Notes under the pieces: generated by a model | Told to the model about the DNA's origin: nothing | What the model saw: only the letters and a program-made list of their open reading frames with translations | Databases searched by the model: none | Program-made: the position numbers and the translations under genes | Virus record (IMG/VR): IMGVR_UViG_3300006805_000074 | Span: 1-36,669 of that record | Direction: 5' to 3' (one strand) | From: a virus | Length of the DNA stretch: 36,669 nt | Part shown: positions 1 to 36,669 of the stretch, piece after piece | Layout: each line of letters begins with the position of its first letter | How positions within the stretch are numbered: the stretch's first letter is position 1

Positions 1-365
1 ATTCAGGAGTAAGATGGAGCGCTAATAGAACTTGTATTGAGTGTTCGGTTGGACACGCAAGAAAGCTATACCGCAAGCCAGAAAATGAAATACCGAGAGA
101 AGATAGATACTTCCTTAAAACGTATGGAATAAGTAGGTCTAAAGTTGAAGCAATGCTTAAAAGCCAAAACAGTAAATGTAGAGTATGTTACATTGAATTA
201 GTTCTTGGTGGCAGAACAAAAAACTCAGCATGTGTAGATCACGATCATACTACTGGGAAAGTTCGAGGTATATTGTGTAATCATTGTAATAGAGGTCTTG
301 GTATGTTTTTTGATAATCAGCTATTACTCTATAAAGCAATAGAATATTTAAAGGAACATGAATGA
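1..365 (+). CDS. Recombination endonuclease VII-like HNH nuclease, 5' end outside the window
   Basis: The frame is open from base 3 to the stop at 363-365, so the start lies off the left edge; an internal ATG at 153 is not needed. The visible 120 residues have a CIEC pair, then a CRVC pair, the core DHDHTTGKVRG and a closing CNHC motif. This is the zinc-bound beta-beta-alpha-metal arrangement of phage endonuclease VII, which resolves branched DNA or acts as a free-standing homing nuclease. The next HNH gene overlaps its end by eight bases. The family call is firm; whether it resolves junctions or only spreads itself cannot be told from sequence. Confidence 0.85.
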   Translation, partial: SGVRWSANRTCIECSVGHARKLYRKPENEIPREDRYFLKTYGISRSKVEAMLKSQNSKCRVCYIELVLGGRTKNSACVDHDHTTGKVRGILCNHCNRGLGMFFDNQLLLYKAIEYLKEHE

Positions 366-651
366 TAACTATCAAACTTCCGCCGATTGGCTTCGATATA
401 GAAGACATTGGCTACGGTCTAACAAACCAAACCATGAGGGCTATTACGCCTGTGGTATTTGTGGTCGCTGGGTTTCGGCAGAAGAAGTCACTCTCGATCA
501 CATCGAACCACGTAATGCTGAGAACATGTTTCTCGATAGTAATATTCAACCTGCCCATGGATATTGTAACTATATTAAGGGAAGTCAGAGATGGCAACCC
601 AAAGTAAGCAAAGAAGCATACGACTTTCTATCGTTTTTAAGTAACTTATAA
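358..651 (+). CDS. HNH endonuclease
   Basis: A 97-residue protein with a CGIC pair, the HNH core LDHIEPRN and a later GYCNYIKG segment supplying the last metal ligand and second Cys. The compact form is typical of free-standing HNH nucleases in phages. The ATG at 358 lies inside the end of the endonuclease VII-like gene; the purine-rich AAGGA just ahead of it is closer than usual, so translation may depend on coupling to the upstream gene. The target DNA is unknown. Two nucleases in a row suggest homing-type elements. Confidence 0.85.
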   Translation: MNDNYQTSADWLRYRRHWLRSNKPNHEGYYACGICGRWVSAEEVTLDHIEPRNAENMFLDSNIQPAHGYCNYIKGSQRWQPKVSKEAYDFLSFLSNL

Positions 652-696
652 GCAAACCTTTGGTTTGTGGGTATGGCCTATCAGCCAAGGAGTACA

Positions 697-906
697 ATGA
701 ATAATAAAGGACAACCAAACAAGAATCGTAACACACCTCACACAATAGCTATACGCTATGAGATGATCGCTGAGGGTGAACGAGACAGTGCATTCCTGCA
801 CAATGAAAAAGGCACAAATAGTTGGCCTCTGGTAAAGAGGACCTCAGAAGAGATAGCCGATGCCTTACGTAAATTCCACAGCCGTTTTACAAAAGCGGTG
901 GAGTAG
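697..906 (+). CDS. Hypothetical small basic protein
   Basis: A 69-residue product, starting MNNKGQPNKN. I chose ATG 697 over the upstream GTG at 667 because AAGGAG at 687-692 sits about four bases ahead of it. The N-terminus is polar and rich in Asn and Lys; the C-terminal half (EEIADALRKFHSRF) looks helical. No family is recognised. It is the last gene before the inverted repeat and promoter at 903-971, so it probably ends the preceding transcription unit. Confidence 0.6.
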   Translation: MNNKGQPNKNRNTPHTIAIRYEMIAEGERDSAFLHNEKGTNSWPLVKRTSEEIADALRKFHSRFTKAVE

Positions 907-920
907 AATGTTTATTCTAC
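903..920 (+). promoter_or_regulatory. Inverted repeat, putative operator upstream of the 943 promoter
   Basis: GTAGAAT and ATTCTAC form perfect 7-bp arms around a 4-base centre. It lies 22 bases upstream of the -35 box. A closely related repeat sits at the same kind of place before the promoter at 35865, and the two regions also share TTCTACAACA and CTATTGACTT. No T-run follows, so an operator is more likely than a terminator. Confidence 0.55.
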
Positions 921-942
921 AACAGATTTAGTAAAAAAGCTA

Positions 943-971
943 TTGACTTTTAGGACAACGTTTGGTATAAT
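943..971 (+). promoter_or_regulatory. Sigma70-type promoter
   Basis: TTGACT at 943-948, a 17-base spacer and a consensus TATAAT at 966-971. It faces the 34-residue ORF at 991 and the lysozyme gene. An A-rich tract just upstream may act as an UP element. It is among the best matches to consensus in the window. Confidence 0.8.
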
Positions 972-990
972 AGAATGAAAGGGCAAATAT

Positions 991-1095
991 ATGAGTAAGA
1001 TTGGACAAGCTGTAATAGACCTCCTCGAAACGGGTCTAGCTATGGAAGACATTACAAACGAGAACCTAGAACTGGTTACAACCTCATTAGGTTAG
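991..1095 (+). CDS. Hypothetical 34-residue protein
   Basis: The first ORF after the promoter at 943-971. It starts MSKIGQAVIDLLETG, reads as an amphipathic helix followed by an acidic tail, and ends at TAG 1093-1095. The AAAGGG ahead of the ATG sits about seven bases away. No family is recognised. It could be a small regulatory or accessory protein, or a leader peptide for the lysozyme gene 51 bases downstream. Confidence 0.5.
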   Translation: MSKIGQAVIDLLETGLAMEDITNENLELVTTSLG

Positions 1096-1146
1096 CAATA
1101 AGACCAGTGTTCGGATACCCTAATATCAATTAACAAAAGGACTTTT

Positions 1147-1743
1147 ATTAGTACAACTGTTAAAAGGTTTCTGATTGTAGCTGCCTTAGCTATGACCATA
1201 ATCCTTGGGATTGCTACTGTTCAAGCCAGAACTGCTCACGCAGCGGCACAAGCGCAATTAAGCGCCGAACAGCAAGAGATCACTAAAACCAAAACTCAGC
1301 TGGATTCTACTGTATTAGAAAAACAGCAGCTTGAAGCACAGCTAAAAGCAGAAGCTGAGAAGTCACAATCACTTGAAAAGGAAAACGCTGATTTAAAAGC
1401 GAAGAAGCAAGCTAGATTAGAGGCTACCAAATTAGCAACTAGAAACGCTCAAATACGAGTAGTTGCCGTTAATGGTAGTTGTTCTGACTGGCTTGCGAGT
1501 GCAGGTGTGACAGATATCGCTAACGCTATGGAGTTAATCCGTAGGGAAAGTGGATGTAACCCAAATGCCGTAAACCCTTCGTCGGGTGCATGTGGTGTTG
1601 CACAAGAGTTGCCATGTGGTAAATCTGGATGTAGTTTAGGCGATGGCGCCTGCCAGGTTGCATGGATGAAACGTTACGTGGAAGCACGTTATGGTTCTTG
1701 GGCTGGAGCAATAGCTCACCACAATTTGAAAAACTGGTACTAA
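1147..1743 (+). CDS. Exported lysozyme/transglycosylase-like protein with coiled coil, ATT start
   Basis: Starting at ATT 1147 gives a 198-residue protein. Residues 1-32 form a standard signal peptide: KR at 6-7, a hydrophobic core and an AHA cleavage site. Residues 35-100 are a charged coiled coil. The C-terminus (about 108-198) has the lytic-transglycosylase pattern: probable catalytic Glu in RRESGCNP (about residue 134), then GACGVAQ and a final AHHNLKNWY, with several Cys that could form disulfides. This Cys-rich style resembles domains I associate with Saccharibacteria. The first ATG (1192) would cut the signal peptide in half. AAAAGG at 1135-1140 lies six bases before the ATT, and no ATG, GTG or TTG occurs in frame upstream. 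Being outside the late lysis cassette, it may serve something other than final lysis. Confidence 0.8.
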   Translation: MSTTVKRFLIVAALAMTIILGIATVQARTAHAAAQAQLSAEQQEITKTKTQLDSTVLEKQQLEAQLKAEAEKSQSLEKENADLKAKKQARLEATKLATRNAQIRVVAVNGSCSDWLASAGVTDIANAMELIRRESGCNPNAVNPSSGACGVAQELPCGKSGCSLGDGACQVAWMKRYVEARYGSWAGAIAHHNLKNWY

Positions 1744-2375
1744 GTACCGACAGGAGAGGCTGTAACTTTAGGATGGGCCTCCGTGTAGACTAGCTGGTTG
1801 AGGTCTGCCGTATTTAATCACCGACAGATTATACCCCCTATTACCCCTTCGGGGGACTTGGGTGAGCCAGGTTAGAGCGTGCAGACCTCTCTTTAGTTAG
1901 GACGGCGTTACGTGGGTTCAATTCCCACCTCATCCACCACACAGATACATAGTAGCATTGCATATACCCCTGTTACCTTGGTCGGCTAGACCTCATACAC
2001 TGTGTATCTCTGTGGCCTTACAATAATCGCAGAAAAGCCTGTAAAAAACGTCCGGGATAGGCTGTCTAGCCGGTAGCTGTTTTATTGTAGGGTCATTTAT
2101 GACAGGCATTGTTACGTTTATAAACCTGACCTCGCACCCTAGTAACAATGGAGTGCTTGTGGTTATCTATTGGGCGGCGGCCCATTGGAGTCCTGAAACG
2201 GATTTCCTCTATCGGCCCGTAGTTTTTAGGCTACCCTGCGGATAGGTAAGATTCACGGACAGTACAGATAAAAGCTGTCTACTCTTTGCCCCCTGAGTAT
2301 AATCGGGGGCGTTAATGTCTATGCACCTGCTGGCAACAGCAACTGGCCTTGCCAATGGATGTATGGACAAATTGA
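1744..2375 (+). ncRNA. Large structured RNA candidate, class unknown
   Basis: About 630 bases without a credible gene but with many strong nested pairings: 1937-1949 with 2003-2015 (12 of 13 paired), 2016-2026 with 2082-2092 (11 bp), 2107-2115 with 2142-2150 (9 bp perfect), 2163-2171 with 2241-2249 (9 bp with two G-U), a hairpin at 2288-2310, and 2316-2325 with 2360-2369 (10 bp) enclosing a GCTG-GCAA-CAGC tetraloop hairpin at 2329-2340. The 5' part carries a tRNA-like 3' end. Size, setting and the tRNA-like part recall ornate phage RNAs such as GOLLD or ROOL, but I cannot match a consensus. It is probably co-transcribed from the 943 promoter with the lysozyme gene. The 48-codon ORF at 2099-2245 inside it is judged accidental. 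Confidence 0.7.
1771..1939 (+). other. tRNA-like element within the structured RNA
   Basis: Positions 1912-1928 form a textbook T arm (GTGGG, loop TTCAATT, CCCAC), followed by CTCATCC and an ACCA end at 1936-1939. The 3' acceptor strand can pair with GGATGGG at 1771-1777 or with GGGTGAG at 1860-1866, each with a single G-U. With the first partner, a perfect 9-bp helix (1800-1808 with 1881-1889) takes the place of the anticodon arm, as in tmRNA. I find no tmRNA tag or GGATTCGAC motif and no good anticodon arm, so it is neither an ordinary tRNA nor a standard tmRNA. Confidence 0.55.
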
Positions 2376-2393
2376 AAATCGGAGAAAAATTAA

Positions 2394-2498
2394 ATGGACG
2401 AAGACGAGATCGAACTACTCAACATGTCGTTTGAAGAGATGAATCGAATCGCTAATGGAGAACCAGATGAAGAACCAAGCGAAGATACTTCTCTATGA
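2394..2498 (+). CDS. Hypothetical 34-residue acidic protein
   Basis: ATG 2394 follows GGAGA by about nine bases. The product (MDEDEIELLNMSFEEMN...) is strongly acidic, and its C-terminal half overlaps the start of the exonuclease gene in another frame. It may be a small accessory protein or exist mainly to couple translation of the exonuclease. No family is recognised. Confidence 0.45.
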   Translation: MDEDEIELLNMSFEEMNRIANGEPDEEPSEDTSL

Positions 2499-3219
2499 CC
2501 TTGAGGTGTCGAGAGACATTGTAGAAGGTTATGGAAACAAGTGGGAATTTAAGGTAGTCAAAACAATCAGGCATCAAGAACTTATGTGTTTTGCATACAA
2601 GTGGCTTGGTCAACGCAAGGTACATTACGTATCACGACATGACTTCAAAACTTATGGCGAGTTCGTAGAGGCACTATGGCACATCCTCGATGAGGCTGAT
2701 ATAGCTATAGCACACAATGCAAATAAATTCGACAATAAAATGGCGAATAGGTACTTTATACAGTCTGGCTTTGGACCAGTATCAACGTATAAAAGTATAG
2801 ATACACTACAGGTAGCACGAAGTACCTTCAAGTTTCAAAGCAATAGTCTACAAGACCTCTGTGAATATCTTGGACTTGGCAGCAAGCGTAAAATTACGTA
2901 TGCAGACCTAGAAGAAGATTTCATGAGCGAGAAACCAAATCCTAAGACTGAGAGACTTATGAGAGAGTATAACATACAAGATGTTGTACTGTTAGAGAAA
3001 CTTTACATGACACTAAGACCTTACATAAAGAATCACCCTAATATGGGGGATATCTTGCAGGGTATTGGTTTGTGTCCTAAGTGTGGTAGTCCAGACCTCC
3101 GTGTATACGGTACGGCTCCAAGGGCAAACGGCAGAGTGCAAACCTATATATGTAATGTATGTGGCGGACGGTCTAATGATGCAACAATCAAGGGTCGTGG
3201 CAGGGTAGTAAATGCATAG
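2467..3219 (+). CDS. DEDDy 3'-5' exonuclease with C-terminal zinc ribbon
   Basis: A 250-residue RNase H-fold exonuclease of the DnaQ/polymerase-proofreading type. ExoI is LLYDLEVS near the N-terminus, ExoII is AHNANKFDNKM around residue 84, and ExoIII is YNIQD around 171, with the Tyr that marks the DEDDy subtype. Residues about 200-240 add a zinc ribbon (CPKCGSPDL, then CNVCGG), likely for DNA binding. No polymerase domain follows, so it is a stand-alone exonuclease, perhaps for recombination, end processing or host DNA breakdown. ATG 2467 is preferred over 2455 because GGAG lies six bases before it. Confidence 0.8.
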   Translation: MKNQAKILLYDLEVSRDIVEGYGNKWEFKVVKTIRHQELMCFAYKWLGQRKVHYVSRHDFKTYGEFVEALWHILDEADIAIAHNANKFDNKMANRYFIQSGFGPVSTYKSIDTLQVARSTFKFQSNSLQDLCEYLGLGSKRKITYADLEEDFMSEKPNPKTERLMREYNIQDVVLLEKLYMTLRPYIKNHPNMGDILQGIGLCPKCGSPDLRVYGTAPRANGRVQTYICNVCGGRSNDATIKGRGRVVNA

Positions 3220-3496
3220 GGATAAACTATTTGTATACGGTATCTTCTTAGATGCTGGAAATAGGGCAGCCTATGGAATGACAAACCCACAGTATGAAAC
3301 CGTTAAAGGTTACATGACAATAGGTGGGCGAATTGTGCAAGCAGTTCAAGTAAGCGATGAACGTGCATCCCTGACGGGATTACTTGTTGACGTTGACCCT
3401 GAGTATTGGGGCATACTTGACCAGCTTGAGACAGGATACGATAGAATAACAGTAACAACTACCGGTGGGGTAGAGGCGTATATGTACGCAGGATAG
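3212..3496 (+). CDS. Gamma-glutamylcyclotransferase-like (AIG2/GGCT) protein
   Basis: A 94-residue protein with the N-terminal FVYG motif and a later LDQLETGYDR segment, whose Glu matches the catalytic acid of the GGCT/AIG2 fold. The family releases gamma-glutamyl groups as 5-oxoproline or acts on gamma-glutamyl-amine and peptide conjugates. It overlaps the end of the exonuclease by eight bases. Phage GGCT-like proteins often accompany amidoligases and class II glutamine amidotransferases; here both occur, but about 27 kb away on the linear map, so a joint pathway is only an inference. Confidence 0.7.
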   Translation: MHRDKLFVYGIFLDAGNRAAYGMTNPQYETVKGYMTIGGRIVQAVQVSDERASLTGLLVDVDPEYWGILDQLETGYDRITVTTTGGVEAYMYAG

Positions 3497-3499
3497 ACT

Positions 3500-3769
3500 A
3501 TGATAGACTTTGAGAAAACCCCAGAACAACCAGCCCTTATCACTGAGCGTGAAGTGCTAGAGGGACTGAGCAGACTAGACCTAAGACGTGTCAAAGTAGA
3601 TGCCCTCAAGGGTATTAGTGAAAGAGAGCGTATTGTACACCTGGTAAACGATATCCTAGATAATGGATACGCAGATGAGGCAAGTAGTTGGGGTGCATAC
3701 GACGCAAACGATGGTACATTGGGTTCACCCGAGCACCCAGAAGATAGCATTTGGCCCACACTAGAATAA
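3500..3769 (+). CDS. Hypothetical acidic protein
   Basis: An 89-residue product. The N-terminal two thirds (ITEREVLEGLSRLDLRR...) are helical and charged; the C-terminus is acidic and low in hydrophobic residues, ending SIWPTLE. It begins three bases after the GGCT-like gene, within one tight operon. No known domain is visible. Confidence 0.65.
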   Translation: MIDFEKTPEQPALITEREVLEGLSRLDLRRVKVDALKGISERERIVHLVNDILDNGYADEASSWGAYDANDGTLGSPEHPEDSIWPTLE

Positions 3770-3779
3770 GGAGAAGTTA

Positions 3780-4112
3780 ATGATAGAGTACCAGTTTCCA
3801 GATAGACTACTAGAAGCAGACTACATACGACACCTACCTGCCACAGAGATATACAAGTATCGAGATGAGGTGAGAGAGCGTCTTAACAGCCTGCTTAGAG
3901 TAGCCGAAGATGCAGCTCAGGGTATGCAAGAGCACTGCTGCGAGATATGTGTCGAGTATGGGTATGGTTATAAAGACCTACCTGACGATTGGGCATACAT
4001 AGACGACATTACATTGCCTATGGGTCTCGTACTGTTGTGTGATGGTTGCCTTGGTAACTGGTACGTGCGGTTTGGGAGTTTACCGCCACTATGTCGAACG
4101 ATAGAACTTTAG
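3780..4112 (+). CDS. Hypothetical protein with CxxC zinc site
   Basis: A 110-residue protein: a helical N-terminus (about 1-48) followed by HCCEIC and, about 37 residues later, LLCDGCLGNW, a likely four-Cys zinc site. The start follows AAGGAGAAGTT at good spacing. The layout suggests a small nucleic-acid-binding or adaptor protein, but no family is recognised. Its last 22 bases overlap the next gene. Confidence 0.65.
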   Translation: MIEYQFPDRLLEADYIRHLPATEIYKYRDEVRERLNSLLRVAEDAAQGMQEHCCEICVEYGYGYKDLPDDWAYIDDITLPMGLVLLCDGCLGNWYVRFGSLPPLCRTIEL

Positions 4113-4453
4113 TAACATGGAAACCTGGTAAGCCTGGATTGGTCAATAGAGACGCAGTATCTGCCTTTTTTGATCTCTACGGTGTACCGGTATGCATGTG
4201 CTGTAAAGTTATCACATTTGACTGTCTGTTTAGGTATAGAGCTGATGCATGGAGAGTATACTGTATAAATTGCGGACTAACAATAGATGCAGTAGGAATA
4301 TGTTTACATAATGAGGAGATAGAGAATGATAGAATCAATTATTATTTGCAAGCACGGGAACCTAGGGTACTCAGCGTCCCTAAGGTTCAAGAACAAGGCC
4401 TTAAACGCAGAGATTTCTTCCAACAGCAAGGAAGGTATCTACAAGACGATTGA
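4091..4453 (+). CDS. Hypothetical Cys-rich protein
   Basis: A 120-residue ORF with PVCMCCKV and YCINCGL, which could form a treble-clef or ribbon-like zinc site. The first 80 residues look like a genuine small domain. The C-terminal 40 residues are polar and overlap another ORF (4326-4487) that has a much stronger ribosome site, so the tail may be a by-product of overlap. No family is recognised. Confidence 0.5.
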   Translation: MSNDRTLVTWKPGKPGLVNRDAVSAFFDLYGVPVCMCCKVITFDCLFRYRADAWRVYCINCGLTIDAVGICLHNEEIENDRINYYLQAREPRVLSVPKVQEQGLKRRDFFQQQGRYLQDD

Positions 4454-4487
4454 CTACCTAGTGCGAAAGGCAAAGAAAAATGTCTAA
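4326..4487 (+). CDS. Hypothetical 53-residue protein in an overlapping frame
   Basis: ATG 4326 is preceded by GAGGAG about seven bases upstream, one of the best ribosome sites in this operon. The product (MIESIIICKHGNLGYS...) ends in a basic helix (YLVRKAKKNV). It overlaps the 3' part of the Cys-rich ORF in a different frame and runs eight bases into the next gene. Either both ORFs are translated or one is not real; the ribosome site favours this one. Confidence 0.45.
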   Translation: MIESIIICKHGNLGYSASLRFKNKALNAEISSNSKEGIYKTIDYLVRKAKKNV

Positions 4488-4830
4488 GTTTGTAACTAAA
4501 GATTCAGGCAAACGACAAAAGTTCGAGTCCGGTATGGTACGAGACACGCAGGATGGTAAGCCGAGGTACGACCTAATACCAGTTGGTCCTCTCAGGAGAC
4601 TAGCAGAACTATACATGCGTGGTGCTGCCAAATATGACGACAACAACTGGATGAAGGGGCAACCCTACTCCAGGACTTATGCATCCTTATTCAGGCACAT
4701 GATTGCATGGCGCGAGGGTGATAAATCAGAAGATCACTTGGCTGCTGTAGCGTGGAACGCATTCACACTAATGCACTACGAAGATAACAAGCCAGAGCTA
4801 GATGACATTATAGACATCAAAAAATCATAA
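4480..4830 (+). CDS. DUF5664-type dATP/dGTP diphosphohydrolase-like protein
   Basis: The 116-residue protein matches the phage all-alpha NTP pyrophosphohydrolase-like family often annotated as dATP/dGTP diphosphohydrolase: an N-terminal GKPRYDLIPVGPL, then a helix with RGAAKYDDNNW, and a C-terminal SEDHLAAVAWNAFTLMHYE whose acidic and His residues would hold the metal. It probably adjusts deoxynucleotide pools during replication. It starts with AAAGG at usable spacing. No partner for base-modified DNA synthesis (such as PurZ) is visible here. Confidence 0.7.
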   Translation: MSKFVTKDSGKRQKFESGMVRDTQDGKPRYDLIPVGPLRRLAELYMRGAAKYDDNNWMKGQPYSRTYASLFRHMIAWREGDKSEDHLAAVAWNAFTLMHYEDNKPELDDIIDIKKS

Positions 4831-4849
4831 CAAAACAAGGGATATAAAA

Positions 4850-5017
4850 ATGAATTCAAACCAGATTATCAACGACGAAATGACACTAGAAGAGAAACTT
4901 GCCGCAATTGATGCCGCTATGAAAACTGGAGCTAAGGAATTCAACGTTAAGAATGGTCGCCCAACAGATGCACCAGTAGACCCATCAGATCTGCTAATGT
5001 GTGAAGGTTGCCAGTAG
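4850..5017 (+). CDS. Hypothetical 55-residue protein ending in CEGC
   Basis: ATG 4850 follows AAGGGA by seven bases. The N-terminal half is an acidic helix (EMTLEEKLAAIDAAMKTG); the C-terminus ends MCEGCQ, with one CxxC pair. It is too short for most gene callers but has good codon use and spacing. The real start of the next gene (5040) lies just after its stop. Function unknown. Confidence 0.6.
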   Translation: MNSNQIINDEMTLEEKLAAIDAAMKTGAKEFNVKNGRPTDAPVDPSDLLMCEGCQ

Positions 5018-5039
5018 TTTACATAAAGTAAAGGGTTAC

Positions 5040-5276
5040 ATGAAAGTAAAGTTAGATTTTAATGACGGAACCAGTATTTGTCCACCTAAGCCATCAAAAC
5101 GCAATGTAGCGAATTTCATCAGGGGCGCTGTTGAGAGAAACGTTGTTTTTGAAGGCTCTGGTATGGTCACATACGGAAAAGGCTATTACAATGAGTTCGT
5201 CTTCAATTCCCGCAAGGATTTAGAAGATAAACTCTGGCCTTGCATGGAAGAAGATTTAGTAGGAGAGTTCTCATGA
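5040..5276 (+). CDS. Hypothetical protein
   Basis: A 78-residue product starting MKVKLDFNDGTS. I prefer ATG 5040 over GTG 5001 because the latter lies inside the previous gene and AAGG sits five bases before 5040. Beta-strand-like segments with alternating hydrophobic residues suggest a small beta-rich domain. No family is recognised. Its stop overlaps the next start (ATGA). Confidence 0.6.
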   Translation: MKVKLDFNDGTSICPPKPSKRNVANFIRGAVERNVVFEGSGMVTYGKGYYNEFVFNSRKDLEDKLWPCMEEDLVGEFS

Positions 5277-5515
5277 GTTTAAAGACAGAAGCAAAAGTTA
5301 AGCGTCGCAAACAACGACAAATCAAGAAAGCCTTGCATAAGAGTTTAGCCGTACGAAAGCTAGCATTTCTATGGAAGGAGTTTCTTGGTATAGAAGATGT
5401 GCCGAAGATATACTATCCTGAGCATGACCCTACTGTGAGTAATCATAAGCGAGTCATTGGTCAGAGGATTATGTCTGGCAGAATTAAGCCGGTTGCTCAA
5501 GATGCCAGTAGCTAG
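5273..5515 (+). CDS. Hypothetical basic protein
   Basis: An 80-residue, very basic protein (KAKVKRRKQRQIKKAL near the N-terminus), plausibly able to bind nucleic acid. ATG 5273 overlaps the previous stop and has AGGAGAG seven bases upstream, which decides it over the upstream ATG at 5240. No family is recognised. Confidence 0.6.
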   Translation: MSLKTEAKVKRRKQRQIKKALHKSLAVRKLAFLWKEFLGIEDVPKIYYPEHDPTVSNHKRVIGQRIMSGRIKPVAQDASS

Positions 5516-5771
5516 GCAATTAGATAAGGCTGGCAACGAGCTTTACTATGGAGATGTATGCGTAAGAGCATTACATGGTGTAATAGAATACGTTGTGTAT
5601 AAGAAGGAGGTGTATGGTGCAACAGGAAGCAAAGGTGAGTACGGCAGGTTCGTTACGAAGGATGGTGAGACAAGCATTAAGTTTAGGAATATCTTACTTG
5701 CTTTTGACCCGTTATCTTCGCGTCGCCCGAAAGCAGGAGAAGTTATTAGAAAGTATTATGAGGAGAAGTAA
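5502..5771 (+). CDS. Hypothetical protein
   Basis: An 89-residue product (MPVARQLDKAGNELYYGDVC...). ATG 5502 is chosen because the upstream part of the frame overlaps the preceding gene; its ribosome site is weak, so coupling is likely. The DKAGNELYYGD opening resembles small SH3-like or YopX-like phage folds, but that is only an impression. The TAATG at its end starts the next gene. Confidence 0.55.
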   Translation: MPVARQLDKAGNELYYGDVCVRALHGVIEYVVYKKEVYGATGSKGEYGRFVTKDGETSIKFRNILLAFDPLSSRRPKAGEVIRKYYEEK

Positions 5772-5986
5772 TGGTAGAGTATAACGAAGTAGAGGAAGTG
5801 AAGGCTTTCCGAGTACAAGCAGATGCATTGATGGTACGAGCTAAAGAACTGGCAGAACGTTTTGGTGCAAGCCGAGCGTATAGCCTTATGTTCACACATG
5901 CTGAACTAGCAAAGATGTACGGCGGCAAACGACTAGAAGAAATAGGAACTGAGTTTCCTGCAGAATTAGCAGATAGGAGTAAGTAA
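5771..5986 (+). CDS. Hypothetical helical protein
   Basis: A 71-residue, mostly alpha-helical product (VEEVKAFRVQADALMVRAKELAERFG). GGAG six bases before ATG 5771 supports the start. It overlaps both neighbours by one base, so it belongs to a translationally coupled chain. No domain is recognised. Confidence 0.65.
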   Translation: MVEYNEVEEVKAFRVQADALMVRAKELAERFGASRAYSLMFTHAELAKMYGGKRLEEIGTEFPAELADRSK

Positions 5987-6489
5987 TGGTATTTATTAGT
6001 AAAGAAGCACTACGTAAAAAAGTAGAGGATGCACGCAAGCAGGGAAGTGTTACGCAGAAAGCATCCAACCGTGCGCTGCAATCAGAGAACACTATCTTGC
6101 AGGAGAAGTTAGCTAATGCAGAAGCAGAGGTTACGGCATTCAAGGAAACCCGTACAGACATGCGTAATATCCGCAAGACTCAACTGGGGCTAGAGATCAA
6201 GCAGGATGACCTAGAAATCAAAGAGAAGCTGCTAAATGCTAAGATTAAGCGTCTTGATACACAGCTAGAAGAAGCTGAGAAAGAGAAGGAAGCTAAGTAC
6301 CAGAGTGGTTACGCCGATGGTGTTGCCGATGGACTACGTAAGGTTACTGAGATGACCGAACAAGACCGTAACAACATGACTAAGATCGCTATGGTGTCCG
6401 CAGCTCGTGGCTCTAGCGCATCAGACGTACAAGGAGTAACCGATGTCCTACAGCTTACCGAAAGCAACCAAGACCCAAAAGCTAAGTAG
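5986..6489 (+). CDS. Hypothetical coiled-coil protein
   Basis: A 167-residue protein dominated by a long heptad-rich coiled coil (about 20-115), followed by YQSGYADGVADGL and a Ser-rich, flexible tail. It starts after AGGAGTAAGTA. It may be a structural or scaffolding factor; no family is recognised. The last 47 bases overlap the next gene. Confidence 0.65.
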   Translation: MVFISKEALRKKVEDARKQGSVTQKASNRALQSENTILQEKLANAEAEVTAFKETRTDMRNIRKTQLGLEIKQDDLEIKEKLLNAKIKRLDTQLEEAEKEKEAKYQSGYADGVADGLRKVTEMTEQDRNNMTKIAMVSAARGSSASDVQGVTDVLQLTESNQDPKAK

Positions 6490-6994
6490 TCTTGGTGGAG
6501 ACCTACGCAAGTATGCGGAAGAATTAATTGCTAAGAAGTTTGACATCCCGGAGGTGATGGAGCGCCCAGCTTCCTCTCCCTCCACGGATACGATCGAAGC
6601 AAGAGATTATAGACGAACTGACACGGTTAGACCACCAAGCTATGCGGATGAACGATATGCTGGCTATAAGCGGGACGTTGCTCAAGGATTTAGACGTGAA
6701 ACCTGGAGCGATTATACAGTTACCTTCGACTGTACGGCTGAATCCCATATCATATCGGCCATCAGAGAGATGGACTACCATGGGATACGGTCGCAAAATA
6801 GACGAATTATGGTCGGTAAAGCTGGGTTTGCAGGCCTAAGGCGTATAAGAGACTTGATAGTATATGACGTTCAAAGGTCAAGGCCAGACATGATAGCAAT
6901 AGAGATTGGTAATATCTTTGGCGTACCTATATACTATGACTACCACATGGATAAAGACGCCTACCCCTCTGGGAGACTAGAAGGCCAGATGTAA
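6443..6994 (+). CDS. Hypothetical protein, last gene of the left early operon
   Basis: A 183-residue ORF. AAGGAG six bases before ATG 6443 supports the start inside the previous gene. The middle (about 45-105) is rich in Arg and Tyr, while the end (DMIAIEIGNIFGVPIYYDYH) looks like a folded core. An overlapping +1-frame ORF at 6642-6839 is unusually protein-like, so this stretch may hide a second product or a frame change. No family is recognised. Transcription ends 13 bases later at a strong terminator. Confidence 0.6.
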   Translation: MSYSLPKATKTQKLSSLGGDLRKYAEELIAKKFDIPEVMERPASSPSTDTIEARDYRRTDTVRPPSYADERYAGYKRDVAQGFRRETWSDYTVTFDCTAESHIISAIREMDYHGIRSQNRRIMVGKAGFAGLRRIRDLIVYDVQRSRPDMIAIEIGNIFGVPIYYDYHMDKDAYPSGRLEGQM

Positions 6995-7006
6995 GAGATA
7001 AAAGTA

Positions 7007-7040
7007 AAACCCCCATCGTAATGATGAGGGTTTCTTTTTT
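7007..7040. terminator. Bidirectional rho-independent terminator
   Basis: AAACCCCCATC (7007-7017) pairs with GATGAGGGTTT (7023-7033), ten of eleven, around a 5-base loop. It is followed by six T on the + strand and preceded by A-rich sequence that gives T-rich tracts on the - strand. It lies between the convergent early (+) and late (-) operons and would end both. Confidence 0.9.
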
Positions 7041-7049
7041 ATGTCTTAA

Positions 7050-7298
7050 CTAAAGACCAGTTTTAACTGCTTCGCCAATTTTCTTGCCACCGTATCCTGC
7101 GATAGTAACGAGACCGCTACCACTCAGGCCGAGAGCAACGCCATCAGCAATACCAGCAACACCGCCAGTGAGGTATCCGATACCTGCACCAAGGGCTGCT
7201 GAAAGTACAATCAAACCTACGCTTGACCATTTCTTCTCATTAACGAGTTGGAATAGTTTAACAAGTGCAGGAATGGCTAGTGTATATAGTACTTCCAT
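7050..7298 (-). CDS. Putative holin or small membrane protein
   Basis: An 82-residue protein with a hydrophobic N-terminal helix (about 3-18), a charged turn with NEKKW, and a long Gly/Ala-rich hydrophobic stretch (about 27-66), ending GKKIGEAVKTGL. Two or three membrane passes and a location directly after the amidase gene suggest a class I/II-like holin that lets the amidase reach the wall. The family is not recognised by motif, so the role rests on topology and context. It is the last gene of the late operon. Confidence 0.6.
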   Translation of the reverse strand: MEVLYTLAIPALVKLFQLVNEKKWSSVGLIVLSAALGAGIGYLTGGVAGIADGVALGLSGSGLVTIAGYGGKKIGEAVKTGL

Positions 7299-8173
7299 TA
7301 TTTCCTACTTTCTAAGTATTTCTTAATAAGCTCTACTAGTTTTTTGAATAGGGCCTTGATTGTGTTTGTTATTGTTGTTGGTTTTTCTGGCTCTACAGGT
7401 ATACTTGGGTCAGTAGGAATTGTAGGCTCAGTTGGAATCTCTGGTACTTCTGGTACCTCGGGCACTACTGGTGGTTGTTCTGGTTCTGGTTTTGGACCAT
7501 ACTTATCAACAATAGCGGCTGTAACATCTTGCCCGTTAAGGATAATGTTACCACCGCCGTACTGCCTGTAACCATTGTATGCATTCTGCTCAATAGAGTA
7601 AGCCGCACGTTGTACGCCATCAATGAACAACCTGTATAAGTTGTCTGGTTGTGGAGTAGGTGGAGGCGTAGGAATGTTATCAGTAACAGTCCCCCAGTCA
7701 CCTGAACCGTTCTTGGTTTTAGCAAGAGCTTCTAGGCGAGCTAGGTCGTAGTTACCAGGACATGCAGTTGCTACAAACTGACGGTGAGGAACAAGTGGCT
7801 TGTATCCATATGCATCCCAGATTTGTGCAATAACTTCCGCAACTACATCGTAGTCTTCGTCACGACAGCGTGGGTCACACTCAATCGAGATAGTGTATGG
7901 GTTAGCAGAGTTAGTTGCCCAGCTTGCATCAGCAAAGTTAACAAGCTGCGCTACTCTACGACCAGTACCGGTAGCTACTAAGTGGGCACTGGCACCACGG
8001 TTAGGGTTACATAGTGTTGCAATCACTCCCTCGTAAGAAGGATTGGTATTTGGGTCACCCCACCAGTGTATTGCAATTGCATCAATAGTGCGAGGTCGTC
8101 CCCATACCTTAGGTGCATCTGCAGCAACTGTAAAGTTCGGACTGTTGTACTGTGTTTCATATTTATATGACAT
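7298..8173 (-). CDS. N-acetylmuramoyl-L-alanine amidase (Amidase_2 type), endolysin
   Basis: The N-terminal domain (about 1-150) is a zinc amidase of the T7-lysozyme/PGRP fold: His36 in IAIHWWGDP, His130 in VPHRQF and Cys138 in ACPG, eight residues apart as in T7 lysozyme. It cleaves the bond between muramic acid and L-Ala. A Pro-rich linker leads to a small domain (about 175-225), then a second Pro/Glu/Val linker of PEVPE-type repeats, then a cationic amphipathic C-terminal helix (KALFKKLVELIKKYL) that could bind or disrupt membrane. There is no signal peptide, so a holin is needed for access. Confidence 0.9.
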   Translation of the reverse strand: MSYKYETQYNSPNFTVAADAPKVWGRPRTIDAIAIHWWGDPNTNPSYEGVIATLCNPNRGASAHLVATGTGRRVAQLVNFADASWATNSANPYTISIECDPRCRDEDYDVVAEVIAQIWDAYGYKPLVPHRQFVATACPGNYDLARLEALAKTKNGSGDWGTVTDNIPTPPPTPQPDNLYRLFIDGVQRAAYSIEQNAYNGYRQYGGGNIILNGQDVTAAIVDKYGPKPEPEQPPVVPEVPEVPEIPTEPTIPTDPSIPVEPEKPTTITNTIKALFKKLVELIKKYLESRK

Positions 8174-8551
8174 TTAGTTCTCCTTTGTAGCTTTAACTAC
8201 TTGATATTCTTCTCTCATAGCTTCAAGCATAGCCCGTAGCTCTTGATTCTCCTGACGAGATAGTTTGAGTTGACCCTGAGTTTCCTCAAGAGCGCTCTCT
8301 AGTCTCTGTACAGTAAGTCTTGTGGCAGTAAGCTCTTCCTCAAGGGCGTTTACTACCCTAACCTTGCGGTCATCTTCTGCATCTTTTTGTTTGATTAACC
8401 TTTCGTATCCATCGAACATTTGTTCCATACGATCTTTAGGTTGTTTTTTACTTTTTGTTTTCTGAACTTTTTTGGCAGCAACATTAACAATGTAAGCTAT
8501 CAGTATACCGCTAACGGCAGATATAAGGGAGAGTATCACTGGCTCATTCAT
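8174..8551 (-). CDS. Membrane-anchored coiled-coil protein, lysis cassette (spanin-like or holin accessory)
   Basis: 125 residues: one N-terminal membrane helix (about 5-27), a very basic stretch (KKVQKTKSKKQ), then a long coiled coil (about 45-120). It ends immediately before the amidase gene. An anchored coiled coil in a lysis cassette resembles an i-spanin in shape, but no lipoprotein partner is seen, and an outer-membrane spanin would make no sense in a single-membrane host. A phage-associated anchor or regulator is equally possible. Confidence 0.55.
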   Translation of the reverse strand: MNEPVILSLISAVSGILIAYIVNVAAKKVQKTKSKKQPKDRMEQMFDGYERLIKQKDAEDDRKVRVVNALEEELTATRLTVQRLESALEETQGQLKLSRQENQELRAMLEAMREEYQVVKATKEN

Positions 8552-9011
8552 TGTCTCGCTCCAATTTTGTTTGTTTGTATTTACCTATGGCAGGTGGCAT
8601 GAACCAGATGTAAGCTCCCATCTGCAAGAGGGCGATGGCAACCCACAGGAGGGTTAGCATAAATGTACCTGGGGTGATAAGCACCCTTAATATCAGGGCA
8701 ATCATCCATGCCGCCTTAATTGACACACCAAGGAATAAAGTCTTGCGAGCTAGATTCCAATTATTTGTGTGCAATGAGTAAAGTTTTAGTGCACCAAGAG
8801 CAGTGAATAGTATTCCCCAAAACTCAAAGCCAAATATACCATTAACGATAATGAGGTCGGATACAAACCTCGCTTGGTCTACGAGAAATAGGAAACTAAA
8901 GCCAAGGGCTATATTGAACCATGCCATAATAAGGACGGTCCAATAAGCCAATGGAGATACAACTTTTAGTCTAGGTCTTGCTTGTTGAATTTGCTTTTTT
9001 ATACTAGTCAT
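8544..9011 (-). CDS. Polytopic membrane protein, possible holin
   Basis: 155 residues with about four hydrophobic helices (roughly 22-44, 52-72, 88-110, 117-137), a basic N-terminus and a charged C-terminus. It overlaps the internal-protein gene upstream and the coiled-coil gene downstream by eight bases each. It could be the main holin, with the smaller 82-residue protein as an antiholin, or it may have a different membrane role. No family is recognised. Confidence 0.55.
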   Translation of the reverse strand: MTSIKKQIQQARPRLKVVSPLAYWTVLIMAWFNIALGFSFLFLVDQARFVSDLIIVNGIFGFEFWGILFTALGALKLYSLHTNNWNLARKTLFLGVSIKAAWMIALILRVLITPGTFMLTLLWVAIALLQMGAYIWFMPPAIGKYKQTKLERDNE

Positions 9012-12000
9012 TTTGTGTATCTTCTATCTGTATGTCTTGGTTCTTTGCTGTCTTTTCCACGTTAATGTACTTAGATAGCATTTCTTTCTGCAGTTCCTCT
9101 GGGAGTGTATCGTGCTTTGCCCAATAACTCTTCATAGTTTCTGTTAACTTGTCATTGAACTCTGCAGCTTCACGCTTTGCGCCAGCAAGGTTGCCCTTGA
9201 GTAGCTCTGCCTTAACTGCTTCATATGCCTTAGTGCGTCCCTCAGCTTTTTGTACCGTTTGGAAGTAATCAATATACTGTTGGCGCTCCTGTGGATTACC
9301 GTTCACCGTAGCCGTTTGTTTTTCTGTAAGGGTAGGGAACCCGTCCTTTACCCATTGGCGACCCTCTGCCGTAGCATACTGTCCAAAGAGTCCGGCGGTT
9401 ACCTTGTCTTCTTGAGTAGTGCCTTGACTAAAGCGTATATTACCTTGAGCATTCTTACTGACACCAGTAGATGTAGTCTGTAGCCCTTCGGTAGTTTTCT
9501 TTATCTGGGTACCAGCTGGGATAAGTTGAGACCAGTTGTCCTTAAAGAACTTCTCGAATCCTTCACCCATAGTAGACGTACCGTCATCGTTAGTGTCCTC
9601 ACCTTGTAGGGCTTGGATGAGTCCGGTTTTTTGCCTACCATCACCAGCAAGTAATGTAACGAGTGGTGAGCGGTATATACCGTCTCCAGTGTTAACTTCT
9701 TGTCCAGTAACAGCTCCGTATATCGGTGCAATCTGGTCGTAGAATGGAATCCACTCTGTTTCTTTCATGCCAATTACAGGCTTGAGTGCCTCTGTCATTG
9801 CGGTAGCAGTAACAATAGCAGCAAGGATGTTTCCGGCCTTTTTAGGGTTAAGGCTATATGTACCGTCTTTGTTCTTAATAAGTCCATCTGGACCAACAAG
9901 TGTTCGCTTGAGGAATCCAGCCTGTTTACCACTAAAGGTTGCAAGCTGAGTTAGGCTTCGTACGCCCTGTCCGTTAAATGCTAGTGGCATATCTACACGA
10001 CTAGTAATGAACTGGGTATCAATAGCTTTACGAATAGCAAAGTTTTCTGCAGCTTCACCTACCATGCCCTTAGATCGTGCCAGTGCCTTAGCACCCGCAT
10101 AAGCTTGAGCACGTAGTGAAACGTCAGTCGATCGAATCATGAACATTAAGCCCTTGACAGATGCGTCTTTTGCTTTTGTAGCACGTCCACGTATACCAGA
10201 CTTAGTAATAGCGTCAAAGTAATTCTGTGATACACCACCGTCCATGATACCTACACGCTGTAGTTCTTCACGTCCAGACTTAGTAAGTAACATACGAATA
10301 CCGTCAACAGCACCTATGGTAGAGTAACGTGGTCCGATCTCAGCAATGGTGTTTACCATCTGAGTACCGTTCCTAATTGCTGTGCCTGGGTTAAGTCCCA
10401 TTGTTGCTGCGGCTGATACCATACGCTGGGTGCCAAGTGCACCTGCATAGTGATTCTTTCCCACTAGGTTTGTAAGCCCAGTTTTCTCAAATACACTATC
10501 CATAAATACATTGTAGCTTTCACCAACTTTAGATGTATCAAAGCCCATGAGCTGGTCAATGTATCCTTCAATCCACTTACCTTCTGCCTCTTGCAAACGT
10601 ACCTGTGTCTTTAGATCACCAAGTGGTTTAAGTGCAGGTTCTAGGATAGTCTTGCGGTTGTATCCTGATGCATATGTAGAAAGTACGTCCATAACATCTC
10701 GACTGTAGTCTTCACTACCAGTAAGACGAGACTTTAGATTTCCAAAGCTAATCTCCCCATTGTTCTTGCCCTTAAATAGGCGAAGTACATCTGGGTCTTG
10801 CTTATTAAAAATGTGCGGGAAGTAGTCTTGCATTGTAGCAAAGCCAAGCTTCTCAAGTCCAGCCTTCTTCTCATCGAGGAATGCTTTAATCTTGACAGCA
10901 GCTTCTGCATCTGGCATAGTAAGTGTCTTACGATTACCTTCAATGTAGTCAATTATTTGAGCCTGTGCATTAGGGTCTTTAGATATAGTCTTATTAATCA
11001 TTGTAAGAGTTTCAGAGTCCACCTTATTTGCAAGGTTCAGTGCTGACTCAGCTTTAACAATGTTAGAGTGCAGGTCTAGGTCAGCGCCACGAAGTCCCAT
11101 TCTTTCTAGGACTTGTGATGGTGACATCAGACGTAGTGCAGACGCTTTCACGCCATCAATGTGCTTGAATACGCTTGATACAACACTTTCGTCTGCCTTA
11201 GCAATTTCATCTATGTCCTCTGATACTGTAGCACGGAAAGCCTCTGGGGCAGTCTCGTTAGTATTGAAACTCTTAACTGGGTCGGGGGACGTAGCAACCT
11301 CTGAGACAACGTTCTTTGGGTCATCAAAGCGTTCAGCCTCAGCAAGTTTCTTTTGCAGCACTTCACGTTGTGCCTGACGTTCAGCCAAGTCAATACTCTT
11401 AAAGCGGTCTGGGTTTTTCTCGATGATAGAATTAACATCATTAAGGAACTGAGACTCATGTATTTTAAGATCATCTAGTTTAGTTGCGAATGCAGCTACT
11501 TCATCAGCATCTTGTGCTTCTAGTAAGTCTAGCTCGCCAACGCTTTCACGGTACGAGTTATCTAGCTTTTCTTTAGCAGCAATGTAACGGATATCTTTAG
11601 TGTATTCACCACCACTCATCATGTTACCAGACTTAGACTTAACACCACCCTGGTCTGTCATAGGAATAGCCTCTGGTGTAGAGTACTTCTTATTAAGGGC
11701 TTCTAGGTCTTTTCCATATGCATCGTCAAGACGCTGTAGTTCAACACTTTTAGCATCTGGTGTCATAAGTCCTTGCATCTGGTCTTCAATACTCTTGCGA
11801 GTACTGGTAATACCGACAGCAACTTCCTTCATAGGAGCAGGAACATCTTCTTTCAATAGTACCTCAGCGGCACTAGTAACAGGTTCAGCTGGCTTATAGA
11901 CAGTCTCGGGTAGGTTCTTACCTTCGTCAAAGTTCTTAAGTGCTGTTTGTGCTTCCTGTACGGTGAGTCCACCGGATTCCTGGTATGCAGTACGTTCACG

Positions 12001-13026
12001 GCGTGAGAGTTCGTCTTTAACAGCCTGGTATTGGGTGTAGTCTTGCTCTATGTTATCTGAACGTTTACCGCCCTGGAAGTCTTCAATGTGCTTCTGTAGT
12101 TGTTCTGGGGTAGCGGTCTTAACAATATCCTCTGGAGTTAGTTTTGCTTCTGCTTCTGCAGCTTTGGCAACTTTAGCCTCTGACTTAGCAAGCTTACTGG
12201 CATCGCCAAGTGCTTTTGCGCCTTTAGTAAGTGGGCCAACACCCGCAACATCTGCAGACTTTAGTGCAGCGGAGAATATCTCTCCAGCACTACCTTTTCC
12301 GGCTGAAATATTAGCCGCTTCACGGTCAGTCTCTTTGTTGATATTAAGGTCTGCGCCAGCTACTGTATCAGTAACATCACTAACGGTTTGCCTAAAGTCC
12401 TGGTATCCCTTGAATCGTGCGCCATCAACAATGCCTTTAGCAATCTTATCTTCTTGAGACATGGTTGGGTTAAGGTCATTAATGCCACGCTCTAGCGCAG
12501 TTTTTGCCTGGTCAACAGTCTCAACAATACGAGAGGTAGTATCTACTATACCACCAACAGTTCCAGCAGCGATCTGCTTGACCATCTCAGCTCCACCGAC
12601 AACCTGGTCAGTTAAAGATTTACTCTTAGTGAGTTCCTCTACCTGTGCCTTAACGTTGTCTGCTTCCTCTTGACTGATCTTACCTTCTGCTACTGCTTCG
12701 GCAAGTTTCTTCTCTGCTTCTGGTTTGTTTTTGTTTACTTCTTCACGAAGCTTTTTGATTGGTTCTGGTTCAAATAGGTCACCAGCGGCTTTGTTTACTG
12801 CATCTGCTGCAGGGCCGATAGTTTGACCAATCCATTCACCAGTCTTTTCGTACCAAGGCCGCTCATCTTTTTTGGCCTGTTCTTTTTGAGCATCAATAAT
12901 CTGTTGCTCTTGCTGTGTAACCTTTTCCTCTTCCTTGTACTTAGCATACGCCGCACTAGACTTCGAGAGCGATTTGAGTAGGTCATTCTTTTTACCAGTG
13001 TATCCCTGGTATTTGTAATCTGCCAT
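9004..13026 (-). CDS. Very large internal virion/DNA-ejection-type protein
   Basis: 1340 residues, the largest gene in the window, as with internal (ejection) proteins of podoviruses. The N-terminal part is a string of charged helices and coiled coil (about 1-150), with a helical middle of repeated Lys/Glu/Ala-rich segments. The C-terminal half (about 650-1200) resembles large polyvalent-protein-associated helical domains of phages, with segments such as DYFPHIF, GLNPGTAIRNGTQ and a short hydrophobic stretch (ILAAIVTATAMTEAL). No lysozyme motif is seen. AGGAG seven bases before the ATG supports the start. It is probably carried in the capsid and ejected with the DNA; the family assignment is by architecture and position. 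Confidence 0.65.
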   Translation of the reverse strand: MADYKYQGYTGKKNDLLKSLSKSSAAYAKYKEEEKVTQQEQQIIDAQKEQAKKDERPWYEKTGEWIGQTIGPAADAVNKAAGDLFEPEPIKKLREEVNKNKPEAEKKLAEAVAEGKISQEEADNVKAQVEELTKSKSLTDQVVGGAEMVKQIAAGTVGGIVDTTSRIVETVDQAKTALERGINDLNPTMSQEDKIAKGIVDGARFKGYQDFRQTVSDVTDTVAGADLNINKETDREAANISAGKGSAGEIFSAALKSADVAGVGPLTKGAKALGDASKLAKSEAKVAKAAEAEAKLTPEDIVKTATPEQLQKHIEDFQGGKRSDNIEQDYTQYQAVKDELSRRERTAYQESGGLTVQEAQTALKNFDEGKNLPETVYKPAEPVTSAAEVLLKEDVPAPMKEVAVGITSTRKSIEDQMQGLMTPDAKSVELQRLDDAYGKDLEALNKKYSTPEAIPMTDQGGVKSKSGNMMSGGEYTKDIRYIAAKEKLDNSYRESVGELDLLEAQDADEVAAFATKLDDLKIHESQFLNDVNSIIEKNPDRFKSIDLAERQAQREVLQKKLAEAERFDDPKNVVSEVATSPDPVKSFNTNETAPEAFRATVSEDIDEIAKADESVVSSVFKHIDGVKASALRLMSPSQVLERMGLRGADLDLHSNIVKAESALNLANKVDSETLTMINKTISKDPNAQAQIIDYIEGNRKTLTMPDAEAAVKIKAFLDEKKAGLEKLGFATMQDYFPHIFNKQDPDVLRLFKGKNNGEISFGNLKSRLTGSEDYSRDVMDVLSTYASGYNRKTILEPALKPLGDLKTQVRLQEAEGKWIEGYIDQLMGFDTSKVGESYNVFMDSVFEKTGLTNLVGKNHYAGALGTQRMVSAAATMGLNPGTAIRNGTQMVNTIAEIGPRYSTIGAVDGIRMLLTKSGREELQRVGIMDGGVSQNYFDAITKSGIRGRATKAKDASVKGLMFMIRSTDVSLRAQAYAGAKALARSKGMVGEAAENFAIRKAIDTQFITSRVDMPLAFNGQGVRSLTQLATFSGKQAGFLKRTLVGPDGLIKNKDGTYSLNPKKAGNILAAIVTATAMTEALKPVIGMKETEWIPFYDQIAPIYGAVTGQEVNTGDGIYRSPLVTLLAGDGRQKTGLIQALQGEDTNDDGTSTMGEGFEKFFKDNWSQLIPAGTQIKKTTEGLQTTSTGVSKNAQGNIRFSQGTTQEDKVTAGLFGQYATAEGRQWVKDGFPTLTEKQTATVNGNPQERQQYIDYFQTVQKAEGRTKAYEAVKAELLKGNLAGAKREAAEFNDKLTETMKSYWAKHDTLPEELQKEMLSKYINVEKTAKNQDIQIEDTQND

Positions 13027-13036
13027 CTATGATCTC

Positions 13037-13726
13037 CTAGTTACCGAAGTATTGTTTTCTAAACTTGTAAGTTAAGTCCAATGCGTCGGAACGGCTTAAG
13101 TTATATGCTGCTGCAAGGTTACCTGCAAGGACGTTTTCCGTCCATCCATTCTTTGTATTCTCTCCTACGTAACCTTCTGCAAATGCAGATTGTAGGTACT
13201 GAGTGAGCGATGGTCCTGAGTCTGCTTCACGAGCTGCTGATGCTGCACGGCTAGCGGCTGCCTCACGGGCACTTGCTTCACGGTTGAGTTGGTTCTCACG
13301 AGCTTGAGCCTCAAGAGACTGTTGCTGCAAGTTCCAGCTGCTGAGTGTGCTTCTTTGATTTGAACGTTCACTGAATGCTGACTTGAATGTGTCTGAGTAA
13401 AGCTGTGCTCCCTCTTTTTGCAAGCCAATGTCCTGCTCGTTCTGCTGTTGATCTAGTGCAGCTAATGCTGGAAGATATTTAGTAGAGAGATATGTCGCCT
13501 GTTCATCAGCAGGTATACCGCTGAACGCTAGACCCTTACCGGTTGCATTATCATTGATTAGATTAAAACCTTTTGTTTTCTCTGCTGCTAAGGCATCTTT
13601 TTGGACACCATACTTAGCGCCGAGACCTGCCCGTTGCGCATCAATGATGGCTTGCTGACCCGATGTTGCAGGTGCAAGTTCTGCCATAATCTCGGCAACT
13701 GTTTGTACTTTTGGTGCTTCTGCCAT
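13037..13726 (-). CDS. Putative internal virion or tail-associated protein
   Basis: 229 residues starting MAEAPKVQTVAEIMAE. ATG 13726 is chosen over the upstream TTG because AAAGGA lies a few bases before it. The protein is Ala/Gln-rich and helical, with a central Arg/Glu/Ala tract of repeated REA- and RAAS-like units (about 140-175) and a C-terminal segment with LAAAYNLSRSDAL. Sitting between the fibre genes and the 1340-residue protein, it resembles the smaller ejection proteins of podoviruses. This is inferred from position and composition. Confidence 0.6.
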   Translation of the reverse strand: MAEAPKVQTVAEIMAELAPATSGQQAIIDAQRAGLGAKYGVQKDALAAEKTKGFNLINDNATGKGLAFSGIPADEQATYLSTKYLPALAALDQQQNEQDIGLQKEGAQLYSDTFKSAFSERSNQRSTLSSWNLQQQSLEAQARENQLNREASAREAAASRAASAAREADSGPSLTQYLQSAFAEGYVGENTKNGWTENVLAGNLAAAYNLSRSDALDLTYKFRKQYFGN

Positions 13727-13739
13727 AATTTTCCTTTTA

Positions 13740-14174
13740 TTAGTTTGCAACTATTAGTTGATAGTCTGCATGGATAGTTGTTGTTATTGCTGAGGACGTA
13801 GTTCCTACAACGTTGAACGTGCTTGCAGTAGTGTGCGACTCTTGTACTACTCTCATTGCTCCAGAGTTTCCGTAAGAGAAACTTGCTGATGCGCTGAGTG
13901 CGGCATTGAAGTCTGCAACTCCAACAGGGAAGTTACTCGCTAGTCCTGTTATAAAAGCTGGACCAGTGAATGCTGTAAGGCTAGTAGAAACGTGCTTTGT
14001 GTATATCGTAAACATACCGACGTTTAGTACTGTCCATCCGTTAGCATCAACACTTATTGCAGAGTTTTGCTGGTCTAGGCCAGACTGCTGTTCAATTTGG
14101 CCGAAGTTGGCATTAAGTGCATTTAGCTTATCTTGCTCCGACATACTGTTGTGAAATCTTAGAAATCCTAACAT
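13740..14174 (-). CDS. Putative small tail/fibre protein
   Basis: 144 residues starting MLGFLRFHNS. ATG 14174 is preferred because GAGG lies nine bases upstream; the ATG at 14195 would overlap the preceding gene. After a short helical part (about 10-35) the protein is rich in Ser, Thr, Ala and Val in alternating strands, as in fibre-tip beta domains. No family is recognised. Confidence 0.55.
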   Translation of the reverse strand: MLGFLRFHNSMSEQDKLNALNANFGQIEQQSGLDQQNSAISVDANGWTVLNVGMFTIYTKHVSTSLTAFTGPAFITGLASNFPVGVADFNAALSASASFSYGNSGAMRVVQESHTTASTFNVVGTTSSAITTTIHADYQLIVAN

Positions 14175-14175
14175 A

Positions 14176-14865
14176 CTAACTATCCTCGAATACATCCATG
14201 AAGTTATTTTGTGAAAGTGTAGTGGCCGAGTTCGCTCCAGATTCTGTCCAAAGTCCGCTCGATGCTCGCCTCACTGCAACGTAAAATGTATACTGAGTGC
14301 CAGAGCGTAGGTTCGTTTTATTTATAACGAATGTTCCGGTGCCACTTGCCGGAATATCCGTATGGGCGCCGCCGTTTATTTGTGGGGACCACCAACTTAT
14401 ATAGTCTACTGCATCCGATGATGTCCAGTTAAGCTGTATACGCTCATCAGTTACTGGCGATAAAGTAAAGCTAGTAATGGTGGCATATCGTGGAATAGTA
14501 TCCAACGCCCAGTTTGTACCTGCAGCTAGTGTGCCTACAGAGCCAAATCCAGAAGTGAACGTGCCACCTATATAGATTGTCTTTGTGCCATCTCCATTGT
14601 GCCCCACGTTAGTAGTAAAGCTATGGAGTAGGAACGTGCCGTTGGGTCCACGAGAAGTAGTCCCTCGACTAAAGCTAGACACCTGACCATCAATGTTAAT
14701 GTTGCCATTTTCTGTGGCGTTGATAGATGTGCCGCTTACGAGTACTAGATATAGGTTAACTGTTACAGTACTATAGTTACCACCTACGTTAGTCGTAGAA
14801 GACCAGTCGTAGCGGACAGTAGTACCACCGAAACTAGCACCACTGCTCTGTGAACCCGAAGCCAT
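14176..14865 (-). CDS. Tail fibre/structural protein, DUF859-like with a fibronectin III-like domain
   Basis: 229 residues. The N-terminal 115 residues alternate polar and hydrophobic (VTVNLYLVLVSG, GNINIDGQ, GTKTIYIGGTF), like the beta-rich DUF859-type phage domain. Residues about 122-215 match a fibronectin type III fold (ITSFTLSPVTDERIQLNWTSS, later TQYTFYVAVRR). Such proteins decorate tails and help hold sugars or cell surfaces. It lies two bases from the next fibre gene. Confidence 0.6.
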   Translation of the reverse strand: MASGSQSSGASFGGTTVRYDWSSTTNVGGNYSTVTVNLYLVLVSGTSINATENGNINIDGQVSSFSRGTTSRGPNGTFLLHSFTTNVGHNGDGTKTIYIGGTFTSGFGSVGTLAAGTNWALDTIPRYATITSFTLSPVTDERIQLNWTSSDAVDYISWWSPQINGGAHTDIPASGTGTFVINKTNLRSGTQYTFYVAVRRASSGLWTESGANSATTLSQNNFMDVFEDS

Positions 14866-14866
14866 G

Positions 14867-15385
14867 TTAAGCCTGCCTTCCGATACCGGTGATATCCCAC
14901 TTAGCGTCTTCTAGGTTGTACCTACCAGTAAAGTAGTTGACCTTTCCGTTCGTGAGGGTGGTTGGCAGGGTAACGCCAATTCCACGATAGATAGCGTTCC
15001 ATGATACAGTCCTATCTGAGCCAGTAGGAGTAATCCTAAGCACGAGAGGCTGTCCCGAATAAGGAGTACCTGCGACTGGTGCAATCGTTGTGTTTGCCGC
15101 TAGGGCAGTAACGATGTACAACAATGCGTCAGGAGTGATTGTAGCACTTGATGTAATTGTAGTGGTTGAGCTGGCGAGCTTTACTCGTGTAACTGAACCG
15201 TCGATCAGCTGGTTTGTACCAACTGAGTTGTTAGCCATCAATGCTTGTGTAATTGAAGCAAGTGCGATATTAGCGGCATCAATGTTCCCATTAATCACAC
15301 CAAGAATAGTCGCTATCCGGCTGTTGACATCGGCTGCTTTTGCAAGCGTACCGTCAATGATATTTGAAATTGAGATTAGTCCCAT
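14867..15385 (-). CDS. Putative tail fibre or collar protein
   Basis: 172 residues. The N-terminal half is helical with IDGTLAKAADVNSR, a phrase common at the start of trimeric phage fibre modules, and a NSVGTNQLIDGSVTRVKLA segment also typical of fibre stalks. The C-terminal half is beta-rich (LVLRITPTG, GKVNYFTGRYN). AAAGG precedes the ATG. It likely forms part of the adsorption apparatus. Confidence 0.6.
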   Translation of the reverse strand: MGLISISNIIDGTLAKAADVNSRIATILGVINGNIDAANIALASITQALMANNSVGTNQLIDGSVTRVKLASSTTTITSSATITPDALLYIVTALAANTTIAPVAGTPYSGQPLVLRITPTGSDRTVSWNAIYRGIGVTLPTTLTNGKVNYFTGRYNLEDAKWDITGIGRQA

Positions 15386-15388
15386 TGT

Positions 15389-17395
15389 TTATAGCCTTTT
15401 CGTCTTATAGCTGTATTGGATTCCCCAAAACAGAACTGGATTATTTACTGCCTTTCGGCTGATTCTTAACTGGTGGTAGTATGCATAACCTGGGAAGCGT
15501 AGTTTTGTAGGCTTAAACCTAGATTGTCCGCCCCAGTTTGCTTCACCCCAGTCAAACTCGCCCCATCGTGTACCTGTTGTTGTAAATTGTACAACTTTAC
15601 GTACTGGGTTGTTCTCGAAGTCTCGGTCAATGTCTACATTAACACCAAAGTTGTTCTCTACTTGTCCAAAGATAGGGAAGTACTTGAGCAACCTTTTGCG
15701 TTGTGCAGGTCCGCCGAGTGACTCATACCTTGTCCAGTATGCAAAGTCTATTTGCTTACCGAGATTATCGTATGAAGTCTCTGCCTTGAATACAGTAGGG
15801 ACAAGAGAACTGGTCTCCATCAATTCACCTTCATCGTCTGCATCTGTGAACACAATGCCACGTTTTGCATATGCTTCTGTGTCATTCTGCCACTCTTCAT
15901 ATAGTGTGTGATATATGAGAATGCTATTATTCACAGACGAACCAGAACTTCCATAGTAGAACCGTATTTGGCGCTTCCACTTGGCAATGTTAATCTCATC
16001 TGGATTTGCAATACTTGCCACAATAGGTTGTACCATGTCAGAGATTAAGTCATCTGATGTACCATTGTGCCTATATAAGCCATCGTCACCTACAAAGTAT
16101 ATATAGTTTTCATCAGCTAATACAGAGCTTGATACGGCCCCCTTTGTTCCAGTTGACTGCTTAAGAGTATATGTCTCTCGGCTGTAACCGTATAGGTCCC
16201 ACTTACCGTTAGTCGTAATAATCTTTAGTACGTCTTGGAATGGCACAATTGCCATGATCGGGTCGGCGACTTTTGGTGCAGGGACTTCAATGAAGCTCAC
16301 TGACAGCCAGGCGTAGTACCATTGTGTCGTTGGTCCGCCGCCAACGGGGTTACCTGGGGCTTCTGAGAACACAAGCTTGTTAGGGTTCGCAGCCGATACG
16401 CCAAATAGTCTATCCTTGTTGAACCTAATCATTGAAAGGATTGGCAACTCTGCATCGGTAATAGTTTCAACCGTAGTACCGTCCCAACACTTAAGGTCAT
16501 CATAACCGTTTACCCAGAATACCTTACCATCTGCAACATCCCATGAGTAGTCTGTGGCATTAGTATTAAGTCCTGTGGCAATGCTAGTGAAAGCACCCGT
16601 ACCGTCATCAATCTTGTACATTACTGTACCGTATACGACCAATGTGGTATTAGTGCCACCTTGCTTGTTAAAACGGAAACTTCCTTTTTCTACCAGGGGC
16701 GATGTTACGTAAGACTTGAAATTTAAGGCATATGTTGTAGCCACAAATCCAGCAGGTCCAGAGTTTGATGTTTTAGCTACTGTCGAAGCAGTGTTGCTTG
16801 ACCATTCGTAAGCACCTCTACCGTCGTCTTGTATGTATGCAACAACCCAGTATGTCTCTCCGATCACAACATTTGGAGCTTCAATAAATCGGGCCGGTAG
16901 GTACGAGTATGTTTCGAGGATATCGCCAGAGTTTATAGATGAACTCGCAAGTAGATCGCCAGGAAGGCCAGCTACGTTACTGTATATTTCAACAATAAGG
17001 GGTCCAACACCAGTGCCCTTGCGAACGTTAAGCTCTACCTTGGTAAGTCTACCGGTAGTAGTGATAACCATCGGCATAGCTTTCCACTCTGTGACTAGGT
17101 TTACTAACTGGTTTGCAGCTCCAGTAGTAACTGTATTAGCTACATCAGCCGTTTCACCAAATACCTGTGAGTAAACGCCTGAGCCCTTACGAGTAGAAAT
17201 GGTAGTCCTGCGACCCTCTTCATCTTCTGAGAATAATCGGAAGTCATGCGCAAAGGGAGTTCGTCCCTTCTGAATTGAATCATAGGGGCTTACTAGGTCA
17301 AGACCACGAAAGTCGTTTAGGACTTGCATTGGAATCTTCCTTGAACTCGGAACCTTAGCGTTACTTCTTGCTGAGAATGCGCTAATGCCTGCCAT
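15389..17395 (-). CDS. Tail nozzle/stabilisation-type beta-propeller protein
   Basis: 668 residues. The opening LNDFRGLDLVSPYDSIQKGR is typical of podovirus tail proteins of the P22 gp10/T7 gp12 class. Repeated blades follow (VVYGTVMYKIDDGTG, KVFWVNGYDDLKCWDG, NYIYFVGDDGLYRHNG), consistent with a beta-propeller. An inserted jelly-roll-like domain (about 110-205, with EIYSNVAGLPGDLLASS) resembles CBM-like surface modules. It would form the tail tube exit below the connector. The connector gene immediately upstream supports this. Confidence 0.75.
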   Translation of the reverse strand: MAGISAFSARSNAKVPSSRKIPMQVLNDFRGLDLVSPYDSIQKGRTPFAHDFRLFSEDEEGRRTTISTRKGSGVYSQVFGETADVANTVTTGAANQLVNLVTEWKAMPMVITTTGRLTKVELNVRKGTGVGPLIVEIYSNVAGLPGDLLASSSINSGDILETYSYLPARFIEAPNVVIGETYWVVAYIQDDGRGAYEWSSNTASTVAKTSNSGPAGFVATTYALNFKSYVTSPLVEKGSFRFNKQGGTNTTLVVYGTVMYKIDDGTGAFTSIATGLNTNATDYSWDVADGKVFWVNGYDDLKCWDGTTVETITDAELPILSMIRFNKDRLFGVSAANPNKLVFSEAPGNPVGGGPTTQWYYAWLSVSFIEVPAPKVADPIMAIVPFQDVLKIITTNGKWDLYGYSRETYTLKQSTGTKGAVSSSVLADENYIYFVGDDGLYRHNGTSDDLISDMVQPIVASIANPDEINIAKWKRQIRFYYGSSGSSVNNSILIYHTLYEEWQNDTEAYAKRGIVFTDADDEGELMETSSLVPTVFKAETSYDNLGKQIDFAYWTRYESLGGPAQRKRLLKYFPIFGQVENNFGVNVDIDRDFENNPVRKVVQFTTTGTRWGEFDWGEANWGGQSRFKPTKLRFPGYAYYHQLRISRKAVNNPVLFWGIQYSYKTKRL

Positions 17396-18057
17396 TATCT
17401 ATTCCTTCGTGTCGTACGTGCTCGTGGTTGAGCCATCGTTATACCACCATCAGACATTCGGAGGCCGTAACGATCAACAAGTAAGTCAATCTGCCTGTCG
17501 AACTGTCCCTGGATAACTGCAGCAAGGTCGTAGTCTTCGTTTCGTTCAAGAACTAGTTGGTATGCACCTAATACTAGTAACTCTTGAAATTCTTCTGGTA
17601 TTTCGGGTACGTCTTCGTCTGCAACCAGTAGGGTAGGTTTCTTTGTATAGAAAGTATCCATCTGGTATGCAACATCCGTAGGCGCAGATGTGTAAATCTT
17701 GCCAGCGAATGACATCCACTCACTAATTGCACCAGGGGTGTTGTTAGCAGGTGTAGGGTACTTAGTAAGGAAATCCTTGTACCTGAGTTGTTTGTCTGTA
17801 ATGTTTGTTTGTTCGCCAGTAGGGGAAGTAATTACCACCCCTTTAACTGACTGTACTTCTGCAGGGAATACAAAGATTCTTTGCTCTGCTGGGAGTACTC
17901 CACTAAACACAGCTTCCATAAATGGGAGTTCAAATGTATTGAAAATCCTGCGTTGTACCGTATTGATAAAACGGTCTACTGTGCCAGGGTCGAACGACTC
18001 GTCATCGAGTTTGTCGAGGATTACCTGGTCTCGTACACCTTTTAAGTTATATTCCAT
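17395..18057 (-). CDS. Head-tail connector (adaptor) protein
   Basis: 220 residues, mainly helical, with a C-terminal Arg-rich tail (RARTTRRNR). The pattern DPGTVDRFINTVQRRIF at the N-terminus, a central beta section around FPAEVQSVKGV and a late helix with FQELLVLGAYQLVLER fits the gp4/gp11-type adaptor ring that sits under the portal of short-tailed phages. Its position between a surface protein and the propeller tail protein agrees. Confidence 0.7.
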   Translation of the reverse strand: MEYNLKGVRDQVILDKLDDESFDPGTVDRFINTVQRRIFNTFELPFMEAVFSGVLPAEQRIFVFPAEVQSVKGVVITSPTGEQTNITDKQLRYKDFLTKYPTPANNTPGAISEWMSFAGKIYTSAPTDVAYQMDTFYTKKPTLLVADEDVPEIPEEFQELLVLGAYQLVLERNEDYDLAAVIQGQFDRQIDLLVDRYGLRMSDGGITMAQPRARTTRRNR

Positions 18058-18059
18058 TA

Positions 18060-19853
18060 TTATTCTGTCCCATATATGTTAGATTGATCTGTAGTTTGTG
18101 TTGTGTAGTCGCCTGTTGGTATTGTTTCCGGATTATATATCTGGTCGCCGTCTATAGGAGAACCTGCAATGATTGTCCCGCCAGGAGTACTGGTTATATC
18201 ATACTTCTCATCGCCTCCACCTTCTGTTCCTCCACTATAGAGGATACCTATTCTAGCAGTAGCTGTTTGTGTTTTCGTTACTGTTATGGCCAAGTACGCC
18301 TTAGCGGTCTGGGTCTTTGTGCAGTCTTGAACGATAGCCGCTTTTGCTGTTTGTGTATATGTTGGTTTTACTTCTATACGGGCTATAGAGCCTTGTGTTT
18401 TAGTAAAACGATTCGCTATATGTGCAACAGCACCTTGGGTTTTAGTAAGTATATGCTGGATTCTTGCTGTAGCTGTTTGTAGCTTAGTAAGGAGTCTTTG
18501 GATTCTAGCTGTTGATGTCTGTGTTTTAGTAACAGACCTTGCAACACGAGCCGTACTTGTTTGTGTTCTAGTTCGTGTATTAGATACCCGAGCTATGGAG
18601 CTTTGTGTTTTTGTAGTTACCTTAGCTATACGAGCTACAGAAGATTGAGTCTTTGTTACTATGTTAGCTATTCGGGCAATAGACGTTTGAGTCTTAGTAA
18701 GTGTGAATACGTTGAAATCGTCGTATGTTACTACTGCACCTGTGTGGCTAGTATTATATGCACCAGCGTCTACGTTTACATATCCCCAGTGTAGCGGAAT
18801 TGGGTTCGCTGTGGACGTGAGGTTAGTCCAAGTGCCTGGTTGATTTGTTCCTGAGTCAGGAGCTGTGTCCCAATAGGTTGTTCCGCCAGATTCTCTAATT
18901 CTTAACCATTGATGGTTAGTAGAGTTGTAGGTCACTGATGAAACTAGTGTTAAGGACGATGCGACTTCCTGATAAGCATGTAATGTGCTATTGGCAATAA
19001 CGAATAATACACGGTTGCCAGTAGAGTTAATAAACTGTAGCGGTTCTGCCTCAATGGGCACGGCCGAGGAGTTTGTATCACTCACCATCCTAATCAACAT
19101 GTATGAGCTTGTGAGGTCGTATTTCAGAACACTCTCTAGCCCATAGTAGTTGGAAGTGGTTGTAGGAACTGTGACAACTAGTTGCCCACCAGTTTCTACT
19201 ACATTACCACCCCCCCAGCTGGACCACTTCGCAGCGTCTAATGAGTTATCATTGAAGTTGTCTATAAGTTTTTCCATCTTTGGGGTAGGAATAAGCTCGA
19301 ATGATGCACCAGATGACACAACAGATGAACCGTTGGCACTTGTAGTGGCTGCAAAGCTTGCAACGCCACCGTTTGTATCTGCTACTATAGAGTACGCAGT
19401 CGTGCCCGTTTGTGTACTACGGAGTGTGGTCGCTCCCGCTAGTGGTGTTCCCTGCGAAGTAGTCTGCCGTGAACCAGCAAAGGCTACTACCCATGAACTT
19501 CCCGATGCGTTAGCTAAACTAAGCGTAGGGATCTTAGCGGTTGTTGATGCTGCTTTAGTAGCACCTCCCACTGTTCCGATTGAACCAACACCACGGTATA
19601 TAATACCATGTACTGTGTTAGCGTTTGTCCAAGTACCGAATGCATCGTTAGTCGCCGTAGCGAACTTATAACCAATGCGATAAGAGTTTGAGTTACCAGA
19701 CTGATTGCTTAGGTTCGTAAACCCAGAACCCAGAGTAGGTGCTGTTGTGGCGTTCCTATATGCTACTACAATTAACAAGTCACCAATTTGGTGCGTTGGC
19801 ATAGTTGCCGTGTTTGCGCCAGCTGAGACCTGGTTAATGTATGAAATAGCCAT
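18060..19853 (-). CDS. Multidomain surface/tail protein with lectin-like domain and 11 tandem TKTQ repeats
   Basis: 597 residues. Residues 1-190 form a Ser/Thr/Ala-rich beta domain seen in phage and bacterial surface proteins. Residues about 195-385 are concanavalin/LamG-like: it opens KLIDNFNDNSLDAAKWSS and continues with typical strands, which suggests glycan binding. Residues 386-539 are eleven exact 14-residue repeats (TKTQTSxARI...), then a Gly/Thr-rich tail. Repeats of this type are, in my recollection, common in CPR-bacterial surface proteins. It probably extends from the virion to contact the host. The repeat DNA is diverged, so it is not a recent expansion. Confidence 0.65.
   Translation of the reverse strand: MAISYINQVSAGANTATMPTHQIGDLLIVVAYRNATTAPTLGSGFTNLSNQSGNSNSYRIGYKFATATNDAFGTWTNANTVHGIIYRGVGSIGTVGGATKAASTTAKIPTLSLANASGSSWVVAFAGSRQTTSQGTPLAGATTLRSTQTGTTAYSIVADTNGGVASFAATTSANGSSVVSSGASFELIPTPKMEKLIDNFNDNSLDAAKWSSWGGGNVVETGGQLVVTVPTTTSNYYGLESVLKYDLTSSYMLIRMVSDTNSSAVPIEAEPLQFINSTGNRVLFVIANSTLHAYQEVASSLTLVSSVTYNSTNHQWLRIRESGGTTYWDTAPDSGTNQPGTWTNLTSTANPIPLHWGYVNVDAGAYNTSHTGAVVTYDDFNVFTLTKTQTSIARIANIVTKTQSSVARIAKVTTKTQSSIARVSNTRTRTQTSTARVARSVTKTQTSTARIQRLLTKLQTATARIQHILTKTQGAVAHIANRFTKTQGSIARIEVKPTYTQTAKAAIVQDCTKTQTAKAYLAITVTKTQTATARIGILYSGGTEGGGDEKYDITSTPGGTIIAGSPIDGDQIYNPETIPTGDYTTQTTDQSNIYGTE
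18237..18698 (-). repeat. Eleven in-frame 42-bp repeats (14 residues each)
   Basis: Reading the - strand from 18698 to 18237 gives eleven consecutive 14-residue units with consensus TKTQT(S/A)xARI plus four variable residues, with no indels. Positions 1-4 (TKTQ) and the ARI block are the most constant; one unit reads TRTQ, one TKLQ and one TYTQ. The copies differ at many synonymous sites, so the period is kept by selection. Confidence 0.95.
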
Positions 19854-20215
19854 TATAGATTCTCAACCTCTTGAAAGTTCTTGCCGTTTTCATCGTTGTA
19901 TTGGAAACCAATTTGCATACCAGTCCACTCGCTGTATTCTTCTCCATCACCACCTAAGTAGTGCGCTCCGTGTCGAAAACGGATTGGTCGAGCGTTGTCT
20001 GGTAATAGTGTCCAGTCGAAGTCGTACCTATTATCATTATAGAATACAGTAAACTTCACCATCCTGCCGTGCTCTTCCTCAGCAGATTTGTCCAAGATTG
20101 CACGGAATACGTTGTGTCCCTCATTATAAGGGCTTATATCGTTGAGTTCCGTTTCGTCAAGTATGAATCCATCTTGGTATTCAGCTCGACAGGATGTATT
20201 TTGTGGTAGTACCAT
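19853..20215 (-). CDS. Hypothetical virion-associated protein
   Basis: 120 residues, acidic and beta-rich, with FTVFYNDNRYDFDWTLL and HYLGGDGEEYSEWTG. AAAGGAG precedes the ATG at a somewhat long distance. It sits among structural genes and overlaps the next gene by one base (TAATG). No family is recognised; a small tail or head-completion component is plausible from position. Confidence 0.55.
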   Translation of the reverse strand: MVLPQNTSCRAEYQDGFILDETELNDISPYNEGHNVFRAILDKSAEEEHGRMVKFTVFYNDNRYDFDWTLLPDNARPIRFRHGAHYLGGDGEEYSEWTGMQIGFQYNDENGKNFQEVENL

Positions 20216-20235
20216 TGAATTGGTCTCCTTTTATT

Positions 20236-20742
20236 TTAGCTCTCTGTCCAAGTAGCGGTAATAGTACGGGTAGTAATATCGCCAGGTCCACCTGCGTATG
20301 AGCTAGTTGTTTGTAGTTGTGTGCGCAAAGCCTGTGCATACATTGTTCCACCTGCAGTTGTACTTGATGTACCTGCACCGTAAGGAGTGGTGGAGTTGTT
20401 AAAGTTTGCAGAAAGACCAGTAGTGCTCATTGCTGAGTCTCCTGATGCTGTTGTGCTAGGCGTCGTACCAGAAGTAACAACGGCACCAACGATACTTAAA
20501 CCAGTAGCAGGAGCGTTGTTATCTATCTTGTATGTCAAGGCAGATAGAGAGTTCCATGTACCAGCAAACTTAAGTGCTTGGTATTTGGTCATAGAGTTCT
20601 CGTTGTTTGTGCTGTTAATAGGACTTGAACTGTATGGAGTAGTAGAGTCGTCTACCCTCTTCCAGTTAGACTCAGCTCGGCTTGTAGTCTCGGTTGCGGC
20701 GCTTGCACCGTTAAACTCTGACCATGTTTGGGTTGATGCCAT
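20236..20742 (-). CDS. Putative virion decoration or surface protein
   Basis: 168 residues, very rich in Ser, Thr, Ala and Gly, with few charges. An N-terminal WSEFNGA and a C-terminal TRTITATWTES frame a run of short strands. Such composition suits an exposed beta-sandwich protein on head or tail. AAAGGAATAAATA precedes the ATG. It follows the HNH gene and the coat-gene terminator, so its expression is probably lower than the coat's. Confidence 0.55.
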   Translation of the reverse strand: MASTQTWSEFNGASAATETTSRAESNWKRVDDSTTPYSSSPINSTNNENSMTKYQALKFAGTWNSLSALTYKIDNNAPATGLSIVGAVVTSGTTPSTTASGDSAMSTTGLSANFNNSTTPYGAGTSSTTAGGTMYAQALRTQLQTTSSYAGGPGDITTRTITATWTES

Positions 20743-20780
20743 TATTTATTCCTTTTATATTTTAATAAAAAATAACCCCC

Positions 20781-21110
20781 TCAAGATTCCCAGTCTCTAT
20801 TGAGAAAGGTCTTGAGCCTGTGGCAGTTAGCACACAGTGTTTGGAGATTATCCTGGTTATTGTTGTCGTGATTACCGTCTATATGGTCAACGTCAAGCTG
20901 GCACTTATTCACTGGTATAAACCCGCAAGATTCACAAGAATCCTTGAGATATACCCTATAAGGTCTTAAGCTTTTAGCCTTATACCTAGTGCGAGCCTCT
21001 TTGTACCCATACTTTCTTTTTTCGCACCAACTGCAAAGTGTTCTATACTTATCACTATCAGATGAGCGCTTTTTACACGGCCTTTCGTTGCATCCTTTAC
21101 ATATTCTCAT
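20781..21110 (-). CDS. Free-standing HNH homing endonuclease
   Basis: 109 residues. Four CxxC-type pairs (CKGC, CSWC, CESC and later CANC) surround an HNH core, DVDHIDGNHDNNNQDN, a common form of phage HNH endonuclease. It lies between the coat gene and a surface-protein gene, directly after the coat terminator, on the same strand. It probably inserted as a mobile element; no intron is visible, since the neighbouring ORFs are complete. Confidence 0.85.
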   Translation of the reverse strand: MRICKGCNERPCKKRSSDSDKYRTLCSWCEKRKYGYKEARTRYKAKSLRPYRVYLKDSCESCGFIPVNKCQLDVDHIDGNHDNNNQDNLQTLCANCHRLKTFLNRDWES

Positions 21111-21128
21111 ATGTCTTCTCCTTTTACT

Positions 21129-21166
21129 AAAAAAACCTCCCCTCCGGATTTCTCATGGAGAGGAGG
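21129..21166 (-). terminator. Rho-independent terminator after the coat gene
   Basis: On the - strand a G/C-rich stem (10-bp arms at 21157-21166 and 21136-21145, with one or two imperfect pairs) is followed by seven T (21135-21129). It stands 34 bases after the coat stop. It would give abundant coat mRNA with partial read-through into the tail genes. Confidence 0.85.
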
Positions 21167-21199
21167 CTATTGGTTTGTGTTACAATGAGTATTCTAAGA

Positions 21200-22051
21200 T
21201 TAGAATGTTCGAGAGATAACAACAGCGTGGTCAGAACGAACGATCTTAGCACCAAACAATGTAGAGCCAGAGATGATGTCGGCTTTCATTAGGATGTTGC
21301 GGTCGTATTCGATTTCTGGCTGCAACTGTACAGCAGCTGCAATAGCTGACTTGTGGATAAGTAGGAACTTAGCCTGTGCAGTTGGAGTAGTACCAGTAGT
21401 AGCGATAGCGTTTGTGACCCAGACAGGCGTGTTGTAGATAGTACCTACGTGGCCGTCTTCGGTTGAAACGAGTCCGTCTTTACCAGTCTTGTCGTACATG
21501 CTGAATTCTGCGATCTTACGGAGGTCAGCAAGACCAAGGCCGTTGACGATCAGTGCACGGTCCGTAGTTGGAACGTTCTTTGAGTCAAGGATTTGGTGTG
21601 CGTCAACGATAGCGTTGAACGTAAGTGCAGCGATAGTAGCAGGTTTGTTACCAGCGTCGAAACCGTTCCATAGTCCAAGGATGTATGTGTCGATTGCGTT
21701 AGCAAGTGCGAACGAGATACGATCAACGTAAGGAGCACGAAGCTCGTAGGCTGATTGTTTCTTAAGCATATCTTGGATACGGACTGGTACACCCTTGTAC
21801 TGGTCGATGACAAGGAGCTGCTCGGTTGGAGTTGCGTCCTGTACAGTCATTTCAGTACCTGGTGTGATTGTCTGTGCTGTCAGTTCTGGGATAGCAACGA
21901 TGTGAACTGTGTCACCTTCGCTAAGAACTGAACTCTCGTATTGGTGGTCAACTGCCTTAAGGGCAACGAGTTTGTTTCGGCGGTTTTCTTGGATGTCTTT
22001 CGCCCAAACTTCGCTAATAAAGTTGGCACCAGTTGTAGGAGTCATAGTCAT
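21200..22051 (-). CDS. Major capsid (coat) protein
   Basis: 283 residues. The N-terminus FISEVWAKDIQENRRNKLVALKAVD and a following GDTVHIVAIPELTAQTITPG are typical of P22-gp5-like/HK97-fold coat proteins of podoviruses. The helix with VPVRIQDMLKKQSAYELRAPYVDRISFALANAID matches the long spine helix. Position after a scaffold-like gene, the strong terminator downstream, and length all agree. It forms the capsid shell. Confidence 0.85.
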   Translation of the reverse strand: MTMTPTTGANFISEVWAKDIQENRRNKLVALKAVDHQYESSVLSEGDTVHIVAIPELTAQTITPGTEMTVQDATPTEQLLVIDQYKGVPVRIQDMLKKQSAYELRAPYVDRISFALANAIDTYILGLWNGFDAGNKPATIAALTFNAIVDAHQILDSKNVPTTDRALIVNGLGLADLRKIAEFSMYDKTGKDGLVSTEDGHVGTIYNTPVWVTNAIATTGTTPTAQAKFLLIHKSAIAAAVQLQPEIEYDRNILMKADIISGSTLFGAKIVRSDHAVVISRTF

Positions 22052-22091
22052 TTTAAATGTTTCCTTTTGGTGTTATTTGTTGTGTTGTAAT

Positions 22092-22913
22092 TTAATACAA
22101 ATCACCTCGTGCCATTGCTTCATCAAGAATCTTCCTGTGCTCTGGGTTGTTAGAATCATAAGTATTCTGTACCCATGCTAGGTCAATTTTGCTTGATGCC
22201 GGTGCAGAGCTAGTAGCGTGTGCTTCTGGTGCTGCTGCGCCTGCCTGGCGACGAATAGAATCTCTTTCCTCTTGGCGGCCTTCTTGTTTGGCTGCGTTCG
22301 GGTCAAACTTTCCGGTCTCAATTTGTGCCATATTGTACAATGTGTCTAAATCTCGTGACAAGTTGAATACGTATTTTTTAGCTTCTTCTTCACCCAAACT
22401 AGGTGTGAGTTGTACTAACTTTTTATTTAAGATTTCGGCCATTGTTGGCTCAAGAGATCGGTCCTTACCCTCAAAGAAGTTTTCAGTTTCACGTTCGTAC
22501 CTGAACTGACGGATTTCACGAAGCGTAGCATCGTTATCTGTCTCGTTGGTAGGCGTACCCTGAGTCTCTTTGACTGCTTCTGAGAGTGGTTTATCTGCTG
22601 GCTTATTACGGGCAGCAGTCTGGTTGTCTTTGGCTAGTTTGAGTAGTTTCTTCTCACGCTCACTGAGAGCGGTGAAGTCTTCGTCACTTATGCCTTGACC
22701 TTTTGCGAACTTAGCAAGACCTTCATCAGTCTCGTCAGCTCCGCTTACGTTTGTTGGTGCGGTGCTGTCGTCTGATACTGCCTCGGTAGCTTGCGCTGGT
22801 GAGATAGTTTCCTGATTAGTGGCATCCGCCGTCGGTGACTGAGTTTGTACGGTAGGCTGGTTATCCAGGCCGTCTTGAGTCTCAGCCCCTAAGGTAGGGG
22901 ATTCAATTTCCAT
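22092..22913 (-). CDS. Scaffolding protein
   Basis: 273 residues, acidic and low in hydrophobic residues. The N-terminal third is disordered Gln/Thr/Ser-rich sequence, followed by charged helices (SEREKKLLKLAKDNQTAARN, QEGRQEERDSIRRQ) and a short C-terminal part ending EHRKILDEAMARGDLY. Composition and position just before the coat gene are those of phage scaffold proteins, which guide coat assembly and leave before packaging. GGAG lies seven bases before the ATG. Confidence 0.75.
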   Translation of the reverse strand: MEIESPTLGAETQDGLDNQPTVQTQSPTADATNQETISPAQATEAVSDDSTAPTNVSGADETDEGLAKFAKGQGISDEDFTALSEREKKLLKLAKDNQTAARNKPADKPLSEAVKETQGTPTNETDNDATLREIRQFRYERETENFFEGKDRSLEPTMAEILNKKLVQLTPSLGEEEAKKYVFNLSRDLDTLYNMAQIETGKFDPNAAKQEGRQEERDSIRRQAGAAAPEAHATSSAPASSKIDLAWVQNTYDSNNPEHRKILDEAMARGDLY

Positions 22914-22980
22914 CTAGGAACTCCATTTATTCTAATGATTTGCTACGCTCTGGCTGTATGAAATACAGACTGCACAAAGA

Positions 22981-23265
22981 TTACTCTTTGTTTGGTGTTG
23001 TATATTCTACATAACCTTCTACGTATGTCTTTACTATATCATATCCCACGCTTCTTTGCAATAGGGAAGCGGCTAATTCTCGGTTAAAAGCGATTTCTTG
23101 ACCACTTTCTTCGTTGAATGTCATGACAGGACCCTTTGCGGCCATGATGGCCATCTGGTCTTGGAAGTCAATATAGTCGATAAACTGCTTGAAAGCAGCC
23201 GTTTTGGAGAATGTTTTCCATTGGGCTGCAATCTGAGCTGTAGTGTATTCTTTGTTCTTTGCCAT
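22981..23265 (-). CDS. Hypothetical protein in the head module
   Basis: 94 residues, helical, with QWKTFSKTAAFKQFIDYIDFQDQMAIMAAKGPV. Phages with P22-like portals often have a gene of this size between portal and scaffold. AAAGGA precedes the ATG. No family is recognised; it may be a small structural protein or assembly factor. Confidence 0.6.
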   Translation of the reverse strand: MAKNKEYTTAQIAAQWKTFSKTAAFKQFIDYIDFQDQMAIMAAKGPVMTFNEESGQEIAFNRELAASLLQRSVGYDIVKTYVEGYVEYTTPNKE

Positions 23266-23280
23266 GTGTATCCTTTTCTA

Positions 23281-25227
23281 TTATCTTGGTCGTGAGCTAG
23301 CGTCTAGCGTTGTGCTAGGTTGGTTTGCCCGGGTACGACGAATGTTATTACTTGAGCTATCAGCTCCGCCACCGCCTTGATTACCCGATTGGGTTCGTCT
23401 ACGCTGGTCGGTTGTCGCTTTTGGGTCAGTTGGAATCTCTCCCTTTAACCTAGCGGCTGCTTCTGGTGTTACCTGAGCATCACCCTGAACCAAGTTAGGG
23501 TCCACAGCCTGTCCATCAGGTCCCATAATAGGTGCCTGTGTAGCTAAGAACTCTTCAATGTCATCCTTTGGCATGTCTGGGAACAAAGCCTCGTACATGC
23601 GTCGCAGGAATACTGCCTGGTTAACTAGTGGGTTGCCTAAGCTGAACTGTGCTGCCACCTGCATCTGTTGTGCCACTGCTGCCTTCTCTGCCTTTACGGT
23701 AGAATCAAGTACAACTCGTGGTTCGTATTCACCAATGTAAGACGTTGGGTCATATTTCTTCCACTCGACACCCTTCGGACCGATTACTCGGACTGCTGTA
23801 GGTGAGTCTACAAAGATTTGAATCATCTTGTATAGAATTTGTGCTAATTGGCTAAATCCTTCGTCTTCTAGGTTTTGTACCTTAGTGGTAAAGCGCATAG
23901 AGGCTTGATTTAGCTGTGCCTGTACTTCTGTAGCAGTAGTACGTGAGAACTTTTGTGATACACCTTGTACAGCGGCATCTGCAGCGGTTGCAGTACGCAT
24001 CTGTTGACGTTGGCGTTCTATCTCGTTATCAGCACTGGCGCTAATGTCCTGCTTCTCAATAGGAGTAAGTGCTCCTCGTGGAATAGGGAAGATAGCTCCC
24101 GGCTCTGATTCGATTTGTTCTGCCAAGTGCTTAAATCGAGGGTCGATCTGCCACATGTTATTGAGTACGTATGCAAGGTTGTCTCGTTTCTGGCTAGCGG
24201 TGTCATTCAATGCTTCCTGTGATGGGATAATTACTTCCACATCGCCACGAGCGAAGAATAGGTTGCTATCTACATAGTTGCGAAGGATAGCAAACGGTAG
24301 GAATCCACGAATTTCAGGGATTATCTTTTCGCCGTTAAACTCTACGCCATTAATCATACCTGATACAGGTACTGTAGTCTCTGGCTTGCTGTAAGGGTTT
24401 TCCTCATCATAGATACAAGTAGTCTTGTTAGCAATCATGATTTTCTTACGGCGAGTAAAGTAAACGACAACTTCGATCTGTTCTTTGTAGGCATCCTTAC
24501 CATAGGTAGAGCCAATAAACTTCTCTTTGCGGTCCTTGTCCATCTCGTCGTCAGTGCCCTCTACGGCAGTAATGCTGTCGAGGTTCTTGTACTTACCAAC
24601 TAGGTTACCGTCTGTATCTGGGACCATCTCTGCCTTAAGCTGTTGAAGGCTAGTAAGGTATCGGTATCCTGCATAGCGAGGGTATCCTGGCTCTTCTGGA
24701 CGGTTCATGTGTGTAGCGGCTGGGTCTACAAAGAAGTCATTTAGCGGGATGTGCTGAATGAGCGGCTTATCGCCCTGCCAGCTGACCATAAGAATACCGT
24801 TACCATAAACGATCATGTCGCCTACCCAGTTAAGTACCTTTTCGGTCGTGTTGTTCTGTGCCCAGTAGAAGTCAACTAGGGCATTGAGCGTAGTTGTGTC
24901 TTTCTCTTGGTCTTCACGAAGTGGAACATATTTAAATTTAGGTTTGCTACCAGCAATGCTGGCCTTGAGCGCTTCTACAATAGAGAAAGTCTCAGGAGCA
25001 AATTCATCAGCAGTACCTTCGTAACCGTGTCGGCTGCGAATGCCATTGTAAGCTTTGAAGCACTCCTCCCACACTTCCTGATAGTTATCTTTTACATACT
25101 TACGAGCTTTATCGTAGTCTGACATGACAACGTTCAGAAGGGCGTCGTATTTGATACCTGACTCGTCAGATTCAGCTACGGCAGGAGTTGTATTCTCGCC
25201 AGATGGCTTTTTAGGGTCTTTATACAT
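23281..25227 (-). CDS. Portal protein, P22-like
   Basis: 648 residues. Typical portal features: an N-terminal helical clip with SDYDKARKYVKDNYQEVWEECFKAYNGI, the wing segment WVGDMIVYGNGILMVSWQGDKPL, DFFVDPAATHMNRPE, and a later helix QQMRTATAADAAVQGVSQ where the crown helix is expected. The C-terminus is Gln/Gly/Ser-rich and probably disordered. It forms the dodecameric DNA gate and binds the terminase. Its start overlaps the terminase stop (TAATG), giving coupled translation. Confidence 0.85.
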   Translation of the reverse strand: MYKDPKKPSGENTTPAVAESDESGIKYDALLNVVMSDYDKARKYVKDNYQEVWEECFKAYNGIRSRHGYEGTADEFAPETFSIVEALKASIAGSKPKFKYVPLREDQEKDTTTLNALVDFYWAQNNTTEKVLNWVGDMIVYGNGILMVSWQGDKPLIQHIPLNDFFVDPAATHMNRPEEPGYPRYAGYRYLTSLQQLKAEMVPDTDGNLVGKYKNLDSITAVEGTDDEMDKDRKEKFIGSTYGKDAYKEQIEVVVYFTRRKKIMIANKTTCIYDEENPYSKPETTVPVSGMINGVEFNGEKIIPEIRGFLPFAILRNYVDSNLFFARGDVEVIIPSQEALNDTASQKRDNLAYVLNNMWQIDPRFKHLAEQIESEPGAIFPIPRGALTPIEKQDISASADNEIERQRQQMRTATAADAAVQGVSQKFSRTTATEVQAQLNQASMRFTTKVQNLEDEGFSQLAQILYKMIQIFVDSPTAVRVIGPKGVEWKKYDPTSYIGEYEPRVVLDSTVKAEKAAVAQQMQVAAQFSLGNPLVNQAVFLRRMYEALFPDMPKDDIEEFLATQAPIMGPDGQAVDPNLVQGDAQVTPEAAARLKGEIPTDPKATTDQRRRTQSGNQGGGGADSSSNNIRRTRANQPSTTLDASSRPR

Positions 25228-26960
25228 TATCTTTTACCATTCTTTATTTTTTTAGTCTTACTGCTTTTAGTAACATTAAGTCCTGTAACGTCGTTATCTC
25301 CCCATAGGAAGAGTTGGAACGTAATAGCCTTAGCCATTACTGTATCGTCATGTTCTCCCTCTTCTGCGTTTGTACGTCCACGAGCATCTCTGACGTAAGA
25401 GAAAGCCTCTTCAATGAACACCTTATCTGGGTCCTTGTTGATACCTTCACGTATAATCTTAATAAGTGTGTCAATAGCGGTACGTTTAGACCGCATGTCT
25501 GTTTTCCAACCAAGGTGACTAGTCGGCTCCTCAAAGTCCTCGTCATATCCGCTCTCTCGTTTATAGAGGTTCGTATAGAACGTGTCCCTGAGCTTCTGAA
25601 TAGTTGTGAGTCCGTGGTTATTTACTTCAACTCCAATAAGTGCGTAGTTATAGTACGTTCCAAGAGCCGCAAGTATTTCGCCGAATCTATCCGGGTCACA
25701 CTTTCCTCTCCATCGAGCAACTGTCTCCATTGTGCTTGTATTAACAACTTCGGCAACTGAATAGTCTCCAGTGGCAAGCCCTTCTGCAACATCAGCTCCG
25801 ATAGCATACTCAACACCATATTGAGGCTCCTGCCATATTTTGAGTGGTCCATTATTCTCCTTAATTCTTGCATCATAAGGTACCGGTGAGATATAGTAAT
25901 CTTCATTACTCTCTCCAGTAACAATCTCATAATGTTTAGTCTCTGAGATTTCCTCAGCCTGTCGCTCTAGGTTTTCAAGTTCCAATACTGGGAATACGTT
26001 AGCACCACTAGCGATAAACGCTTCATGGCTTGTACTCGGGTATTCCTGGAACATTCTCTCAGGTGTGCTTGCAAAGTCTTTTGCCTTGCTCCTGTAGAAC
26101 TTAAGCTTGCGGTATGCCTCTTCTTGTGCTATAAGGAACTTCTCACCAAAGCGAGTAGTGTATCCTTCTTCCATAAGCTTCATAAGCATCTGTTCATATT
26201 CGTTGAGATCACCGATTGGCTCCTCATCGTCTATTTCGTACTCATCAATGAGCCACCAAGGGAAAAAGAAAGGAACAAAGTTGTTCTCACCCTTCTCTGC
26301 GGCTCGCCACTCCTTGTGGAAGTAGTTGCCACGTCCTTTAGCTGTTGACTCAAGGAAGATCATTGTGTTAGGAAGGAAAGGAACTGTCTGCATGATTGAT
26401 GCAACTAGTTCTTCTCCGTTTTCCCATTCTCCAACCTCTGAGGCGTGTAGACACTGGATAGTATCTGAACGTCCGGCAGAGCTGTTCTTTGCAGTTGCGG
26501 TCTTGATGTAACTTCCCAAGCCAACTTGGTTACCTCCATCATCATATCGTTCAAAAGAAAGATCAGTTCTGGTATTGTATTTGATTGTTGGTTTGAATAG
26601 GGGGTTGCTATTATCGTAGTACCGGCGGAACATCATATAGAGGTTCTTTGCGGAAGTCTCTTCGTGCCCAATAATGACACTGTTGATGTTCTTGTTAGTA
26701 CTAGTCCACCAGTAAATAAGAGACTCTACTGCAGTAGATAGTCCCATCTGACGGGCTTTAAGGATAATAACTCTAATAGGTACTCCCTGCTGTATGCACC
26801 ACAGCACGTAGTCTATAAGTGCCCGCTGAGGCTTATTAGGTTCAAAGTTGACAATCTGAGCATTCTTGTTCTTGATGAACAGATTATTCTTTGCAAACCT
26901 ATAAAAGTCTTTGCGGATATCAAGTACTTTCTGCAACTGCTCTGGTGTGAGCTGTTCCAT
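25227..26960 (-). CDS. Terminase large subunit
   Basis: 577 residues. ATPase half: variant Walker A KARQMGLST (about residue 78), Walker B-type MIFLESTAKG (about 205). Nuclease half: the three acidic motifs IGADVAEG, GVEVNNHG and a late EHDDTVMA. This is the two-domain motor that cuts and packages DNA into the prohead. It precedes the portal gene. The nearest match by motif is the P22/T4-type family. The C-terminus is basic (KSSKTKKIKNGKR). Confidence 0.95.
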   Translation of the reverse strand: MEQLTPEQLQKVLDIRKDFYRFAKNNLFIKNKNAQIVNFEPNKPQRALIDYVLWCIQQGVPIRVIILKARQMGLSTAVESLIYWWTSTNKNINSVIIGHEETSAKNLYMMFRRYYDNSNPLFKPTIKYNTRTDLSFERYDDGGNQVGLGSYIKTATAKNSSAGRSDTIQCLHASEVGEWENGEELVASIMQTVPFLPNTMIFLESTAKGRGNYFHKEWRAAEKGENNFVPFFFPWWLIDEYEIDDEEPIGDLNEYEQMLMKLMEEGYTTRFGEKFLIAQEEAYRKLKFYRSKAKDFASTPERMFQEYPSTSHEAFIASGANVFPVLELENLERQAEEISETKHYEIVTGESNEDYYISPVPYDARIKENNGPLKIWQEPQYGVEYAIGADVAEGLATGDYSVAEVVNTSTMETVARWRGKCDPDRFGEILAALGTYYNYALIGVEVNNHGLTTIQKLRDTFYTNLYKRESGYDEDFEEPTSHLGWKTDMRSKRTAIDTLIKIIREGINKDPDKVFIEEAFSYVRDARGRTNAEEGEHDDTVMAKAITFQLFLWGDNDVTGLNVTKSSKTKKIKNGKR

Positions 26961-26963
26961 GTG

Positions 26964-27113
26964 TTACTCGTCCTCTTCTGTGTCTTCCTGGTATTTTTTA
27001 ATCAGGAGGTTAATAAACTTAGATTTATTCTGCAGGTTATCGTAGAACTCTTTGTTCTCGGGCCACAGGTAAAACTGTCGTTTATTTTTGTCTGTTTCTG
27101 GTTTTAATTCCAT
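26964..27113 (-). CDS. Hypothetical 49-residue protein
   Basis: ATG at 27113, stop three bases before the terminase start. The product (MELKPETDKNKRQFYLW...) has a helical middle (FINLLIKKYQED) and an acidic end. It fills the gap between the neighbouring genes and has good codon use. It might be a small packaging accessory protein; no family is recognised. Confidence 0.55.
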   Translation of the reverse strand: MELKPETDKNKRQFYLWPENKEFYDNLQNKSKFINLLIKKYQEDTEEDE

Positions 27114-27132
27114 ATTCTCTTACTCCACTATA

Positions 27133-27390
27133 TCACACCAAATCCAATTTGTCAATAGCAAAGTGGCTATGAGTTGGATGGCTACTGTTATCTTCTGGAA
27201 ATGCATCGTGATACATCTTCCATTGTCGCTTCTTAAAGTCTCGTATTACATCACTAAAGTATCGTTTAGGCAAGTGAGCATCTTTAACACGTTGTTTCAT
27301 CAGTTTCTTAAACTGTCTAATTCCTAGGTCCACTGTTACGTGGTTGTATACCGGAAGGGCTTCATCCAATAATTTGATAGCTATGTCCAT
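27133..27390 (-). CDS. Hypothetical protein
   Basis: 85 residues, basic, helical (IRQFKKLMKQRVKDAHLPKRYFSDVIRDFKKRQWKMYHDAF). It may bind nucleic acid or the terminase. The ATG at 27390 overlaps the end of the preceding gene by 29 bases; GGAG lies ten bases upstream. No family is recognised. Confidence 0.55.
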   Translation of the reverse strand: MDIAIKLLDEALPVYNHVTVDLGIRQFKKLMKQRVKDAHLPKRYFSDVIRDFKKRQWKMYHDAFPEDNSSHPTHSHFAIDKLDLV

Positions 27391-27580
27391 CTACTTTTTT
27401 CTCCAATTCCTTTACTAACTCTGGTAGAACCTCAAGTGATTCTACTACTTCATGTGCAGTAAATGCATCATCGGTAATAAATAGCTCAATTCCATCCTCT
27501 GTTTCTTCTGTTCCCCAGCCGTATTTACGCTCTAGCGGTGTTACGATCTTCTGTACGTCTTCTTGTGTAAATTCTGCCAT
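27362..27580 (-). CDS. Hypothetical acidic protein
   Basis: 72 residues starting MAEFTQEDVQKIVTPLERKYG, with a strong GGAGG five bases before the ATG. Alternating segments (TEDGIELFITDDAF) suggest a small alpha/beta fold. It sits between the terminase subunits. No family is recognised. Confidence 0.6.
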   Translation of the reverse strand: MAEFTQEDVQKIVTPLERKYGWGTEETEDGIELFITDDAFTAHEVVESLEVLPELVKELEKKVDGHSYQIIG

Positions 27581-27589
27581 AATGGCCTC

Positions 27590-28039
27590 CTACTCTAAAT
27601 TATTGAGTGCTTCCTCTAACGGAACAACACCTATTAATGATCTTTGTACGAACATGCCCTGATCTGTGCCCAGTAGCTTAATTGCAGCAATCTTATCGCT
27701 ATCTTTAGCCATATTATCGTTGATAATCTGTGCCAATGCCATCTTAAGGTGCTCAGGGTTGAGCCTCATGATATTGCGGGCTTGTTTTACCCACTCTAGC
27801 GCAGTACTATCGCTCAGTATATTCCTACTATACGATTCGCTGTATCCTGCCTTAATGGCACTCTGATATGCATTCCCCCAGGTCTCTTTTTCCCTAGGAT
27901 TCATATAGTAATTGAGCCAGTTCTGTTGTCTCTGGGTGGCTTGCCACTGGTTACCCTGTGCCAGCTCTTCTTTCTTGTCCTCTGCCGTTGGTCTCTTTGT
28001 CGGTTTCAAGCCCTGCTTACTTTTCATTGGGCTCATCAT
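27590..28039 (-). CDS. Terminase small subunit-like protein
   Basis: 149 residues. After a basic, flexible N-terminus comes a segment (QQNWLNYYMNPREKETWGNAYQSAIKAGYS) with the helix-turn-helix look of phage small terminases (terminase_2/P27-like 'AYQSAIKAGYS' signature), then helices that would form the ring. It would recognise the packaging site. The start is uncertain: ATG 28039 has no clear ribosome site and overlaps the upstream gene; ATG 28027 is an alternative. Confidence 0.7.
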   Translation of the reverse strand: MMSPMKSKQGLKPTKRPTAEDKKEELAQGNQWQATQRQQNWLNYYMNPREKETWGNAYQSAIKAGYSESYSRNILSDSTALEWVKQARNIMRLNPEHLKMALAQIINDNMAKDSDKIAAIKLLGTDQGMFVQRSLIGVVPLEEALNNLE

Positions 28040-28235
28040 AATCAGTTATATCTGCTATTACTGTCATCCAGCGTCCATTAGCCTTATCTGTCCATTGCTT
28101 CCGTATCTGAAAGGCTTCTCCCCTTGGTACATCCTGAATAAGACGGCTTACCATCTCATCCCTTTGGGCTTTCACCCATTCCTTCGTCGCCCCCGGGGGA
28201 ACAAGAAGGGTAATTGATTTATGCGTTACTCTCAT
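28017..28235 (-). CDS. Hypothetical first protein of the late operon
   Basis: 72 residues (MRVTHKSITLLVPPGATKEWVKAQRDEMVSRLIQ...), possibly a small alpha/beta fold. Its ATG begins only six bases after the -10 box of the late promoter, so the mRNA would be leaderless or nearly so; no ribosome site fits in that gap. It overlaps the small terminase start. No family is recognised. Confidence 0.6.
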   Translation of the reverse strand: MRVTHKSITLLVPPGATKEWVKAQRDEMVSRLIQDVPRGEAFQIRKQWTDKANGRWMTVIADITDYDEPNEK

Positions 28236-28241
28236 CTTCTT

Positions 28242-28270
28242 ATAGTATCACAGTATGTGTGATTTGTCAA
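28242..28270 (-). promoter_or_regulatory. Late operon promoter
   Basis: On the - strand, consensus TTGACA (28270-28265), a 17-base spacer and TACTAT (28247-28242). It points at the gene starting at 28235 and hence at the entire structural operon. It is one of the closest matches to a sigma70 promoter in the window. Confidence 0.8.
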
Positions 28271-28552
28271 TACATTTCACATAGATTGTAATAGTTTTAC
28301 TGTATTCTTTACACCCCCTTCCCTGGTAGTATCCATACAATTCAAAAATATGGGATATGTGTTTTTGAGCTGATATACATCCCTGCGCTGTTGTAAACCC
28401 CACATCACTATATTGTAGCCTCCCCCACCCCACCTATTATGACACATAAATAAAATAACGCAAATAAAAAAACATAAACATATAATAACATTATACGCAA
28501 TGTAATGGTATGATATATGTATTAGTGTTGTATATATTACAACGTATATGTA
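28271..28552. other. Divergent AT-rich intergenic region
   Basis: This is the gap between the leftward late promoter and the rightward promoter at 28553. It contains no credible gene. It includes a C-rich tract (around 28426-28436) and, at 28527-28543, a perfect 6-bp inverted repeat (GTTGTA, five bases, TACAAC) just upstream of the rightward -35 box, a candidate operator. Confidence 0.6.
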
Positions 28553-28581
28553 TTGTGCTTATGCATAGCGTGTGTTACTAT
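28553..28581 (+). promoter_or_regulatory. Rightward promoter
   Basis: TTGTGC at 28553-28558, 17 bases, TACTAT at 28576-28581. The -10 box is the same as in the late promoter opposite. It serves the ORF at 28612. The -35 box is only a partial match. Confidence 0.55.
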
Positions 28582-28611
28582 AGTAGTATCAACATAGTAT
28601 AAAGGATATAT

Positions 28612-28797
28612 ATGCAAGAGTTTATAAACAAACTACCGTACATGACAATAGTAACCGCAACATATAAAGGCATTATCGTCAATGGGTTTATTAGTAAACA
28701 TCTATACGGCAAGAAGACTATAACCATTGAACAGAACGGCAAACTTGTAAAGTTGTATAATACGCAATATATAACGTCGATTGATAGGGTACTATAA
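28612..28797 (+). CDS. Hypothetical small protein
   Basis: 61 residues, beta-rich, with TIVTATYKGIIVNGFISKH and KTITIEQNGKLVKLY, resembling a small SH3-like or Sm-like barrel. AAAGGA lies six bases before the ATG. The stop overlaps the next start as TAATG. It is the first rightward gene and may be an early regulator, but no family is recognised. Confidence 0.6.
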   Translation: MQEFINKLPYMTIVTATYKGIIVNGFISKHLYGKKTITIEQNGKLVKLYNTQYITSIDRVL

Positions 28798-28934
28798 TGC
28801 ACCGTAACGGCAACACTTGCGCTATGTACATAAGATGTAACCACCGTAAATATAAAGTATTACACACTATAGTTGATTATATTGCTATACTATCCTTTAT
28901 ACTCATACCATCTTTTATATATTCTCTTATATAG
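28797..28934 (+). CDS. Small putative membrane peptide
   Basis: 45 residues, coupled to the previous gene by TAATG. The first half is basic with two Cys (MHRNGNTCAMYIRCNHRKYK), and the second half is one hydrophobic helix (YIAILSFILIPSFIYSLI). It could be an inner-membrane micro-protein acting on the host. The evidence is coupling, composition and length only. Confidence 0.45.
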   Translation: MHRNGNTCAMYIRCNHRKYKVLHTIVDYIAILSFILIPSFIYSLI

Positions 28935-28988
28935 TACTTATACATATATGGTGTAATAGCCAATACAGGCACATTGCGCGGATTCTGT

Positions 28989-29015
28989 AACCTCTGATAA
29001 TACAGGGGTTATTTT
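28989..29015 (+). terminator. Probable rho-independent terminator
   Basis: AACCTCTG (28989-28996) pairs with CAGGGGTT (29003-29010) over eight bases with one G-U, loop ATAATA, followed by ATTTTA. The T-tract is short, so it may be leaky. It would end the transcript of the two small genes at 28612-28934. Confidence 0.55.
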
Positions 29016-29473
29016 ATACCATTTATAACTCATATGCTTATTGTTAGCATAACCGCCTGTAACGCCGTGTAATGACGTATAAGCGACGTTGCTCTATACC
29101 TGACTATATACTCATCTTATACATATATTCTTAGTGTCGCACAATATACTACAGGCACTATCGCCGACTTATCCACAAGCACTATAACATAATATTCGAT
29201 AATTACTAGACTATGCACAAGCACAATGCCGTGATAATATAGATACATAACCGCAATAGGGGTTATAAGATAAGCAAAGCATAAGCACATTATATCGCCG
29301 TCGTGGTCATATTGTACCAGACGCACATAATGCAATAAATGCACCGCTTTGTCAAGTACAATTCACTTTTACAACGTGGCGTTACACCGTCTTATTAAGC
29401 ATGACCAATTACCGTAAGGAATGGTTGCAACGGTGCAAACGTAAATAATACAACACAATATAAGATAAATGTA
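29016..29473. other. AT-rich gene-free block with a DnaA box; candidate replication origin
   Basis: No supportable gene. TTATCCACA at 29169-29177 is an exact consensus DnaA box, and CTATGCACA at 29211-29219 differs by one base from the TTATNCACA consensus. The block is AT-rich, has several short inverted repeats (for example ATAACC/GGTTAT near 29247-29266) and lies at the divergent transcription point of the genome. An origin is possible but not shown. Confidence 0.4.
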
Positions 29474-29502
29474 TTGACACAAAGCACAAAGTGATATATA
29501 CT
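29474..29502 (+). promoter_or_regulatory. Rightward sigma70-type promoter
   Basis: Consensus TTGACA at 29474-29479, 17-base spacer, TATACT at 29497-29502. It would drive the micro-ORF/amidoligase operon after a long leader. Confidence 0.75.
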
Positions 29503-29890
29503 GGTAACAGATAAGAACAACAGAGCATAAAAACTCTGGTCGGTGATTATCAATTTACATACATATAATACAATTTAACTGTTTACGGTGGTACTTGAAA
29601 TAATAGTATCAATAGTGAGCAAGCGTCCCCTTACAGGGGGTTATGATACACATAATCGAGCTTGTAGCAGTTGCATTATTGCAGTTTCATAGTATAATAT
29701 GGTTCGGGCTTGGTTGTCAATAGCATGACATAAAATAAGCGAATAGTCTATAACCCGCATGAAGCGATTGCATGGGGGAGAGTCGGGAGAACTGTAATTT
29801 TCCACTGACAAGATTGGTAGCAATAACCGAGCAACCTCGCAAGGGGTATACTATACATAATACATAATATAACAAATTAGGGAGAGAACT
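29503..29890 (+). other. Long untranslated leader with hairpins and an internal promoter
   Basis: 388 bases without a gene. Hairpins: CAGAG/CTCTG at 29521-29538, CCCC/GGGG at 29627-29639, and CGAG-CAAC-CTCG near 29838. A second promoter candidate lies inside: TTGCAT at 29671-29676 and consensus TATAAT at 29693-29698, 16 bases apart. It may be a regulatory leader or a small RNA. I cannot assign it to a known riboswitch. Confidence 0.45.
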
Positions 29891-29983
29891 ATGACTTTAC
29901 AAGAACGATGGATTAAAAAGATGACAGAGCTGGGCATTTTTGACAGCATAGTCGAAACATTTGATAGCGTGGGAGAGGTATAA
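29891..29983 (+). CDS. Hypothetical 30-residue protein
   Basis: ATG 29891 follows GGGAGAG at good spacing. The product (MTLQERWIKKMTELG...) is a single amphipathic helix with an acidic end. It is linked to the next ORF by a TAATG overlap. It could be a real micro-protein or a translated leader. Confidence 0.45.
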   Translation: MTLQERWIKKMTELGIFDSIVETFDSVGEV

Positions 29984-30111
29984 TGAAATATACTCTCATC
30001 AGTGGTGACATCAAGCTCACATACAACTCTTTTGCAAGGGCTACGAGTAAACTAGTGGCACTTGGTAGCGGTAAACTGTTCTATGGGAGAGTTCTCGTAG
30101 GAGAGCTGTAA
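29983..30111 (+). CDS. Hypothetical 42-residue protein
   Basis: Starts within the previous stop (TAATG) with GGGAGAGG eight bases upstream. The product (MKYTLISGDIKLTYNS...) alternates strands and has a basic middle. The ending (YGRVLVGEL) resembles in flavour the 55-residue product at 30512. No family is recognised. Confidence 0.5.
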   Translation: MKYTLISGDIKLTYNSFARATSKLVALGSGKLFYGRVLVGEL

Positions 30112-30395
30112 GGTAAATTAACGGTATATTATGTATAGTGTTGCCCTTGTTAGGGTATAGTTCAGACTACTACGACAGAGGCAAGAGTTATGACTTGTTA
30201 ATCTGTTGATAAATCCCACTCATCGGAGGGTGTACACGGTCTGGGCTAGAGTTGTAAGCGTGATGTATCAGAGGCACAAATGTGTGTGTAGTATGGTATG
30301 GTAGCGTGAAACGGCAAAAAATATGGGAGAGGTGTATTCCAACCACATCTCTCTCATGTCCATATTAACAGGTTGGGGAGAAGGGTAGTAATATA
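30112..30395 (+). other. Gene-free interval with a candidate mRNA switch
   Basis: No supportable ORF. An 11-bp hairpin (30325-30335 with 30345-30355, two G-U) competes with CCAACC (30339-30344) pairing to GGTTGG (30371-30376), just before the purine-rich ribosome site of the ORF at 30396. A smaller hairpin CCCT/AGGG occurs near 30152-30163. Confidence 0.4.
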
Positions 30396-30512
30396 ATGAA
30401 AATACCTGTCTGGAGAGAGGTATCTCTGCAAGCGTGGCAGGGACTAAGACAACACACCAAGAGAGTTGTATATATTAAAAGTAAACTACACTTTTATAAG
30501 AGAGTATCATAA
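30396..30512 (+). CDS. Hypothetical 38-residue basic protein
   Basis: ATG 30396 follows AGAAGGG by ten bases. The product (MKIPVWREVSLQAWQG...) is basic and may be one helix plus strand. Its stop overlaps the next start (TAATG). No family is recognised. Confidence 0.45.
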   Translation: MKIPVWREVSLQAWQGLRQHTKRVVYIKSKLHFYKRVS

Positions 30513-30679
30513 TGGTACTACAGATTATAGTAGACGGACGGTCGAACATATACAGAGGTGTAAACAAATTTGTATATGGAGACTACATAAGAGGCTTTGC
30601 ACTCATGGCAACATATGCTAAGAGTGGCGAAATGTATATATTAAAAGGTAAAAGCAAGAAACTTATAAGGAGTTTTTAG
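30512..30679 (+). CDS. Hypothetical 55-residue protein
   Basis: Coupled to the previous ORF by TAATG. The product (MVLQIIVDGRSNIYRG...) has two or three strand-like segments and a basic end (KGKSKKLIRSF). It directly precedes the amidoligase gene, whose AAGGAG lies within its 3' end. No family is recognised. Confidence 0.5.
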   Translation: MVLQIIVDGRSNIYRGVNKFVYGDYIRGFALMATYAKSGEMYILKGKSKKLIRSF

Positions 30680-30683
30680 TGAT

Positions 30684-31982
30684 ATGAGTGAATTAACGGC
30701 AACAGATGTGGCTATCGAGCAAATAAAGAAGGCTGGGTTTTCGCATATTAAGGTAGAGCTAGAGGCAGACCTCGGTAGGGACGGAGAGCGTGAGTGTAGC
30801 GATTGTGATGATGGCTATAGCGATTGTGATGAGTGTAATGGGGACGGTGTTCTCATGGCAGAGCGTCCAAACGGTACAGAGGTAGAAGTAGAATGTGATG
30901 AATGTTACGGCGAAGGTCGTGTAGAATGTGGCTATTGTGATGGCAGGGGTTACGACGGTGGTTACTACGACGAAGATTACTGTGAAACATTTATGCGTGA
31001 TTGGGTAGGCTCAGATGTACTGAGTAGGCTCACCTATGGTAACTTTTACGAAGATGGTAGTGTAGACAGTGAGTTTACGTTTACTGTACCTATCGAACAC
31101 TACAAAGATATTGTAGTCTGGATTGACAGCTTTAAGGCACTATCCGAGGACATTGGTAACGGATACAATACAGGTGGAGCAGGTATGCACATCTCTCTGA
31201 TACCAAAAGAGAGCAACGGTAACTATCCAAATAGACACCGTATGCCAGATGACAAGATAGAAAACTTTGCAGAACAGATGAGCAAGCTGTTACCAGCCAT
31301 GCTATTCTTCTCAAGCAATAATGAGGTAAGTCGTGGACTGAGTTATAGGACACCACAAGTGTCTCACGACGAGAAGTACAGCGCAATCTATACTCACGAC
31401 GGTACTTGTATTGAATACAGGGCTTTCGAGACCTGTTACGACGAACCAGAACGTATCTATGAACATATAGAGGTAGTAGCAAAGACCCTACAGTTCTATG
31501 TAGACCCTACTAAAACAGTAGAGACTATGGGCTTTAGATTTAACTTCTCAGATTCTTATAGCGGTCAAGAGGGGAGACAGCTTAGTCGATTCTATGACAC
31601 ACCAGAGAAAATTGCGGTATTGCGCAAACAGCTTAAATATATCAAGCCTGATGGCAAGAGCAATGCAGAGCTTATGGCACAACGTGGCGTATCTGGTATA
31701 ACAGACTTGCGTAAAAAGATAAGCAAGAGACGTAACCAATTGCGTAAGCAATACTTTAAGAGTATGGCGATGATAAAGATACAAGAAAAAACACCACTGA
31801 CGGAACGGCAAATGATTCACCTTGAAGAACTCAAACAATACTCTCGTCGCTACAGTGAGAATTTGGACGAGCAACAGATGATTGACCAAGCAAAGGGTAT
31901 CAATCGCTTGCCAGACTTAGAAACATATATTAAAAACAACCTAGGCTCAAACGAGGGTCGTGGTTATACGGCATATTGCTAG
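30684..31982 (+). CDS. Glutamine synthetase-like amidoligase with internal zinc-finger domain
   Basis: 432 residues. It carries the marks of the phage/bacterial amidoligase family (GS fold, ATP-dependent amide bond formation): VELEADL (24-30), DGSVDSE (124-130), GGAGMHIS (164-171) and IEYRAFET (243-250), which supply the metal- and ATP-binding acids, His and Arg. Between the first and second motifs lies a DnaJ-like Cys domain with four CxxC pairs (C38/41, C48/51, C71/74, C82/85) and Gly-rich CxxCxGxG units. The rest (about 310-430) is basic and helical. The class II amidotransferase follows 16 bases later, so the two probably work as ammonia or amine supplier and ligase. The substrate is unknown. 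Confidence 0.8.
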   Translation: MSELTATDVAIEQIKKAGFSHIKVELEADLGRDGERECSDCDDGYSDCDECNGDGVLMAERPNGTEVEVECDECYGEGRVECGYCDGRGYDGGYYDEDYCETFMRDWVGSDVLSRLTYGNFYEDGSVDSEFTFTVPIEHYKDIVVWIDSFKALSEDIGNGYNTGGAGMHISLIPKESNGNYPNRHRMPDDKIENFAEQMSKLLPAMLFFSSNNEVSRGLSYRTPQVSHDEKYSAIYTHDGTCIEYRAFETCYDEPERIYEHIEVVAKTLQFYVDPTKTVETMGFRFNFSDSYSGQEGRQLSRFYDTPEKIAVLRKQLKYIKPDGKSNAELMAQRGVSGITDLRKKISKRRNQLRKQYFKSMAMIKIQEKTPLTERQMIHLEELKQYSRRYSENLDEQQMIDQAKGINRLPDLETYIKNNLGSNEGRGYTAYC

Positions 31983-31986
31983 AAAC

Positions 31987-32001
31987 GGAGAATGACTTAT
32001 T
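31987..32001 (+). promoter_or_regulatory. Ribosome site that decides an ATT start
   Basis: GGAG at 31987-31990 lies eight bases before ATT (31999-32001), which is directly followed by TGC for the catalytic Cys. An in-frame TGA at 31993-31995 rules out any earlier start. The ATG at 31992 in another frame is too close to GGAG and opens a frame of only 14 codons. Confidence 0.75.
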
Positions 32002-33237
32002 TGCGGAATTGTATATGTAAACAGCTACAGGGGTAAATCTGTAAGCAAAATGGTTAAACGTGCTTATAAAGCACAACGTAACCGAGGTCATGAGGGGTTT
32101 GGTTTTTACACACCAGAGAATAACCGATTGACACACAACACTGAGGAACGCAACATTATGCGGTTACTCAAGCGAGAACGACAGAGTGAGATTCTTTTTC
32201 ACCACCGTTTTCCAACTAGTACAGAGAATGTACGGAACGCTTGTCACCCGTTCAGCACTAAAAACCGATGGGACAATAACTATGTTATGGTTCACAACGG
32301 CGTTGTATGGAATGACTTCGAAGTTGCAAAGAAGCAGGTAGAGGACGGTATCCGTTATGTATCTTACCAGCCAAATGGCAGCTACAACGACAGTGAAGTA
32401 CTGATGTACGACATTGCACGATACCTAGAGGGTGAAGTAGACCAACTATCAGTAGAGGGTAGTATCGCCTTTATCATGGTACAGCGTAACAAAAAGGGCG
32501 AAAAAGTTGCACTATACTTTGGTCGCAACAGTGGCTCACCACTCAAGCTAGAGCGAAGTCCAGATGGGTTTGCACTAACATCAGAAGGTGTATCACCAGA
32601 TATCAAAGTTAATACCTTGTACAAGTTTGACTACAAGAGTCAGGAGTTTTCAGAGTCACCTCTGGACATCCACTACTACACCTACAGCCAAAACTCAAGT
32701 GGTAAAGCTGGGAACTATTCAGCAGGCAACTACAACTATGGCGACTACCGTGGTTATGGCAACGGTTACAAGTGGAACGGCAGAAACTACGAAGATGCAG
32801 AGCTTTCAGAAGAAGCTCGTGAAATTGCGGATTACAATGCAGGTTATGGTGCTAATTATACGACACCAATGGTTGAAGATACGCTAGACCGTTACGGCAA
32901 CTATGGTCGTTATGGGCTAACAGACGAGACACAAGAGCAAGCAGAGAGTATCATCATTGATGAGATTATCGAAGGACTAAAGTACGATACCTACCAAGGT
33001 AGTACACGAGATATGCTGGAGTTCGGCGAGATACTACTTGATGAGTTACAGACTAAGTATATGTTTTTGGAGAACAAAATCCGAGAGGACGGCGATCTAT
33101 CTGGGCAAGATATTGATGACTATGAGGAACTTGATAATAAGATTCTACTACTCACTAAAGCGCTTAATCAGATAACCGAGAAACAGCTACGACTTGCGCT
33201 ACAAGCAACTAACGTAAGGTACACACCAGACCACTAA
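31999..33237 (+). CDS. Class II glutamine amidotransferase (Ntn hydrolase), ATT start
   Basis: With the ATT start the protein has 412 residues and begins M-C-G-I-V-Y, the N-terminal nucleophile Cys2 of the glutaminase family. Other motifs: RNRGHEGFG (27-35), HHRFPTST (68-75), HNG (99-101, oxyanion hole) and, later, NSGSPLKL with LTSEG. It releases ammonia from glutamine. The C-terminal half holds a Tyr/Gly/Asn-rich low-complexity linker (about 230-260) and charged helices, not a synthetase domain, so the ammonia probably goes to a partner, likely the amidoligase just upstream. The first ATG (32050) would delete the catalytic Cys. Confidence 0.85.
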   Translation: MCGIVYVNSYRGKSVSKMVKRAYKAQRNRGHEGFGFYTPENNRLTHNTEERNIMRLLKRERQSEILFHHRFPTSTENVRNACHPFSTKNRWDNNYVMVHNGVVWNDFEVAKKQVEDGIRYVSYQPNGSYNDSEVLMYDIARYLEGEVDQLSVEGSIAFIMVQRNKKGEKVALYFGRNSGSPLKLERSPDGFALTSEGVSPDIKVNTLYKFDYKSQEFSESPLDIHYYTYSQNSSGKAGNYSAGNYNYGDYRGYGNGYKWNGRNYEDAELSEEAREIADYNAGYGANYTTPMVEDTLDRYGNYGRYGLTDETQEQAESIIIDEIIEGLKYDTYQGSTRDMLEFGEILLDELQTKYMFLENKIREDGDLSGQDIDDYEELDNKILLLTKALNQITEKQLRLALQATNVRYTPDH

Positions 33238-33250
33238 GAAAGGATAGGTA

Positions 33251-33745
33251 ATGTCAAAAGATTATAAAGTGAAATATAAAGATGTGTATATCTTTGCACA
33301 TATTACACAGTACATTTTGGGACAAGAGCTATTACAGGAAGTGGAGACACCTTTTCAAGATAAAGATGGGACACATATTAATGTTCGCTTTAGGACTAAC
33401 TCGGTCAGGGGCTACGGTCGTAGAAACTGGCAGCGTGACGAACTAGAGCGCAACAGGGGTATGGTGGTGAGCATTGAACTTGCTGGCACACCAAAGCTAG
33501 TGGGTGTCTATAGTCCAAACAAGAAAATGGTTGAGATGTTCAAGACTGGCACACTAGGCGATATCAAGAACGATATTGTGGACGACATTATATCACATCT
33601 TGAGTACAACAACGTAAACATGGAAGTATCAACAGACGAATCAAAGCGTATAAAGTTAGAAAAACGCTGGGTTGCTGGGGATAGAATCCAAAGAGAAGGA
33701 GGACGAAGTGGATACAGAGACGAATCCGACTACACCGACGACTAA
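33251..33745 (+). CDS. Hypothetical protein in the amidoligase operon
   Basis: 164 residues. The N-terminal part is beta/alpha (VYIFAHITQYILGQELLQ, HINVRFRTNS), the middle is MVVSIELAGTPKLVGVYSP, and the tail is Arg/Asp/Glu-rich and probably disordered. AAAGGATAGGT precedes the ATG. It lies 13 bases after the amidotransferase, suggesting a linked role, but no family is recognised. Confidence 0.6.
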   Translation: MSKDYKVKYKDVYIFAHITQYILGQELLQEVETPFQDKDGTHINVRFRTNSVRGYGRRNWQRDELERNRGMVVSIELAGTPKLVGVYSPNKKMVEMFKTGTLGDIKNDIVDDIISHLEYNNVNMEVSTDESKRIKLEKRWVAGDRIQREGGRSGYRDESDYTDD

Positions 33746-34625
33746 CGAAACAGAAATACATCAAGCAATAATGGATGCAGAAGAATATATGCGAACATCT
33801 ATGGCAAGTAGAGCTGGAGGAGTATGGGACATTGATGCACTTGAGGAAATCATGTCATCAGAAGATGTGCCACCTACACCACCATCACCATACGGAGAAC
33901 GTATACAAGCGATGTGGCATAATGGGACAGATGAGCTAGAGTATAGAGACATTACGACGACAAGTGAAGAGCCTGCGTGGTCAGAGGTTACAGACGGTCA
34001 ATACCGTGTAGCCGTTGAGCTAGACGAATCACTTGCAGTACCTGCCATGGAATACTATAACAGGGCGCAACGTCGAGCTATGGCACGAAGAAACAATGGA
34101 TTCAATGCGTTTGAGTTTGCTCAAGAGTACGGTAGTGATGTCATAAACCCATTTGGTAGTAGTGTAGTAGAAGAAGGAAAGGAAGTAAACGTGAAAAATA
34201 AAAGTAAAAACAAACGTCTTGCGGAATGGAGCATCTCTGCTAGGGCATTGAAAGATATGATTAACAGAATTGTAGAAGAAGGTCAGTCACCACAACGAGC
34301 CGACTTTTTCAGTGCATACAAGTTTGGTGCATACTTCGCCCCTAGATACCGCCGATGGTTTATCTATAACAAAGCAACAGCTAATAACATAGCAACAATT
34401 AAAGTAAGCGACGGCAGACTGATTGTCAGGTATCGACCTAACTCATTCTATTCAAGCGTCTTGTCTGATATACAAGTCGAGAATGTCAAGACAATAGCAG
34501 TCGAAAGTGCTAACATGCACAGACACAACCGCTTAGTCAGTGGATATTCAGATGATATTGAAGCAAGTAAAGATGGCGAAATGCGCTTTAGGAAGGAACG
34601 ATATGCTCGAAAACATAACCGATAA
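33708..34625 (+). CDS. Hypothetical protein with NRAQRRAMARR motif, GTG start
   Basis: 305 residues. GTG 33708 is chosen over the TTG at 33672 because AAGGAGG lies five bases before it. The N-terminal 100 residues are acidic and Pro/Thr-rich; NRAQRRAMARRNNG in the middle is a short phrase common in phage proteins and may bind nucleic acid or a partner. The C-terminal part (about 165-290) is a folded alpha/beta-like region. It overlaps both neighbours. Confidence 0.6.
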   Translation: MDTETNPTTPTTNETEIHQAIMDAEEYMRTSMASRAGGVWDIDALEEIMSSEDVPPTPPSPYGERIQAMWHNGTDELEYRDITTTSEEPAWSEVTDGQYRVAVELDESLAVPAMEYYNRAQRRAMARRNNGFNAFEFAQEYGSDVINPFGSSVVEEGKEVNVKNKSKNKRLAEWSISARALKDMINRIVEEGQSPQRADFFSAYKFGAYFAPRYRRWFIYNKATANNIATIKVSDGRLIVRYRPNSFYSSVLSDIQVENVKTIAVESANMHRHNRLVSGYSDDIEASKDGEMRFRKERYARKHNR

Positions 34626-34809
34626 CATGAACGAGGACGGACAAGAGGGTATTTGGTATTCTTATATCAAAGACATGGAAACATTTAGGGTTCGATTACT
34701 AGAAGGTAGGTACACAGTGTTCTCTTCTAATGGCGAGACCATGAATCTTACTAAAGAAGATGTCGCAAGTATTGTACTTAGAGAAGTAAAGGATGAGACA
34801 ATCGAATGA
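34603..34809 (+). CDS. Hypothetical protein
   Basis: 68 residues starting MLENITDNMNEDG. ATG 34603 is preferred because GGAAGGA precedes it by five bases; the upstream part of the frame lies inside the previous gene. A beta segment (RVRLLEGRYTVFSSNGETMNL) resembles the small strand-rich products in this operon. ATGA overlap with the next gene. Confidence 0.55.
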   Translation: MLENITDNMNEDGQEGIWYSYIKDMETFRVRLLEGRYTVFSSNGETMNLTKEDVASIVLREVKDETIE

Positions 34810-35057
34810 GTAACCGAGAAATAGAGGCTATGCGTGGCGAGACCACACAGTTAGCGTTATTGCACATCAATAAGACACCAGAACTGTATAAAGAGTTTAT
34901 GGCGATTAAAGATGCAAAGCGTAACCTAGCAAGTAATGTACTTGAGTGCGAAAAAGCGGCAACGCTATGGGCAGAAAATAATAAAGATGAGTTCGGTGCT
35001 TTGTTTATTGCAGAGTTACCATTAGTACACTGGAATACAGTGTTAAGGGAGTTATAA
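34806..35057 (+). CDS. Hypothetical helical protein
   Basis: 83 residues, helical, with KEFMAIKDAKRNLASNVLECEKAATLWAEN. It overlaps the previous stop (ATGA). No family is recognised. Confidence 0.6.
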   Translation: MSNREIEAMRGETTQLALLHINKTPELYKEFMAIKDAKRNLASNVLECEKAATLWAENNKDEFGALFIAELPLVHWNTVLREL

Positions 35058-35059
35058 TT

Positions 35060-35455
35060 ATGGCAACATATGTAAAGGTTAAGTTTTTAAGTGAGTACGA
35101 CAGCGGTGCAAGTCAAGGATACTTTTATAGCGCTGGACGATTAAAGTTAAGCAAGTATGATACAGTTATCGTACCGACACGCTATGGGCTATCATTAGCA
35201 GTAGTTCAACAGTCTGAGCTTACGATTGAGGAAGTGCGAGAGCATATCAACTGTCAATCACTGAAAACAGTTGCAGAACGTATCACTAGTAAGGCAGTTA
35301 ATGGGCTTACTAAGCTACAAAAAGTAGATGATATTAAAAAGGCACTTGACAGGGAAATGAAAAAAGTTGACGAAGTGGAGAAGTATCGAATGTATGCCGA
35401 TATTAGTCCAGAGATTAAAGCCCTACTAGAACAGCTACAAGAGATGAAGGCTTAG
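35060..35455 (+). CDS. Hypothetical protein, SH3-like N-terminus
   Basis: 131 residues. The N-terminal half (YVKVKFLSEYDSG, YDTVIVPTRYGLSLAVV) looks like a small barrel, a form that occurs as a common phage protein of unknown role with a helical C-terminus (KKALDREMKKVDEVEKYRMYADI). Start spacing is short but usable. The role is unknown. Confidence 0.6.
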   Translation: MATYVKVKFLSEYDSGASQGYFYSAGRLKLSKYDTVIVPTRYGLSLAVVQQSELTIEEVREHINCQSLKTVAERITSKAVNGLTKLQKVDDIKKALDREMKKVDEVEKYRMYADISPEIKALLEQLQEMKA

Positions 35456-35456
35456 T

Positions 35457-35717
35457 ATGAGTAGGCGATTGGATGACGATTGGGCAGAGTCAGAGCCAGT
35501 TGTGGTAAAGACTTACCGAGACCAAAAGACTAAAGAGGCTTTTATTAAGTATCTACAACTACAAACAGATGAGCGATTCTTTCAAGCTGTGGCTAACTTT
35601 AGTGGTTTTGGTTATCTAGGAGCAGCAGGCACACCAGACGGTAAAAACTTTAGAGACCTATACCACTTTGAGGCAGATCAGAACTTTAACTTTGGAGACG
35701 AAGATGCAGAATCCTGA
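35457..35717 (+). CDS. Hypothetical protein
   Basis: 86 residues, acidic at both ends, with TKEAFIKYLQLQTDERFFQAVANFSGFGYLG in the middle. It begins one base after the previous stop. No family is recognised. Confidence 0.6.
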   Translation: MSRRLDDDWAESEPVVVKTYRDQKTKEAFIKYLQLQTDERFFQAVANFSGFGYLGAAGTPDGKNFRDLYHFEADQNFNFGDEDAES

Positions 35718-35817
35718 TGAAGAAATCCGTAGACGGATGCGAATTCTTGCATTTTGTATCACAAGTTTACTGTTAGGTTTGTGGTTAGGTATTGACATTG
35801 GACTAAATATCAGGTAA
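35704..35817 (+). CDS. Small single-pass membrane protein
   Basis: 37 residues: a charged N-terminus (MQNPDEEIRRRMR) and one hydrophobic helix (LAFCITSLLLGLWLGIDIGL). GGAG lies about eight bases before the ATG within the previous gene, which it overlaps by 14 bases. It ends the operon before the operator at 35827. Confidence 0.5.
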   Translation: MQNPDEEIRRRMRILAFCITSLLLGLWLGIDIGLNIR

Positions 35818-35826
35818 AGAAATAGA

Positions 35827-35844
35827 TTGTAGACTATTCTACAA
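35827..35844 (+). promoter_or_regulatory. Inverted repeat, putative operator upstream of the 35865 promoter
   Basis: TTGTAGA and TCTACAA form perfect 7-bp arms around CTAT. It is followed, like the copy at 903-920, by CAACA, an A-rich tract and CTATTGACTT. The distance from repeat to -35 is about 20 bases here and 22 there. Confidence 0.55.
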
Positions 35845-35864
35845 CACATTTTTGCAAAAACCTA

Positions 35865-35893
35865 TTGACTTATCCAACCGAGTCTGCTATAGT
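35865..35893 (+). promoter_or_regulatory. Sigma70-type promoter
   Basis: TTGACT at 35865-35870, 17-base spacer, TATAGT at 35888-35893. The transcript would begin a few bases before the stable hairpin at 35904-35942. Confidence 0.75.
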
Positions 35894-35899
35894 AGATAA

Positions 35900-36330
35900 T
35901 GTTGGGGGAGTAGTATGCTTCGGTATACCTCGTCACTCCCCCCTCGATATCGAGAGCAAGAAATTGCCACATTAAATCATCCATTATTGGTGCTTCGCCG
36001 TTGTACCAGAAAGTAAAAAACGGCAGGAAAATCCTCATATCGTAAGCTCGAACTTAGGCAACGTCCAACCTGACGACCTAGACCTTGATGTACTAGAGAG
36101 CGAAAAGATATAATGAGACAATCGAAAGATTGTTGAATCTGGCTTAAAAACCAGAGGTAAAACACAACAGATTCTACAGGGAGAGGGACGCTTGAGACTG
36201 GGCTAACCTAAGGATAAGTAATAGGAATACGTTAATCGGTAAGACGAGGTTGTGTGTAATGGTGTTGGATGGCTCAGCTCCCCAGGAATCAAGGGAGTAA
36301 TGGTCAGTCATATCTAAAAATAAGGAGAAG
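35900..36330 (+). ncRNA. Structured, largely non-coding transcript region
   Basis: About 430 bases between the promoter and the next clear gene. Helices: GGGGGAGT (35904-35911) with ACTCCCCC (35935-35942), enclosing GTATGC-TTCG-GTATAC (35913-35928); a 12-base palindrome CTCGATATCGAG near 35944; GCCGTT (35997-36002) with AACGGC (36019-36024); ACAATC-GAAA-GATTGT (36118-36133); and TCTGG with CCAGA (36138-36155), competing with GAATCTG (36135-36141) and CAGATTC (36168-36174). UUCG and GNRA loops favour a real RNA fold. It may be a small RNA or a leader for the gene at 36335. Confidence 0.5.
35915..36016 (+). CDS. Doubtful 33-residue ORF in the structured region
   Basis: ATG 35915 follows GGGGGAG by four bases, but the start lies inside the strong hairpin. 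The product (MLRYTSSLPPRYREQEIATL...) is basic. A second frame, open from 35976 to 36113, also reads plausibly (ending DLDLDVLESEKI) but has no normal start. Neither is convincing alone. Confidence 0.25.
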   Translation: MLRYTSSLPPRYREQEIATLNHPLLVLRRCTRK

Positions 36331-36334
36331 TAAC

Positions 36335-36574
36335 ATGAAACAACATAAAGATACTACGCTAGATGATTTAATGAATGAAGTCAGAAGCATTGTTTATACA
36401 AACGCACCAGACTGGGACGATGAAATCGAAAAGCTCTTAATTCAATGGAGAGATAAGGCTGTGGTTGAAGCACTGGAAAACTTACCAACTGACATTATCG
36501 TGGGCGATAGGATTGTTTACAGTGTGGACATAGATGAGCGCATTGACGCCCTAAAGGAAACCCATGAAGAATAG
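36335..36574 (+). CDS. Hypothetical acidic protein
   Basis: 79 residues starting MKQHKDTTLDDLMNEV. AAGGAG seven bases before ATG 36335 decides the start. It is helical and acidic (DWDDEIEKLLIQWRDKAVVEALENL). No family is recognised. Its end overlaps the next gene. Confidence 0.6.
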   Translation: MKQHKDTTLDDLMNEVRSIVYTNAPDWDDEIEKLLIQWRDKAVVEALENLPTDIIVGDRIVYSVDIDERIDALKETHEE

Positions 36575-36669
36575 CCAACAAGATTTAATAAACTTTGTAA
36601 ACGACCCCGAGAACATCAGAAAAGCTGTTGAGGGGTCGATGGATAAAAGGAACGCTGTTATGAACCCCG
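36564..36669 (+). CDS. Hypothetical protein, cut by the right edge
   Basis: ATG 36564 follows AAAGGA by five bases and the frame stays open to the end of the window (35 codons seen, MKNSQQDLINFVNDPE...). The opening looks like the start of a phage early protein; nothing more can be said. Confidence 0.5.
   Translation, partial: MKNSQQDLINFVNDPENIRKAVEGSMDKRNAVMNP

Follow-up and report, generated by a model that had tools for sequence, protein, structure and literature searches.

A TLD-only tmRNA in a structured RNA island of an IMG/VR phage genome and its probable role as a decoy against host ribosome rescue

Mycobacterium phage DS6A encodes a tmRNA consisting of the tRNA-like domain (TLD) only (Mao et al. 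2009, as cited in PMC4131195 and PMC11915505). As relayed in these two secondary accounts, a DS6A-like RNA strongly inhibits tmRNA in E. coli whether or not it can be charged, perhaps by titrating SmpB (PMC4131195; PMC11915505). CDS-less tmRNAs persist in some mitochondria alongside SmpB (PMC11915505), and the G-U at acceptor pair 3, the alanine determinant, is described as fully conserved in tmRNA (PMC3985003). In the literature searched a TLD-only tmRNA was named for one phage, DS6A. GOLLD and ROOL RNAs characteristically form large RNA-only oligomers. Both are phage-encoded structured RNAs occurring near tRNA islands, and GOLLD linkers sometimes contain tRNAs (PMC12286853).

The region examined here comprises positions 1744–2375 of the virus record IMGVR_UViG_3300006805_000074, the whole 36,669-nt stretch of which is referred to as the window. 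This region lies in an intergenic gap (1744–2395) bordered on the left by a transglycosylase-like lysin gene (1192–1743, plus strand; PHROG 3310, E 5.9e-18) and on the right by a DNA polymerase exonuclease subunit gene (2455–3219, plus strand; PHROG 403, E 2.3e-64). A small conserved ORF (MDEDEIELLNM..., 2394–2498, plus strand) is located upstream of and overlaps the exonuclease gene, and a similar short ORF precedes the exonuclease gene in relatives L002 and L003. No ORF of at least 60 codons was present on either strand of 1744–2395 and local perfect helices exceeded chance, bearing out the first-pass annotation of the region as non-coding structured RNA. It had noted of ornate phage RNAs in general that they often sit by tRNA-like sequences; such sequence is present here, and syntenic relatives carry tRNA islands in the same place; in the window itself ARAGORN detected no tRNA. 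A further ORF-poor stretch of approximately 1.8 kb was noted at 28844–30684, with some low-energy folds (29476–29625 and 30526–30675; z −3.6).

The region had been proposed to be a divergent member of GOLLD or ROOL, a proposal that did not survive a scan with the Rfam models. GOLLD, ROOL and group I introns gave no match even at E ≤ 10 and were rejected for 1744–2375, while the tmRNA model matched at 1860–1939, below its gathering score. The region is not GOLLD or ROOL, and its single recognisable family is tmRNA, present as the TLD alone (1860–1939). Like GOLLD and ROOL the locus is found near phage tRNA islands in syntenic relatives, the window itself having no tRNA, but unlike them it has no sequence or model match to these families and gives no sign of a single RNA of approximately 600 nt.

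The 80-nt RNA at 1860–1939 (plus strand) is a TLD-only phage tmRNA (mini-tmRNA), a known kind of which this copy is divergent, and was identified from the Rfam tmRNA model, a second model (R1), synteny and covariation. In a permissive scan the Rfam model (RF00023) matched from its first to its last position within 80 nt at 33.8 bits (E 8.7e-12), less than the gathering score of 47 and more than the other clan models; the stretch of the model that joins its two halves, corresponding to the mRNA-like domain, tag frame and pseudoknots, was deleted. R1 had no match in the record other than this RNA (36 bits, E 5.9e-7) and is unselective near 36 bits, since in one Peribacteria genome further matches, which are most likely tRNAs, scored 34–40 bits; false half-matches in full phage tmRNAs (tmRNA 3' halves, false 5' halves) scored 26–34 bits. 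The acceptor 5' strand GGGTGAG (1860–1866) forms seven of seven pairs with 1929–1935, with G3 pairing U70, and the 3' strand CTCATCC is followed by A73 and an encoded CCA (1929–1939). Between these strands lie a D-loop, AGGTTAGA (1869–1876), which has no D-stem and is identical in the mini-tmRNAs of syntenic contigs L056 and L058 (alignment A8), a short P2-like arm (1877–1908) replacing the mRNA-like domain and weakly paired in the constrained fold of this copy, and a T-arm, GTGGG-TTCAATT-CCCAC (1912–1928), with 94% identity over 33 nt to TM7 phage MG269973; all of these elements are on the plus strand. A 5' partner bearing G3.U70 at an allowed distance was found in 0.3–0.5% of random or shuffled sequence, and acceptor and D-loop together in ≤0.02% of random sequence.

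The presence of the TLD without the mRNA-like domain, and of G3.U70, A73 and CCA in 1860–1866/1929–1939, place the RNA with the TLD-only (DS6A) type; a full tmRNA would have the mRNA-like domain with tag and pseudoknots and a score at the gathering threshold, features that 1860–1939 lacks. Set beside the published descriptions of DS6A, so far as these secondary accounts extend, it is likewise phage-encoded, has little beyond the tmRNA TLD and contains no tag reading frame, and the sizes are similar (~65-bp CDS-less forms in those papers versus 66–85 nt here). It is unlike DS6A in belonging to another phage group, probably with a Patescibacteria host, and in the longer, weakly paired P2 arm of the window copy. 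An acceptor with G3.U70, A73-CCA, the T-arm and a stemless D-loop are shared with one-piece bacterial tmRNA (RF00023), from which it differs in lacking the mRNA-like domain, tag and pseudoknots and in its length of 80 nt versus ~375–413 nt in Patescibacteria. The CDS-less mitochondrial and plastid tmRNAs are similarly reduced to the TLD, whereas the present RNA is a phage gene and would presumably meet an intact host system.

Relatives were gathered on the basis of a shared exonuclease, lysin, terminase or island motif. A mini-tmRNA was present in the lysin-exonuclease gap of nine closely syntenic contigs (L002, L003, L006, L049, L050, L051, L052, L056 and L058) and of near-copies L055, L057, L060 and L061; these RNAs are 81–84 nt long and usually located amid tRNAs, and the window copy scored the weakest of the syntenic set with R1. 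In L006 the mini-tmRNA occupies 4590–4673, a tRNA-Met ending at 4586 and a tRNA-Tyr starting at 4677, and this spacing of 3 nt from a tRNA on either side indicates a free-standing gene. The host-linked TM7 phage DolZOral124_53_65 (MG269973, L005) carries a 66-nt mini-tmRNA with a perfect 7-bp P2 hairpin at 4965–5030, in a different part of the genome. None was found in the gap of the more distant exonuclease carriers L007, L008, L009 and L011, and another such carrier, L010, has a possible mini-tmRNA in a tRNA array elsewhere on the contig. A search for further close relatives with an exonuclease DNA pattern yielded none that were new. When 11 mini-tmRNAs were aligned, all 12 acceptor and T-stem pairs formed in every sequence, eight of the 12 had changed on both sides, and the covariation score was 0.724 compared with 0.159 after shuffling. 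Such two-sided changes were the sign by which the first-pass annotation had proposed to judge the region, and for the TLD part they are present. G3.U70 was found in 11/11 sequences, and as these had been located by synteny, BLAST or another motif it was not imposed by the search.

Other RNAs were observed in these relatives. An element of ~200 nt (L049 1551–1755, L050 1547–1762, L051 1441–1632, L058 8017–8240 and L060 7793–7995 (minus)) immediately precedes the small ORF and the exonuclease gene. It is closed by a long helix that covaries and has a hairpin with a TTAATCA loop, and 15 of 52 predicted pairs had changed on both sides. A non-coding RNA of ~500 nt lies in the tRNA array (L003 3978–4472, L006 4841–5402, partly L052 1895–1985 and L008 ~5850–5925), has the motif CTAGCC..TTCG.GAAAGCTAG.CCCC and no Rfam match, and makes a stronger case than the window region for being a new ornate RNA. 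tRNAs with unusual insertions of up to ~80 nt in the anticodon loop or variable region, unlike group I introns, occur at L002 5624–5732, L049 ~1413–1552, L051 1340–1433 and L060 ~8093–8229 (minus). A second tRNA-like RNA (L049 ~861–920, L050 ~990–1052, L056 reverse complement ~6977–7042) has an acceptor and T-arm, lacks an anticodon arm and encoded CCA, and is followed by ATTTTATTCCCC(C)TCGAGGG.

A pattern search of viral sequences (GGGG, D-loop at tmRNA spacing, 26–55 nt, T-loop, TCCACCA) matched 83 stretches, 57 of them distinct. Nearly all were clear mini-tmRNAs of 72–85 nt, giving ~55 distinct examples, and two or three odd matches (e.g. the 97-nt L088 type) may be other things. As the pattern presets G3.U70 and CCA, only the 11 aligned sequences count for those features. 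In a 21-sequence family alignment all seven P2-stem pairs had changed on both sides, and whole-structure covariation was 0.674 compared with 0.170 for shuffled sequences and ≤0.124 for slid controls. The better mini-tmRNAs exceeded the gathering score of the Rfam tmRNA model, matching the full model in 72–84 nt. A nearly identical, slightly stricter pattern was matched by eight stretches in 84,980 bacterial and archaeal genomes; four are plausible mini-tmRNAs, and four were rejected as ordinary tRNA-Val with a chance GGGG. RNAs of 72 nt resembling mini-tmRNAs were seen in two Candidatus Peribacteria genome assemblies (L161 339–410 and L163 4400–4471, both minus). The cultured Stenotrophomonas phage Jojan60 carries one mini-tmRNA (69.7 bits); cultured phages matching the 3' half alone were set aside as mostly encoding full tmRNAs or tRNAs, and both matches to a pattern with the window-type D-loop were false. 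SmpB was absent from all 22 other mini-bearing phage records searched, and the control search worked. ARAGORN overlooks mini-tmRNAs or reports them as part of long tmRNAs that are false, apparent examples ending in a mini-tmRNA being L064 7371–7673 and L066 2976–3318, and consequently phage tmRNA counts based on ARAGORN may hide them. The Rfam model, for its part, counts these RNAs of ~80 nt as tmRNA.

The T-arm/acceptor pattern of the window copy was present in 13 of 380 genomes of Patescibacteria, the phylum of a Peribacteria genome, and when 12 of these loci were read 11 proved to be 3' ends of full-length tmRNAs and one a tRNA. Since the pattern mostly marks Patescibacteria tmRNA 3' ends, in a search that covered Patescibacteria alone, a CPR host for this phage is plausible. 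The description of the phage as infecting CPR bacteria, to which the likeness to a TM7 phage also lends itself, stands at the level of plausibility and no higher. The best annotated terminase relative was an unassigned phage from Manatee Spring.

The first-pass annotation had taken 1744–2375 for one large ornate RNA, either GOLLD/ROOL-like or of a new class, in which the tRNA-like end at 1939 would be a domain. Three perfect Watson-Crick helices of 9 bp with a span of ≤120 nt are present (1800–1808/1881–1889, 1983–1991/2064–2072 and 2107–2115/2142–2150), compared with a mean of 0.07 in shuffled sequences, of which 0/30 reached three, and this excess over chance is in favour of such an RNA. When G.U pairs and any span were allowed the 25 helices of 9 bp observed were at chance level (26.2 expected), and several of those originally listed are mutually exclusive, so that the claim of too many helices for chance holds for the perfect short-span class. 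The whole-region MFE z-score was −3.4 (20 shuffles) or −2.9 (60 shuffles); control 652-nt segments of the same record had a mean z of −1.18 (sd 1.51) and 4/56, one overlapping the region, reached −3.3. Folding energy, being unexceptional against these controls, was dropped as evidence for a special RNA.

Downstream of the mini-tmRNA, and on the plus strand, are hairpin A (1937–2015; arms 1937–1953 and 1999–2015, 15/17 complementary) and hairpin B (2012–2096; arms 2012–2026 and 2082–2096, 15 bp with G.U), which abut as described in the annotation and whose loops could form a kissing helix (1981–1991/2064–2074; 11 bp with G.U, 9 bp perfect). These are followed by hairpin C (2102–2160; arms 2102–2115 and 2142–2160), seen in the helix count and folds, a G+C-rich hairpin GCCCCC/GGGGGC (2288–2310) with no T-run after it, and a 3' hairpin (2316–2369; arms 2316–2325/2360–2369) enclosing, as had been noted, GCTG-GCAA-CAGC (2329–2340) within a 10-bp helix; the 150-nt segment covering it (2251–2400) had a folding z of −3.55. 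Upstream, a hairpin at 1801–1831 (plus strand) has the loop motif TTTAATCAC (1813–1821), the same 9-nt motif occurring in hairpins in the same gap of L003, L008, L049, L051 and L060. The sequence TTATACCCCCTATT at 1829–1842 is exact in L008 and partial in L007 and L047, and a second similar copy is found at 1963 of the window. No alignable nucleotide homologues of the flanks (1744–1859 and 1940–2375) were found, and a homologue search of 1744–2395 returned T-arm/acceptor matches and elsewhere isolated common words of 11–14 nt. The hairpins around the mini-tmRNA constitute a lineage-specific structured RNA island.

A long hairpin on the plus strand (1790–1808/1881–1900, spanning 1790–1900) would compete with and disrupt the TLD. 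The free fold of 1744–1939 prefers it, by 14.8 kcal/mol over the TLD-constrained fold, a penalty as extreme in one of 62 other mini-tmRNAs, and this too would suit a larger RNA, as would the covarying ~200-nt element and the ~500-nt RNA in the same gap of relatives. As an example of how such an RNA might fold, a 169-nt structure (1771–1939) has the acceptor GGATGGG/CTCATCC and the long arm 1790–1900, but it swaps G3.U70 for A3-U70 and loses the D-loop spacing. A large tag-bearing tmRNA at 1771–1939 was rejected, with no plausible tag and G3.U70 lost. Against one large RNA there is no Rfam match, the ~200-nt element of relatives was not found in the window region with covariance model R2, and the mini-tmRNA of relatives is free-standing amid tRNAs. 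We consider the single-RNA interpretation unlikely, and it is unsupported by a region that contains a separate RNA of ~80 nt. The preference for the competing fold may have arisen by chance, may reflect a switch in the precursor or may mean that in this phage the TLD belongs to a larger RNA.

We assign a probability of about 0.6 to 1860–1939 being a phage tmRNA cut down to its TLD that blocks or blunts host trans-translation. This reading starts from observed properties of the TLD-only tmRNA, namely its architecture, conservation, covariation, synteny and near-restriction to phages and the absence of SmpB from the other mini-bearing records. As the RNA has no protein-tagging part it is probably a decoy against ribosome rescue, and by analogy an alanyl-TLD/SmpB decoy is the most likely function. 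It would be cotranscribed with the rest of the island and then trimmed in the way tRNAs are; the host enzyme should charge it with alanine because it has G3.U70 and A73, and its tRNA-like shape without a D-stem leads us to expect binding to host SmpB (and EF-Tu). With no resume codon and no tag, it would either titrate SmpB away from host tmRNA or enter stalled ribosomes and take the nascent chain untagged. Either route would block or blunt trans-translation during infection, presumably to the benefit of the phage. Weighing against this reading are the poor P2 arm of the window copy, the energetically better competing fold in context, the Rfam score below gathering and an R1 score within the range of what appear to be ordinary tRNAs (34–40 bits).

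The main functional rival to a decoy is that the RNA helps, alanyl-TLD and SmpB freeing stalled ribosomes untagged so that phage proteins are spared proteolysis. We know of no step by which such an RNA would bring about release in the absence of a stop codon, and we judge this proposal rather improbable. The same anatomy would serve it and CDS-less tmRNAs occur with SmpB in some mitochondria (PMC11915505), but inhibition of tmRNA by an RNA of similar kind is described for E. coli in the secondary accounts of that work.

There is little chance that 1860–1939 is instead a degenerate ordinary tRNA of a tRNA island. Relatives have tRNA arrays at the same place, GGTTAGAGCG looks like the 3' half of a tRNA D-arm, and the R1 score alone cannot separate this RNA from tRNAs; however, ARAGORN reported no tRNA, inspection and folds gave neither a D-stem partner nor a 5-bp/7-nt anticodon arm, the tmRNA model outscored the rest of its clan, and of the 12 Patescibacteria loci read with this T-arm/acceptor 11 are tmRNA 3' ends. 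The RNA is told from a tRNA by structure and context, that is by the missing D-stem and anticodon arm, the negative ARAGORN result, the D-loop identical to that of L056 and L058, and synteny. Least probable is an origin as the remnant of an attachment site, in which a temperate phage would carry the 3' end of a host ssrA and the 5' half would match by chance: ssrA is a frequent site of phage integration and the 3' 33 nt are near-identical in TM7 phage L005, but no integrase was found among the ORFs scanned, the 5' strand and D-loop would arise by chance at ≤0.02%, and relatives change both sides of stems with the fold kept.

The TLD-only tmRNA is a kind already known, and what stands out is the unexpected breadth of mini-tmRNAs in phages. 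A wider and more tentative reading, which we hold at somewhat less than even odds, is that tagless mini-tmRNAs are widespread counter-rescue RNAs of many unrelated phages, CPR phages included, disabling or redirecting trans-translation, and that in the present phage the island may misfold the RNA as a switch. The occurrence of ~55 distinct mini-tmRNAs in uncultivated phages and of very few in bacterial genomes, together with the retention throughout a syntenic phage group of one that covaries strongly and has an alanine-identity pair, suggests that phages commonly interfere with ribosome rescue, either blocking or redirecting it.

Follow-up and report, generated by a model that had tools for sequence, protein, structure and literature searches.

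A predicted glutamine synthetase-fold amidoligase with a DnaJ-type zinc finger is encoded beside a class II glutaminase in a phage early region

Locus and genome context

The window analysed here, that is, the whole stretch of DNA under study, is a virus record of 36,669 bases without end repeats. Its minus strand carries the packaging and head genes, comprising the terminase (25227-26960), the portal (23281-25227) and the major head protein (21200-22051), and its plus strand holds the early region. As near-complete terminase relatives of the phage measure 42-45 kb, about one fifth of its genome is probably absent from the contig. Two adjacent plus-strand genes encode a divergent amidoligase of 432 amino acids, predicted to adopt the glutamine synthetase (GS) fold (30684-31982), and a class II (Ntn) glutamine amidotransferase (GATase) that starts at an ATT codon (31999-33237). 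The first-pass annotation had read them as a GS-like amidoligase next to a class II glutaminase, a reading borne out by fold, conserved residues and gene neighbourhood. Three open reading frames located immediately 3' of the glutaminase gene (33251-34809) had no convincing match in Pfam, PHROGs or relatives, the only hits being weak ones in L130 and L054. Further upstream, positions 4480-4830 encode a dATP/dGTP diphosphohydrolase-like N-terminal domain, a nucleotide-pool enzyme (PF18909, 4e-25).

A divergent amidoligase with a predicted GS fold

Sequence searches placed the window amidoligase outside the available amidoligase models. Neither the window protein nor 12 clade members matched PF12224 in Pfam up to E 0.1, a search of the genome for PF12224, in which the controls stayed silent too, gave no hit, no PHROGs amidoligase matched it, tblastn against 50,697 annotated phage records returned nothing, and the phage-amidoligase HMM assigned it 0.1 bits. 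In direct searches, the window protein matched nothing beyond the zinc finger of L001, a protein that is dissimilar elsewhere, a more distant ligase of the clade found one record in the phage collection with coverage of the finger only, and a scan of bacterial genomes yielded 85 pattern matches with no relatives among them. Homologues of the enzyme include L055, L127-L132, L139, L140, L142 and L144.

An AF2 model built from eight homologues (pLDDT 76.6, pTM 0.69) returned glutamine synthetases as its best PDB matches in Foldseek (E 5.7e-6, prob 1.00), among 28 matches with E ≤ 0.001. VIA-align superposed the model on glutamine synthetase with a Z of 14.1 (rmsd 4.4, 258 residues aligned), reported 215 chains with Z ≥ 8 and placed gamma-glutamylmethylamide synthetase among the top fold neighbours. 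Matches to a viral library at E ≤ 0.001 were an unnamed protein (1.4e-5) and an uncultured-phage 'Amidoligase enzyme' (4.0e-4). An hhalign comparison of the clade with 18 classical phage amidoligases gave a weak match (prob 20.9%, E 0.0011) in which the motifs of the two groups line up. Like glutamine synthetase, YbdK and gamma-glutamylmethylamide synthetase, the window ligase combines the modelled GS fold with an ExE strand, a GAGMH motif and an E-x-R motif, which we take to be equivalent to the motifs of the GS family; unlike these enzymes, to which it is 8-14% identical in the Foldseek alignments, it carries a finger insert and has a separate glutaminase partner.

Conservation within the clade, sampled at 12 or more members, singles out the presumed active site. 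In an alignment of 12 members (A5), which are 27-44% identical to the window amidoligase, the ExE strand, DGSVDSE, GAGMH and the R...R...KYSAI...ExRxFxTCY stretch are all retained with minor variation. Residues E25, E27, D124, S126, D128, E130, H169, N194, R217, R222, E244 and R246 are invariant in 12/12 members, one S-to-T exchange excepted, and may include the metal and ATP ligands of a GS-type centre; the metal-site residues that were expected alongside the GS fold are candidates by conservation. Judging from the model, the gene product is a GS-fold amidoligase, and one that would act like PF12224 enzymes yet fails the PF12224 model.

A DnaJ-type zinc finger within the ligase

Residues 38-95 of the amidoligase (30795-30968, plus strand) form an insert of the DnaJ/BSD2-type CxxCxGxG zinc-finger kind, placed after the ExE strand and ahead of the DGS strand and containing four CxxC pairs (cysteines 38/41, 48/51, 71/74 and 82/85). 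Its Pfam matches, PF25436 (1.5e-4) and PF00684 (0.0016), both fall below the curated cut-off, the latter model, the DnaJ central domain, scoring 19.1 bits vs a cut-off of 32.7. A profile of the 12-member clade, however, matched DnaJ and BSD2 chains with E 6.4e-6 and 7.8e-6, respectively, and it is on this match together with the cysteine pattern that we base the likeness to DnaJ. All eight cysteines are present in 10/12 members; L055 has seven, the ligase of L142 carries an expanded finger, and L140 lacks the insert while retaining every other checked residue. Because of this last case, we regard the finger as an optional addition to the loop that follows the ExE strand, outside the catalytic core. 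A search of the open-licence literature found no phage amidoligase described as carrying a zinc finger of the DnaJ type.

The DnaJ/BSD2 cysteine-rich fold binds polypeptides, and the finger may point to a protein substrate instead of a wall precursor. In such a scenario, which we consider rather unlikely, the pair would use the finger as a substrate reader, holding a polypeptide as DnaJ or BSD2 does, and would amidate or tag a host or virion protein, not a wall peptide. The match of the insert to DnaJ/BSD2 cysteine-rich domains, its retention in 11/12 members, its position between the ExE and DGS strands, its expansion in one member and the Cys-rich N-terminal regions seen in the ligases of L146 and phage ctUh1700 would all fit this explanation; the finger-less L140, in turn, indicates that the finger is unneeded for the chemistry, and zinc fingers have other roles, such as nucleic-acid binding or the mere stabilisation of a loop.

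Cys-rich N-terminal regions of another sort occur in classical-type amidoligases (L146, 4772-6007; L046, 2814-4868), so phage amidoligases may have acquired zinc-binding parts more than once.

The glutaminase and its ATT start

The downstream gene (31999-33237, plus strand) was assigned on the basis of its family match, residues and fold. It scored 35.0 bits on PF13522 vs a cut-off of 27 (E 1.7e-8), resembles GlmS and PurF by sequence, and its model (pLDDT 68.1 overall) superposes on PurF with a Z of 23.0 (rmsd 2.4, 210 residues). Residues C1, R28, G29, H68, R69, T72, H82, H98, N99, G100 and D130 are present in all seven aligned members. Like the glutaminase domain of GlmS and PurF, the protein shows the Ntn fold and the catalytic residue set; unlike these enzymes, it is a stand-alone glutaminase without a synthase domain, in which the glutaminase domain spans approximately residues 1-222 of the mature form and is followed by a C-terminal extension of its own that is mostly helical. 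PHROGs returned no entry named as a glutaminase, only a weak match (0.0025) to phrog_13807, which is of unknown function, and a more distant glutaminase of the clade found two records in the phage collection.

The open reading frame delimited mechanically starts at the ATG at 32050 and thereby omits the catalytic cysteine. An in-frame ATT (31999-32001), 16 nt past the ligase stop codon, immediately precedes TGC-GGA-ATT (Cys-Gly-Ile), with the catalytic Cys codon at 32002-32004, and a Shine-Dalgarno-like GGAGA (31987-31991, plus strand) lies 7 nt 5' of it. Among 18 relatives, the glutaminase gene starts with ATG in 13 cases, ATT in four and ATC in one, the starts other than ATG, GTG or TTG being those of L133-L136 and L144. 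Since the in-frame ATT precedes the cysteine, GGAGA lies upstream and relatives have ATT or ATC at the same place, we read the coding sequence as 31999-33237, with ATT 31999 as the true start by the sequence criteria given here. The four relatives with ATT form a close group whose ligases are just 37-39% identical to that of the window, indicating that the ATT start is either old or has arisen twice. Translation of the glutaminase may be coupled to that of the ligase. Gene callers limited to ATG, GTG and TTG start the gene at 32050, dropping the catalytic residue.

Two other accounts of the start were rejected. A sequencing error does not explain the ATT, given that four other contigs have ATT and one has ATC at the same codon; and the nearby ATG at 31992 lies in another frame and has no counterpart at that position in G020.

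Pairing and distribution

Homologues in which the two genes never occur together would have spoken against a functional pair. At related glutaminase loci in IMG/VR, the amidoligase lies directly upstream in 18/18 cases, comprising 13 loci of this clade (with the ligase of L141 cut by the contig edge) and five of the classical type. These loci were retrieved from the glutaminase side, so the pairing was not built in by the query. Complementarily, the glutaminase was adjacent in 6/6 of the amidoligase-side matches among those listed. The operon structure is tight, with a ligase-glutaminase gap of -13 to 28 nt in 17/17 measured pairs, and the distances among the ligases follow those among the glutaminases (r 0.93 for 17 pairs; 0.54 for nine non-redundant clade members, Mantel p 0.002), gap and correlation being taken from a set that omits G048, in which the gene is split over the contig ends, and the edge-cut L141. 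Adjacency and the residues kept across ligases 27-44% identical to that of the window argue against a chance pairing.

The pair is not a fixed component of the phage lineage. It was found in none of the first 17 terminase relatives of the window and in two of the 27 records of a second, widened terminase set (two of the 27 being shared with the first); further homologues came from scans that used alignments of the ligase and of the glutaminase. The early region varies, and the pair is an accessory module in it.

Profile searches of 13 clade records revealed no COOH-NH2 ligase in any of them and an ATP-grasp protein in four; neither was found in the window, which is an incomplete contig. Exact repeats at the ends mark four genomes of the clade as closed (G019, G048, G049 and G050), and the cassette content that they share, within reach of the profiles used, is the pair alone: G019 and G049 additionally have a gamma-glutamyl cyclotransferase (GGCT)-like gene, G050 has the ATP-grasp protein, and G048 has neither.

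The location of the pair among early genes would also suit a step in nucleic-acid modification, namely the amidation of a modified base, and 7-deazaguanine chemistry includes steps carried out by certain relatives of class II GATases. QueC (PF06508) and thymidylate synthase-type proteins (PF00303) were, however, absent from all ten records searched, some of which are incomplete, while controls matched in 12/14 and 9/14 cases, and we regard this explanation as highly improbable.

The GGCT-like gene

A gene for a GGCT-like protein (GGACT), likewise predicted in the first-pass annotation, was recovered at 3212-3496 on the plus strand, scoring 26.8 bits on PF06094 vs a cut-off of 22.8 (8.2e-6). 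The family searches proposed there succeeded for PF13522 and PF06094, both above cut-off, and failed for PF12224. The YG motif and a Glu are present in 12/12 aligned GGACT sequences; which Glu is the catalytic one is our assumption. In six relatives (G019, G020, G042, G043, G047 and G051), the GGCT gene lies upstream and its frame runs into that of the ligase, whereas in the window the gene lies far from the pair and unlinked to it within the contig.

The proposed association of this gene with the pair held up. PF06094 scored above cut-off in 11/17 glutaminase-bearing records vs 0/12 terminase relatives that lack the pair (Fisher p 4e-4), a p value that is indicative and overstates independence, since the 17 records and 12 controls share ancestry. 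The window GGCT is tied to the pair via this co-occurrence only.

GGCT acts on free gamma-glutamyl compounds, and its co-occurrence with the pair would be in line with a small-molecule pathway in nitrogen or glutamine metabolism, in which a gamma-glutamyl amide or modified amino acid is made and recycled and GGCT closes the cycle. We judge such a pathway fairly improbable. The presence of gamma-glutamylmethylamide synthetase among the top fold neighbours of the ligase would fit, but the fold discriminates poorly because glutamine synthetases of all sorts make up most of the GS-fold neighbours, and the pair persists in the closed genome G048, in which the profiles used detected no GGCT.

Comparison with known cassettes

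The pairing of an amidoligase with a GATase is already known from many phages. Genes of the same kinds are clustered in phiEco32, Pseudomonas phage clash, PA11, BUCT695, RIO-1, Vibrio 1.208, Privateer, KZY1, phiM6, Shrooms and Alcaligenes QDWS535, and the ligase of the Alcaligenes phage has matches in 327 phage records and the glutaminase in 350. A Porphyromonas phage has the ligase with no GATase within the 8.4 kb read. The cassette of phiEco32, LUZ24-like phages, PA11, RIO-1 and phiM6 comprises an amidoligase, a class II GATase, a COOH-NH2 ligase, an ATP-grasp protein and GGCT, the cassette genes being enumerated in a passage of PMC3890496. A role in wall modification had been pointed to from the literature, and such a proposal does exist: a passage of PMC5498523 terms the genes a peptidoglycan modification cassette and proposes that it acts against superinfection, and a passage of PMC10580990 likewise carries the proposal of a wall-modification role against superinfection.

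Like the phiEco32-type cassette, the clade described here has its amidoligase and class II GATase adjacent or clustered among early genes, together with GGCT. Unlike that cassette, its window ligase lies beyond the reach of tblastn and PF12224 and carries the DnaJ-type finger, and its records lack the COOH-NH2 ligase and mostly the ATP-grasp protein. What is new is a divergent sub-clade: outside the amidoligase models, with a DnaJ-type finger and no COOH-NH2 ligase. Manatee Spring phage ctUh1700 (MW202637.1) is similar to the window in having the pair near the terminase genes and a Cys-rich N-terminal region, and the annotation of the stretch read lists no further cassette gene, but its amidoligase has a classical core, scoring 106 bits on the phage-amidoligase profile vs 0.1 for the window.

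MurT is a Mur ligase and GatD a class I GATase. The window pair resembles MurT/GatD of S. aureus in coupling a glutaminase with a ligase and differs from it in the folds of both partners. In a passage of PMC3267633, peptidoglycan amidation by MurT/GatD is described as the work of a glutaminase and ligase pair that amidates a carboxylate.

Proposed function

We propose, at roughly even confidence, that the two enzymes constitute a glutamine-fed amidation module whose likeliest target is a host envelope peptide. Support for the chemistry of the module is good, its wall target being a proposal. The pair would be expressed from an accessory slot adjoining the packaging genes. Going by its family, the Ntn glutaminase would cleave glutamine via its N-terminal cysteine and pass the ammonia on to the ligase, which, as expected for a GS-fold amidoligase, would use ATP and metal to convert a carboxylate through an acyl-phosphate into a primary amide. 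Alternatively, an amine replacing ammonia would give a gamma-glutamyl-type bond, and, where present, the GGCT-like enzyme would remove or recycle gamma-glutamyl products. The modified group may be a peptidoglycan stem-peptide carboxyl, so that the cell surface or lysin susceptibility would be altered in infection, by analogy with what has been proposed for the phiEco32-type cassette. The glutaminase could also act alone.

Hundreds of phage records contain the amidoligase-GATase pair, and the stripped-down clade, with four closed genomes that have the pair alone in common, offers a minimal two-protein system for the chemistry. Such pairs are probably under-counted, because the models miss the ligase and the AUU start hides the catalytic end of the glutaminase.

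Host lead

Terminase relatives at 42-62% identity come from MAGs with diverse labels, namely Cardiobacteriaceae, Dependentiae, Runella and Saccharibacteria. The window also encodes a small transglycosylase-like protein (1192-1743), which matched 14 of 192 sampled genomes from the phylum of a Saccharibacteria MAG vs one of 200 from the phylum of a Cardiobacteriaceae MAG, the sole match in the latter falling in the very MAG that has a phage of this family on one of its contigs. This distribution hints at Patescibacteria as the host of the window phage. L151, a phage contig of 39.8 kb with a terminase 62% identical to that of the window, is binned with a Cardiobacteriaceae genome, and in view of the Patescibacteria lead, its binning may be an error.

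A wider reading would join several of these strands. A new clade of GS-fold ligases would read a polypeptide via the grafted DnaJ-type finger and amidate a protein carboxylate with ammonia drawn from glutamine, in phages that are maybe those of Patescibacteria, with the AUU or AUC start of the glutaminase used through coupling to the ligase; taken as a whole, we find this combination quite doubtful and continue to favour amidation of an envelope peptide.

A putative tail protein is encoded at 18060-19853 and contains numerous near-identical short repeats of the type TKTQTxxARI.

Follow-up and report, generated by a model that had tools for sequence, protein, structure and literature searches.

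The window analysed here, the whole of a 36,669-base record of an uncultured phage, carries phage portal and capsid genes and, at 31999-33237 on the plus strand (as are all window features given below), a gene of 412 codons plus stop for a predicted class II glutamine amidotransferase. Bases 31987-32010 read GGAG AATGACTT ATT TGC GGA ATT: a Shine-Dalgarno (SD) motif, GGAG (31987-31990), stands 8 nt before an ATT codon (31999-32001), and the codon after it, TGC (32002-32004), would specify the catalytic cysteine as residue 2. The frame containing this TGC is closed upstream by a TGA (31993-31995) and is open through 33237; the reading order at the 5' end being TGA-CTT-ATT-TGC-GGA-ATT, CTT and ATT are the sole sense codons between the in-frame stop and the cysteine codon, and the start is restricted to one of the two. 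The first-pass annotation, which had proposed that the ATT is the start needed to keep the catalytic cysteine, was accurate on these bases: the ATT directly before TGC GGA ATT, the GGAG 8 nt upstream and the in-frame TGA two codons earlier are all there. The first ATG, GTG or TTG of the frame in the mechanical ORF listing is the ATG at 32050-32052, where a start would lose the cysteine; within the scope of that listing, the accompanying statement that a normal gene caller would choose this codon stands. Another ATG, at 31992-31994, lies in a different frame and 1 nt away from the SD. What the gene offers is an SD placed for the ATT and no usable canonical start.

Profile and fold searches alike place the protein among the class II glutaminases, the class for which a cysteine right after the initiator methionine had been claimed to be necessary. 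Its match to Pfam GATase_6 is above the cut-off (1.7e-8), a profile built from nine homologues recovers chains of GlmS and PurF, and profile comparison puts residue 2 of the frame opposite Cys1 in the glutaminase domain of E. coli GlmS (1xff). The predicted model has a mean pLDDT of 67, higher over much of the first 220 residues, and Foldseek retrieves GlmS, PurF and EgtC with it (best E 7.6e-10). Across 12 homologues Cys2-Gly3 and the motifs FHHR, HNG and NDSE are invariant. We conclude from these comparisons that the protein is a predicted class II (Ntn) glutamine amidotransferase with its catalytic core intact, and that a dead enzyme is a very unlikely explanation. With the ATT as start the cysteine is residue 2, and its exposure as the N-terminal residue by removal of the methionine is predicted.

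The gene immediately upstream (30684-31982) encodes a protein with a DnaJ/BSD2-like cysteine-rich stretch in its N-terminal part and a predicted glutamine-synthetase-like fold. Foldseek matches its model to glutamine synthetases with E 8.5e-6 and probability 1.00, at TM-scores of merely 0.3-0.4, and more weakly to YbdK; a fold of the glutamine synthetase/YbdK type, as modelled here, is that of COOH-NH2 amidoligases. The window protein gave no match to Amidoligase_2 (PF12224), and we therefore call the gene amidoligase-like. One locus, L002, was discarded as a homologue of it, the similarity being confined to the cysteine-rich stretch. Twenty-four phage relatives were gathered via the portal protein; five of them carry the amidotransferase gene, and the upstream gene adjoins it in the same five. 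A gamma-glutamyl cyclotransferase gene is present in some relatives. Amidoligase, glutamine amidotransferase and ATP-grasp genes are found together in LUZ24-like phages (PMC3890496), and amidoligase, class II amidotransferase and ATP-grasp genes lie close together in Alcaligenes phage vB_Af_QDWS535. The window differs from both in that its ligase-like protein is recognised by fold alone, and from the Alcaligenes phage also in the start, since the amidotransferase of the latter begins ATG TGT GGC.

In the five portal-found relatives with the amidotransferase, ATT precedes TGC/TGT-GGA in every case, with GGAG seven nt upstream. Protein-profile scans, the last two of which used patterns without the start position, extended the set to 32 viral loci, and a single genome scan added one contig from a Poribacteria bin. 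The codon before Cys-Gly in these 33 sequences is ATG in 26, ATT in 6 and ATC in 1; the window included, there are 7 ATT, 1 ATC and 26 ATG, i.e. 8 genes with an Ile codon at the start. L108-L111, four of the sequences with ATT, are closely related to one another. Each of the eight Ile-start genes has an in-frame stop at most 13 codons upstream, with no ATG, GTG or TTG in between, and an SD of at least 4 bases. A tblastn search of the phage collection with the window protein returned one relative below E 1e-4, the Alcaligenes phage. A match to GlmS in an Enterococcus-labelled record proved a false lead; in that record (L004, OR846611.1, named Enterococcus phage Efs 1-1-1) the GlmS gene stands beside ABC-transporter-like genes and the sequence resembles bacterial chromosome. 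One pattern match, L094, was a chance match.

As several relatives keep an Ile-codon start beside the same catalytic cysteine, each with an SD upstream, the comparison argues that the ATT at 31999 is very probably the real start and not a sequencing error. A sequencing or assembly error might be suspected because a single base converts ATT to ATG, or because one extra T in the TTT run would make ATG 31992 the start. But the Ile codon is there in seven relatives (ATT in six, ATC in one) that come from other metagenome records and whose proteins share about 30-50% identity with that of the window. None of the other Ile-start relatives has an ATG corresponding to ATG 31992, and this ATG is separated from the SD by 1 nt. 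Since ATT recurs in separate assemblies, a single-base error is unneeded, and we hold it to be most improbable. A start at ATG 32050, giving a shortened protein without the catalytic cysteine, is if anything harder still to credit: its one merit is that it is the first canonical start of the frame, and the homologues all begin Met/Ile-Cys-Gly, none of them at the position of this ATG, while the codons that precede it are conserved as protein and the cysteine is invariant. The alignment of homologues at this site, suggested by the first-pass annotation as a check, thus came out in favour of the ATT.

A short propeptide is present in some enzymes of class II, B. subtilis PurF among them, and one could imagine a start further upstream, or a frameshift or fusion, with a propeptide cleaved to free the cysteine. 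In the window there is room for two residues at most before the cysteine, those of CTT and ATT; among the relatives the codons preceding the Ile codon vary and stops are near, and the SD spacing suits the Ile codon itself. Such a propeptide appears to us highly unlikely.

The codons that follow the ATT evolve as protein-coding sequence from the AUU onward. Pairwise comparison of four close relatives, in which no canonical start is found within the first 55 codons, gave 2-19 synonymous versus 0-4 amino-acid-changing codon differences over codons 2-59, with dN/dS of 0-0.06 and dS of 0.05-0.86, i.e. strong purifying selection. Because change in this segment is nearly purely synonymous, the segment must be translated, and no codon other than the Ile codon is positioned by the SD to start it.

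In a tree of 32 aligned sequences all Ile starts fall inside one 14-member clade (support 100/98), where they are interspersed with six ATG members; the start state changed at least five times in this clade, and the tree rejects a grouping of the Ile starts into a clade of their own. One lineage has thus repeatedly gained or lost such starts, a pattern that is compatible with the tuning of expression or with a tolerant host, the data favouring neither. An SD of at least 4 bases is found in 8/8 Ile-start genes and 6/26 ATG genes, but inside the 14-member clade SD strength does not differ between the two, so that the overall contrast may reflect lineage only. RNA folding around the start revealed no unusual structure.

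A second candidate AUU gene lies at 1147-1743 of the window, behind the SD AAGGA (1137-1141). It encodes a lytic-transglycosylase-like protein with an N-terminal signal-type segment, and its family comprises the window copy and those at L070, L074, L076, L080 and L098-L102. In each of the ten sequences (eight distinct ones) ATT stands shortly 3' of an SD of AAGG or GGAGG type. Canonical in-frame codons occur upstream in two members; several carry, eight codons 5' of the ATT, an ATA (in L099 an ATG) with no visible SD of its own, and in L100 a stop codon rules out that position. On this comparison the ATT is a probable start of the transglycosylase-like gene, less certain than that of the amidotransferase. 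Matches to Staphylococcus-type transglycosylases are informative on the family of the gene, and were set aside as an indication of the host. A separate observation concerns five members (L074, L076, L099, L101 and L102), in which the gene is closed at [GT]TTAAAAG..TAA, 89 codons in, and resumes in the -1 frame; the 89-codon frames are at L074:17827-18093 and L076:3614-3880, and begin at 2001 in L099 and L101 and at 659 in L102. The window copy is one uninterrupted frame. A programmed -1 frameshift is possible in these genes.

How far do Ile-codon starts extend to other genes of these phages? Canonical start codons stand where expected in 350 of the 406 frames that could be tested across 16 related records. 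Among 36 flagged frames, the amidotransferases and one structural gene have an Ile codon behind an SD where their homologues start; the others were judged by context to represent internal alignments or leader DNA. Most frames that seemingly extend upstream of their starts were likewise dismissed, being judged antisense frames or conserved leader DNA. The structural-type gene (L065, record G025, at about 27435) has ATA behind AAGGAG where its relatives have ATG, which points either to an AUA start or to a mistake in this one sequence. These numbers bear on whether AUU is a real start at which Ile codons merely drift, in a host initiating well at AUU, AUC and AUA, without any regulation. The repeated switching between Ile codon and ATG in the clade and the ATA of the G025 gene would fit such drift; the prevalence of canonical starts, with few other frames having an SD-preceded Ile codon, and the retention of ATT in 10/10 sequences of the second family speak against it. 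We regard unregulated drift as a real possibility, although not as the leading one.

Taking the observed position, conservation, coding constraint and intact catalytic core of the amidotransferase as a basis, we consider it highly probable that the enzyme is translated from AUU 31999; this presumably weak start would serve to keep the product low or late, likely under control of IF3. The well-spaced SD would set the initiator fMet-tRNA on the AUU, and methionine aminopeptidase would then remove the methionine, leaving the catalytic cysteine free as N-terminus. Initiation at the Ile codon would be weak, and the amidotransferase made in low amount or late, as proposed by analogy with infC and pcnB; a weak start probably limits the lysis-type, transglycosylase-like product in the same way. 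Fidelity control by host IF3, which represses non-canonical starts (PMC5472188), likely acts on both. As to the usefulness of a low output, we may only speculate: perhaps it holds the glutaminase below the product of the upstream amidoligase-like gene, a proportion analogous to that of SigR to RsrA, which is kept by the weak start of sigR (PMC5472188). Three observations count against this explanation: the switches of start state, at least five, which would also fit a merely tolerant host; an SD that, within the clade, is not stronger before Ile codons than before ATG; and an unremarkable RNA structure. A bolder version is that the glutaminase and the lysis-type transglycosylase form a small AUU/AUC-marked gene set, co-switched during infection by the initiation state of the host, through the level of IF3 or a phage factor loosening start selection; this we think rather unlikely.

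Few genes with Ile-codon starts have been characterised (PMC5472188). The closest parallels are E. coli infC, which encodes IF3 and has a weak, output-limiting AUU start repressed by IF3 (PMC5472188), and pcnB, with a weak AUU start (cited in PMC13009471). Both are cellular genes, infC being self-regulated, whereas here we deal with phage enzyme genes, known from sequence, in which the start is fixed by the catalytic cysteine. In S. aureus, where AUU and AUA starts are used and reporters gave about 1/10 of the AUG output in poor medium, cvfC1 (AUU), ccpN and infC (both AUA) have non-canonical starts behind a strong SD that are conserved in staphylococci, much as in the present case (PMC13009471), and the GTC start of Streptomyces sigR sets the proportions of two proteins (PMC5472188). 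These are bacterial regulators with proof from reporters or ribosome profiling, while the phage genes were read from their bases.

Gene finders restricted to ATG, GTG and TTG miss or truncate genes of this kind. In the amidotransferase the position of the true start is marked by the catalytic cysteine itself, so that class II amidotransferases could be used for a survey of rare start codons in viruses and bacteria. Rare starts of such kind are already known; unusual here are their recurrence within a single clade of phages and a second gene that probably shares the feature, and it is the clustering in one clade, together with this probable second AUU gene, that makes phage control via weak starts testable.
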